Below are positions 1-64,000 of a DNA stretch of 64,000 nucleotides, one piece after another (the first letter of the stretch is position 1; each line of letters starts with the position of its first letter). Below the pieces are notes generated by a model that had not been told where the DNA came from, ran no database searches, and was given only the letters and a program-made list of their open reading frames with translations. Origin of the DNA: Acidobacteriaceae bacterium (GTDB taxonomy: Bacteria > Acidobacteriota > Terriglobia > Terriglobales > Acidobacteriaceae); the NCBI GenBank assembly GCA_027452245.1, contig DAIDGW010000049.1, forward strand, positions 1-64,000, written 5' to 3'. Both the position numbers and the translations under genes were made by a program.

Positions 1-117
1 ATGAATGAGGTCTACGGCAAGTACTTCAATTCCGCGCCGCCGGCCCGGTCCACCGTGGAAGTGGCGCGCCTGCCCAAAGATGTTCTGGTGGAAATCGATG
101 TGATCGCGCTCGAATAA
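1..117 (+). CDS. RidA-family (reactive intermediate deaminase) protein, C-terminal fragment cut by window edge
   Basis: Frame 1 reads [38 protein letters not shown], matching the RidA/YjgF C-terminal pattern (PARSTVxVxxLPxxxLVEIxxIA). Confidence 0.8.
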
Positions 118-239
118 CGTGGCTGCCATCACGTGCTTTATTAATAAGTGCTCCGCATCCCTAACCAGGAAAAATCCGGCGTTCCACCCCACATCAGCCC
201 AGCCGCCGCGTTATCATTGTCTTTTTCCAAGGAGCCTGC

Positions 240-701
240 ATGAAGAAGCAGTTAATGCCACTACTCGTCATGCTCGTTGCCGTTTCCCTTGCTTCGGGGC
301 AATCGGGAACGGCGAAGAAGACCCATCCCAACACCAACGCACCCACCAGGGTCACCGGCCCGGGCGTAAAGCTCGACGATGGCCTGCAGTATTGGGAGAT
401 TCGCGAAGGTCTCGGCGCCGTCGCCAAAGAGGGCAGCCATGTCCGCGTGCACTATACCGGATGGCTCACCAATGGCAAGAAGTTCGATAGCTCCGTCGAT
501 GCCGGAACCCCCTTTGATTTCACCATCGGCAACGGCGAAGTTATCAAAGGATGGGAAGAGGGCGTCGCTGGCATGAAGGTGGGCGGCAAACGCCAGCTCC
601 GTATTCCGTCGGCTTTGGCCTATGGCGCAAAAGGATATCCCCCGATCATCCCGCCCAACAGCACTTTGATTTTCGATATCCAGCTGCTCAAAGTGCAGTA
701 G
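240..701 (+). CDS. FKBP-type peptidyl-prolyl cis-trans isomerase, secreted
   Basis: Signal peptide; VRVHYTGWLTNGKKFDSS...FTIGNGEVIKGWEEGVAGMKVGGKRQLRIPSALAYG is the FKBP core. Confidence 0.95.
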   Translation: MKKQLMPLLVMLVAVSLASGQSGTAKKTHPNTNAPTRVTGPGVKLDDGLQYWEIREGLGAVAKEGSHVRVHYTGWLTNGKKFDSSVDAGTPFDFTIGNGEVIKGWEEGVAGMKVGGKRQLRIPSALAYGAKGYPPIIPPNSTLIFDIQLLKVQ

Positions 702-946
702 GATCAGCTCACGTTTCCAACCGGGGCAGCCCTCCGCCGCGTCCGCAGAACTCACGCTTTAGAAAATAGCTGGAGATCCGGGCGCCCCGCAGGCGAGGAA
801 TGATCAGCCCAGAGCGTCACGCCCTGGCAAAGCGTGGGAATCCAATCGAGCCCCGCACAAGACGGCACGAGTTCCGTTACACACGCTTCCCCGAGCTTTC
901 GCGTAGGGGTGGAGATGTTTTCAGACTGTTTTGATGGTGCGGGAAA

Positions 947-1135
947 CTACGCCTTGACGACCTTGCCGCTGCGCAGGCAAGACGTGCAAACGCGCATGCG
1001 CTTGGTGGTTGAGCCCACGCGGGCATGCACCTGGCGCAGGTTGATGTTCCAGCGCCGCTTGGTGACATTATGCGCGTGACTGATGCGGTTTCCCGCTTGC
1101 GGCTTCTTGCCGCAGACTTCGCATTGCTGTGCCAT
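947..1135 (-). CDS. rpmB: 50S ribosomal protein L28
   Basis: 62 aa MAQQCEVCGKKPQAGNRISHAHNVTKRRWNINLRQV...; typical L28 with two CxxC pairs. Confidence 0.95.
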   Translation of the reverse strand: MAQQCEVCGKKPQAGNRISHAHNVTKRRWNINLRQVHARVGSTTKRMRVCTSCLRSGKVVKA

Positions 1136-1335
1136 GACTACTCCCGGAAAAGTTCAGATCTTGTAGGGCAAACCTTGATTTTATAGGAATTTCCGCTTTT
1201 TCAGCAACCACTTGCGCGCTTGGGCAGTTCGCTTGTCATGCCGGACAAGCCGATTTGCGCAGTGGAGAGCTGGATATCCGCGAAGCTTCGCGTGCTTCTC
1301 GCGACCCAATACCGTGGCTTTCGGTCGCTTCCTCT

Positions 1336-2100
1336 TTACCCGCCCGTCGTCTCATCCGCAGGCGAGAACGACAGTACCGCCCGCCCCGACGTCGGATGCC
1401 CCATCGACAGCGCTGGACGGAATGTCGTGAAGATCAGCATCTGCTTCACTTCCGGCAGCAACTTCTTCGCGCCCTTCGGCTCGGAAAGAATCCTGTAATC
1501 GTCTACCCGGCCATTCACGCCGATCGTCGCCTCGATCACCAGCGAGTCCGCGTCGATTGTGCTGCTCGACATATTGAACGCGCTCTGCTCCAGCTCCGGA
1601 GCCGTATTCACCATGACCAGCGGAACATCGTCGATGTTCGCCCGCAAGGGCACGGGCACTGCGAAATACGCCATCACCACACCAAAGATCAGTACGGCGC
1701 TTAAAAATCCGGCCGTCACCGGAACCATGAAGGCCTGCATTTCATTCTCTACCCGCACCAGCCATCCCTCGAACCATGGCTCGCGGGTCCGCGCCGCTTC
1801 ATGCGAGATCGCCAGGCGCAGCTTCAATCCCAAATCTGCCGGAAGCTTCGGCTTTCCCACGCTGGCCAGCATCTGTTGCGTGCCGCGCAACAGGCGATAC
1901 TCCTCGGTGCACTCCGCGCATGCGGCCAGATGCTTCTGCACGGCGCGCATCTGCCAACCGGTCACCGCGCCGTCCAGGTATACAGAGAATAGATTTCTGG
2001 CTTCCGGGCACTGCAACTCCCGCTGCTCGCCCGATCCCCACGTCCCCGCCGGTCTCGAATCTCCGCGCGAGGTTTTGAGTCTCATTTGCTTGAGCCTCAT
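1336..2100 (-). CDS. Putative anti-sigma factor: zinc-finger-like N-terminus, one TM segment, TonB-C-like periplasmic domain
   Basis: HLAACAECTEEYRLL zinc-finger motif; central TM; 4-bp overlap with upstream sigma factor gene. Confidence 0.8.
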   Translation of the reverse strand: MRLKQMRLKTSRGDSRPAGTWGSGEQRELQCPEARNLFSVYLDGAVTGWQMRAVQKHLAACAECTEEYRLLRGTQQMLASVGKPKLPADLGLKLRLAISHEAARTREPWFEGWLVRVENEMQAFMVPVTAGFLSAVLIFGVVMAYFAVPVPLRANIDDVPLVMVNTAPELEQSAFNMSSSTIDADSLVIEATIGVNGRVDDYRILSEPKGAKKLLPEVKQMLIFTTFRPALSMGHPTSGRAVLSFSPADETTGG

Positions 2101-2819
2101 GGTGTCACCTCGACCCTTCTACCCCCCGTGAACCGTAGCTTTTCCCCAGGATTTTCTGTTTCTACCGGCTGGGAAAGTCCCAAGTCTCTGCCAGCCTCGC
2201 GTACATACTTTGCCAATTGCTGCTTCAGTGCTTCCCGGCCACGCGTGAGCCGCGACTTGACCGTGCCCAGCGACACTTCCAGCACCTCGGCGATCTCTTC
2301 GTACGACATTTCTTCCAGGTCCCGCAGCACCAGCGTCGTGCGATACGGCTCCGCAACCTTTCTCAGCGCTTCTTCCACCTGCTGCCGCACCTCGCGATGC
2401 GCCACGTTGTCGAACGGAGAATCCCCGTGATCGGTCAGCGCCTCTTCCGTCTTGGCGCTCCGTTCTTCTTCCGGCGGATCGATCGATGTTTCCTGCGCCT
2501 TGTGCCGGAACCACCAGCGCCGCCGGTTCGCCGCTTCATGCAGCGCGATCCGGTAAATCCATGTCTTCAGGCTCGACTCCCCGTGAAAGTGGTTCATCCC
2601 GCGAAAGACCTTCAGGAAGACTTCCTGCGTGGTATCGGCCGCGTCTGACGGATCGCTCACGATCCGGTACACCAGACCGTAAACCGGCTGTTGAAATTCC
2701 CCAATTAACCAGGCGTATGCTTCTTCTGAGCCGGCCTTCAGTTCGGCCACGATGGCCGCTTCCTGCGACCGGATTCCTATTGCACTGACTAGATCACCCA
2801 AGGTGGTTGCCCCCGCCAT
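2097..2819 (-). CDS. ECF-type RNA polymerase sigma factor
   Basis: Sigma-70 region 2 (VYRIVSDPSDAADTTQEVFLKVFRGMNHFHGESSLKTWIYRIALHEAANRRR) and region 4 (LEEMSYEEIAEVLEVSLGTVKSRLTRGREALK). Confidence 0.92.
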   Translation of the reverse strand: MAGATTLGDLVSAIGIRSQEAAIVAELKAGSEEAYAWLIGEFQQPVYGLVYRIVSDPSDAADTTQEVFLKVFRGMNHFHGESSLKTWIYRIALHEAANRRRWWFRHKAQETSIDPPEEERSAKTEEALTDHGDSPFDNVAHREVRQQVEEALRKVAEPYRTTLVLRDLEEMSYEEIAEVLEVSLGTVKSRLTRGREALKQQLAKYVREAGRDLGLSQPVETENPGEKLRFTGGRRVEVTP

Positions 2820-3234
2820 ATTCCGGCGATCCTCTCATTCTATAGGAATTCCCACCTGATCGTGCCCGTCAAAAATCAGCCGCCAATGCCCGGCCCCACC
2901 CGAATCCCAGCAGAACCGTGACTCACTTGACATAGACTCCGCCGCCCTGTCCAGAGTTCCCACCGTTGCGCCCATTTGATTACCAGAGTAACCGGGCTTG
3001 GCTCTAACACCAGGAAGAGCCCGTGTAATCAAGCATTTCGGGAAGTTGCCGTGGCGACGGCGATCTCAGGTTGGCGCACCCCTAGCCTCTCAGACCGAAA
3101 CACCGAAATAAGGTCGAGTTCCCGCCGCCTCGGCGTCCTTTCGAGCCCGGCCACCTTCTCCTGGTGGAGCGAGACCTCCCGCCAACCGGACCTCTTTGGG
3201 ATTACAACAGTGCCGCCGCTCCTCCGCCCTTCCC

Positions 3235-3262
3235 GGTAGTGGGCGAAAAGTCGCCCACTACC
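3235..3262. repeat. Perfect 12-bp inverted repeat GGTAGTGGGCGA-AAAG-TCGCCCACTACC upstream of S9 peptidase gene
   Basis: Read directly; arms exactly complementary, 4-nt loop. Confidence 0.9.
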
Positions 3263-3331
3263 TCCTTCCCGTTTCTCTTTCTTTTACCGCTCTAACTCGT
3301 TACACTCGTCCGTTTGCCATTAGGAGCCCTC

Positions 3332-5494
3332 ATGCGCCGCATTCTTATTGCCGTAATTACTCTGCTCTCGTTTGCTGCCGTTGCCTTCGCCCAGGCCAGG
3401 CACCCCTTCACCTTCGATGACATGATGAAGCTGAAGCGCGTGGACGATCCCCAGGTCTCGCCCGACGGCAAGTGGGTCATCTACAGCGTGGTCGACGTCG
3501 ACCTCGCCGCCAACACCCGCATCCCGCACATCTGGATTGTCCCCATCTCTGGCGGACAGGAGCGCGAACTTACCTCCGCTCAGGCCGGCGAGCGTCCCCG
3601 CTGGGCCCCCGATGGCAAGCGCTTCGCTTTCACCTCCACTAAACAAAACGGCTCACAAATCTGGATTGCCGATTTTGACAATGCCGCGGGAACCGTGACT
3701 GGCGTTCATCAGCTCACCAACATCGCCACCGAAGCCAGCGGCGAAATCTGGTCGCCCGATGGCAAGAACATTCTGTTTGTCTCGGACGTCTATCCCGAAT
3801 GCGACGGCGCACCTGAAAAGGAAATTCCGTGTGACGCAAATAAAGTCAAGGAAGCTGAGCAATCTAAGGTTAAAGCTCAGATCTTTACCCATCTTCTCTA
3901 TCGCCATTGGAATGCCTTCAAGGAAGGCAAGCGCACGCACATCCTGGTCATAAGCGCTGCCGCGCCCGGAGGAACAGCACACGATCAACTTACGGGGATC
4001 CCTCGCGACCTCACTCCTGGCGACTACGATGCTCCCGTCTTCTCTCTTGGCGGGCAGGACGATTACGCCTTTTCACCCGACGGCAAAGAAATTTGCTACG
4101 CGTCGAATCACGACAAGAATCCCGCGGCTTCGACTAACAACGATTTATGGATCGTCCCGGTCACCGGAGGCGAAGCCAAGAACATCACCGCCGACAATCC
4201 TGCCAGCGACACCTCCCCGCTCTACTCGCCCGACGGACGCTACATCGCCTACCGCGCCCAGCAGCGGCCCGGATACGAGAGCGATCGTTTCCGCCTCATG
4301 CTCTACGACCGCCAGACCCGCCAGAAGAAGAACATGACCGAGGACTTCGATCATTGGGTCGGTACCTACGTCTGGGCGCCGGACTCGAAAGCCATCTACT
4401 TCAGCTCCGAAGAGAGCGGCGGAGCGCCCTTGTTCCGGCTCGGGGTGAATCATGAAAGCATCACGCGCATCGTGCAGGGAACATTCGATGAAATGAATTT
4501 TGCCCCCGACGGCAAAACCCTGCTGCTGACGCAAATGTCCGTGGCCTACCCGACCCGCATCGAGGCCGTCGAGACCGGCTCGGTCGAAGATCTCGTGGCT
4601 CAAATGGAAACCAGGCGCCCCAAAAACGCCATGGGCGGCATTGGAACCATGACTGATATCGTTCCAAAAGTTATCGCGGATCCCAATGCGCACCTGCTCT
4701 CGGAAATCGATATGCAGCCCCTCGAATCCTACTGGTTCACCGGCGCGCACAACGACAAGGTGGAAGGCTTCGTGATCAAGCCTCCCAGCTTCAGTTCCGG
4801 CAGAAAGTATCCCGTGAAGTTCCTTATCCACGGTGGGCCGCAAGGCGCCTGGGGAGACGATTGGAGCTATCGCTGGAATCCCGAACTGTTCGCCGCCAAC
4901 GGATACGTGATCGTGATGATCAACTTCCACGGCTCGACCGGGTACGGGCAGAAGTTCATCGATGCCATTAACGGCGATTGGGGCGGCGCTCCCTTCGACG
5001 ACCTGATGAAGGGGCTCGATTACGCCGAGCAGCATTACCCGTTCATCGACAAAAACCGCGAGTGCGCGCTCGGCGCCAGCTACGGCGGATACGCGATCAA
5101 CTGGATCGAAGGCCACACCGACCGCTTCAAGTGCTTGGTCTCGCACGACGGCATGTTCAATGCCGAGTCGGCGTGGGGAGCCACCGAAGAACTCTGGTTC
5201 AACAACTGGGAATTCAAAGGCACTCCGTACGACAACCGCGAACTCTACCGCAAGTGGTCGCCGCACGAGTACGCCAGGAATTTCAAAACGCCGATGCTGG
5301 TCATCCACGGGCAGCGCGACTACCGCCTCGACGTCTCGCAGGGATTCGACCTGTTCACCACCCTGCAGATGGAAGGCGTTCCCTCAGAGATGCTCTACTT
5401 CCCCGACGAAGGACATTTCGTGCTGAAGCCGCAGAACGCCCAACTCTGGTACAGAACCGTCAACGCCTGGGTCGACCGCTGGATCGGAAAGTAA
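3332..5494 (+). CDS. S9 family peptidase (prolyl oligopeptidase / acylaminoacyl peptidase-like), secreted
   Basis: WD40-like PD40 repeats (SPDGKWVIYS), C-terminal alpha/beta hydrolase with GASYGGYA nucleophile elbow and GHFVLKPQN; signal peptide after ATG 3332. Confidence 0.95.
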   Translation: MRRILIAVITLLSFAAVAFAQARHPFTFDDMMKLKRVDDPQVSPDGKWVIYSVVDVDLAANTRIPHIWIVPISGGQERELTSAQAGERPRWAPDGKRFAFTSTKQNGSQIWIADFDNAAGTVTGVHQLTNIATEASGEIWSPDGKNILFVSDVYPECDGAPEKEIPCDANKVKEAEQSKVKAQIFTHLLYRHWNAFKEGKRTHILVISAAAPGGTAHDQLTGIPRDLTPGDYDAPVFSLGGQDDYAFSPDGKEICYASNHDKNPAASTNNDLWIVPVTGGEAKNITADNPASDTSPLYSPDGRYIAYRAQQRPGYESDRFRLMLYDRQTRQKKNMTEDFDHWVGTYVWAPDSKAIYFSSEESGGAPLFRLGVNHESITRIVQGTFDEMNFAPDGKTLLLTQMSVAYPTRIEAVETGSVEDLVAQMETRRPKNAMGGIGTMTDIVPKVIADPNAHLLSEIDMQPLESYWFTGAHNDKVEGFVIKPPSFSSGRKYPVKFLIHGGPQGAWGDDWSYRWNPELFAANGYVIVMINFHGSTGYGQKFIDAINGDWGGAPFDDLMKGLDYAEQHYPFIDKNRECALGASYGGYAINWIEGHTDRFKCLVSHDGMFNAESAWGATEELWFNNWEFKGTPYDNRELYRKWSPHEYARNFKTPMLVIHGQRDYRLDVSQGFDLFTTLQMEGVPSEMLYFPDEGHFVLKPQNAQLWYRTVNAWVDRWIGK

Positions 5495-5532
5495 GGCCGG
5501 AGAAAAGACCAGAAAATAAATTCCCGCATCGG

Positions 5533-5568
5533 ATCCCCGTACAAGCGAGGCATGTACGGGGATTTTCT
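5533..5568 (+). terminator. Putative intrinsic terminator of S9 peptidase
   Basis: ATCCCCGTACA-agcgaggca-TGTACGGGGAT perfect 11-bp stem followed by TTTCTT, about 40 bp after the stop codon. Confidence 0.75.
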
Positions 5569-5672
5569 TCGGCGACAACAGCGGCTTCTACCATCGGCTC
5601 AGCGACGAGCCCTTGTCATCCCACTGTCACTCTGTCATCCCGGTGCTTCTTTCCGTCTGTCATCCCGACCAA

Positions 5673-5703
5673 GTGATGGGATTGGCGCAGTCAATCCCAT
5701 CAC
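5673..5703. repeat. 12-bp inverted repeat GTGATGGGATTG-gcgcagt-CAATCCCATCAC
   Basis: Perfect complementarity read directly; no CDS here. Confidence 0.85.
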
Positions 5704-5754
5704 GCGTGGAGGGACCTGCTGTTCTTTCCTTCGCACGGCGACCTGGTCTCGCCT

Positions 5755-5814
5755 CTAAGTCGTTGATAATATCTGCAAGTTATTGAACTTCGCGGTAAGT
5801 CGTTGAAAGTTCGT
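5755..5814. repeat. Three iteron-like direct repeats with 20-bp period (core AAGTYRTTGA)
   Basis: AAGTCGTTGA at 5757, AAGTTATTGA at 5777, AAGTCGTTGA at 5797. Confidence 0.8.
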
Positions 5815-6015
5815 AAAAACGCCAATAGAAGCCGCCTGCGGCGTTCGGAGGCGAAAAATGACCCCAAGCCTGCACCGACCCCTCCGAGGCGCTCCTGCGG
5901 CCTTGCGGGCTCCGCAAATGCTGTTTTAGGCGAGGTTCAAGACAGGTCGACGGTACTCCTTCGAAGACAACCGATCGGGACCGGGTTTATGTAGTAACTG
6001 AAAAGTATGTACATT

Positions 6016-6031
6016 GTGATCGTAATCACAG
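6016..6031. promoter_or_regulatory. CRP/FNR-family-like operator TGTGATCGTAATCACA
   Basis: Matches TGTGA-N6-TCACA exactly; near-perfect dyad. Confidence 0.45.
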
Positions 6032-6066
6032 CCTGCCGATCCAGAGTAAGTTTTCTCCGAGGAGAT

Positions 6067-9000
6067 CTACCTATGAAGGGGCACGCTGGGCCGTACCGCG
6101 GTCGGTGCATGCGATCCAAAAACCGGTTGCGATCCCGATCCGCCCGCCACCGGAACGGTCTCAAGCACGTAACTCAGGCTGGCGGAGGTTCCCGCTGAAG
6201 CCGTCACATCCACCTGCAACTCGCCTCCAAACGATCCCGTAGAAGGCAAAACACTTGCCAGCCCGTTGATGTCGCTCAGCACGGTGTTTTGCGAAGAACT
6301 CAGAATCACGGGCATCCCGCCCTGCCCGCCCGCCGGCCCGTCTTCACCGGGGCGCACCACCAAGGTCTGAAACAATACGCCGGCGCCCAGCACCGGATTG
6401 GGCGACGGTGCCGAATCGGCCACGCGCACGCTGATCGCAGAAAATGCCTGTCCCGTGCTGAGGATCTGGTTCGACCCGTCGACCGGTTGCAGTTGCAGTT
6501 GCGCGAGCGGCATCACCGCGACCGCGATGGTCTGGCAAGGATTATTTGCCGGGGCCACGCACGCGCTGATCTGTACCGGGAAATTGACGTTCGTGAGCGA
6601 CAACGTGACCATTGCATATCCGCTGCCGCTCGTCGGTGCGCTGCCCGAACTTAACGAAGCCGCGCCCGCTCCGCTCATGATCTGGTAATTCACCGTCGTG
6701 CCGCTTTGCGGCGTGCCGTTGTTTACTACCCGCACCGTAAGGGGCGTCGACACCGTCGCCCCCTGGGCCACGAATATGTATGGCGTGGCGGCCGCGATCG
6801 CCAGGCCGTTCGCCGTCCCCAAAACCTGTGCGGTTACTGACTTCGGAGATTTATATGATGCCGGCGCGAGCGCAGCCGTGATATTTGCCACTCCTGCCAC
6901 CGTGGGTGTTGCGTAGGTGGAAGCAATGCCTGCTTCATCGCTCGAAGCCGAGCACGCGGTCGCGCCTCCGCAAGCAGACAGGCCAGTGTTGCTGGTGCTG
7001 CTCCAGGCCACTGTCGCGCCGCTGACGGGCGTGATGCCATCGGCCGCCAGCACTTTCACCTTAATCGCGCCCGGACACGCCGTTCCCACCGGAGCTGATG
7101 TCACCGACAGGGGCAGCAGCGTAATCGAGTCACTGGATTGCGCGCCGATCTCCACCGCTCCAGTCATGATTGAAGAAGCTCCTGTCGCGGGATCGCTGAT
7201 CGTGACCGTCTCTGTGCCGTCCGCGGCGGCGGGAATGTTCAGAATCATCTGGCCGGCATTGACACTCAGCGGAGTGACGGCATTGCTTCCGATCTTGACG
7301 GTTTGTCCCGCGGTGAGCCCAATGCCCTTGACCGTGATGGGGCCGCCGCTCGCGCTCAAGCGCGCGGGAGACACCGAATCGCCGTAGAGAATGTGCGCGT
7401 GGTAGTGATAATCGGGGCGCCCATCGCCGCGGAGATCCGAGATGCCAACGCGAAACTTTGTCGACGAAAGAATTTGCGCGTTCAACAAAGTCGTGCCCGC
7501 CTGCTGCGAGTTGAAGGGAGACGTCGTCAGCGCAGGCGGACGCATGCCTTGCGGATCGCTGGCGCTCCAGATCCCGATCACCGGCTGCGCTTTCAATTCA
7601 CTGGCGTTTCCCAGTTCATCGAGCGCGGTGACCGCGACCGACAGCGTGCGATTGGCTTGCGCGGTCAGTGAAAAATACGGTGTGTCGCCATATGTGTCGA
7701 GCGAACCGATCCAGTCTCCGGCGGCAGGAATGGGAGCAGGATTCGTCCATGTTGCTGACGCAGCCCAACTTGGCACCGGTTGCGCCGTGGCTGTCATCAG
7801 AATGTCTTGCGCCACATCGATTCCCGGAGAAGCATTTACCACGATCGGTTGCACCGTTCCCGAAGGCGCGACCTGATACGGTGCGTAGGGTCCAACTCCT
7901 TCCGACCAGAGCGCGTCGATGCCTTCGAGGGTCAGCTGATATTGCCCGCTGGTCGCGCCATTGGGAAAAGGCAACCCGGCGAGATCGAAGAAGCCTTGCT
8001 GCGAAGCCTGCGACGATCCCCAATTGCTGTAAGGATTTCCCATTGCGTCCAGAAATCCCGTGATGGGATTGCCCGCGTTTCCGGTGAATAGAAATCCCGA
8101 GACGGTGGAAAGCGAGTAGCGATGCGAAGGCTGGCCACTCACCGGATCGATCCAGCGCGCCACGACGTTCGCTCCCTGCATGGGTTGCGTTTGCTCCCCC
8201 GCGGCGCTGGTGAACCACACCGAGCCATAAATGCGCGCAGTGCTCGCGGCGAAGAGCTGTTTTCCGGGATAACTGGATTGATTCTGTGAAGTTACCGGAT
8301 AAAGCCGCGACACGGCAGCGACATCGTCGGCCGCCATGGCATAAGGATTGGCATAGCAGACCGTGACCGGAACGCATCCGCTCAAATCCATGAAGTGCAT
8401 GACCGGAAATCCCGCGAAGTCATCTGGCGTGGGATGGGGGTTTCCCGTGATCACGTTGAGATTCAGTTGCGACCAGCCGATACCCATAACTTGGCCTAGC
8501 ACGCGCACCAGGCGATATTCCAGATCCGTGAGTTGCGAACTCTGCAGCACGCACTGTCCGTTGATGACCACCAGCGCATGCTGGATAGCAGCGAACTGCC
8601 CGAAATTATCGGCGCCGCCGAAGACGGAATTGTAGAAGCACTCGTACGGATCGGACGAGCCGGCTCCCGCGCCCAGGAAAGCGTCGGTCACCGACCCGTC
8701 ATAGTCGTACACAATACCGACGGGAGTCGCGGTCGCGGTCGGCTGAATATCCAGAGGCATCGAGATCGTGCCATCGGAATTGCGCGTGACATTCGATCCA
8801 TTCACGTCTTCGGCGAGTTGGCCGCCGCTGCTGGCGGACAGTGCCGCCGTGGAAATCGAAGTCCACTGGCTGAACGCATCGGCAACAAGAGAATTCGCCG
8901 AGGCGTTGGGCAGAATCGGGCTAAGGTCTCCCTGATCAGTGAAATACGTGAGCGTGCCTTGCGGCCAGAGAACGGGCTGTCCGGTGACCGAGGGATCAAA

Positions 9001-9147
9001 GAAAGTTGTTCCGGCAACGTACCTGGGATTTCCCGCACGCGCAAAGAGCGTGCACAAAAAGACAAGCCCGGCCGCCGCGAGGGCGCGAAAGAAGAATGAT
9101 TGCGCGATGGGGACGATGCGATGCGTTTTCGCTGTGCTCATGCTCAC
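6067..9147 (-). CDS. Large secreted protein: matrixin-like domain (degenerate), IPT/TIG-like and Big-1-like Ig repeats
   Basis: Signal peptide; TLTYFTDQGDLSPILPN... and RVLGQVMGIGWSQ resembling the M10 region; IGLTAGQTVKIGSNAVTPLSV; GTACPGAIKVKVLAADGITPVSGATVAWSSTS. Confidence 0.75.
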   Translation of the reverse strand: MSMSTAKTHRIVPIAQSFFFRALAAAGLVFLCTLFARAGNPRYVAGTTFFDPSVTGQPVLWPQGTLTYFTDQGDLSPILPNASANSLVADAFSQWTSISTAALSASSGGQLAEDVNGSNVTRNSDGTISMPLDIQPTATATPVGIVYDYDGSVTDAFLGAGAGSSDPYECFYNSVFGGADNFGQFAAIQHALVVINGQCVLQSSQLTDLEYRLVRVLGQVMGIGWSQLNLNVITGNPHPTPDDFAGFPVMHFMDLSGCVPVTVCYANPYAMAADDVAAVSRLYPVTSQNQSSYPGKQLFAASTARIYGSVWFTSAAGEQTQPMQGANVVARWIDPVSGQPSHRYSLSTVSGFLFTGNAGNPITGFLDAMGNPYSNWGSSQASQQGFFDLAGLPFPNGATSGQYQLTLEGIDALWSEGVGPYAPYQVAPSGTVQPIVVNASPGIDVAQDILMTATAQPVPSWAASATWTNPAPIPAAGDWIGSLDTYGDTPYFSLTAQANRTLSVAVTALDELGNASELKAQPVIGIWSASDPQGMRPPALTTSPFNSQQAGTTLLNAQILSSTKFRVGISDLRGDGRPDYHYHAHILYGDSVSPARLSASGGPITVKGIGLTAGQTVKIGSNAVTPLSVNAGQMILNIPAAADGTETVTISDPATGASSIMTGAVEIGAQSSDSITLLPLSVTSAPVGTACPGAIKVKVLAADGITPVSGATVAWSSTSNTGLSACGGATACSASSDEAGIASTYATPTVAGVANITAALAPASYKSPKSVTAQVLGTANGLAIAAATPYIFVAQGATVSTPLTVRVVNNGTPQSGTTVNYQIMSGAGAASLSSGSAPTSGSGYAMVTLSLTNVNFPVQISACVAPANNPCQTIAVAVMPLAQLQLQPVDGSNQILSTGQAFSAISVRVADSAPSPNPVLGAGVLFQTLVVRPGEDGPAGGQGGMPVILSSSQNTVLSDINGLASVLPSTGSFGGELQVDVTASAGTSASLSYVLETVPVAGGSGSQPVFGSHAPTAVRPSVPLHR

Positions 9148-9788
9148 TCCTCTCCAGCCGCGCGCCGCACCGCGTGGATAAACTGGGTCAGCGGGACCGA
9201 TGACTTTCCGGGCGGCGCAATTTCCGAGCGAAAGGCCTGCCGGTGCAGAGGAGAAAGAGCAACGTCTCCGGCGGGATCAATGGCGAAGCGGCCCAACTCA
9301 CCGCCGACCGGGCTGGTCAGGCCGAGTTTGCTGGGAGGATAGAAGAACATCAGCAGGTGATCGCCGGGACGATAGCGCGGGGCGCCCGTCCAAAGTCCGG
9401 CCCATTCGTGGATGGTCAACTCACCCGCATTGGCGCCGCGCAGGGCGCGTTCCACCTGAAAGGTAACGGCGACGGTGGCAGCCGCCTGCTCGCGCGCGGG
9501 CGGGGTGCGGGTGATGGAAACCACAGTTCCGGCAAAGATGGTTCCGGAATGGCGCGCCAAGTTGGCGAACCCGAAATCTGCGGGCGATGACGGAAGCGGG
9601 CGAGGCAGAACCGGAACATGCGGTCCGGCCGGGGCGGAAAACGTTGGGGGCAGTGCCGGACGCGAGCGCAGCAGGCCGCCATCCTGGGAAGCTGAGGGCG
9701 CAAACACCTGCGCCAAAGTAATCGATGATGACAGGACCAGACGGAACAGGAGCAGACAACGGCAACATCTCCCTTGCATGGGAAGCAC
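9144..9788 (-). CDS. Small secreted protein of unknown function, possible NTR/OB-fold-like domain
   Basis: Signal peptide; IFAGTVVSITR...VAVTFQVERALRG...GDHLLMFFYPP; ATGA overlap with the 6067..9147 gene. Confidence 0.6.
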   Translation of the reverse strand: MLPMQGRCCRCLLLFRLVLSSSITLAQVFAPSASQDGGLLRSRPALPPTFSAPAGPHVPVLPRPLPSSPADFGFANLARHSGTIFAGTVVSITRTPPAREQAAATVAVTFQVERALRGANAGELTIHEWAGLWTGAPRYRPGDHLLMFFYPPSKLGLTSPVGGELGRFAIDPAGDVALSPLHRQAFRSEIAPPGKSSVPLTQFIHAVRRAAGEE

Positions 9789-10004
9789 CTTGCGAATCAG
9801 TCTGCTCGGAGGGACCGGGAAAAACAGGCGAGGGTAATCCTTTGGTGCTGAGGAAATCTGTGATGGATGTCACATGCGGCTGTGGAAATCCGGTGGAAGG
9901 TGCAATCCGGCGCAGGACGACGCGAGGAAATTCCGGTGACCACATGCCCTCGCGGAATAACTGCCCGTGGTTGTACGAACCGCCGGTAGTCCCCCCCTGT
10001 CTCG

Positions 10005-10034
10005 TTGACTTTGTTTTCCATTAAAACCTAAGAT
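10005..10034 (+). promoter_or_regulatory. Putative sigma-70 promoter for the kinase gene (TTGACT-N18-TAAGAT)
   Basis: -35 at 10005-10010 and -10 at 10029-10034; the -10 overlaps the ORF-track ATG at 10033, supporting the downstream start at 10087. Confidence 0.5.
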
Positions 10035-10086
10035 GGCTGGATTCCTCCAGGGCCCTCGCACCATTCAGGAGAGACTTGCGCACAAC

Positions 10087-13044
10087 ATGATCGACCAGAC
10101 CATCTCCCACTATAAGGTTCTAGAAAAGCTGGGAGGCGGCGGCATGGGTGTAGTTTACAAAGCCGAAGACACCCGGCTGCACCGCTTCGTCGCGCTGAAA
10201 TTTCTTCCCGAAGAGGTGACACGAGACGCCTCGGCGCTGGCGCGCTTTCGGCGCGAGGCCCAGGCTTCGTCCGCGCTCAATCATCCCAATATCTGCACGA
10301 TCTACGACATTGGCGAGGAAAACGGCACGGCCTTCATTGTCATGGAGTATCTGGAGGGCTCGACCCTCAAGCACGTGATTGGCACCCGCCCGATCGAGCT
10401 GGAGAAGTTGCTGAATCTGGCCATTGAAGTGGCCGACGCGCTCGATGCGGCGCATGCCAAGGGCATCGTGCATCGCGACATCAAGCCGGCGAATATCTTT
10501 GTGACTTCGCGGGGACACGCCAAGGTGCTGGACTTCGGCCTGGCGAAAGTCACGCCCAATGGAAATCGCAGCGCGGATGCCAACGAGGCGACGCAGGCAA
10601 CCGCCGGGGAGGCGCACCTGACCAGTCCCGGCTCGGCACTTGGCACCGTCGCCTATATGTCGCCGGAGCAGGTTCGGGGCAAGGAACTTGATTCCCGCAC
10701 GGACTTGTTTTCCTTTGGAATTGTGCTGTACGAGATGGCCACCGGCACGATTCCTTTTTACGGCGAGACCTCGGGCGTGATCTTCGATTCGATTCTGAAC
10801 CGGGAGCCGGCAGCCCCGGTGCGGCTGAACCCGGGATTGCCGCCGAAACTGGAAGACATTATCAATCGCACTCTGGAGAAAGACCGCGACCTGCGCTATC
10901 AGCATGCGGCTGACATAAAAGCGGAGCTGATGCGGCTGCGGCGGGACCTGGACTCGCGGCGGGTGTCATCGGTCAGCGACTCGCAGGCCATGCCGGCCGA
11001 CGCTGCTCCGTCTATGTCGCGAGAGCGTTCGGGCTCTGAGCCGCGCCCCAGTGGATCGGCAGCGGCCGTGCGAATCAGCTCGGGGGCGCACGAAGCAGCT
11101 ACCGCCGGCTCTCCACGGAATTCCTGGAAATTTGTCATTCCGGCTGCGGTTACCTTGATGGTCGCCATGCTTGCCGGAGGACTTTACTGGCGCAAGCATC
11201 AGGTCCCGAAACTCACCGACAAAGATGAACTCATCCTTGCCGACTTTACCAACCAGACCGGCGATCCAGTATTTGATTCGACGCTGAAAGAGGCGCTCGC
11301 CATACAGTTGGAACAATCTCCGGTTCTGCAACTGGTCAGTGATGCCGAGTTGCACAGCAATCTCCCCTATCTCGGACAACCCAAAGATCAGAGAATCACC
11401 CCCGAACTGGCCGAGCAGTTGGGGCAGCGCCTGGGGGTGAAGGCATACTTGGCAGGCAGCATCGTAAGCTTGGGTTCCTCATACGTCATCCAGATCAACG
11501 CCGTGAACGTGGCCACCGGAGAAGTCTTCGGTCGCGAGCAAGTCACGGCCGCTGATAAGACCGCGGTGCTGAACGCCGTGTCGCAGGCCGCGACCGCCAT
11601 GCGGGCGCGCCTGGGCGAGTCCATGGCTTCGATTCAGAAGCTGACCACGCCCTACACCAACGTGACTACGGCATCGCTGCAGGCGTTTCACTCATTTTCG
11701 CTGGGAGAAAATGAGCACATCATGGGCCGGGACTTCCCCCAGGCTGTCGACTTCTATCAGCAGTCGGTGCAACTGGATCCGAGCTTCGCGATGGGATGGG
11801 CTCGGCTGGGTGTTTCTTACGCGAACGTGGGCTCCGTTTCGAAGGGGCTCGAGTATCTCAAAAAAGCGTACGACCTGCGCCAGCGCGTAACCGAACACGA
11901 GCGCATGTATATCGAGTCGCAGTACGAGCTTCAGCAGTTCGACATGCCCAAGGCTATCGAATCCTTCAAGCTTTTTGTGGCGACGTATCCGCGCGATGCA
12001 GCCGCCTGGAATAACCTTTCGACCGCCTACTCTTTGATCGGCGATTATCAGGCTGCTGCGGAAGGATTCAAGACGACATGGGAGGTTGCCCGCTGGGATA
12101 ATGTGGCAGCTACCAACACCGCGAGCAGCTACCTTACCATGGATCAGATTGGCCTGGGAGAACGCTATCTGAAGGAGGCCTTCGATCAGGGCGGCGCCGA
12201 TAATCTCAGCTATCAGGGCGCCGCGATGTTGGACGATTTTCTCTCCGGGCGCAGTGACTGGGAAAAGCACATCCAATGGGCAACTGGACGGCCTGACGGT
12301 TTCAATATGGACACCAACGCAGGCACCTACTATCTATTCCTCGGCAAAATGCATCAGGCGGAGAAGGAATGGGAGTTGGGGGCAACGCGGGCCCAGCAGG
12401 AACACATTCCCGATGCTGCCGGAACCTCGTACGCCCTGCTGGCGTTACATGATGCCCTCATCGGAAATTGCAATGGATCGCGCGGGGCCGCCCACAAGGC
12501 GCTGGCTCTTGACCATTCGATGGCCACCACTCCCGATGCAGCTATGGCTCTGGCGCTGTGCGGCGAAAGCTCCGCGGCGCTCAGCGAAGTCGCGCGCGCC
12601 GCCGCGGCGGCTCCAACTAACACCCTGTACACCGACCTGATCGTTCCCGAGGTCAAAGCGGCCGCCGCCCTGGCCGAACATCATCCCGAGCAGGTCGCCA
12701 CTCTGTTATCCTCCGCCGGTTCTTATGGACTGGTCTCGAAAATCGCTCAGCTCGAAGGCAGGGCTTCGCTGGAGATGAAGAATCCGCAGCAGGCCGTGAC
12801 GGATTTCGCCCCGGGCTTACGCTATCGCGGAGCCGGCCTGGCAGAAGGTGGCACGGGATCTCCTCAGGCGCCTGATTACGTTCTCTGTCTGCTGGGCACC
12901 GCGCGGGCGCAGGCGCAATTCAATAAGACCGCGGCCACCCGCAGCTACGAGCAACTGCTGGATATCTGGAAGAATGCCGACGCCGATTTCGTGCCCGCCC
13001 AGGAAGCGCGGCGCGAACTGGCATTGCTGAAGAAAGGAAGCTAA
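10087..13044 (+). CDS. PknB-type serine/threonine protein kinase with TM segment, TolB/FlgO-like domain and TPR repeats
   Basis: [41 protein letters not shown]-like [32 protein letters not shown]-terminal TPRs. Confidence 0.93.
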
Positions 13045-13117
13045 GAAGAGGCCGGGGTCCGGCCAACTTCGGTTGCCGGGCTCCGAATGTGATTATGCTG
13101 CGCTGCCGGTTCTTCCC

Positions 13118-14077
13118 TCATTCATTCCTGGCGTAGTATCCCGTCCGGTAGCGAAGCCGCAGGTTGTGCGGAGCAACGATCTGGATGCGGTGAAACATCT
13201 GTCCCGTGAGGTTCGAGGGCCGATAAGCCACGGCGTACTGGCTGCGAAGTTCGTGCTGAAGGTTGCTGAAGGCGTGGCTGACGTCGCCGCTCATCGAAGC
13301 CACCATGTAGTTACCCCCGGTGGCATCGGAGAGCATTTTGAGGATGTGCTCACCCTCCTTGCCATCACTGGTGTAGCGATCGTCGCCGACATTGACGGTG
13401 TAAATGGAAGTATCGGCCTTCAGAGCCTTGCGAATCGCGTCGTCGAGCGAAGCGCGACTGCTGTTTTCCTCGCCATCGCTGATGAGGATCATGATCCGTC
13501 GCGCCGGGCGCTGGTCGCGCGCAAACCACTGGGTGGCCCCGCAAACCGCGTCATAGATGGCGGTTTCGCCCGCCGGTTTCAACTTCCTGACTCGCTTGTA
13601 AATCCGGTTCCAATTGTTTTGAATCGGGGCCTCGAACTGCAGGTCCTGATTGAAGGCAAATAACATGACCGAATCGAACGGGCGGATCACTTTGTGGATG
13701 AATCCGGAGACGGCGCTTTGTTCGGCGGGAAAACGATAGGCGACCGAGGCGCTGGTATCGAGGACGAAGGCGACGTCCATGGGCAGATCGGTTTCGCTCT
13801 GGAAAAAAGTGACGGCGCTCTGGCGCGCATTGTTGTCGAGGATCTGCAGATCTGAGGGTGCAAGATTGCGGACGAAGTGACCCTTGGGGTCGGTGACGGT
13901 GACAACCAGGCTGACCTCGTGCACCATGAACTGGTAGTTGAGGTCGGAGTTGAGGTGTAACGCGGAGGCATGCGGTTGGGATGAATGTTGGGCGAAGCCT
14001 ACCGAAAGGAAGGCCAATAGAAACAAGATCAGCAGGATCATGCGGGCTTTCATCTTCCACTCTCGACGGGCGGTCAA
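13118..14077 (-). CDS. VWA domain-containing protein (acidobacterial VWFA-related type)
   Basis: Signal peptide; VAFVLDTSASVAYRF MIDAS-like motif; IMILISDGEENSS. Confidence 0.88.
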   Translation of the reverse strand: MTARREWKMKARMILLILFLLAFLSVGFAQHSSQPHASALHLNSDLNYQFMVHEVSLVVTVTDPKGHFVRNLAPSDLQILDNNARQSAVTFFQSETDLPMDVAFVLDTSASVAYRFPAEQSAVSGFIHKVIRPFDSVMLFAFNQDLQFEAPIQNNWNRIYKRVRKLKPAGETAIYDAVCGATQWFARDQRPARRIMILISDGEENSSRASLDDAIRKALKADTSIYTVNVGDDRYTSDGKEGEHILKMLSDATGGNYMVASMSGDVSHAFSNLQHELRSQYAVAYRPSNLTGQMFHRIQIVAPHNLRLRYRTGYYARNE

Positions 14078-14374
14078 ACACGTAACTGACTCGTGATTTG
14101 CGCCACGTAGTCTTGCGGTGAGCAGGCGGACCGGGAACGAAGAGGGCTTTGGTCCGGCAAGCCTGCGCCGTGCGGTTTCAATTCAGGATTGGATGATTCC
14201 AGTCGTGAGCGGAGAATCTCTAAATTTCTGCCTCAACTTACGACGGTTTCGGGATGGAAGAAATACGGTGATTTTTGGGGAATGCCGAGGTGAGGTTCCG
14301 TATAGCTCTGGACAAAGTAACGGATTAACCGAGAGGGTAATAATTAAGAGGTATTTCGGCGGGAAAAGCGAACA

Positions 14375-15244
14375 TCACACCACACGGCGGGAATGCTCCT
14401 CAGCCGAGAGATGGGCTCCGGCAAGCAAGAGCAGGCCGGTGAGAAATGCCCAGAACATCAGGCTGACCGAGAGCGCGAAGGGTCCATAGACTTCCTGAAA
14501 GTTGAGCCGGGGTAAGGCCAGGATGTAGGCATATTTCAGGGCTTCGGAAAGCAATCCCATGATGATGGCGACGGGCAAGACCGCGCCGGCCGGAACTTTT
14601 CCATTGGGCAGGAGCCAATAGATGAGGAAAAAGATGGCGATGCTGGCGCCGATGGCGAAAATTTTCATCATCAGAAAACTGACGAGGCGGACAAAGCTGG
14701 TGCCATATCCGCGCAGCACAAATTGCATGAAAGCCAGAGGGCCGGCGGTCAGCGCGATCGAGAGGAGCGCCAGCACACCGCAAGCGAAGGCGAGTCCGAG
14801 AGAGACGAGTTGATTGTGCAAGTAAGAGCGATTCTTGTCGAAATGCCAGATGCGGTTGAGGGCGACTTCGAGCGGAAGAAAAACTCCGGTGGAGGTGATC
14901 AACAGGATAAGCAGGGAAACGATCTGCACGCGGTGGCGCGAGTTCACCATCGCATTCAGATTGCGGATGACGAAATCCTGCCCGGCGGGAAGATAGTCGC
15001 GGAGCAATTCGACAATGACGTCAGCCATCACGCGCGAGTGAAAGAGATGGCGGACGAGGGTCATCAGCAGCACGACAAATGGAAAAAATGAAAGGATAGC
15101 GTTGGCCGCGACCGAAAAGGCAAAGGTGTGCACTTCGGTGCGCATGAGGTATTTCGCCGTGGAAACGGCCAGCCCGGGGCGGCGCCGGCGCGCAGGAGCG
15201 GCGGGCGGAATTGGGGATCCGGGCGGTGCAGTCAAGGTGGGCAC
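14375..15244 (-). CDS. YihY/BrkB-family inner membrane protein
   Basis: Six TM-like segments; SFFPFVVLLMTLVRH, WHFDKNRSYLHNQLVSLGLA, YWLLPNGKV. Confidence 0.88.
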   Translation of the reverse strand: MPTLTAPPGSPIPPAAPARRRRPGLAVSTAKYLMRTEVHTFAFSVAANAILSFFPFVVLLMTLVRHLFHSRVMADVIVELLRDYLPAGQDFVIRNLNAMVNSRHRVQIVSLLILLITSTGVFLPLEVALNRIWHFDKNRSYLHNQLVSLGLAFACGVLALLSIALTAGPLAFMQFVLRGYGTSFVRLVSFLMMKIFAIGASIAIFFLIYWLLPNGKVPAGAVLPVAIIMGLLSEALKYAYILALPRLNFQEVYGPFALSVSLMFWAFLTGLLLLAGAHLSAEEHSRRVV

Positions 15245-15386
15245 GGGATTGACGGTTATGGTAACAGAGCAGCTTGGAATTAGTTAACCCAAAGTTTTTC
15301 AGCAAGTTACCGGGGGTATTTCTTTAACCTCGTTAAACTGATATGGGGGAGAAGCGTCAGCTGAAGAGATTCGGTTCTAATTCTTC

Positions 15387-15415
15387 TTGCGAATCGTTTT
15401 GTTTATGCGTATTAT
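15387..15415 (+). promoter_or_regulatory. Putative sigma-70 promoter of cold-shock gene (TTGCGA-N17-TATTAT)
   Basis: -35 15387-15392, 17-bp spacer, -10 15410-15415; implies a leader of nearly 290 nt. Confidence 0.5.
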
Positions 15416-15710
15416 CTTTTGCTCGTCACCGGAATTTGGTCTGGTGGCTAGTCCAAGCAAGGTTGACGTCTTTCTGTGAGTGGTGGAAACGCACCAAAAT
15501 TGACGGGCTCCGGACTCAGTACTGTGCTCTCGTGGGCACAGCGTGAGTTGCGGAGTCTTTCGAGTTTAGGAGCAATTTCTTCCGCAGCAACGAAGAACGC
15601 AACCGCGTTCATCCGGTTTGCTTGAGGGGGGTATCTCGAGGCAACCAACTCGAGATTCGACCGGTCGTTCCGGATAACAATTCTTCGCGATTGAAAAAGG
15701 AGTATCTGCC

Positions 15711-15914
15711 GTGAGAGAGAAAGGTACAGTGAAGTGGTTTAACGGAGCGAAAGGGTATGGTTTCATCCAGCGTTCCACGGGGGAAGATGTCTTCGTGCAT
15801 TTCTCCGCCATTCAGGAAAACGGTTATCGCACGCTGAATGAAGGCGAAACCGTGGAGTTCGACCTACTCAAAGGCCCCAAAGGATTCCAGGCGGCCAATG
15901 TAGTTCGAGCCTAA
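15711..15914 (+). CDS. Cold-shock protein (CspA family), GTG start
   Basis: [33 protein letters not shown]1/RNP2 motifs; AAGGAG ribosome-binding site upstream. Confidence 0.97.
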
Positions 15915-15929
15915 CTGATAAATTTCTTA

Positions 15930-15960
15930 AACCCTCCCGGTCCCAGCGGGAGGGTTTTTT
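15930..15960 (+). terminator. Intrinsic terminator of cold-shock gene
   Basis: AACCCTCCCG-gtcccag-CGGGAGGGTT followed by a T run. Confidence 0.92.
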
Positions 15961-15985
15961 AGTCTGTAAAATTCTTGTACTACGC

Positions 15986-18022
15986 TTAGTGAACTTCCAG
16001 CGAAACGATGTCACCGCTGTTGGGACCGTCCGACTTGTAATTGACATCGACGGAACGTCCTTGCCAATCGCAGGAGAATTGATCGGCTCCGATCAGGACC
16101 AGCGATTTGTAATCGGCGGTATGCAGGCTCAAGGTGTTGCCCTTGCCGGATACGGTGAGAATCGCGGCCGGAGCATGCGAGCAATCCACCTGCACGAGGG
16201 TTCCTCTGAGAAATTTCGTCACGCGCTTATCGGCGGTCGTGCTCTCCTCGGAAACCTGGGTGGCGGCGGCGCGTTTGGCGGCGTCCTGATCGAGAACGTC
16301 GAAAGGCGATTTCTGAGGTTCCAGTTTGGGCGAGTTGCCAAGATTGGCGGCGATGCCGTACTTCTGCTGGCTGGCAATTTCCGACAGGCGGGCTTTCGCG
16401 TCGGAGGCGACTTGCGTGTTGTCGCTCGCCTTGAGCTGTTCCAATAACGAGGTTGCCGCCGGCCATTTTTTCGACGAAATATAAATTTCCGCCAGATGGT
16501 AGAGATAGAGCTGGTTCCGCGGGCTGAGTTGAATGGCGGCGCGTTCCGCCAGCATGGCAGGATTCGGGGTGCCTCCGTAGTTGCGGGCCACGGCGAGAAG
16601 ATCGTAGGCGTCGGCGAACTCGGGATACCATTCGAGCACCGAGCGCAGGTCTTGCATCATGTTGGCCAGTCCCTGGATGTCGCCGTGGTTGGCCTGCGAC
16701 ATGCGGTACTTCATCACGGAAAGATAAAAGCGAATCCACAGATCACCGGAATTGAGGGAAGCGGCATCGCCCAGTTCGGCAAAAGCGTCTTCGAATTTGG
16801 AGTGCTGAATGTCGTCCCAGGCGAGGGCGCGGTGGGCGATTTCGTTTCCGATCGCCGTGTTCAACGTTTGCTGATCGTTGGGGTGTGCGACGCGGAACGG
16901 ATTGGCCGTCACTTGAGTTACCGCGGTGGTGGCGAGCCGTTGCAATTCTTTCAGCCCGGCTTCGCGGCGTTCGGGAATGCGGGTCTGCACGTCGGCATAG
17001 ATGGCGTGGAAGTCATCTTCGGAAAGCGATTTGCTGATGATGGCGGAAGTGTCGGGGCCGACCGGCGATGGAAAGCTGTGAATCCCGGGATGGGCGGAAT
17101 TTGGGTTTGCGGAATTTGCATTCGCAGACGGCGCTCCCGCTCCACTTTGCAACGAACCCAGCGAATGGAAATATGTTTTGACGGCGGTCTCGAGCTGGCC
17201 GGGACCCAGGCCGTAGGCCTTCTGAATGGCTTCGTCGATCGGCAGCTTCTGATACATCGCCAGCCCGAGATAGGTGCCGGTTTCTGAGAGCAGCTGTTCG
17301 TGAATCAGGTAATGCATAAACATCCACGACTGCGCGTAGAACAGGGTGTGATGCGTGCCCTCGTTGAAGTCCCAGGGATCGTGCTTCATCGTGAACAGGT
17401 CGGGAACCGAGAGCCAGATTTGCGCGCCCAATAGATCGGTCAGGGACTGGGGAGCGGTGGACTGGTTCTGCGGCACATCGGGCGTGCTGATCGCGGCTTC
17501 AGGATCGCTGCCGAGTTCGACGGTGTTGTCATCGAGGCGAATGGAGGCAAAGTATTCTGAGAGGCCGACGTCGAACCATCCCTGGGCGGGCGGATAGTTG
17601 TAGTTCAAATACATGCGCGCCAGGTCATAGGCCACGGCGCGCCACGGATGCGGCTCGGTCAGGTTAAGAACGATGAAGTACTGATCGGGGCAGGGCAGAA
17701 AGAAGCCGGGCACGTCGATGGGCTGGCCGTCCTTCAAGGGCGCAAGCTGGTAATAATCCTTGTCGTTGTTGAAGGCGAGGATGGTCAGCGGGACGGCCTG
17801 CGTCAGCCGGTCTTTCCGAAGCAGTCCGGCAAAGACGGCATGCATCTGCTCGAAGCGAAGCGCGATCTGGCGGCCGCGCTTGTCACCGGCATCGGTGATC
17901 ACGGTGAAGTGTGTGGAATGAACCTCGATCCAGGGCGACCGGGGCGTGGTCGAGGCCAGCGCGGGAATGGTCAGCAATACCGCAGCCAACAGCGAATACG
18001 GGATTGTACGCGGGGAAAGCAT
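15986..18022 (-). CDS. TPR-containing secreted protein, DUF1570-like N-terminal domain
   Basis: WIEVHSTHFTVITDAGDKRGRQIALRFEQMHAVFAGLL; TPR-like helices; signal peptide. Confidence 0.7.
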   Translation of the reverse strand: MLSPRTIPYSLLAAVLLTIPALASTTPRSPWIEVHSTHFTVITDAGDKRGRQIALRFEQMHAVFAGLLRKDRLTQAVPLTILAFNNDKDYYQLAPLKDGQPIDVPGFFLPCPDQYFIVLNLTEPHPWRAVAYDLARMYLNYNYPPAQGWFDVGLSEYFASIRLDDNTVELGSDPEAAISTPDVPQNQSTAPQSLTDLLGAQIWLSVPDLFTMKHDPWDFNEGTHHTLFYAQSWMFMHYLIHEQLLSETGTYLGLAMYQKLPIDEAIQKAYGLGPGQLETAVKTYFHSLGSLQSGAGAPSANANSANPNSAHPGIHSFPSPVGPDTSAIISKSLSEDDFHAIYADVQTRIPERREAGLKELQRLATTAVTQVTANPFRVAHPNDQQTLNTAIGNEIAHRALAWDDIQHSKFEDAFAELGDAASLNSGDLWIRFYLSVMKYRMSQANHGDIQGLANMMQDLRSVLEWYPEFADAYDLLAVARNYGGTPNPAMLAERAAIQLSPRNQLYLYHLAEIYISSKKWPAATSLLEQLKASDNTQVASDAKARLSEIASQQKYGIAANLGNSPKLEPQKSPFDVLDQDAAKRAAATQVSEESTTADKRVTKFLRGTLVQVDCSHAPAAILTVSGKGNTLSLHTADYKSLVLIGADQFSCDWQGRSVDVNYKSDGPNSGDIVSLEVH

Positions 18023-18245
18023 GGCAGCCTGCCAATATTATCCGCCAGCCGGGGAAGTTCTTGTCCTTTATATATACGAAATGAAACTCAGTCTTTGAAG
18101 AAGGGGCCGCTCCGGCCCGAGAGCATTTGGATGCAAACTGGGTGCAAGGGTTGAGCTCGCTTCAAAATCCGTTTCCCCGAGAGTGAGACTTAGCAGGGAA
18201 CTTCTCCGTCTTGGCATGCGTAGAATCGGAGGGAGTTTCCGCCCT

Positions 18246-19103
18246 ATGAGGATTTGGTCCCTTTTCGCTCCTCTCGCGTTGGCCGGGGGTCTGATCGCTC
18301 AGGGGATTCCCTCGGAGCCAGCCCCACCGACTCTCACGGCCGATGTGATCATGGCGCGGGTGGCGGCGAACCAGGACCGCGGCGAGGCTTTGAGAAAGCA
18401 GTTTGTTTACCGTCAGCATATTCACATCGTGACCCACAAGCCCGGTGGACGCCTGATGCGCGAAGAAACCGCCGATTACGACGTCACGCCCGCGCCCGAT
18501 GGAACCGAGAAGAAGCTGACGCTTCTTACCGGACGCAACTGGCACAAAGGAAAGTATGAGGCGTTCTCGGGAGAGCCTGCCCCAGATCAGGACAGTATGG
18601 ACGGGGACATGGTCAAGGATTTTCGCGAAGATCTGGCGAACGATAAGTCCAAGGACGGTTTGGGAAAGGACCTGTTTCCCCTCACCAGCGATGAGCAGAA
18701 AAATTACGCGTTTCAATGGCTCGGCGAGGAAGTACAGGACGGGCGGAAGGTCTATCACATCGGCTTTCGCCCGAAGGATAAAGGAGATATGACCTGGGCC
18801 GGGGAAGCCTACATCGATGAGGCCGAATTCGAGCCGGTGCGGGTGTTCACAAAAATGTCGCGCCGCATACCATTTCTTGTCCGCACACTGCTGGGAACGG
18901 ATGTGCCGGGGCTTGGCTTCAACGTCGCGTATCATCGGCAGGAAGACGGAGTGTGGTTTCCCGCGACCTTTGGAACTGAGTTTCGCATTCGCGCCTTCTT
19001 CTTCTTCATCAATCGGGAAATTTCGATCTCGCTCGAGAATTCTGGCTTTGAGCGGACTCACGTAAAGTCCACCGTGAAAATACCCCCGATGGAGAATCAT
19101 TAA
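18246..19103 (+). CDS. Secreted protein resembling outer membrane lipoprotein-sorting/LolA-like family
   Basis: Signal peptide from ATG 18246; GEAYIDEAEFEPVRVFTKMSRRIPF...VAYHRQEDGVWFPATFGTEFRIR. Confidence 0.55.
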   Translation: MRIWSLFAPLALAGGLIAQGIPSEPAPPTLTADVIMARVAANQDRGEALRKQFVYRQHIHIVTHKPGGRLMREETADYDVTPAPDGTEKKLTLLTGRNWHKGKYEAFSGEPAPDQDSMDGDMVKDFREDLANDKSKDGLGKDLFPLTSDEQKNYAFQWLGEEVQDGRKVYHIGFRPKDKGDMTWAGEAYIDEAEFEPVRVFTKMSRRIPFLVRTLLGTDVPGLGFNVAYHRQEDGVWFPATFGTEFRIRAFFFFINREISISLENSGFERTHVKSTVKIPPMENH

Positions 19104-19175
19104 TTCAACCCCCGCGTTGCCGTGTCCGTGGCGGTATCCGAACTCCACCGCAAAATGCATTAGCATAGGGTCTGC

Positions 19176-20534
19176 ATGCCGACCCCCGTGGCGAAGAACA
19201 GCGGAGCGATTCCCACCACGCTGGCCTCTCCGGGCGCGCTGCGGTTTTGGCTGGCAGTTGTGCTGATCGGCACGAGCACAGGACTGGCGGCGGCCGCGCT
19301 GACAAGATTACTGGAAGTCGTGCAGCGCATCGTCTGGCGCGGATCCGGCACGAACATCCTGCAAGCTGCCAGTCAAGCCGGGGCTTACCGGCATATCGGG
19401 GTGCTGCTGGCTGCTGGTGTTCTGACCGGCGTTGGGCAATTCATTCTCAAACAGCTCTCGAGCGGAAACGGAATCGACACGACGGCCGCAATCTGGTTCT
19501 ATGCGGGACGCATGCCCGCGCTGCGGACCCTGGGCAGCGCCGTGTTATCGATCTTTGCCGTGGGCATGGGAGCGTCGATGGGACGCGAAGGCGCGCCCAA
19601 GCAGGCGGGCGCCGTCTTTGCGAATTTCTTCGCCGATGCCGAAGATCTCTCGGACGAGCAGCGGCGGTTGCTGGTAGCCTGCGGCGCGGGTGCCGGCATG
19701 GGAGCGGCCTATGGAGTTCCGGTGGGCGGGGCGCTGTTCGCGCTGGAAGTGATGCGCGGCAAACTGGCATTGCGCTATGTGCTGCCCGCGCTGTTCGCCT
19801 CGCTGATCGCGACCGCGGTTTCCTGGGTGGGCCTGCCCGATGCGCGCACTTACAGCATCCCATCTTTTCCGTTGTCTGCTTCTGTGATTCTGTGGGCCAT
19901 CCTGGCCGCGCCCATCTTTTCGCTCGGGGCGATCCTCTACGTTCGGCTGGTGCGCTGGGCCGACAAGAACAAGCCGCACGGATGGCAGCGATTCATCGCT
20001 CCGACGGTGGTTCTTGGCGTGCTGGGAATTGTTTCAGTGCGCTATCCGCAGATACTGGGCAACGGCAAAGACTTGTCGCAGCTTCTTTTTGCGGGACAGA
20101 TCGGAGTGCGGGTGGTGCTGGCACTTCTGCTGTTGAAGCCGCTGGCTACCATCATGTGCATGCGCAGCGGCGTGCCCGGCGGCCTGTTTACGCCGTCGCT
20201 CACCTTTGGCGCCCTGCTCGGCGCTACGCTCGGACACGCCTGGAGCGCGTTATGGCCGGGCGTTCCAGCGGGATATTTCGCGTTGCTCGGCGCGGGTGCG
20301 GTTCTCTCCGCAACGACGCAGGGTCCGATTTCGGCCGTCGTCCTCGTCATGGAACTAACGGGCCGGGACCGGTCTTTCATCTTGCCGCTGATGCTGATCG
20401 CCGCCATCTCAACCCTGATCTCACGCTCGATCGATAACCGTTCAATCTACGACGCGCGCATGAGCGATGAGCAGATTGCTGCTCGCCAGAAGTTGCGCGA
20501 GCACGAATCCGGCGACATCGGAATCCCGCAGTAA
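19176..20534 (+). CDS. ClC-family chloride channel/antiporter
   Basis: GMGASMGREGAPKQAGAVF, GAAYGVPVGGALFALE, SGVPGGLFTPSLTFGALLG. Confidence 0.93.
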   Translation: MPTPVAKNSGAIPTTLASPGALRFWLAVVLIGTSTGLAAAALTRLLEVVQRIVWRGSGTNILQAASQAGAYRHIGVLLAAGVLTGVGQFILKQLSSGNGIDTTAAIWFYAGRMPALRTLGSAVLSIFAVGMGASMGREGAPKQAGAVFANFFADAEDLSDEQRRLLVACGAGAGMGAAYGVPVGGALFALEVMRGKLALRYVLPALFASLIATAVSWVGLPDARTYSIPSFPLSASVILWAILAAPIFSLGAILYVRLVRWADKNKPHGWQRFIAPTVVLGVLGIVSVRYPQILGNGKDLSQLLFAGQIGVRVVLALLLLKPLATIMCMRSGVPGGLFTPSLTFGALLGATLGHAWSALWPGVPAGYFALLGAGAVLSATTQGPISAVVLVMELTGRDRSFILPLMLIAAISTLISRSIDNRSIYDARMSDEQIAARQKLREHESGDIGIPQ

Positions 20535-20543
20535 GCATCGGCC

Positions 20544-23500
20544 TCAAAATTCCAGTTCCATCACCATTTGCACATTGCGGGGACTGCCATTGCCGAAATA
20601 GGGATTGTAGGAATCGGGCGTGCTGGTTAAACGGAAGCCGGAACCGAAAGTGGTGGACGGGTTGGCAAAGTTCGGATGGTTCCAGATATTGAAAAATTCC
20701 GCCCGCAGCCGCAACGTCCAGTCATGAGAGATCTGCTGCGACTTCACGAATGACATATCAAAGTCGTTGAGCGAGGGTCCGCTGAAGGCATTTCGTGCCA
20801 GATCTCCGTAGGTGCCTGGGACCGGCTGCCCGAAGGCTGCCGGATTCAGATACGGTCCCAGCGGATTGAAGGGCACGTAGGGATTGCCGATCAGATTGGG
20901 GCGGTCGTGAAATTCGCCCGTGCCAGAATTATCGAAGGGCAAAGTGATGTTGATCGGCCCGCCAGTCTGCAAGGTCGTAATGCCATTTACCTGCCAGTTG
21001 GAAGCGAGCATGTGCACCCAGCCGGGAACGTCGGCGGGCGCGGGCACGCGCCAGGCATAGGTGATCGTGAAGCGATGGCGGATGTCGAAGTCGGAGCGCC
21101 CGTAGTCGAGGCGCAGGTTGCGGCTGTCCTCGGGCGGTCCGTGATAAAAGCCGCCGGCTCCCGAGGCATCGTCGAGCGATTTGGAGAATGTATAGGCGGC
21201 GCGAAAAGTCAGATTGGCGGCGGAGCGCTGCGCCGAGACCTGCAGGCTGTTGTAGTTGGAATAGGCAGTCGCGGAAAGCGTGTTGATCACTCGAAACTGA
21301 GGAAATGCCGCGTAGAACGGCCGGCGAGCCTGTTCGCTCACGGGATCGGAACTTCCCGGGTTCGGCTGATTGATGTCGAGGACCACAGGCAAATCCGAGC
21401 CGCGGGTGCCGTAATAGGCGATGCGCAAAGTCTGTGGCCCGCCCAGGGATTGTTCATAGGCCAGATCGTAATCCTGATAGCGGGGGTCGGGATAATGCCG
21501 TTCCACACCAAAGACATCGAATGGCGGCTGCGGCGCTGCCGGCCCGAAGATCTGGACACCCGGGCCAAACGGTACCGGCGCGGGCGGCGTGATGGTGAAG
21601 ATTGCACTGGAACCGAGCGGATTGAATACCGGCCCGGAAAGGATCGAGTTCGAGTTATTGCTGTTGCCCATTAATTCATCGAATGGCTGGGCATTGAAAT
21701 ACATTCCCCAACCGCCGGTCAGCGTGCGCGAGCCGCCTAGTCCGAGCGCAAACGCGGCGCGGGGAGCGAAATCGGTGAGGTTCGGCTGATATTCGTGCGC
21801 GAGTCCGTTGCTGCCGACCGGTACGAGTCCGGCGCTGGGAAGAAAGTTACTCATCCGGCCTTGCTTCTCGGAGGGCACGGAGAATTGGTCGTGGCGAAGT
21901 CCAAGGGTGATCTTGAGCCTGGGCCGAACCTGCCAGCCGTCCTCCACGAAGGCCGACCAGCGGCGCTGGCGCAAATAGCGCTCGGAGTTGCCGCGCGCGA
22001 TGGTGGTTACGCCGGGAGAAGGCAGTCCGGCGAGCAGGTCCACGAGGCTGGCGATGGGGAAGTCGCTCGTGAGCTGGTTGCCGAGTTGCGAGCCATCGAA
22101 CACCATCCGCCCACGCATGCCGGTGTCGGTAAACGCGTTCTCCTGCAGCAAGGTCAAGCTGCCGCCGAACTTCCATTGATGCGCGCCGCGATTCCATGCG
22201 AGGCCATCGGAGAAGTCGTAGACATCGCTGACGCGTCCGCGGGGCAGGGAGGTGGAAGCGCCGAGATTTTCGTATTCGCCGGGCGCGATATCGATTTCCG
22301 GCAGGCCGGAATCGCGGCCGGATGTGACTCCGGTATTCAGGCCGAGAGTGGATGGATCAAAGCCAACGTCTCCGGGAAGCGTCGTCTCGTTGTAGCGCGA
22401 ATAGCCGACGCGGGCAGAGTTGATCAAGCGCGGGGAGAGCGCTCGTTGCCACTCGGCAGCGAATAACTGCACGATGTCGTGGGACTGCGAGGCATACGCC
22501 GGGAGCCGCGAGCCGCCCCCCAACCCGAATGACCCTTGGGGGAAACTTTGACGGTTTGCGCCCAAGGCGTATGAAACCGAGATGGTGTCGCGGCCCTTCT
22601 CGCCATGATCCAACTTCAGAATCATGGTGTTGCCGTCGCTGCGTCCGAGATCAGAAAAACTGAGCAGGCCCTGGCCGAGCGAGGCGGGATAGAGCGCAAG
22701 AATGGGTGAGGCGAGCGCGTTCACCGGGTGTCCGTCTGAACGAACGAGCGATGTTGCCGTGGAGATTTCCGCCTGGGTGGGAAATCGGGAGGCGAAAGTT
22801 ACGCCAACCCGCTCGTGCTGCCCTTCATAAGAGCTGAAAAAGTAGTTGTGAGGGAGCAGCGGTCCACCCAAGGTGAACCCGAATTGATTGTTGCGGAATT
22901 CAGGGCGTGGGCGCCCGTAGGCATTGTTATAGAAGTTGTTGGCGGCCAGCTTGTCGTTGTCGAAAAATTCGAACAGCGATCCGTGCAGCTTTCGCCCGCC
23001 ACGCTTGATGGTGGTGATCACGGCCGCGCCGGAAGGTCCGTACTCGGCGCCGGTGTTGGTTTGTACGTTGATTTCCTGGATGGCATCGAGCGGCAGCAGA
23101 ACGGCGGGCGCACCGAATGCGCCGCCCTGCCCGATGGCTTCGGCGCTGCGGAAGGGATCAAGATTATTCGTGCCGCTGACGATGTAGGTGTTGTAATGCT
23201 GGCGGCTGCCATTGACGGGAAACGAGCCGAACGTGCCTCCAGTGGCTCCGGCGCCGGGGACGAGAGTTTCCAGAACACCAGACGCCTGCCCGCGCACCGG
23301 AAGCGTGCGAACCTGCTCTTCGACGCCCGCGCTGCTGACTTCGGTTACGGCGTTTGAGAGCGCCCGCCGCGGATCGAGAGTGACCTGCAATTGCCGGTTG
23401 TCCCCGGGTTGGAGTGATATGCCGGCGGCTTCAATGCTGACGTATCCAGTGTGCGTCACCTGCAGGCGATAATCGCTCGCAGGTGCAAGGCGGGAAAACT

Positions 23501-23720
23501 GGAACTGTCCGAGCGCGTCGCTGACCGCGGTTGCGGTCGCCCTGGTGCTCTTTCCCTGATAAACCAGGACCTTGGCGCCCGAGATGGTACGCCCATGCGT
23601 ATCCGACACTCTGCCTCGCAGAGTGCTGGTTTCGGTCTGGCCGCCAGCCTGAATTGCAATAAAGAGGAAAAGAAGAGCCGTGACCGCGCGAATTAAAATG
23701 ACCCGCCGACGCCCGATCAA
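20544..23720 (-). CDS. TonB-dependent receptor-like outer membrane protein with N-terminal carboxypeptidase-regulatory-like domain
   Basis: STLRGRVSDTHGRTISGAKVLVYQG...; plug-like IQEINVQTNTGAEYGPSGAAVITTIKRGG; C-terminal beta strands ending MVMELEF. Confidence 0.9.
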   Translation of the reverse strand: MIGRRRVILIRAVTALLFLFIAIQAGGQTETSTLRGRVSDTHGRTISGAKVLVYQGKSTRATATAVSDALGQFQFSRLAPASDYRLQVTHTGYVSIEAAGISLQPGDNRQLQVTLDPRRALSNAVTEVSSAGVEEQVRTLPVRGQASGVLETLVPGAGATGGTFGSFPVNGSRQHYNTYIVSGTNNLDPFRSAEAIGQGGAFGAPAVLLPLDAIQEINVQTNTGAEYGPSGAAVITTIKRGGRKLHGSLFEFFDNDKLAANNFYNNAYGRPRPEFRNNQFGFTLGGPLLPHNYFFSSYEGQHERVGVTFASRFPTQAEISTATSLVRSDGHPVNALASPILALYPASLGQGLLSFSDLGRSDGNTMILKLDHGEKGRDTISVSYALGANRQSFPQGSFGLGGGSRLPAYASQSHDIVQLFAAEWQRALSPRLINSARVGYSRYNETTLPGDVGFDPSTLGLNTGVTSGRDSGLPEIDIAPGEYENLGASTSLPRGRVSDVYDFSDGLAWNRGAHQWKFGGSLTLLQENAFTDTGMRGRMVFDGSQLGNQLTSDFPIASLVDLLAGLPSPGVTTIARGNSERYLRQRRWSAFVEDGWQVRPRLKITLGLRHDQFSVPSEKQGRMSNFLPSAGLVPVGSNGLAHEYQPNLTDFAPRAAFALGLGGSRTLTGGWGMYFNAQPFDELMGNSNNSNSILSGPVFNPLGSSAIFTITPPAPVPFGPGVQIFGPAAPQPPFDVFGVERHYPDPRYQDYDLAYEQSLGGPQTLRIAYYGTRGSDLPVVLDINQPNPGSSDPVSEQARRPFYAAFPQFRVINTLSATAYSNYNSLQVSAQRSAANLTFRAAYTFSKSLDDASGAGGFYHGPPEDSRNLRLDYGRSDFDIRHRFTITYAWRVPAPADVPGWVHMLASNWQVNGITTLQTGGPINITLPFDNSGTGEFHDRPNLIGNPYVPFNPLGPYLNPAAFGQPVPGTYGDLARNAFSGPSLNDFDMSFVKSQQISHDWTLRLRAEFFNIWNHPNFANPSTTFGSGFRLTSTPDSYNPYFGNGSPRNVQMVMELEF

Positions 23721-23996
23721 TCAAGATGCCTGTATCAACTTACGAAGTGTATCGTCAAACGCTTTCTTGTGTCCTTCTGGTCTGAAGTTTTGATCATACG
23801 CAATGCATGATCCGATTAGTGATCAATGCGTGTCACGGGGCTGCTTTGTTTGCTGGCGGACTGATGCATCTCCCCGGGCAGGTCACGGGATGTTGAAGAT
23901 GACGACGGGGTGTATACTCCTTGCGTTTTGCGTCGTGCGAAACAGGGCCCCCACCAGTTACTTCCTCACCATCTTCACAATTGAAGGAGCGATCGC

Positions 23997-26021
23997 ATGA
24001 CTGGACGGCATGCACTGGCAGTCGCTGTAGCAGCGGTTGCGGTAGGCCTGAGTCAGGCAGCGAGCCAAGCGGCGAAGCAGGCTCCCCTATTTACCACGGA
24101 GCAAGTGGCGCAAGGCAAGATGCTCTATGCCACGAACTGTTCCGCATGTCATGGCGAAACGCTGCAGGGCGGAGCGGCACGCGCACTGGCCGGTCCTGCA
24201 TTTGCAGCCCGGTGGAAGTCGGGCTGGGGCGATTCAAAGTTGACGGTGGATGACCTCGATTTCATCATCCGCACTACTATGCCCAAGGGATCGCCGGGAA
24301 AGATGCGTCCCGAGGAGTACACTGCGGTGCTGACCTACATCCTGCAGCAGAACGGGTATGCAGCGGGAGGCTCCTCTCCGCTGCAGGCAGGCTCGGCGCG
24401 CATGAAGCAGGCGCGACTGCAATTCGGCGTGCCTCTAGAAATCGCGGACGCCCCGCCTCCGCTGCGAGTGGCCGGGGACCCGGCCGCCGTGCCGAAAAGG
24501 GGCGGGCCAACCCAGGAAGAACTCACTCAGGCTGCGAGTTCGACGCGCAATTGGCTCTATCACAACCACGACTACTCCGGCACGCGCTATGTCGCACTGG
24601 ATCAGATCAATGCGGAAAACGCCAGCCAACTCAGGCCCGTTTGCGTCTTCCAGGTGGGGGACGAAGGAAATTTCCAGACCGGTCCGATCGTATATCAAGG
24701 GACGATGTATATCACAACCAACCGCAGCACGCTGGCCTTGAACGCCACTAATTGCCGTCCGAAGTGGCGTTACGCGTGGGTGCCGCGCGCGGCTGACGTA
24801 TGGCCCAGCAACCGCGGCGTGGCCCTCAAAGATGGCTATCTGGTTCGGGGAACATCCGATGGATATCTTTTAGCTCTCAATGCAGACACCGGCGCATTGG
24901 TATGGGCGGTGAAGGCGGCAGACGCGGACCAGGGCGAGACCTTCACCATGGCGCCGCTGATATTCGAAGACCTTGTTTTGATCGGACCGGCGGGCAGCGA
25001 GAATGGCATCTCCGGTTGGGTAGGCGCGTTCCGTTTGCGGGACGGTTCGCCAGTATGGAAATTTCAAACCGTGCCGGGAGCCACTCTCGCCGGTTCCCCA
25101 TCCTGGGGCAATCCCCAGAAAATCAGAATCGGCGGCGGGTCTGTGTGGACGCCGTTCTCCTTGGACGCAGAGAAAGGTCAGCTATTCGTGGCGGTCACCA
25201 ATCCCGCGCCCGATTTGCCTGAGAACCTGCGCCCCGGCGATAACCGCTACACAAATTCAGTCGTCGTTTTGGATGTTCACACCGGCAAGTTGCTGTGGTA
25301 CCGCCAGATGGTCCCGAACGATTCTCACGATTGGGATCTGACCCAAGTGAGCCCGTTGTTCGCGGGAACGATTCATGGGAAGGAAACTCCCGTCCTGACC
25401 ACCGTGGGGAAAGACGGCATCCTGCGCACGGTCAGCCGGGAGAATCACGACGTCCTGTTTTCGACTCCCGTCACTACCCTCAAGAATGTCGATGTGCCCG
25501 TCTCGACCAAAGCTTCCGAAGCCTGCCCGGGAGCGCTGGGCGGGGTGGAATGGAACGGGCCCGCACTCAACCCGGGATTGAACATGCTCTATGTCAACGC
25601 GGTCGACTGGTGCATGACATTCACCAGCGCAGAGAAAGTGAGGAACATTCCCGGGCGCATGTATATGGGTGGCACCGTGGAGTTCGCCTCCCATTCCCAG
25701 GGATGGCTGACCGCGATTGACGCTTCCACGGGGGCGGTCCAATGGAAGTATCAATCGAAGCGGCCCATGATCTCGGCGGTCACCACTACGAAAGGAAACG
25801 TGCTATTCACGGGCGAGCTGGATGGAGACTTCCTGACCCTGGATGCGCATACCGGCAAGGTGCTTTACCGGTTCAACACGGGCGGAGGTATCGGCGGCGG
25901 AATCGTTACCTACGACGAGGCCGGAAAGCAGTATGTGGCCGTCATGTCCGGCCATCCATCGAATTTCTGGTCGAGCGAGATCGCCGGCGCGCCCACGGTA
26001 TTTCTGTTTGCCTTGCCGTAA
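23997..26021 (+). CDS. PQQ-dependent dehydrogenase with N-terminal cytochrome c domain
   Basis: CSACH heme motif; beta-propeller W-motifs; GSENGISG, TNPAPD, RPGDNRYTNSVVVLD, HDWDLTQ. Confidence 0.92.
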   Translation: MTGRHALAVAVAAVAVGLSQAASQAAKQAPLFTTEQVAQGKMLYATNCSACHGETLQGGAARALAGPAFAARWKSGWGDSKLTVDDLDFIIRTTMPKGSPGKMRPEEYTAVLTYILQQNGYAAGGSSPLQAGSARMKQARLQFGVPLEIADAPPPLRVAGDPAAVPKRGGPTQEELTQAASSTRNWLYHNHDYSGTRYVALDQINAENASQLRPVCVFQVGDEGNFQTGPIVYQGTMYITTNRSTLALNATNCRPKWRYAWVPRAADVWPSNRGVALKDGYLVRGTSDGYLLALNADTGALVWAVKAADADQGETFTMAPLIFEDLVLIGPAGSENGISGWVGAFRLRDGSPVWKFQTVPGATLAGSPSWGNPQKIRIGGGSVWTPFSLDAEKGQLFVAVTNPAPDLPENLRPGDNRYTNSVVVLDVHTGKLLWYRQMVPNDSHDWDLTQVSPLFAGTIHGKETPVLTTVGKDGILRTVSRENHDVLFSTPVTTLKNVDVPVSTKASEACPGALGGVEWNGPALNPGLNMLYVNAVDWCMTFTSAEKVRNIPGRMYMGGTVEFASHSQGWLTAIDASTGAVQWKYQSKRPMISAVTTTKGNVLFTGELDGDFLTLDAHTGKVLYRFNTGGGIGGGIVTYDEAGKQYVAVMSGHPSNFWSSEIAGAPTVFLFALP

Positions 26022-26029
26022 GGTGTTGC

Positions 26030-27241
26030 TCACGACCCGACCGATGTAGCACTCCTCGGCTCGGCCAGGGCGGGCGTCTGGGACGATCCCGCCTGGCCCC
26101 AGCGGCTGCGCAGGAAGCGATTCGCCGGCTCCGAATACAGGTTGGCGACGCCGGCCCCGAGCAGTCCCGCAACCAAAATGGCGGAACCGAACAGAACAGG
26201 CACGCCGCGCATGGGCTTGCCGGCACGAAGAAACAGGTCAAATAAGCTGAACACGACGAACATATGGGTCAGGTAGATTTCATAGCTGTACCGGCCCATC
26301 CGCAGGAGTGGTGCCAACATCCTCGGGCTTCTCCATTCGATTTGAGTTGTGCCGGCGATGAACAGGCAGGTCCCCAGGCCTAGAGCGGTGAAGTTCAGCC
26401 CGGTTTTGCCCAGCCAGTCCCGATACGCCTGCCAGGAAAATATGAGGCTAGCAGAAAGGACCACAGTCCCTGCGATCCCAGCCGCCAAAGCCGCCCGCCG
26501 CGAGAAGGTTCTGCGTGACATGAACAAAGCTGTGAGGCACCCCAAGGCGATTCCTTCCATGCCTCCCAGATAGGAATAATCTTCCGCGATCCAGTTGCCA
26601 CGCGCGAATACGGTGCGGCCAAACGGACCAAGGATCACAAAAACGAAAAGCAGGCCCGGCAGCGCGATATTGCGACGGAATAACCTCTTGCCGCCGAGCA
26701 GCAGACACGCCAAGGGAAAGAAGAGATAGAACATCTCTTCAATCGAAAGCGACCACAGGATGTCCCAGTTGCCGGGCAAATACCCGCGGTGAATTTCCAA
26801 CTCGTTCACGTGGAGGGTCAACGCGGCCAGGAGGGCACGCCCCAGTCCGCCTGTCTTCGTCGTGACTACGTAATGCTGCACGCCCGCAAAGTGCAGAGTG
26901 CAGAGAACCGCAAGCAGCAGAAACAGGAGCGGCGCGATACGCGCAAACCGAAACACGTAGAAGCCGCGCAGGGAAACCCGGGGCAGCGATCCCCAGCGCC
27001 GGATGGTAATCGAGGTGATGAGAAACCCGGAGATGACAAAAAACATCTGCACCCCGAGTTGGGCGTTCCACACCAGAATGTGCACCAGCTGCGCAGGGAG
27101 CAATGTGGTATAGGCAACATCCGCACCGCGCAGGCGGATGTTGATGTGGTTCATCAGAACGAAAAAGATGGAAAGCCCGCGGAGCAGGTCGATGCCATCA
27201 AGGCGCTTCCGCACATCTGCTTGGGACCTCGAACCACCCAT
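26030..27241 (-). CDS. Acyltransferase family 3 membrane protein
   Basis: RLDGIDLLRGLSIFFVLMNH; FFVISGFLITS; WSLSIEEMFYLFFPL. Confidence 0.93.
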   Translation of the reverse strand: MGGSRSQADVRKRLDGIDLLRGLSIFFVLMNHINIRLRGADVAYTTLLPAQLVHILVWNAQLGVQMFFVISGFLITSITIRRWGSLPRVSLRGFYVFRFARIAPLLFLLLAVLCTLHFAGVQHYVVTTKTGGLGRALLAALTLHVNELEIHRGYLPGNWDILWSLSIEEMFYLFFPLACLLLGGKRLFRRNIALPGLLFVFVILGPFGRTVFARGNWIAEDYSYLGGMEGIALGCLTALFMSRRTFSRRAALAAGIAGTVVLSASLIFSWQAYRDWLGKTGLNFTALGLGTCLFIAGTTQIEWRSPRMLAPLLRMGRYSYEIYLTHMFVVFSLFDLFLRAGKPMRGVPVLFGSAILVAGLLGAGVANLYSEPANRFLRSRWGQAGSSQTPALAEPRSATSVGS

Positions 27242-27702
27242 GTCTCATTGTGCCTCGAAGTCGCTGGTGCGAATGGAATCTGCCTGCCAAGGAAACCTGA
27301 TTGTCACTAGATTAGTGCCCAAGGAAATTTATAGGGCACCCAGGCGCCGGAACGATGTTGCACCCGGATGCGTACCACCTAGCATCCTGATCTGGAAGAT
27401 GAGGTTCATGAGCCTGCACAGAACGTGCAGCCGTTTCTGACAGTAGTTCCGACGACTTTGGGTTCTCTCTCGATGCGCAATCCAACCACCGGCCGATAGG
27501 GGGAGTTGCGTCGCAGTGCTTGCGGCCGCGATACCGTGCAATCGGATCGGCTTTCTCAACCGCGCACATTATCTAACGCCAAGAGGTTTGACACTGTTTT
27601 GCGCTGCCTCTTAGAATCGAAAGAGAAGTGACGGTCAGCCTGTCTCTTCGGAAGCGGGAATGTTTCCACCACCTCCCGCCTTTTCCCGTTCAGTCTTCGC
27701 AT

Positions 27703-27779
27703 GGCGGTGTAGCTCAGGTGGTTAGAGCGACGGTCTCATAATCCGTAGGTCGCTGGTTCGAGTCCAGCCGCCGCCACCA
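27703..27779 (+). tRNA. tRNA-Met (anticodon CAT), with encoded CCA
   Basis: GGCGGTGTAGCTCAGGTGGTTAGAGCGACGGTCTCATAATCCGTAGGTCGCTGGTTCGAGTCCAGCCGCCGCCACCA folds as a cloverleaf; elongator Met vs Ile2 not strictly resolved. Confidence 0.93.
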
Positions 27780-27976
27780 GGATTCAAAGCTCCGACCCCA
27801 AGGTTTGCAACCAACTGTCTCGATCCTGTACATGGTCCAGAGAACGGAAGATTCTGGGACAAACCCTCTAGTTTCTCGAACGTTTACAAAATGGACGACT
27901 TCCGTCCGAATTCCGAGCTGCGTCGGCTTTGGCAGAACGCGTGCACTCTCCTGATCGTGTTCGCAGAGGTATACCC

Positions 27977-28381
27977 ATGAGCAGCATTCAGATCATTCAT
28001 GAACAGATAGCAGCCAGTATTCAGGCCGAACGCCGCCAATTTCAACGCGTCAGAGCAGCGGTCCAGATCGAATTGAAAATCGAAGGCACCAATGTACCGA
28101 TTCGTGTCGAAACTTCGGATATTTCAGAAGGTGGCTGCTACGTTGAAATGCCCCTGACGCTGCCGAAAGACGCCAAGCTGCAAATTCTGCTGTGGCTGGG
28201 ACAGGACAAACTCGTGTTTTCGGGGCGCGTTGCGACCAGTCACCCACAATTCGGAAATGGTATTGAGTTCTGCACGCTTTCCCAGGATTGTACCCGGAAG
28301 CTGGTTCAGTACATTGACAGGGAGCGATTGGTGAGCGACTCCGCAACCTCCCCGGCTGCGGCAGTGTCGCTGATTGTGTAA
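27977..28381 (+). CDS. Stand-alone PilZ domain protein
   Basis: RRQFQR (RxxxR) and DISEGG (D/NxSxxG) c-di-GMP-binding signatures. Confidence 0.9.
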   Translation: MSSIQIIHEQIAASIQAERRQFQRVRAAVQIELKIEGTNVPIRVETSDISEGGCYVEMPLTLPKDAKLQILLWLGQDKLVFSGRVATSHPQFGNGIEFCTLSQDCTRKLVQYIDRERLVSDSATSPAAAVSLIV

Positions 28382-28551
28382 CGATCGACTTACCGAATGC
28401 CTGCTGATGCTTTGCCCTGATAAGGGAAGCCTCGAACGTGCCGGTGCGAGGACGAGTCCGGGTGTTTCGTTCAAGGTTCGTTAAAACTCTTTTTCGGATT
28501 TGCCTAAGAGCGCAGGAGCGGATTACACGGAAAACTCCGCCGCAGTGTTTG

Positions 28552-29205
28552 CTATCGCGGAGCAACCAGGCAGTGATTTACCGCGTGCACAGAAAGCATG
28601 ATCCGATTCTGCACACCTACCTTGCGCATGAGTTTCGCCACATGCGCTTTCACCGTGCGAACCTCGATACCCAAGGGTATTGCGATTTCTTTGTTTGACC
28701 GTCCCGCAACAAGCATTTCCAGCACCTCTTGTTCGCGGCTCGTAAAATCAACCCTGCCGCTGATCCGGCCGCCGTAACCGGTGGAACGATCTACAAATTT
28801 GGCGAGCACTCTTCGCGGCGCCCAAATGAGTCCTTCGCTCACTATCCGGATCGCATTCACGAACTCTGAGGCCACGGCGGCTTCGTCGACATAACCCTTT
28901 GCCCCGATCGACAATGCCTCCAGCATGTTCTCGTCATCGCCACCCTGGCCAGTCACGATGACTCCGAGATTCGGATTCGCCAATCTCAGCTGTTGCAGAA
29001 TTCCGGATAACGCCTGTGAGTTTCGTCGCGCGACGATCATGACCTGGAATTCCGAGGCCCGTCCGATTTCGCCTAGCGACAATGACTGCAAATCTAGGTC
29101 ATCCTGCCCTCCCATTAGCGCGCGAAAACCCGCGATGCGCAAAGGATCGGCTTCCAAGATTCCGACATGAATGCAAGCTTGTTGTTTAGGATTGCGAGTT
29201 TTCAT
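28552..29205 (-). CDS. LuxR/NarL-type response regulator with atypical receiver
   Basis: C-terminal HTH FTSREQEVLEMLVAGRSNKEIAIPLGIEVRTVKAHVAKLMRKVGV; receiver-like N-terminus lacking the usual phospho-Asp. Confidence 0.88.
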   Translation of the reverse strand: MKTRNPKQQACIHVGILEADPLRIAGFRALMGGQDDLDLQSLSLGEIGRASEFQVMIVARRNSQALSGILQQLRLANPNLGVIVTGQGGDDENMLEALSIGAKGYVDEAAVASEFVNAIRIVSEGLIWAPRRVLAKFVDRSTGYGGRISGRVDFTSREQEVLEMLVAGRSNKEIAIPLGIEVRTVKAHVAKLMRKVGVQNRIMLSVHAVNHCLVAPR

Positions 29206-29685
29206 AAAAACAATTCTGATTTCTGACCGTAATAAGTTAAATGCACGCCTTGAACGAGAAGCTACTTTGCCTCTCTGGCTGGTTCTCTTCGTGCACTTGC
29301 ATCACCAAAGTATCGTCTTACGAGTTACCTCGGTGCATGTTTGGTTTGTAGAAGATAGCCATTTTGAAAGACCGGACGCGTCCACCCCTGAGTGTTTTGG
29401 ATCGGGATTTTTCCGTCGCAGGAACAAATCCTGGAATTCATTCCGCGGATCGAATGTCTTCATTTCACATCCATTACGCGGCAGAGCCAAAACGCCGGCC
29501 CCGGGTCGCGAATATATACCGCAGCGTTTGGCATTACAGTTTTTTGTATTTCCTAGGGATTCTTCCGTATTTCCTGTTTTGACTTCTCCTAATACGATTG
29601 GAATCAGCTAAAAGAAACGCTCAGGCGATGCGGCCGCCCTGCATCGCGTACGTAACAAAACGTATGCGCGCTGCTTGCCGGAGGT

Positions 29686-29967
29686 ATGGCCCGTCCACGC
29701 AAATTCGTCGTCTCCCCAATTCCTACCTGGGCATGCAGAGTGAGGGCACTCCGTCAGAGCCTAGGGATGAACCAGTTGGAATTCGGACGGATTTTAGGAT
29801 TCTCTCCCATTGTCGTTTCCCGCTGGGAGCGTGGCCTCAAAAAGCCTTCCGCCGAGGGTTTCATCAAAATGGGCAAAATGTCGAAACGGCCGTCGGGCTG
29901 GTACTTTTGGCGTCTGGCCGGTGTTGACCAGCAAGACGCTCTTCGCATGCTAGGGGATGGGCATTGA
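29686..29967 (+). CDS. XRE/Cro-type helix-turn-helix protein
   Basis: VRALRQSLGMNQLEFGRILGFSPIVVSRWERGLKKPS. Confidence 0.75.
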   Translation: MARPRKFVVSPIPTWACRVRALRQSLGMNQLEFGRILGFSPIVVSRWERGLKKPSAEGFIKMGKMSKRPSGWYFWRLAGVDQQDALRMLGDGH

Positions 29968-30111
29968 CTGCGGGGTTGGTAGTCAAGCCTTACTTGCAGA
30001 TTTCAGGGCAAGTTACTTCGGGTTACCGAAGTTTGCCGCAACCCACTCCAAATCATTGTTGATAAATGGGTTAACTGGTAGGTTGAGTGTGGGTTGAGGT
30101 AAGACTTTTTG

Positions 30112-32904
30112 ATGACTGGAGCCACGGCTATTGCTGCCAGAACGCGGAGCCATGTTCGCCCTTGGCGAAGCATCCCATGGGCGGCAAGACTCTTCATTTC
30201 CGTAATTATTGTCGCCGGGACCAGTGTCCTGTCGTATGGCGCGGTGCATCAGTCCAGCCGAAATATTGCCGAGTTCATCTGTTATCTCGGAATCGCAATT
30301 CTCGCTTCGAGATTAAAGGTCAGCCTGCCTGGGATCACCGGAACTCTTTCGGTGAATTTTCTTTTCATCCTGATCGGGGTCTTAGAACTGAGTTTTGCCG
30401 AGACGCTCACGCTGGGCGCGGTATCGATGCTGGCGCAGTGCTTGTACCCTGACCCGCCCCGTGCCATACAAACCACTTTTAACGTGTGTGCAGGATCGAT
30501 CTCAACCGCCCTGGCATACCTGGCCTATCACGACCCAGTGATAAATGACCTGGTATCCAGCAAGCCCATCCTGCTCTGTCTGGCTGCGTCCGTCTATTTC
30601 ATTGCGAACGCCGGTTCGATTGCGACCGTAATCTCACTCGCGGAAGGGCGCCGTTTTACCGGAATTCTGGTCGATTGCTATTTCTGGTCTTTCCCCTATT
30701 ATCTCGTGGGCGCCGGTATTGCCGGAGGCGTGGCATGGCTGAATCACACCTTTAACTGGGAATCGTCGTTGCTGTTGGTCCCCGCAGTGTACGTCATTTA
30801 CCGTTCGTATCGCCTCTACCTGGGAAAGCTCGAGGATGAAAAACGCCACGTCGAAGAGATCGCCAACCTCCATTTGCGAACCATTGAAGCCTTGGCCCTT
30901 GCTATCGAAGCCAAAGACCAGACAACCCATGACCACCTGCAACGCGTTCGCGTCTACGCAATTGAAGTAGCCAAGGAATTAGGAGTTACCGGAGCTGAAC
31001 TCGAGGCCTTGCATGCGGCTGCTTTGTTGCACGATATCGGAAAGCTAGCGGTACCCGAGCACATCATCTCGAAACCCGGCCGCCTGACCCCCGAAGAGTT
31101 TGAAAAAATGAAGATTCACACGATCGTAGGGGCTGAGATCCTCGAGCGTGTCCGGTTTCCCTATCCGGTGGTCCCGATTGTCCGCGCTCACCATGAGAAA
31201 TGGGACGGAACTGGCTATCCCATGGGACTCAAAGGGGCCGAGATCCCAGTCGGTGCACGCATCTTGTCTGCGGTTGATTATCTCGACGCTCTTGCCTCAG
31301 ACCGGCAGTATCGCCGCGCGTTGCCCTTAAATGAAGTCATGAAGAAACTTGCGGCCGAGTCGGGAAAATCGTTCGACCCCAAGGTGGTTGACGTTTTGCA
31401 GCGCCGTTATCAAAGCCTGGAACGCATGGCTATCGCCAAGTCCGCACAGGACGGTAACAGTCCACTCTCGACGGGAACAAAGATTGAACGCGGCGAAGCC
31501 CCCGCTGCCGGATTTGAAAACACTGCCGCACGTGATTACGCGGGTCGCGAGGCCACATTTCTTTCTTCGATCGCCGCCGCCCGCCAGGAGGCACAAGCTC
31601 TTTTCGAACTGAGCCAGGATCTTGGAGCCTCGCTCAGTTTGGGCGAAACACTTTCTGTATTCTCGCTCAAGCTCAAGCCCATGGTTCCCTATGACGCGAT
31701 CGCGATCTACATCAAACGGGACGATGAACTGATTCCCGAATACGTCAATGGCGATAACTACCGTCTCTTCTCCTCGCTGCGAATTCCCATGGGACAGGGA
31801 CTTTCTGGATGGGTAGCGCAAAATAGAAAGCCGATCATCAACGGAAATCCCTCGGTTGAGCCTGGATATCTGAATGATCCCATGAAGTTCAGCACGCTGC
31901 AGTCCGCTCTGGCGGTACCGCTCGAAGCGGTGGGCGGAATCGTCGGCGTGCTGGCGCTCTATCGTGCCGAGCGCGATTCATTCACCTCTGACCACTTGCG
32001 CATCATGCTGGCCGTCAGCAGCAAGATGGCCTTGTCCATCGAAAACGCCCTGAAATACCAGCAGGCGGAAAATTCAGCTACTACCGATTATTTGACAGGA
32101 TTGCCCAATGCCCGCTCGCTCTTCTTACAGCTTGACCGCGAACTTGCCCGTTGTAAGCGCGACAATTCCTCGGTTACAGTCATGGTCTGCGATCTCGACG
32201 GCTTCAAGCAGATCAACGATCGCTTCGGCCATCTTGAAGGCAACCGGACGCTCCGCCTGTTCGCCCAGGCCCTAAAAGACACCTGCCGCGAGTACGATTA
32301 TGTCGCTCGCATGGGCGGCGACGAGTTTGTTGTTGTTGTTCCGGGACTGCAGCCCGACGCCTCAGGCAAAAAAGCCGAGCAACTCCGCACGCTTGCGAAA
32401 CAAGCAGGATTCGATGTATGCGGCGAAGAAATTCTATCTTTAAGCGTGGGACAGGCCGTCTATCCCACCGATGGCCAGGATGCCGAAGAGCTTCTCGCCG
32501 AAGCCGATCGGCGCATGTACCTCGAAAAGCAAAAGCAGCTCTCCTACAAGGATCGCCGCGCCCATCCCCGCATGAAATGCCGCGTCACGATCGAGTTGCA
32601 GGCGGGCGAAAGCCGTACACCCGTTTTCGGAACACTTATCGATCTCAGCATGGGAGGCTGTTATGTCGAAACCAGCGAGATCCTCGCTGTAGGCACACGG
32701 GTCCGCATCGGTTTCTCACTGGACACGGGCAGTCTTTGGGCGGAAGGCAGTATCACTCGCATCGATCCAGGTTCCGGCCTGGCCGTGCAGTTCCGCGAAG
32801 TAAACCGCGAAGGGCGCGACAAGATGCTCAGGATCATTGAGTATGTCCAGAAGACAACCGCGTTCTACAACAATCGTTATTTCGACAGCCTGGTCAAGCG
32901 CTAA
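30112..32904 (+). CDS. Membrane HD-GYP + GAF + GGDEF + PilZ multidomain c-di-GMP protein
   Basis: N-terminal TM segments; LLHDIGK...HHEKWDGTGYP; GAF-like region; REYDYVARMGGDEF (I-site RxxD plus GGDEF); RRAHPR...DLSMGG PilZ. Confidence 0.93.
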   Translation: MTGATAIAARTRSHVRPWRSIPWAARLFISVIIVAGTSVLSYGAVHQSSRNIAEFICYLGIAILASRLKVSLPGITGTLSVNFLFILIGVLELSFAETLTLGAVSMLAQCLYPDPPRAIQTTFNVCAGSISTALAYLAYHDPVINDLVSSKPILLCLAASVYFIANAGSIATVISLAEGRRFTGILVDCYFWSFPYYLVGAGIAGGVAWLNHTFNWESSLLLVPAVYVIYRSYRLYLGKLEDEKRHVEEIANLHLRTIEALALAIEAKDQTTHDHLQRVRVYAIEVAKELGVTGAELEALHAAALLHDIGKLAVPEHIISKPGRLTPEEFEKMKIHTIVGAEILERVRFPYPVVPIVRAHHEKWDGTGYPMGLKGAEIPVGARILSAVDYLDALASDRQYRRALPLNEVMKKLAAESGKSFDPKVVDVLQRRYQSLERMAIAKSAQDGNSPLSTGTKIERGEAPAAGFENTAARDYAGREATFLSSIAAARQEAQALFELSQDLGASLSLGETLSVFSLKLKPMVPYDAIAIYIKRDDELIPEYVNGDNYRLFSSLRIPMGQGLSGWVAQNRKPIINGNPSVEPGYLNDPMKFSTLQSALAVPLEAVGGIVGVLALYRAERDSFTSDHLRIMLAVSSKMALSIENALKYQQAENSATTDYLTGLPNARSLFLQLDRELARCKRDNSSVTVMVCDLDGFKQINDRFGHLEGNRTLRLFAQALKDTCREYDYVARMGGDEFVVVVPGLQPDASGKKAEQLRTLAKQAGFDVCGEEILSLSVGQAVYPTDGQDAEELLAEADRRMYLEKQKQLSYKDRRAHPRMKCRVTIELQAGESRTPVFGTLIDLSMGGCYVETSEILAVGTRVRIGFSLDTGSLWAEGSITRIDPGSGLAVQFREVNREGRDKMLRIIEYVQKTTAFYNNRYFDSLVKR

Positions 32905-33003
32905 GAACCCCTGTGCACCTTGTACCGCTGACTCTAAGGTCCACATGCGTGAGAACCGTTGGCTCATCTTGAAGCGCATCCCCACTGCCCTTAGACTTGT
33001 TGT

Positions 33004-33945
33004 GTGCATGTTCACAACCACGGCGTAGCCGGGCCAACCCGCGTCCTGAAGATCTCGGTGGCGGTCACCATCTGCTACATTGCTCTACTGGTTGTAGCGG
33101 GGATACGGTCACACTCACTGGCCCTGCTCTCTGAAGCCGGACACAACCTTTCTGATCTGCTCGCCCTGCTGCTCTCATTAGTAGCGGTCTATCTCCAAGC
33201 CCGTCCGCCAAGCGCAACCAAGACCTACGGATATCATCGCGCTGGAGTTCTTGCCGCTCTGGTCAATTCCGTGTCCCTGGTGGCAGTATCGTTTTTCATC
33301 TTTTACGAGGCCTTCCGTCGCCTGCAGCATCCCGAGCACGTTCATGCCGGAACGATGATGGCCGTGGCCGCCGCTGGCGTTGCCATGAATGGGATCATCG
33401 CCCTGCTGCTTTACCGCTCCTCTGCGGGTTCCGGAGCCGACGTGAACATTCGCAGTGCTCTGCTGCACGAACTCGGAGACACTCTCTCCACGGCTGCCGT
33501 GATCGCCGGGGGCTGGGCCATTATGGTGACGGGGAATTACTGGATCGATCCGGCGCTCTCGTTTGGAATCGGCGTGCTGATTCTCTGGTCGGGATTCGGC
33601 ATTGTTCGCGAGACGCTGAACATCCTTCTGGAAGGCACGCCGCGAGGAATGAAATTAGATCGTGTAGAATCCGCCATTCGCGAAATTGAAGGTGTGAACG
33701 ATGTTCACGACCTGCATGTCTGGAGCATCGGGTCGGAGACCCACGCCTTGTCCTGCCACATCTCGATCGCCGATATCCCGCCCTCGGTAAGCGAACGCAT
33801 TCTGCGCGACGTCAAAGAACGCCTGCATCACGAATTCCGCATCGACCACACGACCATTCAGTTCGAACACGTGAATTGTGAAGTGGCGCATGGCTGCGTT
33901 CTCCCCGTCAGCGAGAATCATGAGCACCAGCACCACAATCACTGA
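33004..33945 (+). CDS. Cation diffusion facilitator (CDF) family transporter
   Basis: SEAGHNLSDLLALLLS; HELGDTLSTAAVIAGG; C-terminal cytosolic ferredoxin-like domain; His-rich tail. Confidence 0.93.
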   Translation: MHVHNHGVAGPTRVLKISVAVTICYIALLVVAGIRSHSLALLSEAGHNLSDLLALLLSLVAVYLQARPPSATKTYGYHRAGVLAALVNSVSLVAVSFFIFYEAFRRLQHPEHVHAGTMMAVAAAGVAMNGIIALLLYRSSAGSGADVNIRSALLHELGDTLSTAAVIAGGWAIMVTGNYWIDPALSFGIGVLILWSGFGIVRETLNILLEGTPRGMKLDRVESAIREIEGVNDVHDLHVWSIGSETHALSCHISIADIPPSVSERILRDVKERLHHEFRIDHTTIQFEHVNCEVAHGCVLPVSENHEHQHHNH

Positions 33946-33950
33946 GGTTC

Positions 33951-35711
33951 CTATTTCTGGCGAGCATAGATTTCAGCCACTCGCTCGATCGTGTCCGCTT
34001 CTTCCGCCGATTTGTCGGGCCTGAGCCGCACAATCCGCGGGAAGCGCAAGGCGTATCCGCTGTCGTGTCGCTCGGACTTCATCATGTTGTTGAATGCCAC
34101 TTCGATGACGATCTTCGGTTCCACGATCAACCGGAATTCCTGATCTTCGATCGTGTGCTCCAAGAACCACTGCGTCTTCTCTCTGATGTCGGCATCGGTC
34201 AGGCCGGAATACGCTTTCCCGATATTCACCAGCCGATCTCCATTCCACACCGCGAATGTATAGTCGCTCAGCACCTTGATGCGCTTGCCGTGACCATATT
34301 CAACGGCGGTTACAACCACGTCCAGCGTCGCCAATTCCCGCTTCATCTTCAGCCATGATTTGCCCCGCTTCCCCGGACTATATGTGGAATCGAGGTTTTT
34401 GATCATTAATCCTTCGTTGCCTCGCGCCTGCGCAGCCAAAAATAGTTCATCAAGTTGCTCCGGAGAAGCTGCGCGGAATACCGGCGCACGAATGATGCTC
34501 CCTGCCACACTCGTTTGCTCGTCCTCAAACGCAAGCTTCGGCTGACTCTGGATTGTTCTGTAGCCTCTTGGGCGAGAGTCCCTCTCCGCCAAGAGTTCGT
34601 CTAGAATTCTCGCCCGCTTCTTTAAGGCGCAGTCGATCGTCAGTTCTCCGTCGGCGTAGAGAACATCAAAGACCAGATAAGCCACCGGGATCTCGCGTAG
34701 CATCTTTTCGCTGACCTTCTTCCTCCCCAGGCGCTGCTGCAGAACACTGAACGGACGCGCCCTGCCCAGATTTACAGCCTTATGTCGATCCGCCGGAGAA
34801 ACCGCTCCATCCAGAATTTCCTTTGTCATTTCAATCTCTGCCGGATACTCCCATGCCACAATTTCTCCATCCAGGATCGCCTCTCGCCGCAACCCTGCCA
34901 GTGCCTCGGGAATTTCCGGAAAAGATTCGGTGATCTCATCTCTCGTGCGCGAGAAGATCTTTACTTCTCCATTGGAGATATGCGCCTGCGCACGTACCCC
35001 GTCGTATTTATCTTCAACCGCCGCTTCGGGGAAATAGCTCAGGCCCTCTCCTGCCGATTCAATCGGGCTGGCCAGCATGAATCCCAGAGGATGAAACATG
35101 CGCATCCTTGCCTCGCCCAATCGCCTTGCGGCTGCGAACCGCAGCGTCTCGCCGATATCACCCAGCAGCATATTGGCGCGCTGAACATCGCTAGGTGCTG
35201 CATCGTAAGCTTTACCAATCGCCTCCTCAACCAGACTTTCTTTCAATCCAATCCGCAGATCGCCGGTCATGATTTTCACGATGTACTTGGCTTCCAGCGG
35301 AGTCGCCCGCGACAGCAGTTCGCGCACCAATCCCACCTTGGCCGCTGCGCCTCGCGCCGCCGCAATCTGCCGGAACATCGACTCGGCTTCCAGCACCCCG
35401 AGGCCTTGACCATTTCTTTTCGGCAAGACTTCCCCCGCAACCGCCCCCAAGTCCCCGTGCCTGCGATATTCCCCCGCCAGTTCGCTACTTGACTTCCCCG
35501 CAAGCTCGGCTACGATTTGCCACAAAGAACGTCCGCCAACCTGCAACGTGGTTTCCTCCCACACAGGAAACGGCTGTCCCGACAGAAATACGGCTGAAAT
35601 AGCCGACTCATCTACACCACACGACTTCAGATAATCCGCCACGAGCGCCGTTTTCACCAGCTTCTTGGTCGTGCCTGCAATCTGCTCGCAGGTTTCGGCA
35701 AATTTTCTCAT
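33951..35711 (-). CDS. ATP-dependent DNA ligase (archaeal/eukaryal Lig1-like)
   Basis: Motif I EDKYDGVRAQAH; DGEIVAW; YLVFDVLYADG; NEGLMIKNLDSTYSPGKRGKSWLKMK. Confidence 0.95.
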   Translation of the reverse strand: MRKFAETCEQIAGTTKKLVKTALVADYLKSCGVDESAISAVFLSGQPFPVWEETTLQVGGRSLWQIVAELAGKSSSELAGEYRRHGDLGAVAGEVLPKRNGQGLGVLEAESMFRQIAAARGAAAKVGLVRELLSRATPLEAKYIVKIMTGDLRIGLKESLVEEAIGKAYDAAPSDVQRANMLLGDIGETLRFAAARRLGEARMRMFHPLGFMLASPIESAGEGLSYFPEAAVEDKYDGVRAQAHISNGEVKIFSRTRDEITESFPEIPEALAGLRREAILDGEIVAWEYPAEIEMTKEILDGAVSPADRHKAVNLGRARPFSVLQQRLGRKKVSEKMLREIPVAYLVFDVLYADGELTIDCALKKRARILDELLAERDSRPRGYRTIQSQPKLAFEDEQTSVAGSIIRAPVFRAASPEQLDELFLAAQARGNEGLMIKNLDSTYSPGKRGKSWLKMKRELATLDVVVTAVEYGHGKRIKVLSDYTFAVWNGDRLVNIGKAYSGLTDADIREKTQWFLEHTIEDQEFRLIVEPKIVIEVAFNNMMKSERHDSGYALRFPRIVRLRPDKSAEEADTIERVAEIYARQK

Positions 35712-35866
35712 TCCGGAAGAATAGATGACCGGAGCCGGCTCCGCGTCAGTCGCTCAATGGTGAATCTGGCACGCTGCAAACCCCTTCGCCCGAGGAAACT
35801 AGATATGCAATACGAGACAGACTTCCAGCTGTCCACCGCACCCCTCGAATGCAATACTGTGTGCCC

Positions 35867-36718
35867 ATGTTCCTGCGCTCGGTCGCCCTCGCCGTCGTCC
35901 TTAGCGGAACCTTGTTCGCGCAACCCGCCCCGGAGTGGACCCAGCCATTCCCTCCCTATCGAATCACTGCAAACATCTACTATGTGGGAAGCAAGGATCT
36001 CGCCTCGTTTCTGATCACCACTCCACAGGGACACATCCTCATCAACAGCAATCTCGAAACGTCTGTTCCGCAAGTCAAAAGCAGCGTTGAGAAACTTGGA
36101 TTTCATTTTCGCGACATCAAGGTTCTTCTTATCAGCCACGCGCATTTTGATCACTGCGCGGGCAGCGCATTACTCAAGCGCCTGACCGGCGCCAAATACA
36201 TGGTCATGGACGCCGATGTGCCGGTCGTGGAAGATGGCGGCCGCAGCGACTTTCGTTACGGCAACTCGCCATCCATGTTCTTCCCGCCCACCAAGGTGGA
36301 CCGCGTCCTCCACGATGGAGACCAAGTCCGCCTCGGCGGCATTAGCTTGGTGGCACATCTCACCGCGGGCCACACCAAAGGCTGCACCACTTGGACTATG
36401 CAGGTGCACGACGGCGGCAAAAGCTACAACGTCGTCATTGTCGGCAGTCCGAACCTGAACCCCGGCTATAACCTGGTTCACGATCCCAAATACCCTCAAA
36501 TGGCGCAGGATTACGAACAGACCTTTCAGGTTTTGAAGTCCCTACCCTGTGACATCTTCCTCGGGGCCCATGGCAGCTACTACGACATGACGAGAAAATT
36601 CGCGGAACTGGGAAAGACTGGTTCGAACCCATTCATTGACCCTGCCGGTTACAAGGCCTATATCGCGGACCGCGAACAGGCCTTCCGTGCGGAATTGGCC
36701 AGGCAGGAGGCACCCTAG
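35867..36718 (+). CDS. Subclass B3 metallo-beta-lactamase-like protein, secreted
   Basis: Signal peptide; LLISHAHFDHCAGSALLKRLTGAK, TAGHTKGCTTWTM, LPCDIFLGAHGSYYDM. Confidence 0.85.
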   Translation: MFLRSVALAVVLSGTLFAQPAPEWTQPFPPYRITANIYYVGSKDLASFLITTPQGHILINSNLETSVPQVKSSVEKLGFHFRDIKVLLISHAHFDHCAGSALLKRLTGAKYMVMDADVPVVEDGGRSDFRYGNSPSMFFPPTKVDRVLHDGDQVRLGGISLVAHLTAGHTKGCTTWTMQVHDGGKSYNVVIVGSPNLNPGYNLVHDPKYPQMAQDYEQTFQVLKSLPCDIFLGAHGSYYDMTRKFAELGKTGSNPFIDPAGYKAYIADREQAFRAELARQEAP

Positions 36719-36747
36719 AGCGGTTCGTATAGGCCTCTTTCCGCCCT

Positions 36748-37848
36748 GTGTTACCCTTATGTTTGGCTCTTTCCCAGCTCCTGGAGCATCTAATACCCGT
36801 GCGTTCTCTGCGAAATTACCTGAAGTTCCTTGCGGCTGTGCAGCTATTGCCGGCGCTCGAAAGCGGGGAAGAAACTTTGGTCGGCGGACAGGCCGTGCTT
36901 GAGGGCGTAATGATGCGCTCTCCCCATGCCTGGGCCATCGCCTGCCGCAAACCCTCGGGCGAAGTTGTCACCATGAGCCAGACACTCGACCGTCCCTCCG
37001 AAAAGCACAAGTGGATGGGCTGGCCCATCCTTCGCGGCGTGATGACGCTTGGTTACGCCATGACTCTCGGTTATCGCGCCCTGCGTTTTTCCGCCAACGT
37101 CGCCATTGAAGATGTCATGCAGCAAGATTCCGAAGCGGCGAACCACGTAGGAACAGCCGCCACTACCGAGCAAAGCTCAGCCGCTGCCGCTCGCGAAAAG
37201 GCTTCAACCATCAGCGGATGGATGGCCGCCATTAACATCATCATCTCTATTGCATTCTTCATCTTCATGTACAAGTATCTGCCGCTGCTTGCGGCCACGG
37301 AACTGAAGAAGGCTAATCCTGCGCTAGGCGGCCAAATCGTCTTCAATCTCGTTGATGGTGCTATTCGCCTCGTGCTTTTCCTGTTCTTTATCTGGGGAGT
37401 CTCTCTCTGGAAAGATATTCGCCGCGTCTACGAGTATCACGGCGCCGAGCACAAGACCGTTTTCGCATTCGAAGACGGCAAACCGTTGGAGACTGCGGAA
37501 GTCCAGAGATACTCGACCTATCACCCTCGTTGCGGCACTAGCTTCCTGATGACGGTAATGCTGATATCGATCGGCTTCTACATGCTGATCCCGTTCACCA
37601 CATTCTGGCCGCGCTTCGCCGCGCGCATCGCGCTGCTACCGCTCATTGCCGGCGTTTCCTACGAGATCATCCGCTTTGCCGCCAAGCACAAAGGGTCGCT
37701 GTTCGCGATGATGACCGCTCCCGGCCTCTGGCTGCAGCGCATCACCACCAAGCCTCCCTCTGACGATCAGGCCCAGTGCGCCATCAAAGCCCTCGACGAA
37801 GCCATGGCACTGGAAAAGGACCATGGCGGGGAACTGGTGATTGCCTAG
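36748..37848 (+). CDS. DUF1385 (YqhQ-like) membrane protein
   Basis: GGQAVLEGVMMRSPHAWAIACRKPSGEVV; YHGAEHKTVFAFEDG; HPRCGTSF. Confidence 0.93.
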   Translation: MLPLCLALSQLLEHLIPVRSLRNYLKFLAAVQLLPALESGEETLVGGQAVLEGVMMRSPHAWAIACRKPSGEVVTMSQTLDRPSEKHKWMGWPILRGVMTLGYAMTLGYRALRFSANVAIEDVMQQDSEAANHVGTAATTEQSSAAAAREKASTISGWMAAINIIISIAFFIFMYKYLPLLAATELKKANPALGGQIVFNLVDGAIRLVLFLFFIWGVSLWKDIRRVYEYHGAEHKTVFAFEDGKPLETAEVQRYSTYHPRCGTSFLMTVMLISIGFYMLIPFTTFWPRFAARIALLPLIAGVSYEIIRFAAKHKGSLFAMMTAPGLWLQRITTKPPSDDQAQCAIKALDEAMALEKDHGGELVIA

Positions 37849-37897
37849 AGACCGTCTTGGGCGGCGTCCGAGGACCATAGACTAGCGACCAACGAAG

Positions 37898-38977
37898 ATG
37901 TTTGAGAGACTTGACCAAATCGAAGCCCGCTACGAAGAACTGACCCACGCTCTGGCCTTGCCGGAAACGATCAGCGACTCGACGAAGTACCAGAAGACTG
38001 CCAAGGCCCACAGCGAAATTTCGCCCATCGTCGAAAAATATCGCGAATACAAAGATCTGAAAAAAGGAATCGCCGATAGTCGCGCCCTGCTCGCCGAAGA
38101 AAAAGATCCTGAGATGCGTGCCTATGCGCAGGAAGAACTCGATAAACTCGAATCGCGCGTCACCTGGACTGAGGAAGAACTGAAGGTTTTGCTCCTGCCC
38201 AAAGATCCCAACGACGAAAAGAACATCATTCTCGAAATCCGTGCCGGTACCGGGGGCGATGAGGCCACCCTCTTTGCTGCCGAGATTTTCCGCATGTACT
38301 CTCGCTACGCCGAGTCGCAGCGCTGGAAGGTCGAAGTGCTTTCCACCTCCGAATCCTCGGTCGGCGGGTTGAAAGAGGTCATCGCCATCATCGAAGGTAA
38401 TCGCGTTTACTCGCAGCTCAAATACGAGAGTGGCGTCCATCGCGTTCAGCGTGTCCCGGCAACCGAGCAACAAGGACGCGTGCACACCTCTGCCGTCACC
38501 GTCGCCGTCCTTCCCGAAGCCGAAGACGTCGACATCAAGATCGAAGCCAAAGATCTTCGTATCGATACCTTCTGCTCCTCCGGCCCCGGCGGCCAGTCCG
38601 TGAATACGACGTACTCCGCCGTCCGCATCACGCATATTCCGACCAACACGGTGGTTAGCTGCCAGGACGAAAAGTCGCAGATCAAGAATCGCGAAAAGGG
38701 AATGCGCGTTCTCCGCGCCCGCCTGTACGAAATTGAGATGGAAAAGCAGCAGGAAGCGCTAGCCAAAGAGCGCCGCGCCATGGTGAAGTCCGGCGACCGT
38801 AGCGAGAAGATTCGCACCTACAACTTCCCGCAGAACCGCCTGACTGATCACCGCATCGGCTTCACCATCCACCAGCTCGACTCGGTGATGGACGGTAAAA
38901 TCCAGCCCCTCATCGAAGCTCTGGTTACGCATTACCAGGCGGAAAAGTTGAAACAGGAAACCGCCGGCGTGGTGTAA
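37898..38977 (+). CDS. prfA: Peptide chain release factor 1
   Basis: [46 protein letters not shown]. Confidence 0.97.
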
Positions 38978-39098
38978 CCCTGATACGAGAACACCTATCG
39001 CTTCTCCGCTCCGTCCCAGTTACTAATGTCCCGATACCAGCACCTACTAGAAAAGCGGGATTTTGTCGGTTACTTTTCCTTCGATCAGGAGGACTTCT

Positions 39099-39617
39099 TT
39101 GAAATATCTCTGGCTTGCTATTCTCTGCCTTTCGCTTACTCCCTTCACTGCCGCGCAAGCTGCCGACGATATGCCTTCCCGCGACGACGTCATGGCTTAC
39201 CTGCAGATCATGCGCACGCATGACATGATCCAGAAGATGGCACAGGTGCAAGCGCAATCCACCGAGCAACTATTGAAGTCCGCATTTCTGAAAAACAACA
39301 CGAAACTGCCTGCGGATTTCGACTCTCGATTCCGCAAGTCTATGGAAGACCTCATCAAGAACATGCCCATCGACGACATGACGCAAGCCATGATCCCCGT
39401 CTATCAGAAACACTTCACCAAGGGTGACCTCGAAGCCATGACTGCTTTTTATTCCTCTCCCGTCGGACAGAAAGTCCTTCAGGAATTGCCCGCGGTTATG
39501 CAGGAAGGCAACCAGTCTATGATGCCGATCCTGAGCAAGTACATTGGTGAGTGGATGGTACGGATGCAACAGGAATTCAAGCCGAAGAAAACAGTCGTCC
39601 TTAGCGATCAGGACTAG
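39099..39617 (+). CDS. DUF2059 domain-containing secreted protein
   Basis: AGGAGG at 39087-39092 precedes TTG 39099; MIPVYQKHFTKGDLEAMTAFYSSPVGQKVLQELPAVMQE. Confidence 0.85.
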   Translation: MKYLWLAILCLSLTPFTAAQAADDMPSRDDVMAYLQIMRTHDMIQKMAQVQAQSTEQLLKSAFLKNNTKLPADFDSRFRKSMEDLIKNMPIDDMTQAMIPVYQKHFTKGDLEAMTAFYSSPVGQKVLQELPAVMQEGNQSMMPILSKYIGEWMVRMQQEFKPKKTVVLSDQD

Positions 39618-39694
39618 CCTCAAACATCATCCGAACGGATCGTTTCCTTTGAGCAATTCACCGGCGGGGTCCACCTCTCTGGTAAAACGTTCTC

Positions 39695-40168
39695 ATGAAA
39701 GATCTGCATTCCACACTCTCCTCCGTTCTCGTCGAATGCTTTACCAGCAACGCAGCCCGCATTCACGAGCTTGCTGCCGGGATTCCCGAACAACACTTCT
39801 GGAAAAAACCCTATGTTTACGGCAACAGTTTCGGTCACCTCGTTCTGCACCTGACTGGAAACCTCAACTACTACATCGGCGCGCAAATCGCGCGTACTGG
39901 CTACATCCGCGACCGCCCGAAAGAATTTAACGATCCCAACCCCCCCTCGAAGCAGGAATCACTAAGACACCTTGACGATGCCATTGCTATGGTGACCCGC
40001 ACACTGCACTCCCAAACGGCGGACGACTGGGCCGCGCCATACTCGGCCGTTGGTAGCGCTTGCGCTAATCGCCTGGCAATGATTTTCCAGTGTGCCGCGC
40101 ACATGCAGCACCACATCGGCCAGATGATTTATCTCAACGCGGAGTGGAACCGTATAGACTCGAAGTGA
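39695..40168 (+). CDS. DinB-family protein
   Basis: Four-helix pattern with SFGHLVLHLTGNLNYYIG and AAHMQHHIGQMIYL. Confidence 0.85.
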   Translation: MKDLHSTLSSVLVECFTSNAARIHELAAGIPEQHFWKKPYVYGNSFGHLVLHLTGNLNYYIGAQIARTGYIRDRPKEFNDPNPPSKQESLRHLDDAIAMVTRTLHSQTADDWAAPYSAVGSACANRLAMIFQCAAHMQHHIGQMIYLNAEWNRIDSK

Positions 40169-40212
40169 CGGGCGGGGCAACCCTCCCGCGTCCTTTGTCA
40201 CCTAGGTGATCT

Positions 40213-40710
40213 ATGTCGAACGCGAAATCCCGCTCTCTGCTCGCCCTCGCCGGGTTCGGTGCTGTTACCGCTGCCGCCGCCTGGTACGGAGCTCGTTACA
40301 GCCACAAAGGAGAGAATGACCCCTGGTACCGCACTCTGGTAAAGCCCAGTTTCACTCCGCCTGAGAAAGTATTCCCCGTGGTTTGGACGACCTTGTTCGC
40401 CCTAATTGCCTTCTCGGGATGGCGCATCTGGAGCTCTGCTCCCTCTCGCCATCGCGATGCGGCTCTCCGCCTCTGGATCGAGCAACTTGCCGAAAATTCG
40501 CAATGGTCCAAATTCTTTTTTGGGCAGCATCATCCGCGCCTGGCATTAGCCGATTCGATTGCACTCGAGCAGAGCATTCTGGCCTACATCCGCACCGCCA
40601 GAAAAGTGGATCGCGCCGCCGCCAATGCCTTCATTCCTTATGCCGCATGGGTTGCATTTGCTACAGTCCTCAATGCCGAAATCGCTCGGTTGAACCCGCA
40701 CGCAGCCTAA
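40213..40710 (+). CDS. TspO/MBR family protein (divergent)
   Basis: DPWYRTLVKPSFTPPEKVFPVVWTTLFALIAFSGWRIW; AAWVAFATVLNAEIARLN. Confidence 0.82.
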   Translation: MSNAKSRSLLALAGFGAVTAAAAWYGARYSHKGENDPWYRTLVKPSFTPPEKVFPVVWTTLFALIAFSGWRIWSSAPSRHRDAALRLWIEQLAENSQWSKFFFGQHHPRLALADSIALEQSILAYIRTARKVDRAAANAFIPYAAWVAFATVLNAEIARLNPHAA

Positions 40711-40906
40711 GACGCCTCATGTGGGGACGCCCCCATAGTCACTTGACGCTCAGGTGTACACTGGCTATGGGGTTGTTGCGCCCTGAACCCCGCGATGCAC
40801 AAGCCTTTCTCCCCTCACGGTTCCGGGCCATAGGCGTGTAAAGACATAAAAATTTGGCAGCATCCCCGATTGCAATCGCTTCATCTGAAGTCAGTTCGGA
40901 GCCCGC

Positions 40907-41686
40907 TTGGCAGTTTCTGCTCCATTCCGTTGGGGAACTTTGGCCGTTGCGCTGATGGTCGTTGCAACCCCGCTTTTTTCAACTGCGGAAACCCAGCTTA
41001 GCCGCCATCGCCAGCCCCCTCCTTCCAATATCATCATCGGCTTCGTTGGCGGATTCGTGCGTCACAACAACCCTCACCAGGAACCAGTGAAACTCGCCAG
41101 GGACCTTCGAAAAACAGCTCCTCCCGATACCTACGTCCGCGTATTCGAGAATCGTCACCGGAGAGCTGCCTATCGCACGATCGTTCGCCTGCTTGATACA
41201 GACCACGATGGCAAGCTCTCTTCGGCAGAAAAGAATCGCGCCCGCATCATGCTCTTCGGTCATAGTTGGGGAGCCGCCGCCGCTGTTTTGCTGGCCCGCG
41301 ATCTCGACCGTCAGGACATCCCTGTGCTTCTGACGGTTCAGGTGGATAGCGTGGCCAAACTTTGGCAGGACGACTCTGCCATCCCCGATAATGTTGCCGA
41401 GGCCGTCAACTTCTATCAGCCTCACGGGTTGATTCATGGGCAGCGTCTCATCACCCCCGTGGATCCCATCAAAACCGAGATTCTCGGCAACATTCTCATC
41501 GATTACCGAAAGCATCCCGTGGAATGTACCGGAATCTCGTGGTTCGACCGCTACATCACTCCCTCACATGCCGAGAGTCAATGCGATCCTCGCCTCTGGT
41601 CGCACATTGAAGAAATGCTGCGCCAGCGCCTCGCGGTGCAATCGGCGAAAGCTGTCAGCCCCCAAATCAGCGATAAGGCTCAGTAA
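40907..41686 (+). CDS. Secreted alpha/beta-hydrolase (lipase-like) protein with EF-hand loop
   Basis: GHSWGAAAAV nucleophile elbow; DTDHDGKLSSAE canonical EF-hand loop; TTG start, ATG 40952 is an alternative. Confidence 0.6.
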   Translation: MAVSAPFRWGTLAVALMVVATPLFSTAETQLSRHRQPPPSNIIIGFVGGFVRHNNPHQEPVKLARDLRKTAPPDTYVRVFENRHRRAAYRTIVRLLDTDHDGKLSSAEKNRARIMLFGHSWGAAAAVLLARDLDRQDIPVLLTVQVDSVAKLWQDDSAIPDNVAEAVNFYQPHGLIHGQRLITPVDPIKTEILGNILIDYRKHPVECTGISWFDRYITPSHAESQCDPRLWSHIEEMLRQRLAVQSAKAVSPQISDKAQ

Positions 41687-41712
41687 GGCCTGGGATTGTT
41701 TTCGGAATTCAT

Positions 41713-42843
41713 TCAGTGGACCGCCGCAATCAGTCCTTTTGATCCCACTGCCAAAGCCCCTCCGCCAGGATATGCACTGATCGCATTAAATATCAGCCCC
41801 TCAGCCTCTCGTCCTGGGATTCGCCTTGTCTTGTGCCGCGGTTGCAAATCCAGAATGAAATCCTGCCCCACGATGAATGCTCCGCTCTTCGCCGAGCCTG
41901 AGACGCCTCGCTCATATGCAACCGCTGAAAAATATGCCTGTGGACGAACTGCGGAAAGCTTCCACGTCTTGCCACCATCTTCGGTGAACGCCAGATTCGG
42001 CCCGTCATCCTCTGGGCGTTTGTAATCTCCTCCGGCCATGACGCCGTGGATCGCATCCCGAAATGCAATCGAAAAGATTCCAGCCGATTCTGGCCCGTGA
42101 ACCATCGGCGTATTCGTCACCTGCCATGTTTCTCCCGTATCGCCAGAATGAAATACGCGTGCAACGCTCCCGCCCGTTCCAAACCAGAGATTGCCATCGT
42201 GTGCCCGCGCGTTATTTACAACGCTTCCCAGTACCGCTAAGCACCTGTTGGACGCCGCAAACGCTCCTTCACCCTCTTCCGCAACCGGCATGTTCGCGGT
42301 AGAAAGTGCACGCCAGTTCTTTCCGTTGTCCGTAGCCAGTATTTCGAATTTTAGTTTTCCCGATTCATCAGGAATTGGATCGCCCAGCACTACACCATGC
42401 TTCCTATCCCAAAAGGCGATGGAATCGAAGAACCCCTTCGGATTTCCGTTCGTGAACTGTAATTCCCAGTGCCGCCCGGCGTCCGACGTGTGATAAATTC
42501 GCGACTGCTCGCCCGGCCCTGAAGACATCAGGAACGCCTCGTTGGCCGAAAATGCCACTACTCCGCGGAAGTCCAGTGCCTCCGCTCCTTTCACTTGCGA
42601 TGCTGCCCAATGTTTGCCGTCGGTGGTCCGGAGATAAGTCCCGTGCGTGCCGGAAGCCCACGCGAGCAACCGTGAAACCGCGCTTACACCCCGAAGACTC
42701 TCAGTTGTATTGGAAGTCAGGATTTGAGTTTGGGCAAAAGCCGCGGACGCGGCAAGCACAAGCGCGAGAGAAGATGCGAATCGAGTTAGCACATTGGCTT
42801 TCGTCAAGCGTTGAACGATAGACCACGCAACCCGGCTCGTCAA
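41713..42843 (-). CDS. YCF48/BNR-repeat beta-propeller protein (photosystem II stability factor-like)
   Basis: Repeated SGDTGETWQV, TEDGGKTWKL, TSDAGRHWEL motifs; signal peptide. Confidence 0.85.
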   Translation of the reverse strand: MTSRVAWSIVQRLTKANVLTRFASSLALVLAASAAFAQTQILTSNTTESLRGVSAVSRLLAWASGTHGTYLRTTDGKHWAASQVKGAEALDFRGVVAFSANEAFLMSSGPGEQSRIYHTSDAGRHWELQFTNGNPKGFFDSIAFWDRKHGVVLGDPIPDESGKLKFEILATDNGKNWRALSTANMPVAEEGEGAFAASNRCLAVLGSVVNNARAHDGNLWFGTGGSVARVFHSGDTGETWQVTNTPMVHGPESAGIFSIAFRDAIHGVMAGGDYKRPEDDGPNLAFTEDGGKTWKLSAVRPQAYFSAVAYERGVSGSAKSGAFIVGQDFILDLQPRHKTRRIPGREAEGLIFNAISAYPGGGALAVGSKGLIAAVH

Positions 42844-42844
42844 A

Positions 42845-43687
42845 CTACGGCAGCAGCACGTTATCGATCAGCCGCGTCGTGCCCACGTAGGCCGCTACCG
42901 CTACCAGCGTTCCCGAAGACACCTGCTCCACTTCTTCCAGTGTATCCGGATTGATGATTTCAAAATAATCTAGCTTGACGCCCTTTTCTGTCGAGATCGC
43001 GCTTCGCCCTTGCGATGCCAGGAACCACCCCCGCCGTTCACCCTGTTGCGCCAGTTCCTTCACGCGTTCCAGCGAGCGATGCAACGCCAACGCATGTTTC
43101 CTCTGCTCCGGATCGAGATATGCGTTCCGCGAACTCATCGCCAGCCCATCCGGCTCGCGGACGATCGGGCACCCCACAATCTCCACCGGCAGATTCAAAT
43201 CGCGAACCATGCGGCGAATAATCGCCAGTTGTGCTGCATCCTTCTGCCCGAAAAATGCGGTATCAGGCTCAATAATGTGAAACAGCATAGAAACGACTGT
43301 CGTCACGCCGCGGAAATGTCCCGGTCGTGACCGTCCATCCAGTTTGTCGCTCAGCCCTTCCACTGTCACCCACGTCGCCGCTCCCGCCGGATACATCTCT
43401 TCGTTCGCCGGCGCAAACACAACATCCAACCCCTCGTTCTCCAGGAGAGCCAAATCATGGTCGAAGTTCCGCGGATACTTCGCCAGATCCTCATTCGGAC
43501 CGAATTGTGTGGGATTCACAAAGATAGAAGCTGCCACCGCTCCGCACACCTGACGCGCCGCCCGCACCAGCGACAAATGACCCTCATGCAAAGCGCCCAT
43601 GGTCGGCACAAATCCCAACCGCTTTCCGTCGTCCTTCAGAGTGCGGCACGTAGATCGAGTCTCGCTGATTGTCGTGTAGATTTTGAT
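42845..43687 (-). CDS. panC: Pantothenate synthetase (start codon uncertain)
   Basis: GKRLGFVPTMGALHEGHLSLVRAA, FVNPTQFGPNEDL, GRSRPGHFRGVTTVV, FGQKDAAQLAIIRRM; homology-like N-terminus begins about 43687. Confidence 0.95.
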   Translation of the reverse strand: MKIYTTISETRSTCRTLKDDGKRLGFVPTMGALHEGHLSLVRAARQVCGAVAASIFVNPTQFGPNEDLAKYPRNFDHDLALLENEGLDVVFAPANEEMYPAGAATWVTVEGLSDKLDGRSRPGHFRGVTTVVSMLFHIIEPDTAFFGQKDAAQLAIIRRMVRDLNLPVEIVGCPIVREPDGLAMSSRNAYLDPEQRKHALALHRSLERVKELAQQGERRGWFLASQGRSAISTEKGVKLDYFEIINPDTLEEVEQVSSGTLVAVAAYVGTTRLIDNVLLP

Positions 43688-43773
43688 GGACTTACCCAGA
43701 TGGCTTTTAATCAGGTTTAACTACGGACCTCACGCGGTCCGCCATTCGGAATGCGCTCAAGCGGCAGATGCCA

Positions 43774-44238
43774 TTACGATCCCTTGGCCGTGTCCCACTC
43801 TACCGTTACGTGCGCGCCTTCCAGTTCCCCTGCGGCAATGCCGCGATTCCGCCGGATGGCAATCTGATCCTGCTGAGTAGCCGTGGATTCGTCCTGGACG
43901 ATCATCGCTACCACTCGCCCGTACGGCCAAGCTGTCGGGGGCAGTTCTGCGAGTTGGTCGAGCAACTCCTCCGGCTTAATGATCCGTTCTTCGTTCGGAG
44001 TGATGATGGTCACCATTCCCACTCCGTCCGGCCGGATCACCAGATAAGGATTCCGCCAGTTCTTAGTCTCGTGCACTACCGGATATTTCGCGACATCCCC
44101 AACCGGAATCTTCTGCAGGCGCTCGGCAGCGCTCGGCGGGGCCGCGGCTTTCGCTGAACAACCGACCAGAATCAGCCATATCCCGGCCGCCAGCAATCCC
44201 GTGGTCAACCCTTGTATGTAAGTCCTTGGTTTCGTCAT
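43774..44238 (-). CDS. Putative lipoprotein of unknown function
   Basis: From ATG 44238: signal region LAAGIWLILVGCSA lipobox-like. Confidence 0.5.
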   Translation of the reverse strand: MTKPRTYIQGLTTGLLAAGIWLILVGCSAKAAAPPSAAERLQKIPVGDVAKYPVVHETKNWRNPYLVIRPDGVGMVTIITPNEERIIKPEELLDQLAELPPTAWPYGRVVAMIVQDESTATQQDQIAIRRNRGIAAGELEGAHVTVEWDTAKGS

Positions 44239-44303
44239 AGGCGCAGAGTAAAGGATGCAAAACGCATCCCGAAGGCTGCATTCCACTCCGTCGGCAATTT
44301 TAC

Positions 44304-44513
44304 CTATCGCACCGCCACTGGTACATCAGTTTTGAACGCCCACACCAGCGCTACGACCCACCCAATCATTGTCCAACCCAGAAACAAATTGAGCAACAGA
44401 ATGGATGTCGTGTCCCGTTTGCTCCGCGCAAACGCCACAATGGTCGGCAGAAAATACATCAGGAAGCCGAAACCGAAGAATGGAAAGAAAAAGATTGTCG
44501 AAAAGAGGTGCAT
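44304..44513 (-). CDS. Small superinfection-immunity-like (T4 Imm-like family) membrane protein
   Basis: MYFLPTIVAFARSKRDTTSILLLNLFLGWTMIGWVVALVWAF. Confidence 0.8.
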   Translation of the reverse strand: MHLFSTIFFFPFFGFGFLMYFLPTIVAFARSKRDTTSILLLNLFLGWTMIGWVVALVWAFKTDVPVAVR

Positions 44514-44598
44514 AGCTTTGCCTCCTCTGCTCCCCAGCGTAACTTCGCTACAAACAGTTACGTGTGGTTTCGTCGCCTGGTTCCGTGGCCCAGAAACA

Positions 44599-45501
44599 CT
44601 ACCGTCGGATTGCCAGTTTTCGATCCAGTACGGAATCGAGCGCCGCTTTCGCCTCGCGCGATAGATGATACGACTCTGCGTCCGACGGATATTGGTGCGA
44701 CTTCACGTCCGCACAATACCCCTGCACCGCCTTCGCCATCAGCTCGCGAGCGTCCGCGTAGTGTCGCACGAACTTTGCCGGCGCGCCAAACGTCAGGCTG
44801 ACTAGATCATGAAATACCAGCACCTGTCCGTCACACTCCGGACCGGCGCCAATTCCGACTGTAGGCGCAGAAATCTCCGCCGTGATCATTGCCGCCACTT
44901 CCCGCGGAATGCCTTCCAGAAACAGGCAAGATACGCCGGCTCCATCCAGCGCCACGGCATCGCGCATCAGTTGCTCGATCGCGCCCAGGCTTTTTCCCTG
45001 AACCTTGTAGCCGCCCATTACATTCACCGACTGCGGCGTCAGCCCAATATGTCCCGCCACCGGAATCTCTGCATCAATGATTCGCCGGATCAGGTCTGCG
45101 CGCTTCTCGCCGCCTTCCAGCTTCACCATCTCCGCTCCGCCTTCTTTCACGAATCGAGCGGCATTGGCCACCGCACCCGACGCATCGATCTGGTAGGACC
45201 CATATGGCATGTCGGCGACCAGCAGCGCGTTCTTCACACCGCGGCGCACCGCTTTCACGTGATGCAGCATCTCCTCCATCGTGACCGAGAGGGTATTCTC
45301 ATAGCCGAGCATCGCCTGTGCCAGCGAATCCCCAACCAGCACTACGTCAACCCCAGCTTCATCCTCAATGCGCGCAGTTGCGTAATCGTACGCGGTAAGG
45401 CAGGTTATCGGATCGTGGTGGAATTTCTTTTCCCGCAGGGATGCGGTCGTGGTCTTTCGACGGGACTCGTCCGCGAGCCCGCCAATCGGGGTAAGGCTCA
45501 T
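44599..45501 (-). CDS. panB: 3-methyl-2-oxobutanoate hydroxymethyltransferase
   Basis: ITCLTAYDYATARIEDEAGVDVVLVGDSLAQAMLGYENTL; VMGGYKVQGK; GIGAGPECDGQVLVFHDLV. Confidence 0.97.
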   Translation of the reverse strand: MSLTPIGGLADESRRKTTTASLREKKFHHDPITCLTAYDYATARIEDEAGVDVVLVGDSLAQAMLGYENTLSVTMEEMLHHVKAVRRGVKNALLVADMPYGSYQIDASGAVANAARFVKEGGAEMVKLEGGEKRADLIRRIIDAEIPVAGHIGLTPQSVNVMGGYKVQGKSLGAIEQLMRDAVALDGAGVSCLFLEGIPREVAAMITAEISAPTVGIGAGPECDGQVLVFHDLVSLTFGAPAKFVRHYADARELMAKAVQGYCADVKSHQYPSDAESYHLSREAKAALDSVLDRKLAIRR

Positions 45502-45672
45502 GATCTCCTCCAGTGCCCCTCCAGCCCAGCCGGATAGAGCCTGTACGCATCGTTAGATGCCCTTCGAGGTTATTTTAACCCGAAAATCCTTGTCGTACAC
45601 ACCCGCTTGCTGCAACCAGTAAATCATTGATATCAAATGATTTGCGCCCGTGCGTAGATGAACAGCCCCGAC

Positions 45673-46338
45673 TTATGCTCCCGCCGCTTCCTGTCCACCC
45701 AAGGGCAGGAAGTATTGCGTTCCCTTGATCGGTTCCGTCACTTTGCGCAGCAACTCCTGCAAGTCTTCGTTGTGATCCACGAAATCAATCTCCGACGTAT
45801 TCACGATCAGCAAATCCGAAGACGTGTAGTGGAAAAAGAAATGATCGTATGCCTTGACCACTTCGCTCAGATATTCTTCGCTCACCGCTCGCTCGCCCGG
45901 CGCATTCTTTTTCTTCAGGCGCTTTTTCAGGACCTCCGGCGTCGCCTGCAGATAGATCACCAGATCGGGCGTTGGTACTTGCTCACGAAAATAGTTGTAA
46001 TAGCGGTTATAAATCTCCAGTTCCTGGTCGCTGAGATTCAGGTAAGCGAAAATCTTGTCTTTTTCGAAGATGTAATCAGCCACCACAAGCTTCTGCGATC
46101 TCGCGCCTAAATCCAACGCCTGCAACTGCTCGAACCTCTGCACCAGAAACGCAAATTGAGCCTGAAACGCCGCCCCGCGCTCCCCTTCGTAAAACGCGCC
46201 CAGAAACGGATTCGCCTCTGGCTCCATCACCCGTTGCGCATTCAACCGCTCCGCCAGGATCTGCGCCAGCGTGCTTTTCCCAACTCGAATGGGACCTTCC
46301 ACTGCTATATAACGGGGAGATTCAAAAAGATTGGCCAT
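45673..46338 (-). CDS. Deoxynucleoside kinase family protein
   Basis: YIAVEGPIRVGKSTLAQILAERL P-loop; dNK-like KKRNAPGER region. Confidence 0.88.
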   Translation of the reverse strand: MANLFESPRYIAVEGPIRVGKSTLAQILAERLNAQRVMEPEANPFLGAFYEGERGAAFQAQFAFLVQRFEQLQALDLGARSQKLVVADYIFEKDKIFAYLNLSDQELEIYNRYYNYFREQVPTPDLVIYLQATPEVLKKRLKKKNAPGERAVSEEYLSEVVKAYDHFFFHYTSSDLLIVNTSEIDFVDHNEDLQELLRKVTEPIKGTQYFLPLGGQEAAGA

Positions 46339-46529
46339 GGGATCGCGAAAAAATTGAAACGGCAGAATATCTTGCCCGCCGCCTTCCGGCAATTGCAGAA
46401 TCAGTTAACAGCGTCCGGTTCGCTCTGGAAATAACGCGGCAATGCTGGTGGCCCGAAAATCGCCGTTCCCGTCTCCCCGATTACAGAATTGCAAAATTCC
46501 TCAATCACTCGATCCGCTACAATCCCTCC

Positions 46530-47270
46530 ATGCTCGCACCTGCACTCGAAGCCATCGCCGCCGCGGCCTCTGTCGCCGCGGGATATCAAACGATGTCGCC
46601 CACCGGGCAGTGGTACGGACGTACCTTCATCGGCCTGCCTCGCGGATCAAAGCAGCTCGCGCTCACCTATGATGACGGCCCCAATGATCCGCACACTTTT
46701 CGTTTGCTCGAGGTCCTTGCGCGTCACAATGTTCACGCTACTTTTTTTTTGATCGGAAAATATGTTGGCCAGCGTCCCGACATCGCTCGCCAACTCCTGG
46801 CCGCCGGACACACCATTGGCAATCACACCTTCTCTCATCCGCTCCTCACTCTAAAAGCCAATTCCACCATCCGCCAGCAGCTTTCCGATTGTCGCGCGGC
46901 TCTTGAAGATGCCGTCGGCGCGCATTCGAATCTATTTCGCCCCCCGTTTGGCGGACGCCGTCCCGCCGTCCTCCACCTCGCCCGCCAGTTCGGCCTTGCG
47001 CCTATCATGTGGAACGTCACTGCATACGACTGGAACGCTCCGCCCGCCGCGCAAATCGAGCGCAAAGTGGTGAAACAAATTCGCGGCGGTGACGTCATCC
47101 TTCTCCACGATGGCGGACACAAGCACATGGGTGCCGACCGCTCCCAGACTGTCATCGCTACGGATCACCTGATCGCCCGTTACAAGTCCCAAGGCTACGA
47201 GTTTCGTACAATTCCCCAGATGATCGAGTCGACGCCGGCGCATGAAGCCTTCGCATCCCAGCATCGCTGA
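46530..47270 (+). CDS. Polysaccharide deacetylase family protein (NodB domain)
   Basis: LALTYDDGPNDPHTFRLLEVLARHNVHATFFLIG; HTIGNHTFSHP; FRPPFGGR. Confidence 0.93.
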   Translation: MLAPALEAIAAAASVAAGYQTMSPTGQWYGRTFIGLPRGSKQLALTYDDGPNDPHTFRLLEVLARHNVHATFFLIGKYVGQRPDIARQLLAAGHTIGNHTFSHPLLTLKANSTIRQQLSDCRAALEDAVGAHSNLFRPPFGGRRPAVLHLARQFGLAPIMWNVTAYDWNAPPAAQIERKVVKQIRGGDVILLHDGGHKHMGADRSQTVIATDHLIARYKSQGYEFRTIPQMIESTPAHEAFASQHR

Positions 47271-47300
47271 ACATGATTTTTGCGCCCGCAAGGAGCACGC

Positions 47301-48323
47301 ATGAAACGCCTTCTTCTGTTCCTTATCTTTGTCACCGCATTCGCCTGCGCCCAGCCCCAGGCGCTGTTCTACATGACCAACAGTCCCGGCTCGGTGCAAT
47401 CTTTTCTCGATCATGCCAGCAAGATCGACATTATCGTTCCCGCCTGGTACTCCATTGACGCCGATGGACTCGTCTGGGGAAGTCCCAACCCGCAGGTCTT
47501 GCAAGCGGCCGCGAGCCACCACGTGCCCGTCATGCCCATCATCGGCAGCACCGATCAGGGCGCGCTGCACAAAGTCTTCGTCACCGCCGCCGCGCGCAAT
47601 GCCTATATCGCCTCACTTCTGTCGGAGTGCAAGAAGTATGGCTACAGCGGTATTCAGATTGATTTTGAAAACGTGAACTGGACCGACCGTGATCTCTTCT
47701 CCGCTCTCGTCGCTCAAACCGCGTCCGCGCTTCACAAACAGAATCTGCAGCTCACCATCGCGACTGTCCCCAACGCCCCCGGAGCCCCCGGTTCCGGAGA
47801 CTACTCCCACTGGCTTTACGCCAACTGGCGCGGAGCCTACGACCTCAAGGCTCTCGCCCAGTCCGTCGATCTCATCTGCCTCATGACCTACGACCAGAAC
47901 ACGCGCTGGACGCAGCCCGGCCCCGTCGCCGGCTATCCCTGGACCGTTCAGCAACTCGACTATGCATTGCAATTTGTGCCAAAGGAAAAATTGTCGTTAG
48001 GCATCCCTCTCTACGGCTATCACTGGTTCGCCGGAGATCCCAAAGACGACAAGCCGAATCCCAATGCCGAGGACGTCGGTCAGCAGCAAATCGCGCAATT
48101 CATCGCCGCTTATCATCCCACTGTCGAATGGGACGCCAGCGACCGCACGCCCTGGTTCTACTTCTATCGCGACGATAACCGCGACTGGGTTTTCTATACC
48201 GACAAGCGGGCCTTTCAGGAACGCTGGAATCTCGCCCGCGATCGCGGGCTCCAGGGGTTCTGCTCCTGGGTCCTCGGCTCCGAAGACCCCGCGATCTGGA
48301 CAATCCTGCCGGGGCACAACTAG
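47301..48323 (+). CDS. Glycoside hydrolase family 18 protein, secreted
   Basis: Signal peptide; YSGIQIDFENVNWTDRDLFSALV; ICLMTYDQ; LSLGIPLYGYHW; GFCSWVLGSEDPAIW. Confidence 0.9.
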   Translation: MKRLLLFLIFVTAFACAQPQALFYMTNSPGSVQSFLDHASKIDIIVPAWYSIDADGLVWGSPNPQVLQAAASHHVPVMPIIGSTDQGALHKVFVTAAARNAYIASLLSECKKYGYSGIQIDFENVNWTDRDLFSALVAQTASALHKQNLQLTIATVPNAPGAPGSGDYSHWLYANWRGAYDLKALAQSVDLICLMTYDQNTRWTQPGPVAGYPWTVQQLDYALQFVPKEKLSLGIPLYGYHWFAGDPKDDKPNPNAEDVGQQQIAQFIAAYHPTVEWDASDRTPWFYFYRDDNRDWVFYTDKRAFQERWNLARDRGLQGFCSWVLGSEDPAIWTILPGHN

Positions 48324-48532
48324 AACAGGCTAGAAATTCAATTTGACCTCGCATTTGCTTGCGATAGGTGAAGCCGTAGCCTTGTTGCACACTCCCGGAA
48401 TCACAACGCCTTGGGCCCTCTTGCCTTGTGGTAGAGACCTAGATCACCTCGTTGTGGATTCCGTCCAGGAAGCTAAGACCTGGTAGGACTTGAAAACCCG
48501 CTGTGCGCTGCCAGGCAAGATCGCGAAAACGC

Positions 48533-49867
48533 TCACGCTACCGGATCGCCATGGACTTCGATGCTGCGCGCGTCGATGCCAGCAAACTCGGGCATCGGCA
48601 ACCTCCCGGTCCAGTTCGCCAACCCCCAGAACACGGCCGTCGTTGAACTGAGAATTCCGGCCACCGCGCCAATCGTGCGCGGGCTGTAATAGGTCGAAGC
48701 AATCCCGGCCCCCATCAGCGAGATCATCATCATTCCCCAGGTAAGCGTCTCCATGGTGGAGAACACGCGCCCGCGATACTGGTTCGATACCGTCCGCAAC
48801 AGATATGAATAGTTCAGCACGGAATTAATCGCGATCGCGGTGCGCGACAGGATGATGAATAGCAGAGCCATCTCAAACCGCCGCATCTGGCTGAATAAAA
48901 CGTAGGCGCCGCCGTGCAGGATGTAATTCACGAAGATCACTCGCTTATAGTTCTCGAACGACAGGCGTTTGCCCAGCCAGTGCGCGATTCCGCCGCCGAT
49001 CAGCAATCCAACCCCGGCACATCCCCAAATCACCGCGATGCCCGCCGCTCCCGCGTTGAACACGACTTCGCCAAACAGCGTGAACAACACTTGTGCCGCG
49101 CCTCCGCCGGTGGCCCAACCCACCGAGAGCAGCGCGATCGCGAGCACCAGCGGCACCGATCTCATATACCGCAGTCCTTCCCGGTATTCATGCCAGGGAC
49201 GAACCACCTCCGCTTCCGTCAGATTCTTCGGTTCCGGACGAAACGCTGTTCCCTTCGGCGCTCGTAAGTGCCAGATCGCCCATGCCGAAAAGACGAATGA
49301 CAGCGCGTTGAGCACGAACGCCCACTTGTAGCCGATCGCGATCACGGTGGCACCGAGAAATGTGCCGACCGTCAGCGTCGTCCACTGCGTGGTCTGCGTC
49401 AGCGAGTTTGCCGTGTGCAGCTCTTTCGGACTTGCGATCGTGGGCAGAATGGCCGAGCGTCCAGCGGTAAAAAATGGGGACGCGACCATGAGCAGCGCAC
49501 TGAAAAGATAGAGCAGCCAACTCTGATGATGCCCTATGGCCAGAATGAATCCGAGCGCGATCACAGCCCGGGTCAGATCGCTGGTGATCATGATCTGCTT
49601 GCGGTCGAAGCGGTCGAGCAGAACGCCCGCGAGCGGCCCCACGGTGACGGCGGGAATGGCGCGCGCCAGCATAATTCCCGTGACCACCAATCCCGAGCGC
49701 GTCAGGATCATCGCCAGCGAGAACACGGCGATATTGTTGAACTGATCGCCAATTTCGCTGACTACCTGTCCCATCCAGGTATAGCGATAATTGCGGTTCT
49801 GCCTCAGGAGTTGAAGAAATTCACGCATCGCGATAAAAACGTTCCCCGCAGCGCGATTGAGGCTCAC
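48533..49867 (-). CDS. MFS transporter
   Basis: About 12 TM segments; GVLLDRFDRKQIMITSDLTRA. Confidence 0.9.
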   Translation of the reverse strand: MSLNRAAGNVFIAMREFLQLLRQNRNYRYTWMGQVVSEIGDQFNNIAVFSLAMILTRSGLVVTGIMLARAIPAVTVGPLAGVLLDRFDRKQIMITSDLTRAVIALGFILAIGHHQSWLLYLFSALLMVASPFFTAGRSAILPTIASPKELHTANSLTQTTQWTTLTVGTFLGATVIAIGYKWAFVLNALSFVFSAWAIWHLRAPKGTAFRPEPKNLTEAEVVRPWHEYREGLRYMRSVPLVLAIALLSVGWATGGGAAQVLFTLFGEVVFNAGAAGIAVIWGCAGVGLLIGGGIAHWLGKRLSFENYKRVIFVNYILHGGAYVLFSQMRRFEMALLFIILSRTAIAINSVLNYSYLLRTVSNQYRGRVFSTMETLTWGMMMISLMGAGIASTYYSPRTIGAVAGILSSTTAVFWGLANWTGRLPMPEFAGIDARSIEVHGDPVA

Positions 49868-49936
49868 ACCGGGAGAAGAAAGTTTTTAAGAGTCCCGCAT
49901 TTTAACATCCGGGGGTGGGGAACGTTAGGAACCGAT

Positions 49937-49969
49937 GCTTGGGTGTGGCTCATTGAGCCACACCCAAGC
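49937..49969. repeat. Palindrome: 16-bp inverted arms with 1-nt centre (GCTTGGGTGTGGCTCA-T-TGAGCCACACCCAAGC)
   Basis: Read directly; perfect arms. Confidence 0.9.
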
Positions 49970-50086
49970 CTTGGATCACTTATGAGCCCATGTGATCGAG
50001 CGCGTCCCTCCTGTTTCACCCAGAAACGCGCAGACAACGGTAGGCCGAAACCGGTTCAGGTCAAAACTGTCGGAAATGTTTGCGAC

Positions 50087-50470
50087 TCAGGCCTGTCCCT
50101 TTTCTCCCATCAGTTTGCGCGCCTGTTCGACAAGATGGCGGATGGGTCGGTCTTTTGAGACGACAGTCGACACGCCCGATGCGCGCGCATGATTTTCCAT
50201 GACGGTGCCGGCAAACATCGTGAACAGGATGATTGGGACCTCGGGCAGCTTCTTTCGCAGCAAGGGAGCTGCCTGCAACCCATTCATCGTCGGCATGGAA
50301 AGATCGAGCACGATCAGATCGGGGTGGCTGCTGGGAGCTCGCTCCACTGCCTGTGCGCCATCCGAAGCCTCACCGCAAACGGAAAACCCTGCCGACTCAA
50401 ATACCGTACGAAGGGAGCGCCGGACAATTGCGTTATCATCTGCCAGAAAAACACACTTCTGCATCGCCAA
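50087..50470 (-). CDS. Single-domain response regulator (receiver)
   Basis: VFLADDNAIVRRSLRTVFE; HPDLIVLDLSMPTMNG; VSTVVSKD. Confidence 0.93.
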   Translation of the reverse strand: MAMQKCVFLADDNAIVRRSLRTVFESAGFSVCGEASDGAQAVERAPSSHPDLIVLDLSMPTMNGLQAAPLLRKKLPEVPIILFTMFAGTVMENHARASGVSTVVSKDRPIRHLVEQARKLMGEKGQA

Positions 50471-50498
50471 TAACCTTGTTTCCTTTAAGCAGCCCGAC

Positions 50499-50756
50499 CT
50501 ATATCTGCCAGTCTGGGAAGTTCAATTTCTCTGTCTTTAGACACCGCAACGACTCAATAGCGGCGTGGAGCGCCCGCTTCTCGTCATCGTGATCGGGATC
50601 GCCAGACAGTGTTTGCAAGCGGAGAAATATTGCGCTTTCCGCGTCCGCGACCTTCGCCGCAAGTTTTGGCGGGTCGGACTCTCTCATCGCGTCCTGATAT
50701 TTCTGCTGCCAGTTTGCGAATCCGTTCGGAGGTCCCGAGTTCTGGTTCTCAGCCAT
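50499..50756 (-). CDS. Small conserved hypothetical protein
   Basis: 85 aa ORF with plausible codon use, same strand and directly upstream of the receiver gene. Confidence 0.45.
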   Translation of the reverse strand: MAENQNSGPPNGFANWQQKYQDAMRESDPPKLAAKVADAESAIFLRLQTLSGDPDHDDEKRALHAAIESLRCLKTEKLNFPDWQI

Positions 50757-50943
50757 AAGCTCTCCTGGACACGCGCTACCCCCTTACGGCAATTGCGCAT
50801 GAATCTGCCTTAAGCAGTTGCAGGAAATACGCAAGCGAACTTTCATCCTATTGGATGGGCTATGAATGTCAATGCAGGTTATAACGCAGGTGCTAAACCT
50901 GATCCCCTAAGGATCAAAGGAATTAGCGGCAGAAACCGGCAAC

Positions 50944-51492
50944 TCAGGCGGCAGCGTCTTCGAAATTAGCAGGCACCATCAGCAGAACACGGAGATCCAT
51001 GACGGCGTGGATCAGTATGGGGAGGAGCAGGCTTCCGGTCACAATGAAAATGGCGCCGAGCATAAAGCCGATCACCACAGTTGAGGCGGCCTGTACCGTT
51101 CCTTGATACAGATGCCCGATTCCAAAGATCAGAGACGAGATCACGAGTGCCCAGGAAAGGCTGAAGTGGAGCGGCGTAACTCCGAAATAATGGAGCAGAA
51201 ATCCGCGATAGACGATCTCCTCGCAGATCCCGGCCGTGATGCAGACCAGCCACCACCAGTGGCGCTCTTCTTTGGTGGAGGGAAGCAGGAAGCTGAACTT
51301 CTTTGCCGCGACGGCGGCTTTGGCGCGAATCTGCTTCATCCATACCGCAAGGATGGCGGGAACCATGATGGCGATCAAGGCGCCGATCGTAAGTCCCTTC
51401 ACGAACATCGCGGCGTGCGATCCCGGCATCAACCAGCCGATTTCCTGCGGTCGAGGATGGATAGTCACAAGGCGCCAGAACCCGACGGCCAA
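50944..51492 (-). CDS. CPBP-family intramembrane metalloprotease
   Basis: GICEEIVYRGFLLHYF (EExxxR), FGIGHLYQG, HAVMDL; N-terminus may extend beyond the listed start. Confidence 0.88.
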   Translation of the reverse strand: MAVGFWRLVTIHPRPQEIGWLMPGSHAAMFVKGLTIGALIAIMVPAILAVWMKQIRAKAAVAAKKFSFLLPSTKEERHWWWLVCITAGICEEIVYRGFLLHYFGVTPLHFSLSWALVISSLIFGIGHLYQGTVQAASTVVIGFMLGAIFIVTGSLLLPILIHAVMDLRVLLMVPANFEDAAA

Positions 51493-51673
51493 GACGGCAA
51501 CCAGCGCGCAGGCCCAAGACGCGGTAATGATTTGCGCATAGAAACGGACTTTTTTGCGTGGATTCGTGCTCGCCTTGAGGCGTGGAATCGCGTAGTAATC
51601 CTACAGGGGTGCGCCAATTACGAGAGCCAGCAGGAGAATGTTCTGAAGAAGCATTCCCGCCTCCGCTTTGAAC

Positions 51674-53080
51674 TTACTGTTCCATGCCCAGAGACGCGCT
51701 GACGGACTTGCCGTACTCTCTGGCCTTTTCGAGCACGCGCGGCTCATCGATGGTGAGCAGTTTCCGGTCACGCATGACCGTTTTGCCCCCAATGATCACC
51801 GTCTCGACGTCATCGCCTTTCAGCGCATACGCCAACTGCGCGTAGACATCGTACATAGGAACTGCGTTCGGCTCATCGAGGCTGATAACGTCGAGGTCGG
51901 CCTTCTTCCCTGGCTCGAGTGATCCAATTTCCTTTTCCATGTGGAGAGCGCGTGCGCCATCGATGGTCGCCATTTCCACGACTGCCTTGGCATTCAGCGC
52001 CAGTGGATTCATCTGTGTGATCTTGGCCAGCTTGGCGGCGAGATCCATCTCTTCCATCAGGTCGAGATCGTTGTTGCTTCCGGCGGGACCATCCGTGCCC
52101 AGACCGACTGCCACGCCCGCCGCCCGCATCTGCGGGACTGGTGACACCCCGCTCGCCAGCATCATGTTGCTGGAAGGATTATGCACACATCCGACTTGCT
52201 TTTGCGCGAGAATCTTTTCGTCGGCGGTATCGACGTAAATACAGTGCGCCGCGACCACATCGGGGCCGAGCACGCCGATGCTGTTGAGGTATGCGACTGG
52301 CGACATGCCGTGCGCCTTTTCGCTATCGTCCCACTCCTTTTTCATCTCGGCCACATGAATCAGGATGGGCGCGTGATATTTTCGCGCCAGCGCGGCGGCC
52401 GCTTGCAGTGTTTTCTGCGAACAGGTGTACATGGAGTGCGGAGCCACGGCGGCGTGAATCAGAGGATCACCTTGCCACTTGCGGATAAAGCGCTCGCTGT
52501 AGGCGAGCATGTCGTCAAGGTTCTTGTTGTCGGGAGTGGGAAAGTCGATGAAGGTCTCGCCTACAACTCCGCGCAATCCCGCAGCCTTGGTTTCTTCCGC
52601 GATGGCCTCTTCGAAATAGTACATATCGGCGAATGTGGTGACACCGTAGCGGATCTGTTCGGCGGCAGCCAGGCGAGTGCCCCAGCGGACGAAATCTTCG
52701 TTCACGTTCTTCTTTTCGGCGGGGAAGATGTACTTGTAAAGCCAGTCATTCAGCGTGACATCGTCATGCAATCCGCGAAACAGGGTCATGGGGACGTGCG
52801 TATGACCGTTGACGAATCCCGGGACAATCAGTTTCCCATGTGCGTCGATGGTATGCGCTCCGTGATACTTCGAATCAATTTCGGAACGCGGCCCAACAGC
52901 GACGATGGAATCGCCGCGGATCGCGATGCTGCCATCGTGCAGCACGGTGCGATTAGCGTCCATCGTGACGATCATGCCGTCGCTGACAATGAGATCGACA
53001 GGCTGCGATTGCGCCGCTGCAAGGCTGGCTGGCGCCCAGATGAAAATGAATAAGACGCAGATATTCCCCAAATTTCGCAC
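51674..53080 (-). CDS. Amidohydrolase (TRZ/ATZ, MtaD-like) with signal peptide
   Basis: VPGFVNGHTHVPMTLFRG; HAAVAPHSMYTCS; HVAEMKKE; GLGTDGPAGSNNDLDLMEEM. Confidence 0.93.
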   Translation of the reverse strand: MRNLGNICVLFIFIWAPASLAAAQSQPVDLIVSDGMIVTMDANRTVLHDGSIAIRGDSIVAVGPRSEIDSKYHGAHTIDAHGKLIVPGFVNGHTHVPMTLFRGLHDDVTLNDWLYKYIFPAEKKNVNEDFVRWGTRLAAAEQIRYGVTTFADMYYFEEAIAEETKAAGLRGVVGETFIDFPTPDNKNLDDMLAYSERFIRKWQGDPLIHAAVAPHSMYTCSQKTLQAAAALARKYHAPILIHVAEMKKEWDDSEKAHGMSPVAYLNSIGVLGPDVVAAHCIYVDTADEKILAQKQVGCVHNPSSNMMLASGVSPVPQMRAAGVAVGLGTDGPAGSNNDLDLMEEMDLAAKLAKITQMNPLALNAKAVVEMATIDGARALHMEKEIGSLEPGKKADLDVISLDEPNAVPMYDVYAQLAYALKGDDVETVIIGGKTVMRDRKLLTIDEPRVLEKAREYGKSVSASLGMEQ

Positions 53081-53289
53081 AAGGGCTCTCCTGTAATTGG
53101 AGACACCACTATAGACGGAATCAAACGAGGGGGGAAATAGCGGAGGATCAGGTGGGACTGGAAGCGAGGCGTGCGGGGGAGATCGCGCTCGCCTCTTCGC
53201 GCAGCCCTAGGGTCATTAGGAGACAAGAGGCTCGTTACATGGCAACCTGGCACTCAGCAGATATGGCTTAAGCAGTATGATTTCAGGAC

Positions 53290-54516
53290 ATGACAGAGTC
53301 AGAGATTCCCAGTTTTCGTGAAGCGCGGAGAATGGTCGATCGGCGGGCGCTTGTGCAGCAGCCTGCAGCGGAGAAGGTTGCGCTGACGCTGGCAACAGGA
53401 CGTGTCCTGGCCGAGGATCTTCGCGCCGACCGCGACATTCCGCCATTTCCGCGCTCCACGCGCGACGGATATGCGGTGCGCGTGGCAGATCTGGGCAAGC
53501 TTCCTGCGGTATTGAAGGTTTTGGGTGAAATTCGCGCCGGAGAGCGGGCGGAAAATCTGCCCTCCACTGTTGCGACTGGAGAAGCAGTGGCGATCATGAC
53601 CGGAGCGCCGGTTCCCAGCGGAGCCGATGCGGTCGTGATGGTTGAGTTTACTTCCCAAGGCAATGGAGATGGGAGGGTGACGGTCTCGCGCGGAGTAGGT
53701 CCGGGCGAGAACATTGTTCTACGCGGAGCCGAAGCGAAGCAGGGCAGCATTCTGCTGGAACGTGGTACGCGCCTGCAGGAAGCGGCGATCGGATTGGCGG
53801 CTTCGGTGGGACGGGATCAGTTGGCCGTCTACCGCAAGCCGCGGGTGGCAATCCTGAGCACGGGAGACGAGATTGTGGAGGTGACAGCCGAGCCCGGTCC
53901 CACGCAAATTCGCAATTCCAACAGCTATTCGCTGGCGGCGCAGGTGGAGCGAGCGGGAGGAGAGGCGATTCGGCTGCCGATCGCTCCCGATGAAGCCGGA
54001 CGATTGCGGGAGTTGATAGAAGAAGGATTGCGGGCCGATCTGCTTGTCATGACAGGCGGCGTTTCGATGGGGCGCTATGACCTGGTCGAGCAGGTTCTGG
54101 AGGAAATCGGCGCTGAGTTCTTTTTCACAGGAGCGAAAATTCAGCCGGGGCGTCCGGTGGTGTTTGGACGTGCGCAGAGGAAATATTTCTTTGGATTGCC
54201 GGGGAATCCGGTTTCGACAATGGTCACGTTGGAGTTGTTTGCACGGCCCATGCTGCAGGCGCTGGCCGGAATGAAGCCGCGTCCGCTGACATTTTTGCAT
54301 GCACGAGCGAAAAGCGAGATACGCGTGAAGCCGGGGCTGACGCGTTTTCTTCCCGCAAATATTTCCGGCGAATACGAAGAATCGCAGGTGGAGTTAGTAA
54401 TGTGGCAGGGATCGGGAGACATCGCGGCGACGGCCCGCGCAAATTGCTACGCCGTGATCGCTCCGGATCGCGAAAAAATCGGCGCAGGCGAGTGGGTTCC
54501 GGTCATGATGCGATAG
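53290..54516 (+). CDS. moeA: Molybdopterin molybdotransferase
   Basis: DIPPFPRSTRDGYAVR; IMTGAPVPSGADAVVMVE; ILSTGDEIVE; GLPGNPVSTMVTLELF. Confidence 0.96.
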   Translation: MTESEIPSFREARRMVDRRALVQQPAAEKVALTLATGRVLAEDLRADRDIPPFPRSTRDGYAVRVADLGKLPAVLKVLGEIRAGERAENLPSTVATGEAVAIMTGAPVPSGADAVVMVEFTSQGNGDGRVTVSRGVGPGENIVLRGAEAKQGSILLERGTRLQEAAIGLAASVGRDQLAVYRKPRVAILSTGDEIVEVTAEPGPTQIRNSNSYSLAAQVERAGGEAIRLPIAPDEAGRLRELIEEGLRADLLVMTGGVSMGRYDLVEQVLEEIGAEFFFTGAKIQPGRPVVFGRAQRKYFFGLPGNPVSTMVTLELFARPMLQALAGMKPRPLTFLHARAKSEIRVKPGLTRFLPANISGEYEESQVELVMWQGSGDIAATARANCYAVIAPDREKIGAGEWVPVMMR

Positions 54517-54548
54517 AGGCTGCATCAAGACGGGCTGTGTAAGATAGA

Positions 54549-55040
54549 GTGTGCGTGGTGACCAAGAAGCTATCTCACTATGATGGTGCCGGACGCGTCC
54601 GCATGGTGGACGTGTCGCGCAAAGCGACAACCGACCGCGAAGCGGAAGCGAGCGCGTTCGTGGCGATGAAGACTGCTGTGCTTGAGGCGCTGCCGGCGAA
54701 TCCCAAGGGCGATCCGCTGGAGGTGGCGCGTATAGCCGGAATTATGGCGGCGAAACGCACCGCGGAACTGATCCCGTTGTGCCATCCGTTGCCGCTGGCC
54801 AGCGTTGATGTGGATATGCGGCTGTGCGAGAATGGCGTGGCTATTACCTCAAGAGTTAAGACCACGGCCGAAACCGGCGTGGAGATGGAAGCGATGGTCG
54901 CGGCCAGTGTCGCGGCCCTGACGGTTTACGATATGTGCAAGGCGCTGGACAAGGGAATTGAGATCCGCGAGATCGTGCTCGAGCGTAAGTCGGGCGGCAA
55001 GAGCGGAGACTATCGGCGCGTGCGAAGCCGGTCGAAATAG
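54549..55040 (+). CDS. moaC: Cyclic pyranopterin monophosphate synthase
   Basis: [59 protein letters not shown]. Confidence 0.97.
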
Positions 55041-55051
55041 GCGCACTTTTC

Positions 55052-55876
55052 ATGGCAAACGACGTCAAGCTGCTGCTGGTGGAAGATAATCCGATGGTGT
55101 TGAAGATGCTGCAGCAGGCATTGTCGCCGCTGGCCGCGATCACGACGGCGGGCGACGCCGCCGACGGCCTGCTGAAAGCGGTGGACGACCCTCCGGAGTT
55201 GGTGGTGTGCGATTACCGCATGCCCGGGATGGATGGACGCCAGTTCATCGAGAAGCTGAAGAGCCGTCCGGCGACCGCAAATTTTTCTTCTGTGCTGATG
55301 GCGAGTAAAGCCGATATTTCTGAGCGGCTGTCGCAGAGCGACGCAGCCGACGATCTCCTGGAGAAGCCGTTCTTCCTGAAAGACGCAACCCGCCGCATCA
55401 AGCGCATGGTCGACCGCATTGCGCTGGAAAAGATGGCGAAGACCGCGCCGTCGGACGGGGTGGTGCGCGGCAATCTGGCGCAGATGAACGTCATCGACCT
55501 GATGCAGTCGCTCGAAATGGGGCGCAAGAGTTGCCAGTTGACCCTGACGAACCAGGGTGAGACGTGCGAAGTGTTCTTCTCTGAGGGACAAGTGAAACAC
55601 GCGACCTACGGATCGCTGGTCGGGGACGAAGCAGTGTTCAAGGTTCTGCGCTGGACCGGTGGGGTCTTCGAGCTCAACTTCGAAGGCAAGACCGACAAAG
55701 AAACCACCCAGTTGAATACCCAGGGACTGTTGATGGAAGGCCTGCGGCTATTGGATGAATCGCAGCGTGATGGCAGCGGCGAGAGTGCGGAAGGGGCAGC
55801 TGCGGCTGAAGCTCCCACAGCGAGTGGCGGACGCCGGAAACGGGAAGAAGAGGAAGATGTCCTCCTCGACAACTGA
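55052..55876 (+). CDS. Response regulator with C-terminal DUF4388/PATAN-like domain
   Basis: Receiver LLLVEDNPMVLKML...LVVCDYRMPGMDG; GNLAQMNVIDLMQSLEMGRKSCQLTLTNQGETCEVFFSEGQVKHATYGSLVGDEAVFKVLRWTGGVFEL. Confidence 0.9.
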   Translation: MANDVKLLLVEDNPMVLKMLQQALSPLAAITTAGDAADGLLKAVDDPPELVVCDYRMPGMDGRQFIEKLKSRPATANFSSVLMASKADISERLSQSDAADDLLEKPFFLKDATRRIKRMVDRIALEKMAKTAPSDGVVRGNLAQMNVIDLMQSLEMGRKSCQLTLTNQGETCEVFFSEGQVKHATYGSLVGDEAVFKVLRWTGGVFELNFEGKTDKETTQLNTQGLLMEGLRLLDESQRDGSGESAEGAAAAEAPTASGGRRKREEEEDVLLDN

Positions 55877-56378
55877 GACAAGGCGGCAGGCGTACAGGGC
55901 CGCAGTGATCACGGTCAGCGATTCTTGCGCGCGCGGTAAACGCGAGGATCTTTCTGGTCCGGCGGTGGCGGAAGTGCTCCGAAAGGCTGGATTCGAGCCG
56001 GTTGCGCAGCAAGTTGTTCCCGACGAATCCGTTCAGATTCAGAATCTTCTGGTTCGCCTGACCCGTGAGGTGCGCCTGGTGGTCACGACTGGGGGGACTG
56101 GGATTGCGACCCGGGATGTCACTCCGGAGGCTACGCAGGCGGTGTGCGATCGAGTGCTTGATGGCGTCGCGGAACGCATGCGCAGCGAGGGAGTAAAGCG
56201 CACTCCGTTTGCGGCATTGAGTCGAGGGATTTGTGGGACGCGGGGAATGGCGTTGGTCCTGAATCTGCCGGGGAGTCCGAAGGGGGCAGTAGAATCGCTG
56301 CAGGCTGTCCTTGAACTGATTCCACACGCTCTGGAGTTGCTGGAAGGCCACACGGAACACCATTCGGCGAAAATTTGA
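55857..56378 (+). CDS. MogA/MoaB-family molybdenum cofactor biosynthesis protein
   Basis: AAVITVSDSCARGKREDLSGPAV; LVVTTGGTGIATRDVTPEA; start ATG 55857 overlaps the preceding gene by 20 bp. Confidence 0.94.
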   Translation: MSSSTTETRRQAYRAAVITVSDSCARGKREDLSGPAVAEVLRKAGFEPVAQQVVPDESVQIQNLLVRLTREVRLVVTTGGTGIATRDVTPEATQAVCDRVLDGVAERMRSEGVKRTPFAALSRGICGTRGMALVLNLPGSPKGAVESLQAVLELIPHALELLEGHTEHHSAKI

Positions 56379-56468
56379 ATTCTTTTGACGGCACCTTACT
56401 TCCAAGATGCATCGCCAAAAGCGGTGGTCTTTTTGTGTAAAGAAGTTGACGTACACTGAACTCTTTCC

Positions 56469-57086
56469 TTGAAAGCAATCGGACACATACTGGCGCGTTA
56501 CACGGCGTGGATCTGGCACCTGCTCAGTTTTTTCGGAATCTGGGGCGTGTTTGTCATTGCCTTCGCCGATTCCGCGCTGCTGGGCATGCCGGTTGACGCA
56601 GTCGTAGCCACGTTCGTCTATCGCGACCACCATCATTTCCTGCTGCTGGTGCTGCTGGCGTCGGCGGGTTCGGCGTTGGGCAGCATTCCTCTTTACTTGA
56701 TTGGATACTTCGGCGGCGAGAAAGTGTTGCGCAAGAGAATCTCAGAAGAACGATTCAAGCGCATTCACCGGTCTTTTGAGGAGCATGAATTCTGGGCGCT
56801 GATGTTTCCGGCGATGCTGCCTCCGCCCACGCCCTTCAAGGCGTTTGTGCTGGGAGCGGCGGTGTTCCAGATGCGCTTTGTGGACTTTTTGGCGGCGATT
56901 TTTGCCGGGCGGTTCGTACGGTTTTTTCTGCTGAGCTTGCTCACACTGCGCTTCGGGCCGCAAATCGCCGAGATTGCGGGACGGGTATTCCATCAGCATT
57001 TTGCCTGGGTGCTGGGAGCGCTGGCCGGTGGGCTATTTCTGTGGTTGCTGGTCCGGCGGAGGAAGCGCGGGAAGCAGAGCGCGTGA
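56469..57086 (+). CDS. DedA/VTT-domain membrane protein
   Basis: FADSALLGMPVDAVVATFVYRD; ASAGSALGSIPLYLIGYFGGEKVLRKR; FPAMLPPPTPFKAFVLGAAVF. Confidence 0.85.
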   Translation: MKAIGHILARYTAWIWHLLSFFGIWGVFVIAFADSALLGMPVDAVVATFVYRDHHHFLLLVLLASAGSALGSIPLYLIGYFGGEKVLRKRISEERFKRIHRSFEEHEFWALMFPAMLPPPTPFKAFVLGAAVFQMRFVDFLAAIFAGRFVRFFLLSLLTLRFGPQIAEIAGRVFHQHFAWVLGALAGGLFLWLLVRRRKRGKQSA

Positions 57087-57237
57087 AAAGCAGCGGACCA
57101 GTGCGCACTCCGATTCGTAAGGGATCGAGTTCCTTCGCCAGGATGACAAAGCTCCAGGAATTAAAACCCTAACGTTCTTAGCCACGGCAAACGACTCGGC
57201 TAAAGATGAGGCCTTTCAAGACTCAAGCGCAGCGCAG

Positions 57238-57774
57238 CTACGCGGCGGCGATGTGATCGTTGGCGGACTTGTGCATCCATCCCGCCAGAGCATGCAGCAG
57301 CGCCGGAGTGGCAAACATGGCCGCGGTGAAGATCATGTCGCCTTCGATCGCGCGGCGGAAGAAGGGCAGACCGGCGTCATAGCAGGTTAATAGTCCCGCC
57401 ATCGTGTGCGGATACATGTTGGTCCAGGCGGCCCACACGGCGAAGTTGCTGATCACAAAAAATGAGACTGAGCAGGTGAGCGCGGCGGCGGCGATGCGCA
57501 ATACCCCGGCATTCTGCTTCAAGTTCGAGCCCAGCCAGATCATGGCCGCGTACCACGCCCAAGTCACAAGGTGGTCCCAGCTGAGCGGGTAGCGGTAGAA
57601 GAGGGTGGTCAGGAGTACGTCCGAGGCGGCGAACAGCGCGACCGGAATCCACATCTTGCGGCGGGATTCGCGGTATCCAAAGAAGAGCAGAGCCGCTCCT
57701 ACAGGAGTCAAGGCCAGGGGATGAGGCATGAAGCGCACTGCAATTGCAAATAGAACAAAGAAATATGCCAGCAT
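57238..57774 (-). CDS. DUF6580-like integral membrane protein
   Basis: FMPHPLALTPVGAALLFFGYRESRRKMW; SNFAVWAAWTNMYPHTMAGLLTCYDAGLPFFR; TTG 57825 is an alternative start. Confidence 0.8.
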   Translation of the reverse strand: MLAYFFVLFAIAVRFMPHPLALTPVGAALLFFGYRESRRKMWIPVALFAASDVLLTTLFYRYPLSWDHLVTWAWYAAMIWLGSNLKQNAGVLRIAAAALTCSVSFFVISNFAVWAAWTNMYPHTMAGLLTCYDAGLPFFRRAIEGDMIFTAAMFATPALLHALAGWMHKSANDHIAAA

Positions 57775-57821
57775 GGTCACCTCGAACTGGCTTCTATTCT
57801 GGGCGCTGGAACCATAAGACG

Positions 57822-58262
57822 TCAAGACGGGTCACGCGCCTGGCTGAAAACCCAGGCGTCGCTGACGAGAAAATTGGCGATGGAGCAGAGCGCGATGGCC
57901 ACGGCATTAGCCAATAAGTAGTTCAGGTGCTCCAATCCGACCAGAACCTTCATGAGAAAGAGATTTCCCAGGATTGAAATCGTGCCGGTTGTGAAATTGA
58001 AACGGAGCAGGCGGGCACATGATTGTGACCACGAGGTTTGAGCCCGATCAGCCCAAGTGTATCGTTCATGCCACAAGAAGTTATGAATCACGGCAAGTTC
58101 GACTGCTAGAGCGGTCGCCAGCAAGTAGTCGAGATGGGCTGCACTCTTGAAAATCAAGAGTGCGAGCATCTGCACAGCGATGCCAATGGCGCCGACCAGA
58201 TTGAATTTGAAGCAGCGCCTAATCTGCCGTGAAGCAGAGTTTTGCCGCTGCGTACCCGTCAT
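57822..58262 (-). CDS. GtrA-family membrane protein
   Basis: FNLVGAIGIAVQMLALLIF...VIHNFLWHERYTW...SIANFLVSDAWVF. Confidence 0.92.
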   Translation of the reverse strand: MTGTQRQNSASRQIRRCFKFNLVGAIGIAVQMLALLIFKSAAHLDYLLATALAVELAVIHNFLWHERYTWADRAQTSWSQSCARLLRFNFTTGTISILGNLFLMKVLVGLEHLNYLLANAVAIALCSIANFLVSDAWVFSQARDPS

Positions 58263-59026
58263 GACACGATCCTGTCTTCCCGATAGAGGCGGATCGTGTT
58301 TTCGATGGTGAAGAAGATGAGCACGACAGCCATGCCGACGATGCCGATCGCGCCGCCGACGTCGAACAGGCGATAACGCACTCCGAATACAAGCACGATG
58401 GGCTTCCAGAACAGGGCCAAATTCCCGACGGCGAGCAGGATGCGCAATTCCGTGGGACCGAACTTCCAGAAGGACAAGCGAAATTCTCCAAGAGCGTGCG
58501 TCGCGAGATAGGACTGGATCGAGAGAAGCAAGAAAGCCGCGAGCAATCCCATGGCAATCCAGGGATGCATATATCCGGAAAAGGCGAGTCCGCTCATTAA
58601 AGCTAGGGCGCCGAAGCTATCGACCATGTGATCGACGTAGAAGCCGTATCGCGGACGCGGCGTCTGGCGAACCCGGGCCAGAGTTCCATCGAGAGAGTCT
58701 CCAAGCCAGTTCAAAGCCAGAAAAACGATGACGGCGAGTAGGCCGAGATGGCTGCGCGAAGACAATGCGTAGGAGACTCCCGCGCCGATCTGGGCGGCGA
58801 AGCCGAGCGCAGTGAGGTGATCGGGACCGATCCAAGGGGGCGTTTGGTCGGCAAGCCGAAGCAATGCTTTTTTCTCTATGCAAGCGACCCAGCTTTCCTG
58901 CAGACGTCGCGCTTCGGCAAACGGGTTTGACCGCCGGATTTCCACCAGGAGCCTGGGATTTACTTGTTCACAGAATTGGGTCATCAAGGGCAATCCTGCT
59001 GCGGTTTGGGATCTTGCACCTGCCAT
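58259..59026 (-). CDS. CDP-alcohol phosphatidyltransferase family protein
   Basis: LGDSLDGTLARVRQTPRPRYGFYVDHMVDS matches the DG(x2)AR...G(x3)D(x3)D motif; longer start at 59101 possible. Confidence 0.9.
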   Translation of the reverse strand: MAGARSQTAAGLPLMTQFCEQVNPRLLVEIRRSNPFAEARRLQESWVACIEKKALLRLADQTPPWIGPDHLTALGFAAQIGAGVSYALSSRSHLGLLAVIVFLALNWLGDSLDGTLARVRQTPRPRYGFYVDHMVDSFGALALMSGLAFSGYMHPWIAMGLLAAFLLLSIQSYLATHALGEFRLSFWKFGPTELRILLAVGNLALFWKPIVLVFGVRYRLFDVGGAIGIVGMAVVLIFFTIENTIRLYREDRIVS

Positions 59027-59220
59027 GTTGAGCCTCCGAAGGGCCGCAATTCGGCCCGGTAAGGGCCACTGTGCAATGGCAGGCAGACGGTGGCAATGCA
59101 CGGCCAGTCAAATCCGAGTCAACCAAAGATCAATTCGTAAGTGGATGGAAGCAAAAGAGTTGGGCAAGAAGCTTAGGAGGAGGCGAACCTCTTCACGGGT
59201 GATGACGTATCCTGCTGAGA

Positions 59221-59796
59221 ATGATTCTGAATGGACTACGAGTTTGCAACTATCTCTGGCTGGGGTTCGCAGTAATCTGGCTGATCTGGGCTATGCGCAC
59301 CAAGAAGACGCAGAGCCGTGCGTCATATTCGTCGCGAGTTCTCTATGGCGTGATCACGTTTGCGGGATTCTATATGGTGTTTGGGAACATGGTTCCGTGG
59401 GCAGGTCGGTTGTGGATCCGGCTGCTACCGCACGCGTTGTGGGCGCAGGTGCTCGGGGTTGCAGTTACGACTGCAGGCCTCGGCTTTGCCGTCTGGGCGA
59501 GGATCTACCTGGGTAGCAACTGGAGCGGCATCGCGATGGTCAAAGTCGGGCACGAACTGATCCGAACCGGACCGTACCGGTGGGTGAGACATCCGATCTA
59601 CTCGGGATTAATTCTGGCGCTGGCGGGAACCGCAATCACGGTCGGACGCCTGCAAACTTTTCTTGGCCCCCCGATTCTCTACCTGGGATTCAAATACAAG
59701 AGCCTGATCGAAGAACGCCTGATGACGGAAACGTTCGGCAACGCCTACGAGGAGTACCGTCAAACGACGGGTGCGATCGTGCCCAGGTTCCACTGA
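59221..59796 (+). CDS. Isoprenylcysteine carboxyl methyltransferase-like membrane protein
   Basis: LIRTGPYRWVRHPIYSGLILALAG; EERLMTETFGNAYEEYRQTTGAIVPRF. Confidence 0.92.
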   Translation: MILNGLRVCNYLWLGFAVIWLIWAMRTKKTQSRASYSSRVLYGVITFAGFYMVFGNMVPWAGRLWIRLLPHALWAQVLGVAVTTAGLGFAVWARIYLGSNWSGIAMVKVGHELIRTGPYRWVRHPIYSGLILALAGTAITVGRLQTFLGPPILYLGFKYKSLIEERLMTETFGNAYEEYRQTTGAIVPRFH

Positions 59797-59889
59797 GGTT
59801 CAAGTTGGGACGTTTTTCGGCAAATTGTTCCGGCGAATCTGCAGATTCATCGATTCCCCGTTCCCGCTGCGATAAGCTGTAACTTCCTG

Positions 59890-61524
59890 ATGACGAGATT
59901 CCTGCGCTTCTTCCGGCCGTCGCACCAGCATACTGCCTTCTCGGCGACACTTCTGCTGATGATTACGGTGATGCTGTCCCGGCTGATCGGCTACGTGCGC
60001 GAGGCTTACATCGCATATGCATTCGGAGCGGGAGGGCAGGTGGACGCGTACGTTGCGGCGTTCACCCTGCCGGACTGGCTCAACTACATCGTGGCGGGCG
60101 GCGCGGCGTCGATCACGTTCATTTCTATCTACACCCGCTTCCTGGCGGAGAAGCGCGAAGCTGACGCCGAAAAGACCTTTTCGGTGATCATCACCGTCAT
60201 GACAGCCGTGATGATTGTCGGAACGATCATCACCGAAATTTTTACTCCGCAATTCGTGCGCTGGATGTTTCATGGATTTTCACCGGCACAAACTGCCCTG
60301 TGCGTTCATCTGACGCGCATTCTTCTTCCGGCGCAGATCTTTTTCTATGTTGGCGGAGTGGTCTCGGCGGTCTTGTTGTCGCATCGGCTGTTTCTGTTCC
60401 CGGCACTGGGTCCGTTGCTATACAACGTGTTCATTATTTTCGGCGGAGTGGTTGGAGGGCGGCGGCTGGGTATTGCTTCGTTGGCCTATGGCGCGCTGGC
60501 CGGAAGCTTAGTTGGACCGTTTCTGGCGAGCGTTATCGGAGCGGTGCGGATCGGAACCGGCTACAAGCCTTCCTTTGAAATCAGCAATCCGGCCTTTCGG
60601 GAATGGGTGAGATTGTCGATCCCATTGATGCTGGGAGTGTCGCTGGTTACAGCCGACGACTGGATTCTGCGGCACTATGCGTCGAGCGGCGTGGGCGACA
60701 TCGCACGGCTGAACTACGCGAAGCGGCTATTCGCGGTTCCGATAGCGGTGCTCGGGCAGGCAACCGGGCAAGCGTCCTTGCCATTTTTTGCGCGGCTGTT
60801 CAATGAAAGAAGGATGAAAGATTTTGCCGCGACGGTGAACGATTCGGTCTATCGCGTAAGCGCGGCCTCGTTTTTGGCCACGGCTTGGATGATGGCAGCA
60901 GCCCTGCCCCTAATTGATCTGGTTTACCGGCGCGGGCGCTTTACGTTCACGGATACGCAAACCACGGCGATCTATTTCTTCTGGTTCTCGCTATCGCTGG
61001 CATTGTGGTCGGCGCAGGCACTATATGCAAGAGCTTTCTATGCCGCAGGCGATACGCTGACGCCGATGCTTGCGGTGACGATCATTACGGCGGCGTCGCT
61101 GCCGATGTATTCCTTCTTGTTTCATCACTTCGGCGTGGTTGGGCTGGCATTTGCCTCGGACAGCGGCATCGGAGCCAATCTGCTGGCATTGGCACTGTTG
61201 CTACATTGGCGAAAGCTGATTTCCTTGTGGGAACTGCGTTGGGTAGAACTCGTAAAGGCGTCGATTACGGCGATTATTGCGGGCGCGCTCAGCTTCGAAA
61301 TCGCGAAGCTGGTTCCCCTGCCGTTGAGCGGTCATGGCAGCCGCGTGGGCGACATTGAGCGGCTGGCTCTCGTCTCTGTGACTTGGGCGGGAGCTGTCGC
61401 CGCGGGATTGTGGCTGCTGCGATCGGATTTGCCGAATGATCTGAAGCGCAGAAAGCCAGCGGTGTATCCGGCGGTAGCGCAGGCGGAGAGCAAAGAAATT
61501 CTGGACAGCGGAAGAACACCGTAA
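59890..61524 (+). CDS. murJ: Lipid II flippase MurJ/MviN
   Basis: MLSRLIGYVREAYIAYAFGAGGQVDAYVAAFTLPDWL; VYRRGRFTFTDT; ARAFYAAGDTLTPM. Confidence 0.95.
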   Translation: MTRFLRFFRPSHQHTAFSATLLLMITVMLSRLIGYVREAYIAYAFGAGGQVDAYVAAFTLPDWLNYIVAGGAASITFISIYTRFLAEKREADAEKTFSVIITVMTAVMIVGTIITEIFTPQFVRWMFHGFSPAQTALCVHLTRILLPAQIFFYVGGVVSAVLLSHRLFLFPALGPLLYNVFIIFGGVVGGRRLGIASLAYGALAGSLVGPFLASVIGAVRIGTGYKPSFEISNPAFREWVRLSIPLMLGVSLVTADDWILRHYASSGVGDIARLNYAKRLFAVPIAVLGQATGQASLPFFARLFNERRMKDFAATVNDSVYRVSAASFLATAWMMAAALPLIDLVYRRGRFTFTDTQTTAIYFFWFSLSLALWSAQALYARAFYAAGDTLTPMLAVTIITAASLPMYSFLFHHFGVVGLAFASDSGIGANLLALALLLHWRKLISLWELRWVELVKASITAIIAGALSFEIAKLVPLPLSGHGSRVGDIERLALVSVTWAGAVAAGLWLLRSDLPNDLKRRKPAVYPAVAQAESKEILDSGRTP

Positions 61525-61766
61525 CCCGCGCGCTTTTTTCCCCCACAGGGACCGCCGCGAAACAAAAAATGATTGACGTTGTCGAGTACGCTGACAGTTT
61601 TCCCTTCCTGATAAGCCTGCACATGGAGCACCAGAAATTATCGGTTGCGCGTGCAACCGAGTTCGGATGTGCTGCCGCAACTGCTGAGATGGGAGAGAGC
61701 ATCTTTAGAGCAGAACAATGCTAGAAACACCTGGAGCGTAGCCGAGCACGTGGTGGAAAGAACCGT

Positions 61767-62117
61767 ATGAAAAGAATCACTCACTGGGCTGCGCTCCTGC
61801 TGCTTTTACTGAGCATTACCGGATGTCAATCGGAGTCTGGCCACCCCGGCGAAGCAGTCACAATGGAAGGGTGTGTCGCTCATCAGAGCGGGTCGTATAC
61901 GCTCACTGAAGATTCTGGAGTGCAATACGAACTGATGAGTAGCACCATCGACCTGAAGCTGGAAAGCGGGCATGAAGCACTGATCCGGGGTGCCGAACTG
62001 CAATTGGCCGCAAGCCCCCTGGCCCCGGCTCGTGCGGACAATGGAGTGAGAAACGAGGTCGAGGTCACGAGCGCGAGAGTTGTATCGGATAAATGCTTTG
62101 GCTCCCCCCGGGCCTAA
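61767..62117 (+). CDS. Putative lipoprotein
   Basis: LLLLLSITGCQSE lipobox. Confidence 0.6.
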   Translation: MKRITHWAALLLLLLSITGCQSESGHPGEAVTMEGCVAHQSGSYTLTEDSGVQYELMSSTIDLKLESGHEALIRGAELQLAASPLAPARADNGVRNEVEVTSARVVSDKCFGSPRA

Positions 62118-62136
62118 ACGTCATTTTTTGCAGTCG

Positions 62137-62811
62137 TCACGGCTTCACCTTCGACGTATAGATCGCCATTCCTAAAACTGCATCGACGTTCATGGAGTCG
62201 AGCAGCGCGACTTCTTCGTGACTCGCGATCCCCCCTGCGGCAATGAGCCGGCGATTGGTCAGAGCCCGTAAAGCGCGAATCATGTCGAGCGGCAATCCCT
62301 GCATCAATCCTTCGGTATCTATGTTCGTATAGAGGAAAGAGCTGCACCAAGGTTCCAGCGTTTGCACCATTTCAATGGGCGAGATAGCGGTGCGGTGGCG
62401 CCAGCCTTGCGTTGCGACTTTGCCGTTGCGCGAGTCGATGGCGAACACGAGCTTGTCGATTCCGAGCTGCGACGCAAGATCAGCGGCAAAGTCGGCCGCG
62501 ATTTCGCCGTTGCGGATCAAAGAAGATCCGAGGATGACTTTCTGGGCGCCGGTTGCAAGCATTTCTTTGGCCGCGTCGAGCGTGCGGATGCCGCCGCCAA
62601 CTTGACATGGCAGACGTTGGGCAAAGTATTCGACGAGACGGCGGTTCCCGCCTTGTCCCATCGCGGCATCAAGATCGATGAGCTGAACCAGTGGATATTT
62701 GGCGAAGCGCTTGATCCAGGAGTCGAAGTCATCGAATTCCAGGGCCTTCCGTGCTCCTTGTACGAGCTGAACGATTTTGCCTCCCATCAGGTCGATGGCG
62801 GGAATCAGCAT
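62137..62811 (-). CDS. hisA: Phosphoribosylformimino-AICAR ribotide isomerase
   Basis: [51 protein letters not shown] at 62811-62809. Confidence 0.95.
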
Positions 62812-63572
62812 GGCAGCCTCATGGGAATTCCGGCGGCGGCAAGACTTGCTTTCAGATCGCGGATGGAGTTCAAGCCGTAATGGAAAATGGACGCGGCGAG
62901 AGCAGCATCCGCATGCCCACGCTCGAAAACTTCTACGAAATGCTGGGCTGCGCCAGCGCCTCCGGATGCGATGACGGGAATCTGCAGGTTGCGGGAAACG
63001 CGAGTTGTGAGATCGCAATCGAAACCGGAGTTGGTGCCGTCGCGGTCTATGGAGGTAAGCAAGACTTCGCCGGCACCGCGGCGCTGAGCTTCGGAGATCC
63101 AGGCGAGCACGTCGATGCCGGTGGGCCTGGTGCCGCCGGACACCCAGACTTCCCAATTGCTTCTGTTGTGGTTGTGCTTGGCGTCAACAGCGACGACGAC
63201 GGCTTGCGATCCGAAGCGCGATGCAATGTCGGTAATGAGCGCGGGATTCGCGATCGCGGCGGAATTGATGGCGATCTTGTCGGCACCGGCTTCGATCACG
63301 GCCGCGGCTTCGGGCAGCGAACGAATGCCTCCGCCAACGGTGAAAGGAATGAACAGGCCGCGCCCGGCTCGGCGAACGACGTCGAGCAAAGTGGCCCGGC
63401 CTTCGCGCGTCGCAGAAATATCGAGGAGCACGATTTCGTCGGCGCCAGCTTCGGCATGGCGGCGGGCGAGTTCGGCCGGATCTCCAGCATCGCTAAGATG
63501 TGCGAAGTTCACGCCTTTGACCACGCGGCCCTTCTTGACGTCGAGACAGGCGATGATGCGCTTGGTCAGCAT
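62805..63572 (-). CDS. hisF: Imidazole glycerol phosphate synthase cyclase subunit
   Basis: [73 protein letters not shown]. Confidence 0.97.
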
Positions 63573-64000
63573 CGGCAGAAGTTTTCCAGGATGGTGAGTC
63601 CGACTTCGCCGGATCTTTCCGGATGAAATTGCACTCCGAACAAGTTGCGGCGTTCAACCGCAGCCGAGAATGGCAATCCGTAATCGCAGGAAGCGACTGT
63701 AAACTCCACCACCGGAGCGTAGTAGCTGTGTGTGAAATAGACGAACGGACGCGGAGGAGCTCCGCGAAAAAGCTGGGAGTCGCTGCGAAGATTCAGTTGG
63801 TTCCAGCCGACGTGAGGAGATTTCACGCCGGATGGAAAACTCTGGCAGGCGCCGGGAAATATTCCCAGCGCGCGAGTTTCCGGGGCTTCCGCGGAGGACT
63901 GGAAAAGCCACTGCATTCCAAGGCAAATCCCGAGAATGGATTTGCCGAGAGTGATCTGTCGCTGGAGAGCCGCGCCCAGAGCGGCCGCGGAGAGTGCGAC
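63566..64000 (-). CDS. hisH: Imidazole glycerol phosphate synthase amidotransferase subunit (5' end beyond window)
   Basis: Frame continues to window edge: [16 protein letters not shown] (GxCxG), [38 protein letters not shown]. Confidence 0.95.

Follow-up and report, generated by a model that had tools for sequence, protein, structure and literature searches.

We observed that one open reading frame from a soil acidobacterium encodes a 930-residue membrane protein in which HD-GYP, GAF, GGDEF and PilZ domains follow one another in a single chain, and that this architecture is a real, conserved lineage. The reading that we favour, and to which we give about an even chance, is that of a membrane-bound protein for signal-controlled local turnover of a cyclic dinucleotide, built around an ancestral phosphodiesterase core. 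Since the guanine-specific contacts of the GGDEF domain are altered, c-di-GMP cannot be assumed to be its sole product.

Domain architecture and gene context

The gene was examined in a 64,000-nucleotide stretch of DNA (the window) from a draft genome of 6.23 Mb. Residues 1-246 of the protein are membrane helices. In a Pfam profile search, the four soluble domains each exceeded the family cut-off (HD_5, residues 263-425, 128.6 bits; GAF_2, 546-644, 46.1 bits; GGDEF, 656-808, 139.1 bits; PilZ, 814-910, 55.6 bits). This domain search, for which the initial annotation had called, bore out its coordinates and its order of domains (Table 1).

Table 1. Coordinates in the window of the gene, its domains and key residues, and of a neighbouring PilZ gene
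Feature	Position	Strand	Basis or remark
Stand-alone PilZ protein (single domain), about 2 kb upstream of the ORF	27929..28381	+	Pfam PilZ, 47 bits
ORF: MASE9-like membrane domain, HD-GYP, GAF, GGDEF, PilZ	30112..32904	+	930 aa
Membrane domain, residues 23-246, MASE9-like, predicted ECF S-component-like fold	30178..30849	+	MASE9 matches in relatives; model
HD-GYP domain (HD_5), residues 263-425	30898..31386	+	Pfam; PDB relatives V-cGAP3 5z7c and PmGH 4mcw
Seven PmGH-type metal ligands H275, H307, D308, H336, H360, H361, D389; T271 at PmGH E185	30934..31278	+	Alignment
GAF domain, residues about 512-644	31645..32043	+	Pfam
GGDEF domain, residues 656-808	32077..32535	+	Pfam
A667, cross-dimer Arg position (PadC R537, GacA Y304)	32110..32112	+	Ala in 34/34 PilZ-clade sequences
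N711, guanine-specificity position (PleD D344, GacA S348)	32242..32244	+	Asn in 34/34 PilZ-clade sequences
I-site RxxD (R726, D729)	32287..32298	+	34/34 in PilZ clade
GGDEF motif, residues 735-739	32314..32328	+	34/34 in PilZ clade
PilZ domain, residues 814-910, R816xxxR820 and D844LSMGG849	32551..32841	+	Pfam; alignment
C-terminal helix after PilZ, residues 899-929	32806..32898	+	Predicted model

The ORF is separated from a tRNA-Met gene (27703-27779) by the single PilZ protein (27929-28381, +) and a LuxR-type regulator (28552-29205, -). The PilZ protein is a possible second reader of the messenger, a link suggested by proximity alone. A CDF transporter and a DNA ligase downstream are common to the window locus and locus L050, but the neighbours at L038 differ, and we therefore rejected a stable operon around the gene. 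A promoter and terminator scan gave signals no higher than in shuffled sequence, and PADLOC returned only weak HD matches to Cas3, with no link to defence.

Of the 66 loci with enough upstream sequence, 22 had an S8 (subtilisin-like) peptidase gene, mostly divergent, no more than about 2 kb ahead of the HD-GYP gene; none was found within the window. These peptidase genes often carry tandem WGS/VVWG repeats. The loci include L278:2434/2563 (G000:C5), L277:107-1799 (G000:C80), L044, L046, L058, L060, L067, L073, L077, L085, L087, L092, L106, L109, L110, L115 and L116, among others. In the genome of the window, the top two of seven S8 matches lie next to the paralogue L003 and next to a membrane domain encoded on its own. 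A 265-aa protein at L277:1002-1799 consists of the membrane sensor domain without an output domain, and its gene directly follows that of an S8 peptidase. A peptide signal is one guess as to what this neighbourhood means.

Distribution and history of the family

Close named relatives are nearly all metagenome-assembled Acidobacteriota, several of them labelled Candidatus Sulfotelmatobacter. Of 101 genomes of the same family, 26 had the PilZ-bearing architecture (complete in 21, in pieces in 5). The same domain order recurs in dozens of relatives, and a chance fusion or assembly join was rejected. Across a 199-genome sample of the phylum, 58 genomes held some relative at E<=1e-60, and no PilZ-bearing form was seen outside the family. 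The architecture had been described as uncommon, which on these counts is a relative matter.

The family alignment comprised 34 PilZ-bearing and 96 GGDEF-bearing rows, and the tree was built on the shared membrane-HD-GYP-GAF part. The PilZ-bearing rows formed one clade, with three counted changes for PilZ on the tree, including two rows cut by contig ends. PilZ therefore appears to have been gained about once, onto an older HD-GYP-GAF-GGDEF family. No intact close relative lacked HD-GYP, whereas the clade of L003 had lost GGDEF and PilZ was limited to its single clade. The genome of the window itself carries a series of paralogues, namely HD-GYP-GAF (L003), HD-GYP-GAF-GGDEF (L002) and the window protein. 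In one relative (L062), a PilZ-bearing copy (2038-4908) is followed about 2 kb further on by a second family member (from 6890) of the same strand. When members of the PilZ clade were compared in pairs, identity was 0.85 for HD-GYP, 0.81 for GAF, 0.79 for GGDEF, 0.55 for the membrane domain and 0.53 for PilZ.

The initial annotation had proposed a self-contained c-di-GMP homeostat, which is possible. A constant HD-GYP, a GGDEF that one clade has lost and a PilZ gained once argue instead for a regulated phosphodiesterase with added modules.

The HD-GYP domain

The HD pair, the HHExxDGxGYP motif and the metal-binding His and Asp residues are present. Seven of the eight ligands of PmGH are retained (the set of eight, including E185, is from PMC4159591), as are K311 and D269. 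The seven ligands (H275, H307, D308, H336, H360, H361 and D389) and K311 were invariant or nearly so in the family alignment, the exceptions being a row with a frameshift and a few members that have diverged. The residue that is missing is the carboxylate of the trinuclear subtype (PmGH E185; E/D-T-G). Its place is taken by T271, and the metal centre is thus probably binuclear. For this domain, the claim that every signature was intact fails at that ligand.

From these residues, the domain would be expected to hydrolyse c-di-GMP. As only one strong EAL domain was found in the genome, the HD-GYP proteins probably bear much of its phosphodiesterase load.

The GGDEF domain and its altered pocket

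The features of a canonical diguanylate cyclase that we found in the GGDEF domain are the GGDEF motif, the metal Asp, the catalytic Glu, a Lys near the end and the I-site RxxD, which does lie five residues ahead of the motif as had been annotated. D694, N702, D737, the catalytic E738 and K806 were each present in 34/34 PilZ-bearing sequences, as were R726 and D729 of the I-site. Two features are absent, namely the Asp at the PleD D344 position, which is N711 here, and the cross-dimer Arg, which is A667. Both were placed by alignment to the Hypr enzyme GmGacA (PDB 6d9m; Y304, S348), gap-free up to the GGDEF motif. The description of every signature as apparently intact therefore fails for this domain. 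A sequencing error is excluded, since both residues are fixed in the 34 PilZ-bearing sequences.

The two positions set GTP specificity in the Hypr enzymes that make cGAMP. Ordinary diguanylate cyclases have Arg at the cross-dimer position and, for reading guanine, Asp at the other (PMC6456294; PMC8041772; PMC9140294), and the Arg is found in 94% of predicted diguanylate cyclases (PMC6456294). The Asp is reported to be conserved in strict producers of c-di-GMP, and Ser or Thr in its place leads to use of GTP and ATP (PMC9140294). Loss of the Arg accompanies cGAMP output, and Hypr enzymes with Ala at this position are among those that make mainly cGAMP (PMC6456294; PMC8041772). This evidence speaks for a GGDEF domain whose choice of base has relaxed or shifted, giving a mixed or other dinucleotide such as 3',3'-cGAMP that the HD-GYP of the same chain would remove. 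We consider this rather unlikely overall. It would fit the PDB comparison of the HD-GYP part, in which a cGAMP phosphodiesterase scored highest, ahead of PmGH by a narrow margin.

In the wider Terriglobia family, Asn at 711 is the majority state (86/96), and Asp is found mostly within a nested clade to which the paralogue L002 belongs. Deeper relatives in the phylum mostly have Asp, usually also without the Arg, so Asn711 most likely arose inside the Terriglobia family. We also searched 99 acidobacterial genomes with a degenerate motif pattern, which gave 32 Asn-type and 750 Asp-type matches; 25 of the 30 Asn-type matches inspected were true GGDEF domains. Outside the family of the window protein, the cross-dimer Arg was absent from 18/19 Asn-type domains as against 16/46 Asp-type domains (Fisher P = 6e-6, on raw counts), which favours another product. 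However, a tree-aware check left only two supported independent comparisons, and the link between Asn711 and the loss of Arg667 is suggestive but not established once relatedness is allowed for. The Asn-type domains were also split about equally between GGDEF and GGEEF (13/12), unlike Ser/Thr types. This is in keeping with the equal length of Asn and Asp; Asn may simply replace Asp, which speaks against another product. Asn-type domains in several other acidobacterial lineages (L197-L226) nearly all lack the cross-dimer Arg.

A stand-alone GAF-GGDEF protein in the same genome (G000:C249:31543-32598; L124/L167) has Ala and Ser as its two selectivity residues, and its motif reads GGDEF. It grouped with GmGacA in the GGDEF tree (support 98/96) and is predicted to be a Hypr-type cGAMP synthase, with relatives in 37 of 119 genomes of the phylum. 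The presence of such an enzyme makes cGAMP signalling plausible in this organism, and it counts in favour of a non-standard product. The window GGDEF lies outside the Hypr clade, however, in a clade of its own (support 99/98). With Asn rather than Ser or Thr at the D344 position, the window protein was rejected as a Hypr enzyme by descent. The search of this genome for c-di-GMP-I and cGAMP-class riboswitches found none, which also tells against another product. Riboswitches were seen in 4 of 61 family genomes, one a c-di-GMP-I-GGC variant (RF03167) at L137 (G023) and three c-di-GMP-I.

In several GGDEF-EAL enzymes, the GGDEF domain acts as a regulator of the phosphodiesterase. The window GGDEF might likewise bind GTP or c-di-GMP and regulate HD-GYP rather than be a real cyclase, as its altered base contacts, the close-relative clade that keeps HD-GYP without GGDEF, and a GGVEF motif in one distant relative would allow. 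We think this unlikely; the conservation of Glu738, D694, D737, K806 and the I-site goes beyond the needs of a mere binder.

The PilZ domain

The PilZ signatures that had been reported, RxxxR (R816, R820) and DLSMGG, were found as described. Both Arg residues occur in 34/34 PilZ-bearing sequences and the Ser of (D/N)xSxxG in 33/34, and the domain is probably a c-di-GMP receptor. In Xanthomonas, the HD-GYP protein RpfG, a GGDEF protein and a PilZ protein form a complex in trans for which cyclase activity and c-di-GMP binding by PilZ are dispensable (PMC3749722). The window protein could thus be chiefly a scaffold, a one-chain form of that complex whose effect on a partner in motility or secretion would come from contacts and not from messenger levels. 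PilZ being the last-fused and most variable domain would suit a scaffold. Against it stand the strong conservation of the enzyme residues and of the two Arg in PilZ, and the absence of pilus or flagellar genes among those seen adjoining the gene; we regard it as very improbable.

The membrane sensor domain

The membrane part appears to be a MASE9 domain (Pfam PF20972). This profile matched 28 of 38 alignment members (best E 5.8e-9), the window copy alone falling below detection. A predicted model of residues 1-247 had a pLDDT of 83 and a pTM of 0.81. When its fold was searched against the PDB, ranks 1-11 were all ECF S-components or the S parts of ECF or transition-metal transporters (RibU, FolT and others), with probabilities of 0.96-1.00 but E values of 0.02-0.15, none below 0.001. 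The predicted resemblance to S-components is a lead and not proof. S-component folds have a precedent as receptor domains in the 5TMR group (PMC11109136). Should MASE9 prove to be related to S-components, a ligand resembling a vitamin or a metal would be a concrete candidate for the signal.

Proposed mechanism

The favoured reading of regulated local turnover would work as follows. The S-component-like MASE9 domain, perhaps on binding a small molecule, would set the state of the dimer, and the HD-GYP domain with its putative binuclear site would open c-di-GMP to pGpG. The GAF domain and a coiled-coil segment would relay this state to the two GGDEF domains, which have the catalytic residues and may be limited by feedback at the I-site. 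PilZ would bind c-di-GMP and either tune the enzymes or relay the local level to a partner. We infer both activities, the direction of signalling, the role of PilZ, and c-di-GMP as the main substrate and product. A full-length model had a pTM of 0.34 with poor domain arrangement, so the geometry of coupling between domains cannot be read from it; its fold search found again only the GGDEF and HD-GYP domains.

The initial annotation had placed breakdown, synthesis, product inhibition and binding of c-di-GMP in one protein. This is still the simplest reading, and little or no variation was seen in the catalytic, metal, I-site and PilZ residues of the 34 PilZ-bearing sequences. The guanine contacts, however, are altered. 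With N711 and A667, two presumed guanine contacts are lost, so that the GGDEF domain might make another product or bind GTP weakly. A bolder proposal, which we doubt, is that Asn711/Ala667 mark a separate acidobacterial GGDEF specificity class making a dinucleotide other than or besides c-di-GMP. Together with the HD-GYP breaker, the PilZ reader and an S-component-like nutrient sensor, this would give a one-chain controller of a non-standard messenger.

Comparison with known systems

In the open literature searched, we found no description of HD-GYP-GAF-GGDEF-PilZ in a single chain and no biochemistry on this protein family. A census of five alphaproteobacterial orders recorded no HD-GYP joined with GGDEF or EAL (PMC9756655). 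Within the same genome, L002 and L003 share the membrane domain and core of the window protein at 57-58% identity. Both lack PilZ; L002 has Asp at 711 and L003 has no GGDEF. This series, from HD-GYP-GAF through an Asp-type GGDEF to an Asn-type GGDEF with PilZ, is a natural experiment on the balancing of opposed activities and on the role of each domain.

The Hypr enzymes (GacA GSU1658/Gmet_1914 and Bd0367) resemble the window protein in a changed D344 position, the lack of the cross-dimer Arg and the mid-motif Asp (GGDEF), and the GacA entry also names a GAF domain. The window protein differs in having Asn and not Ser/Thr, a separate GGDEF clade, and a phosphodiesterase and PilZ of its own. 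Its Asn/Ala pocket bears on whether GGDEF specificity extends beyond two types, one with Asp (GTP) and one with Ser/Thr (GTP and ATP).

PmGH and V-cGAP3 are like the window protein in their HD-GYP fold. Of the eight ligands of PmGH the window protein keeps seven, and E185 of PmGH is Thr271 in its probably binuclear site. The Xanthomonas RpfG-GGDEF-PilZ complex has the same three domain types working together (PMC3749722), but as separate proteins, whereas the window protein is one chain without a REC domain. Bifunctional GGDEF-EAL enzymes hold opposed activities in one chain, as is predicted here; the window protein has HD-GYP in place of EAL, and PilZ attached. The 5TMR/S-component-fold receptors (PMC11109136), like the window protein as predicted here, carry an S-component-like membrane sensor ahead of GAF and c-di-GMP domains. 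The window sensor is MASE9-like, a term absent from the text of that paper.
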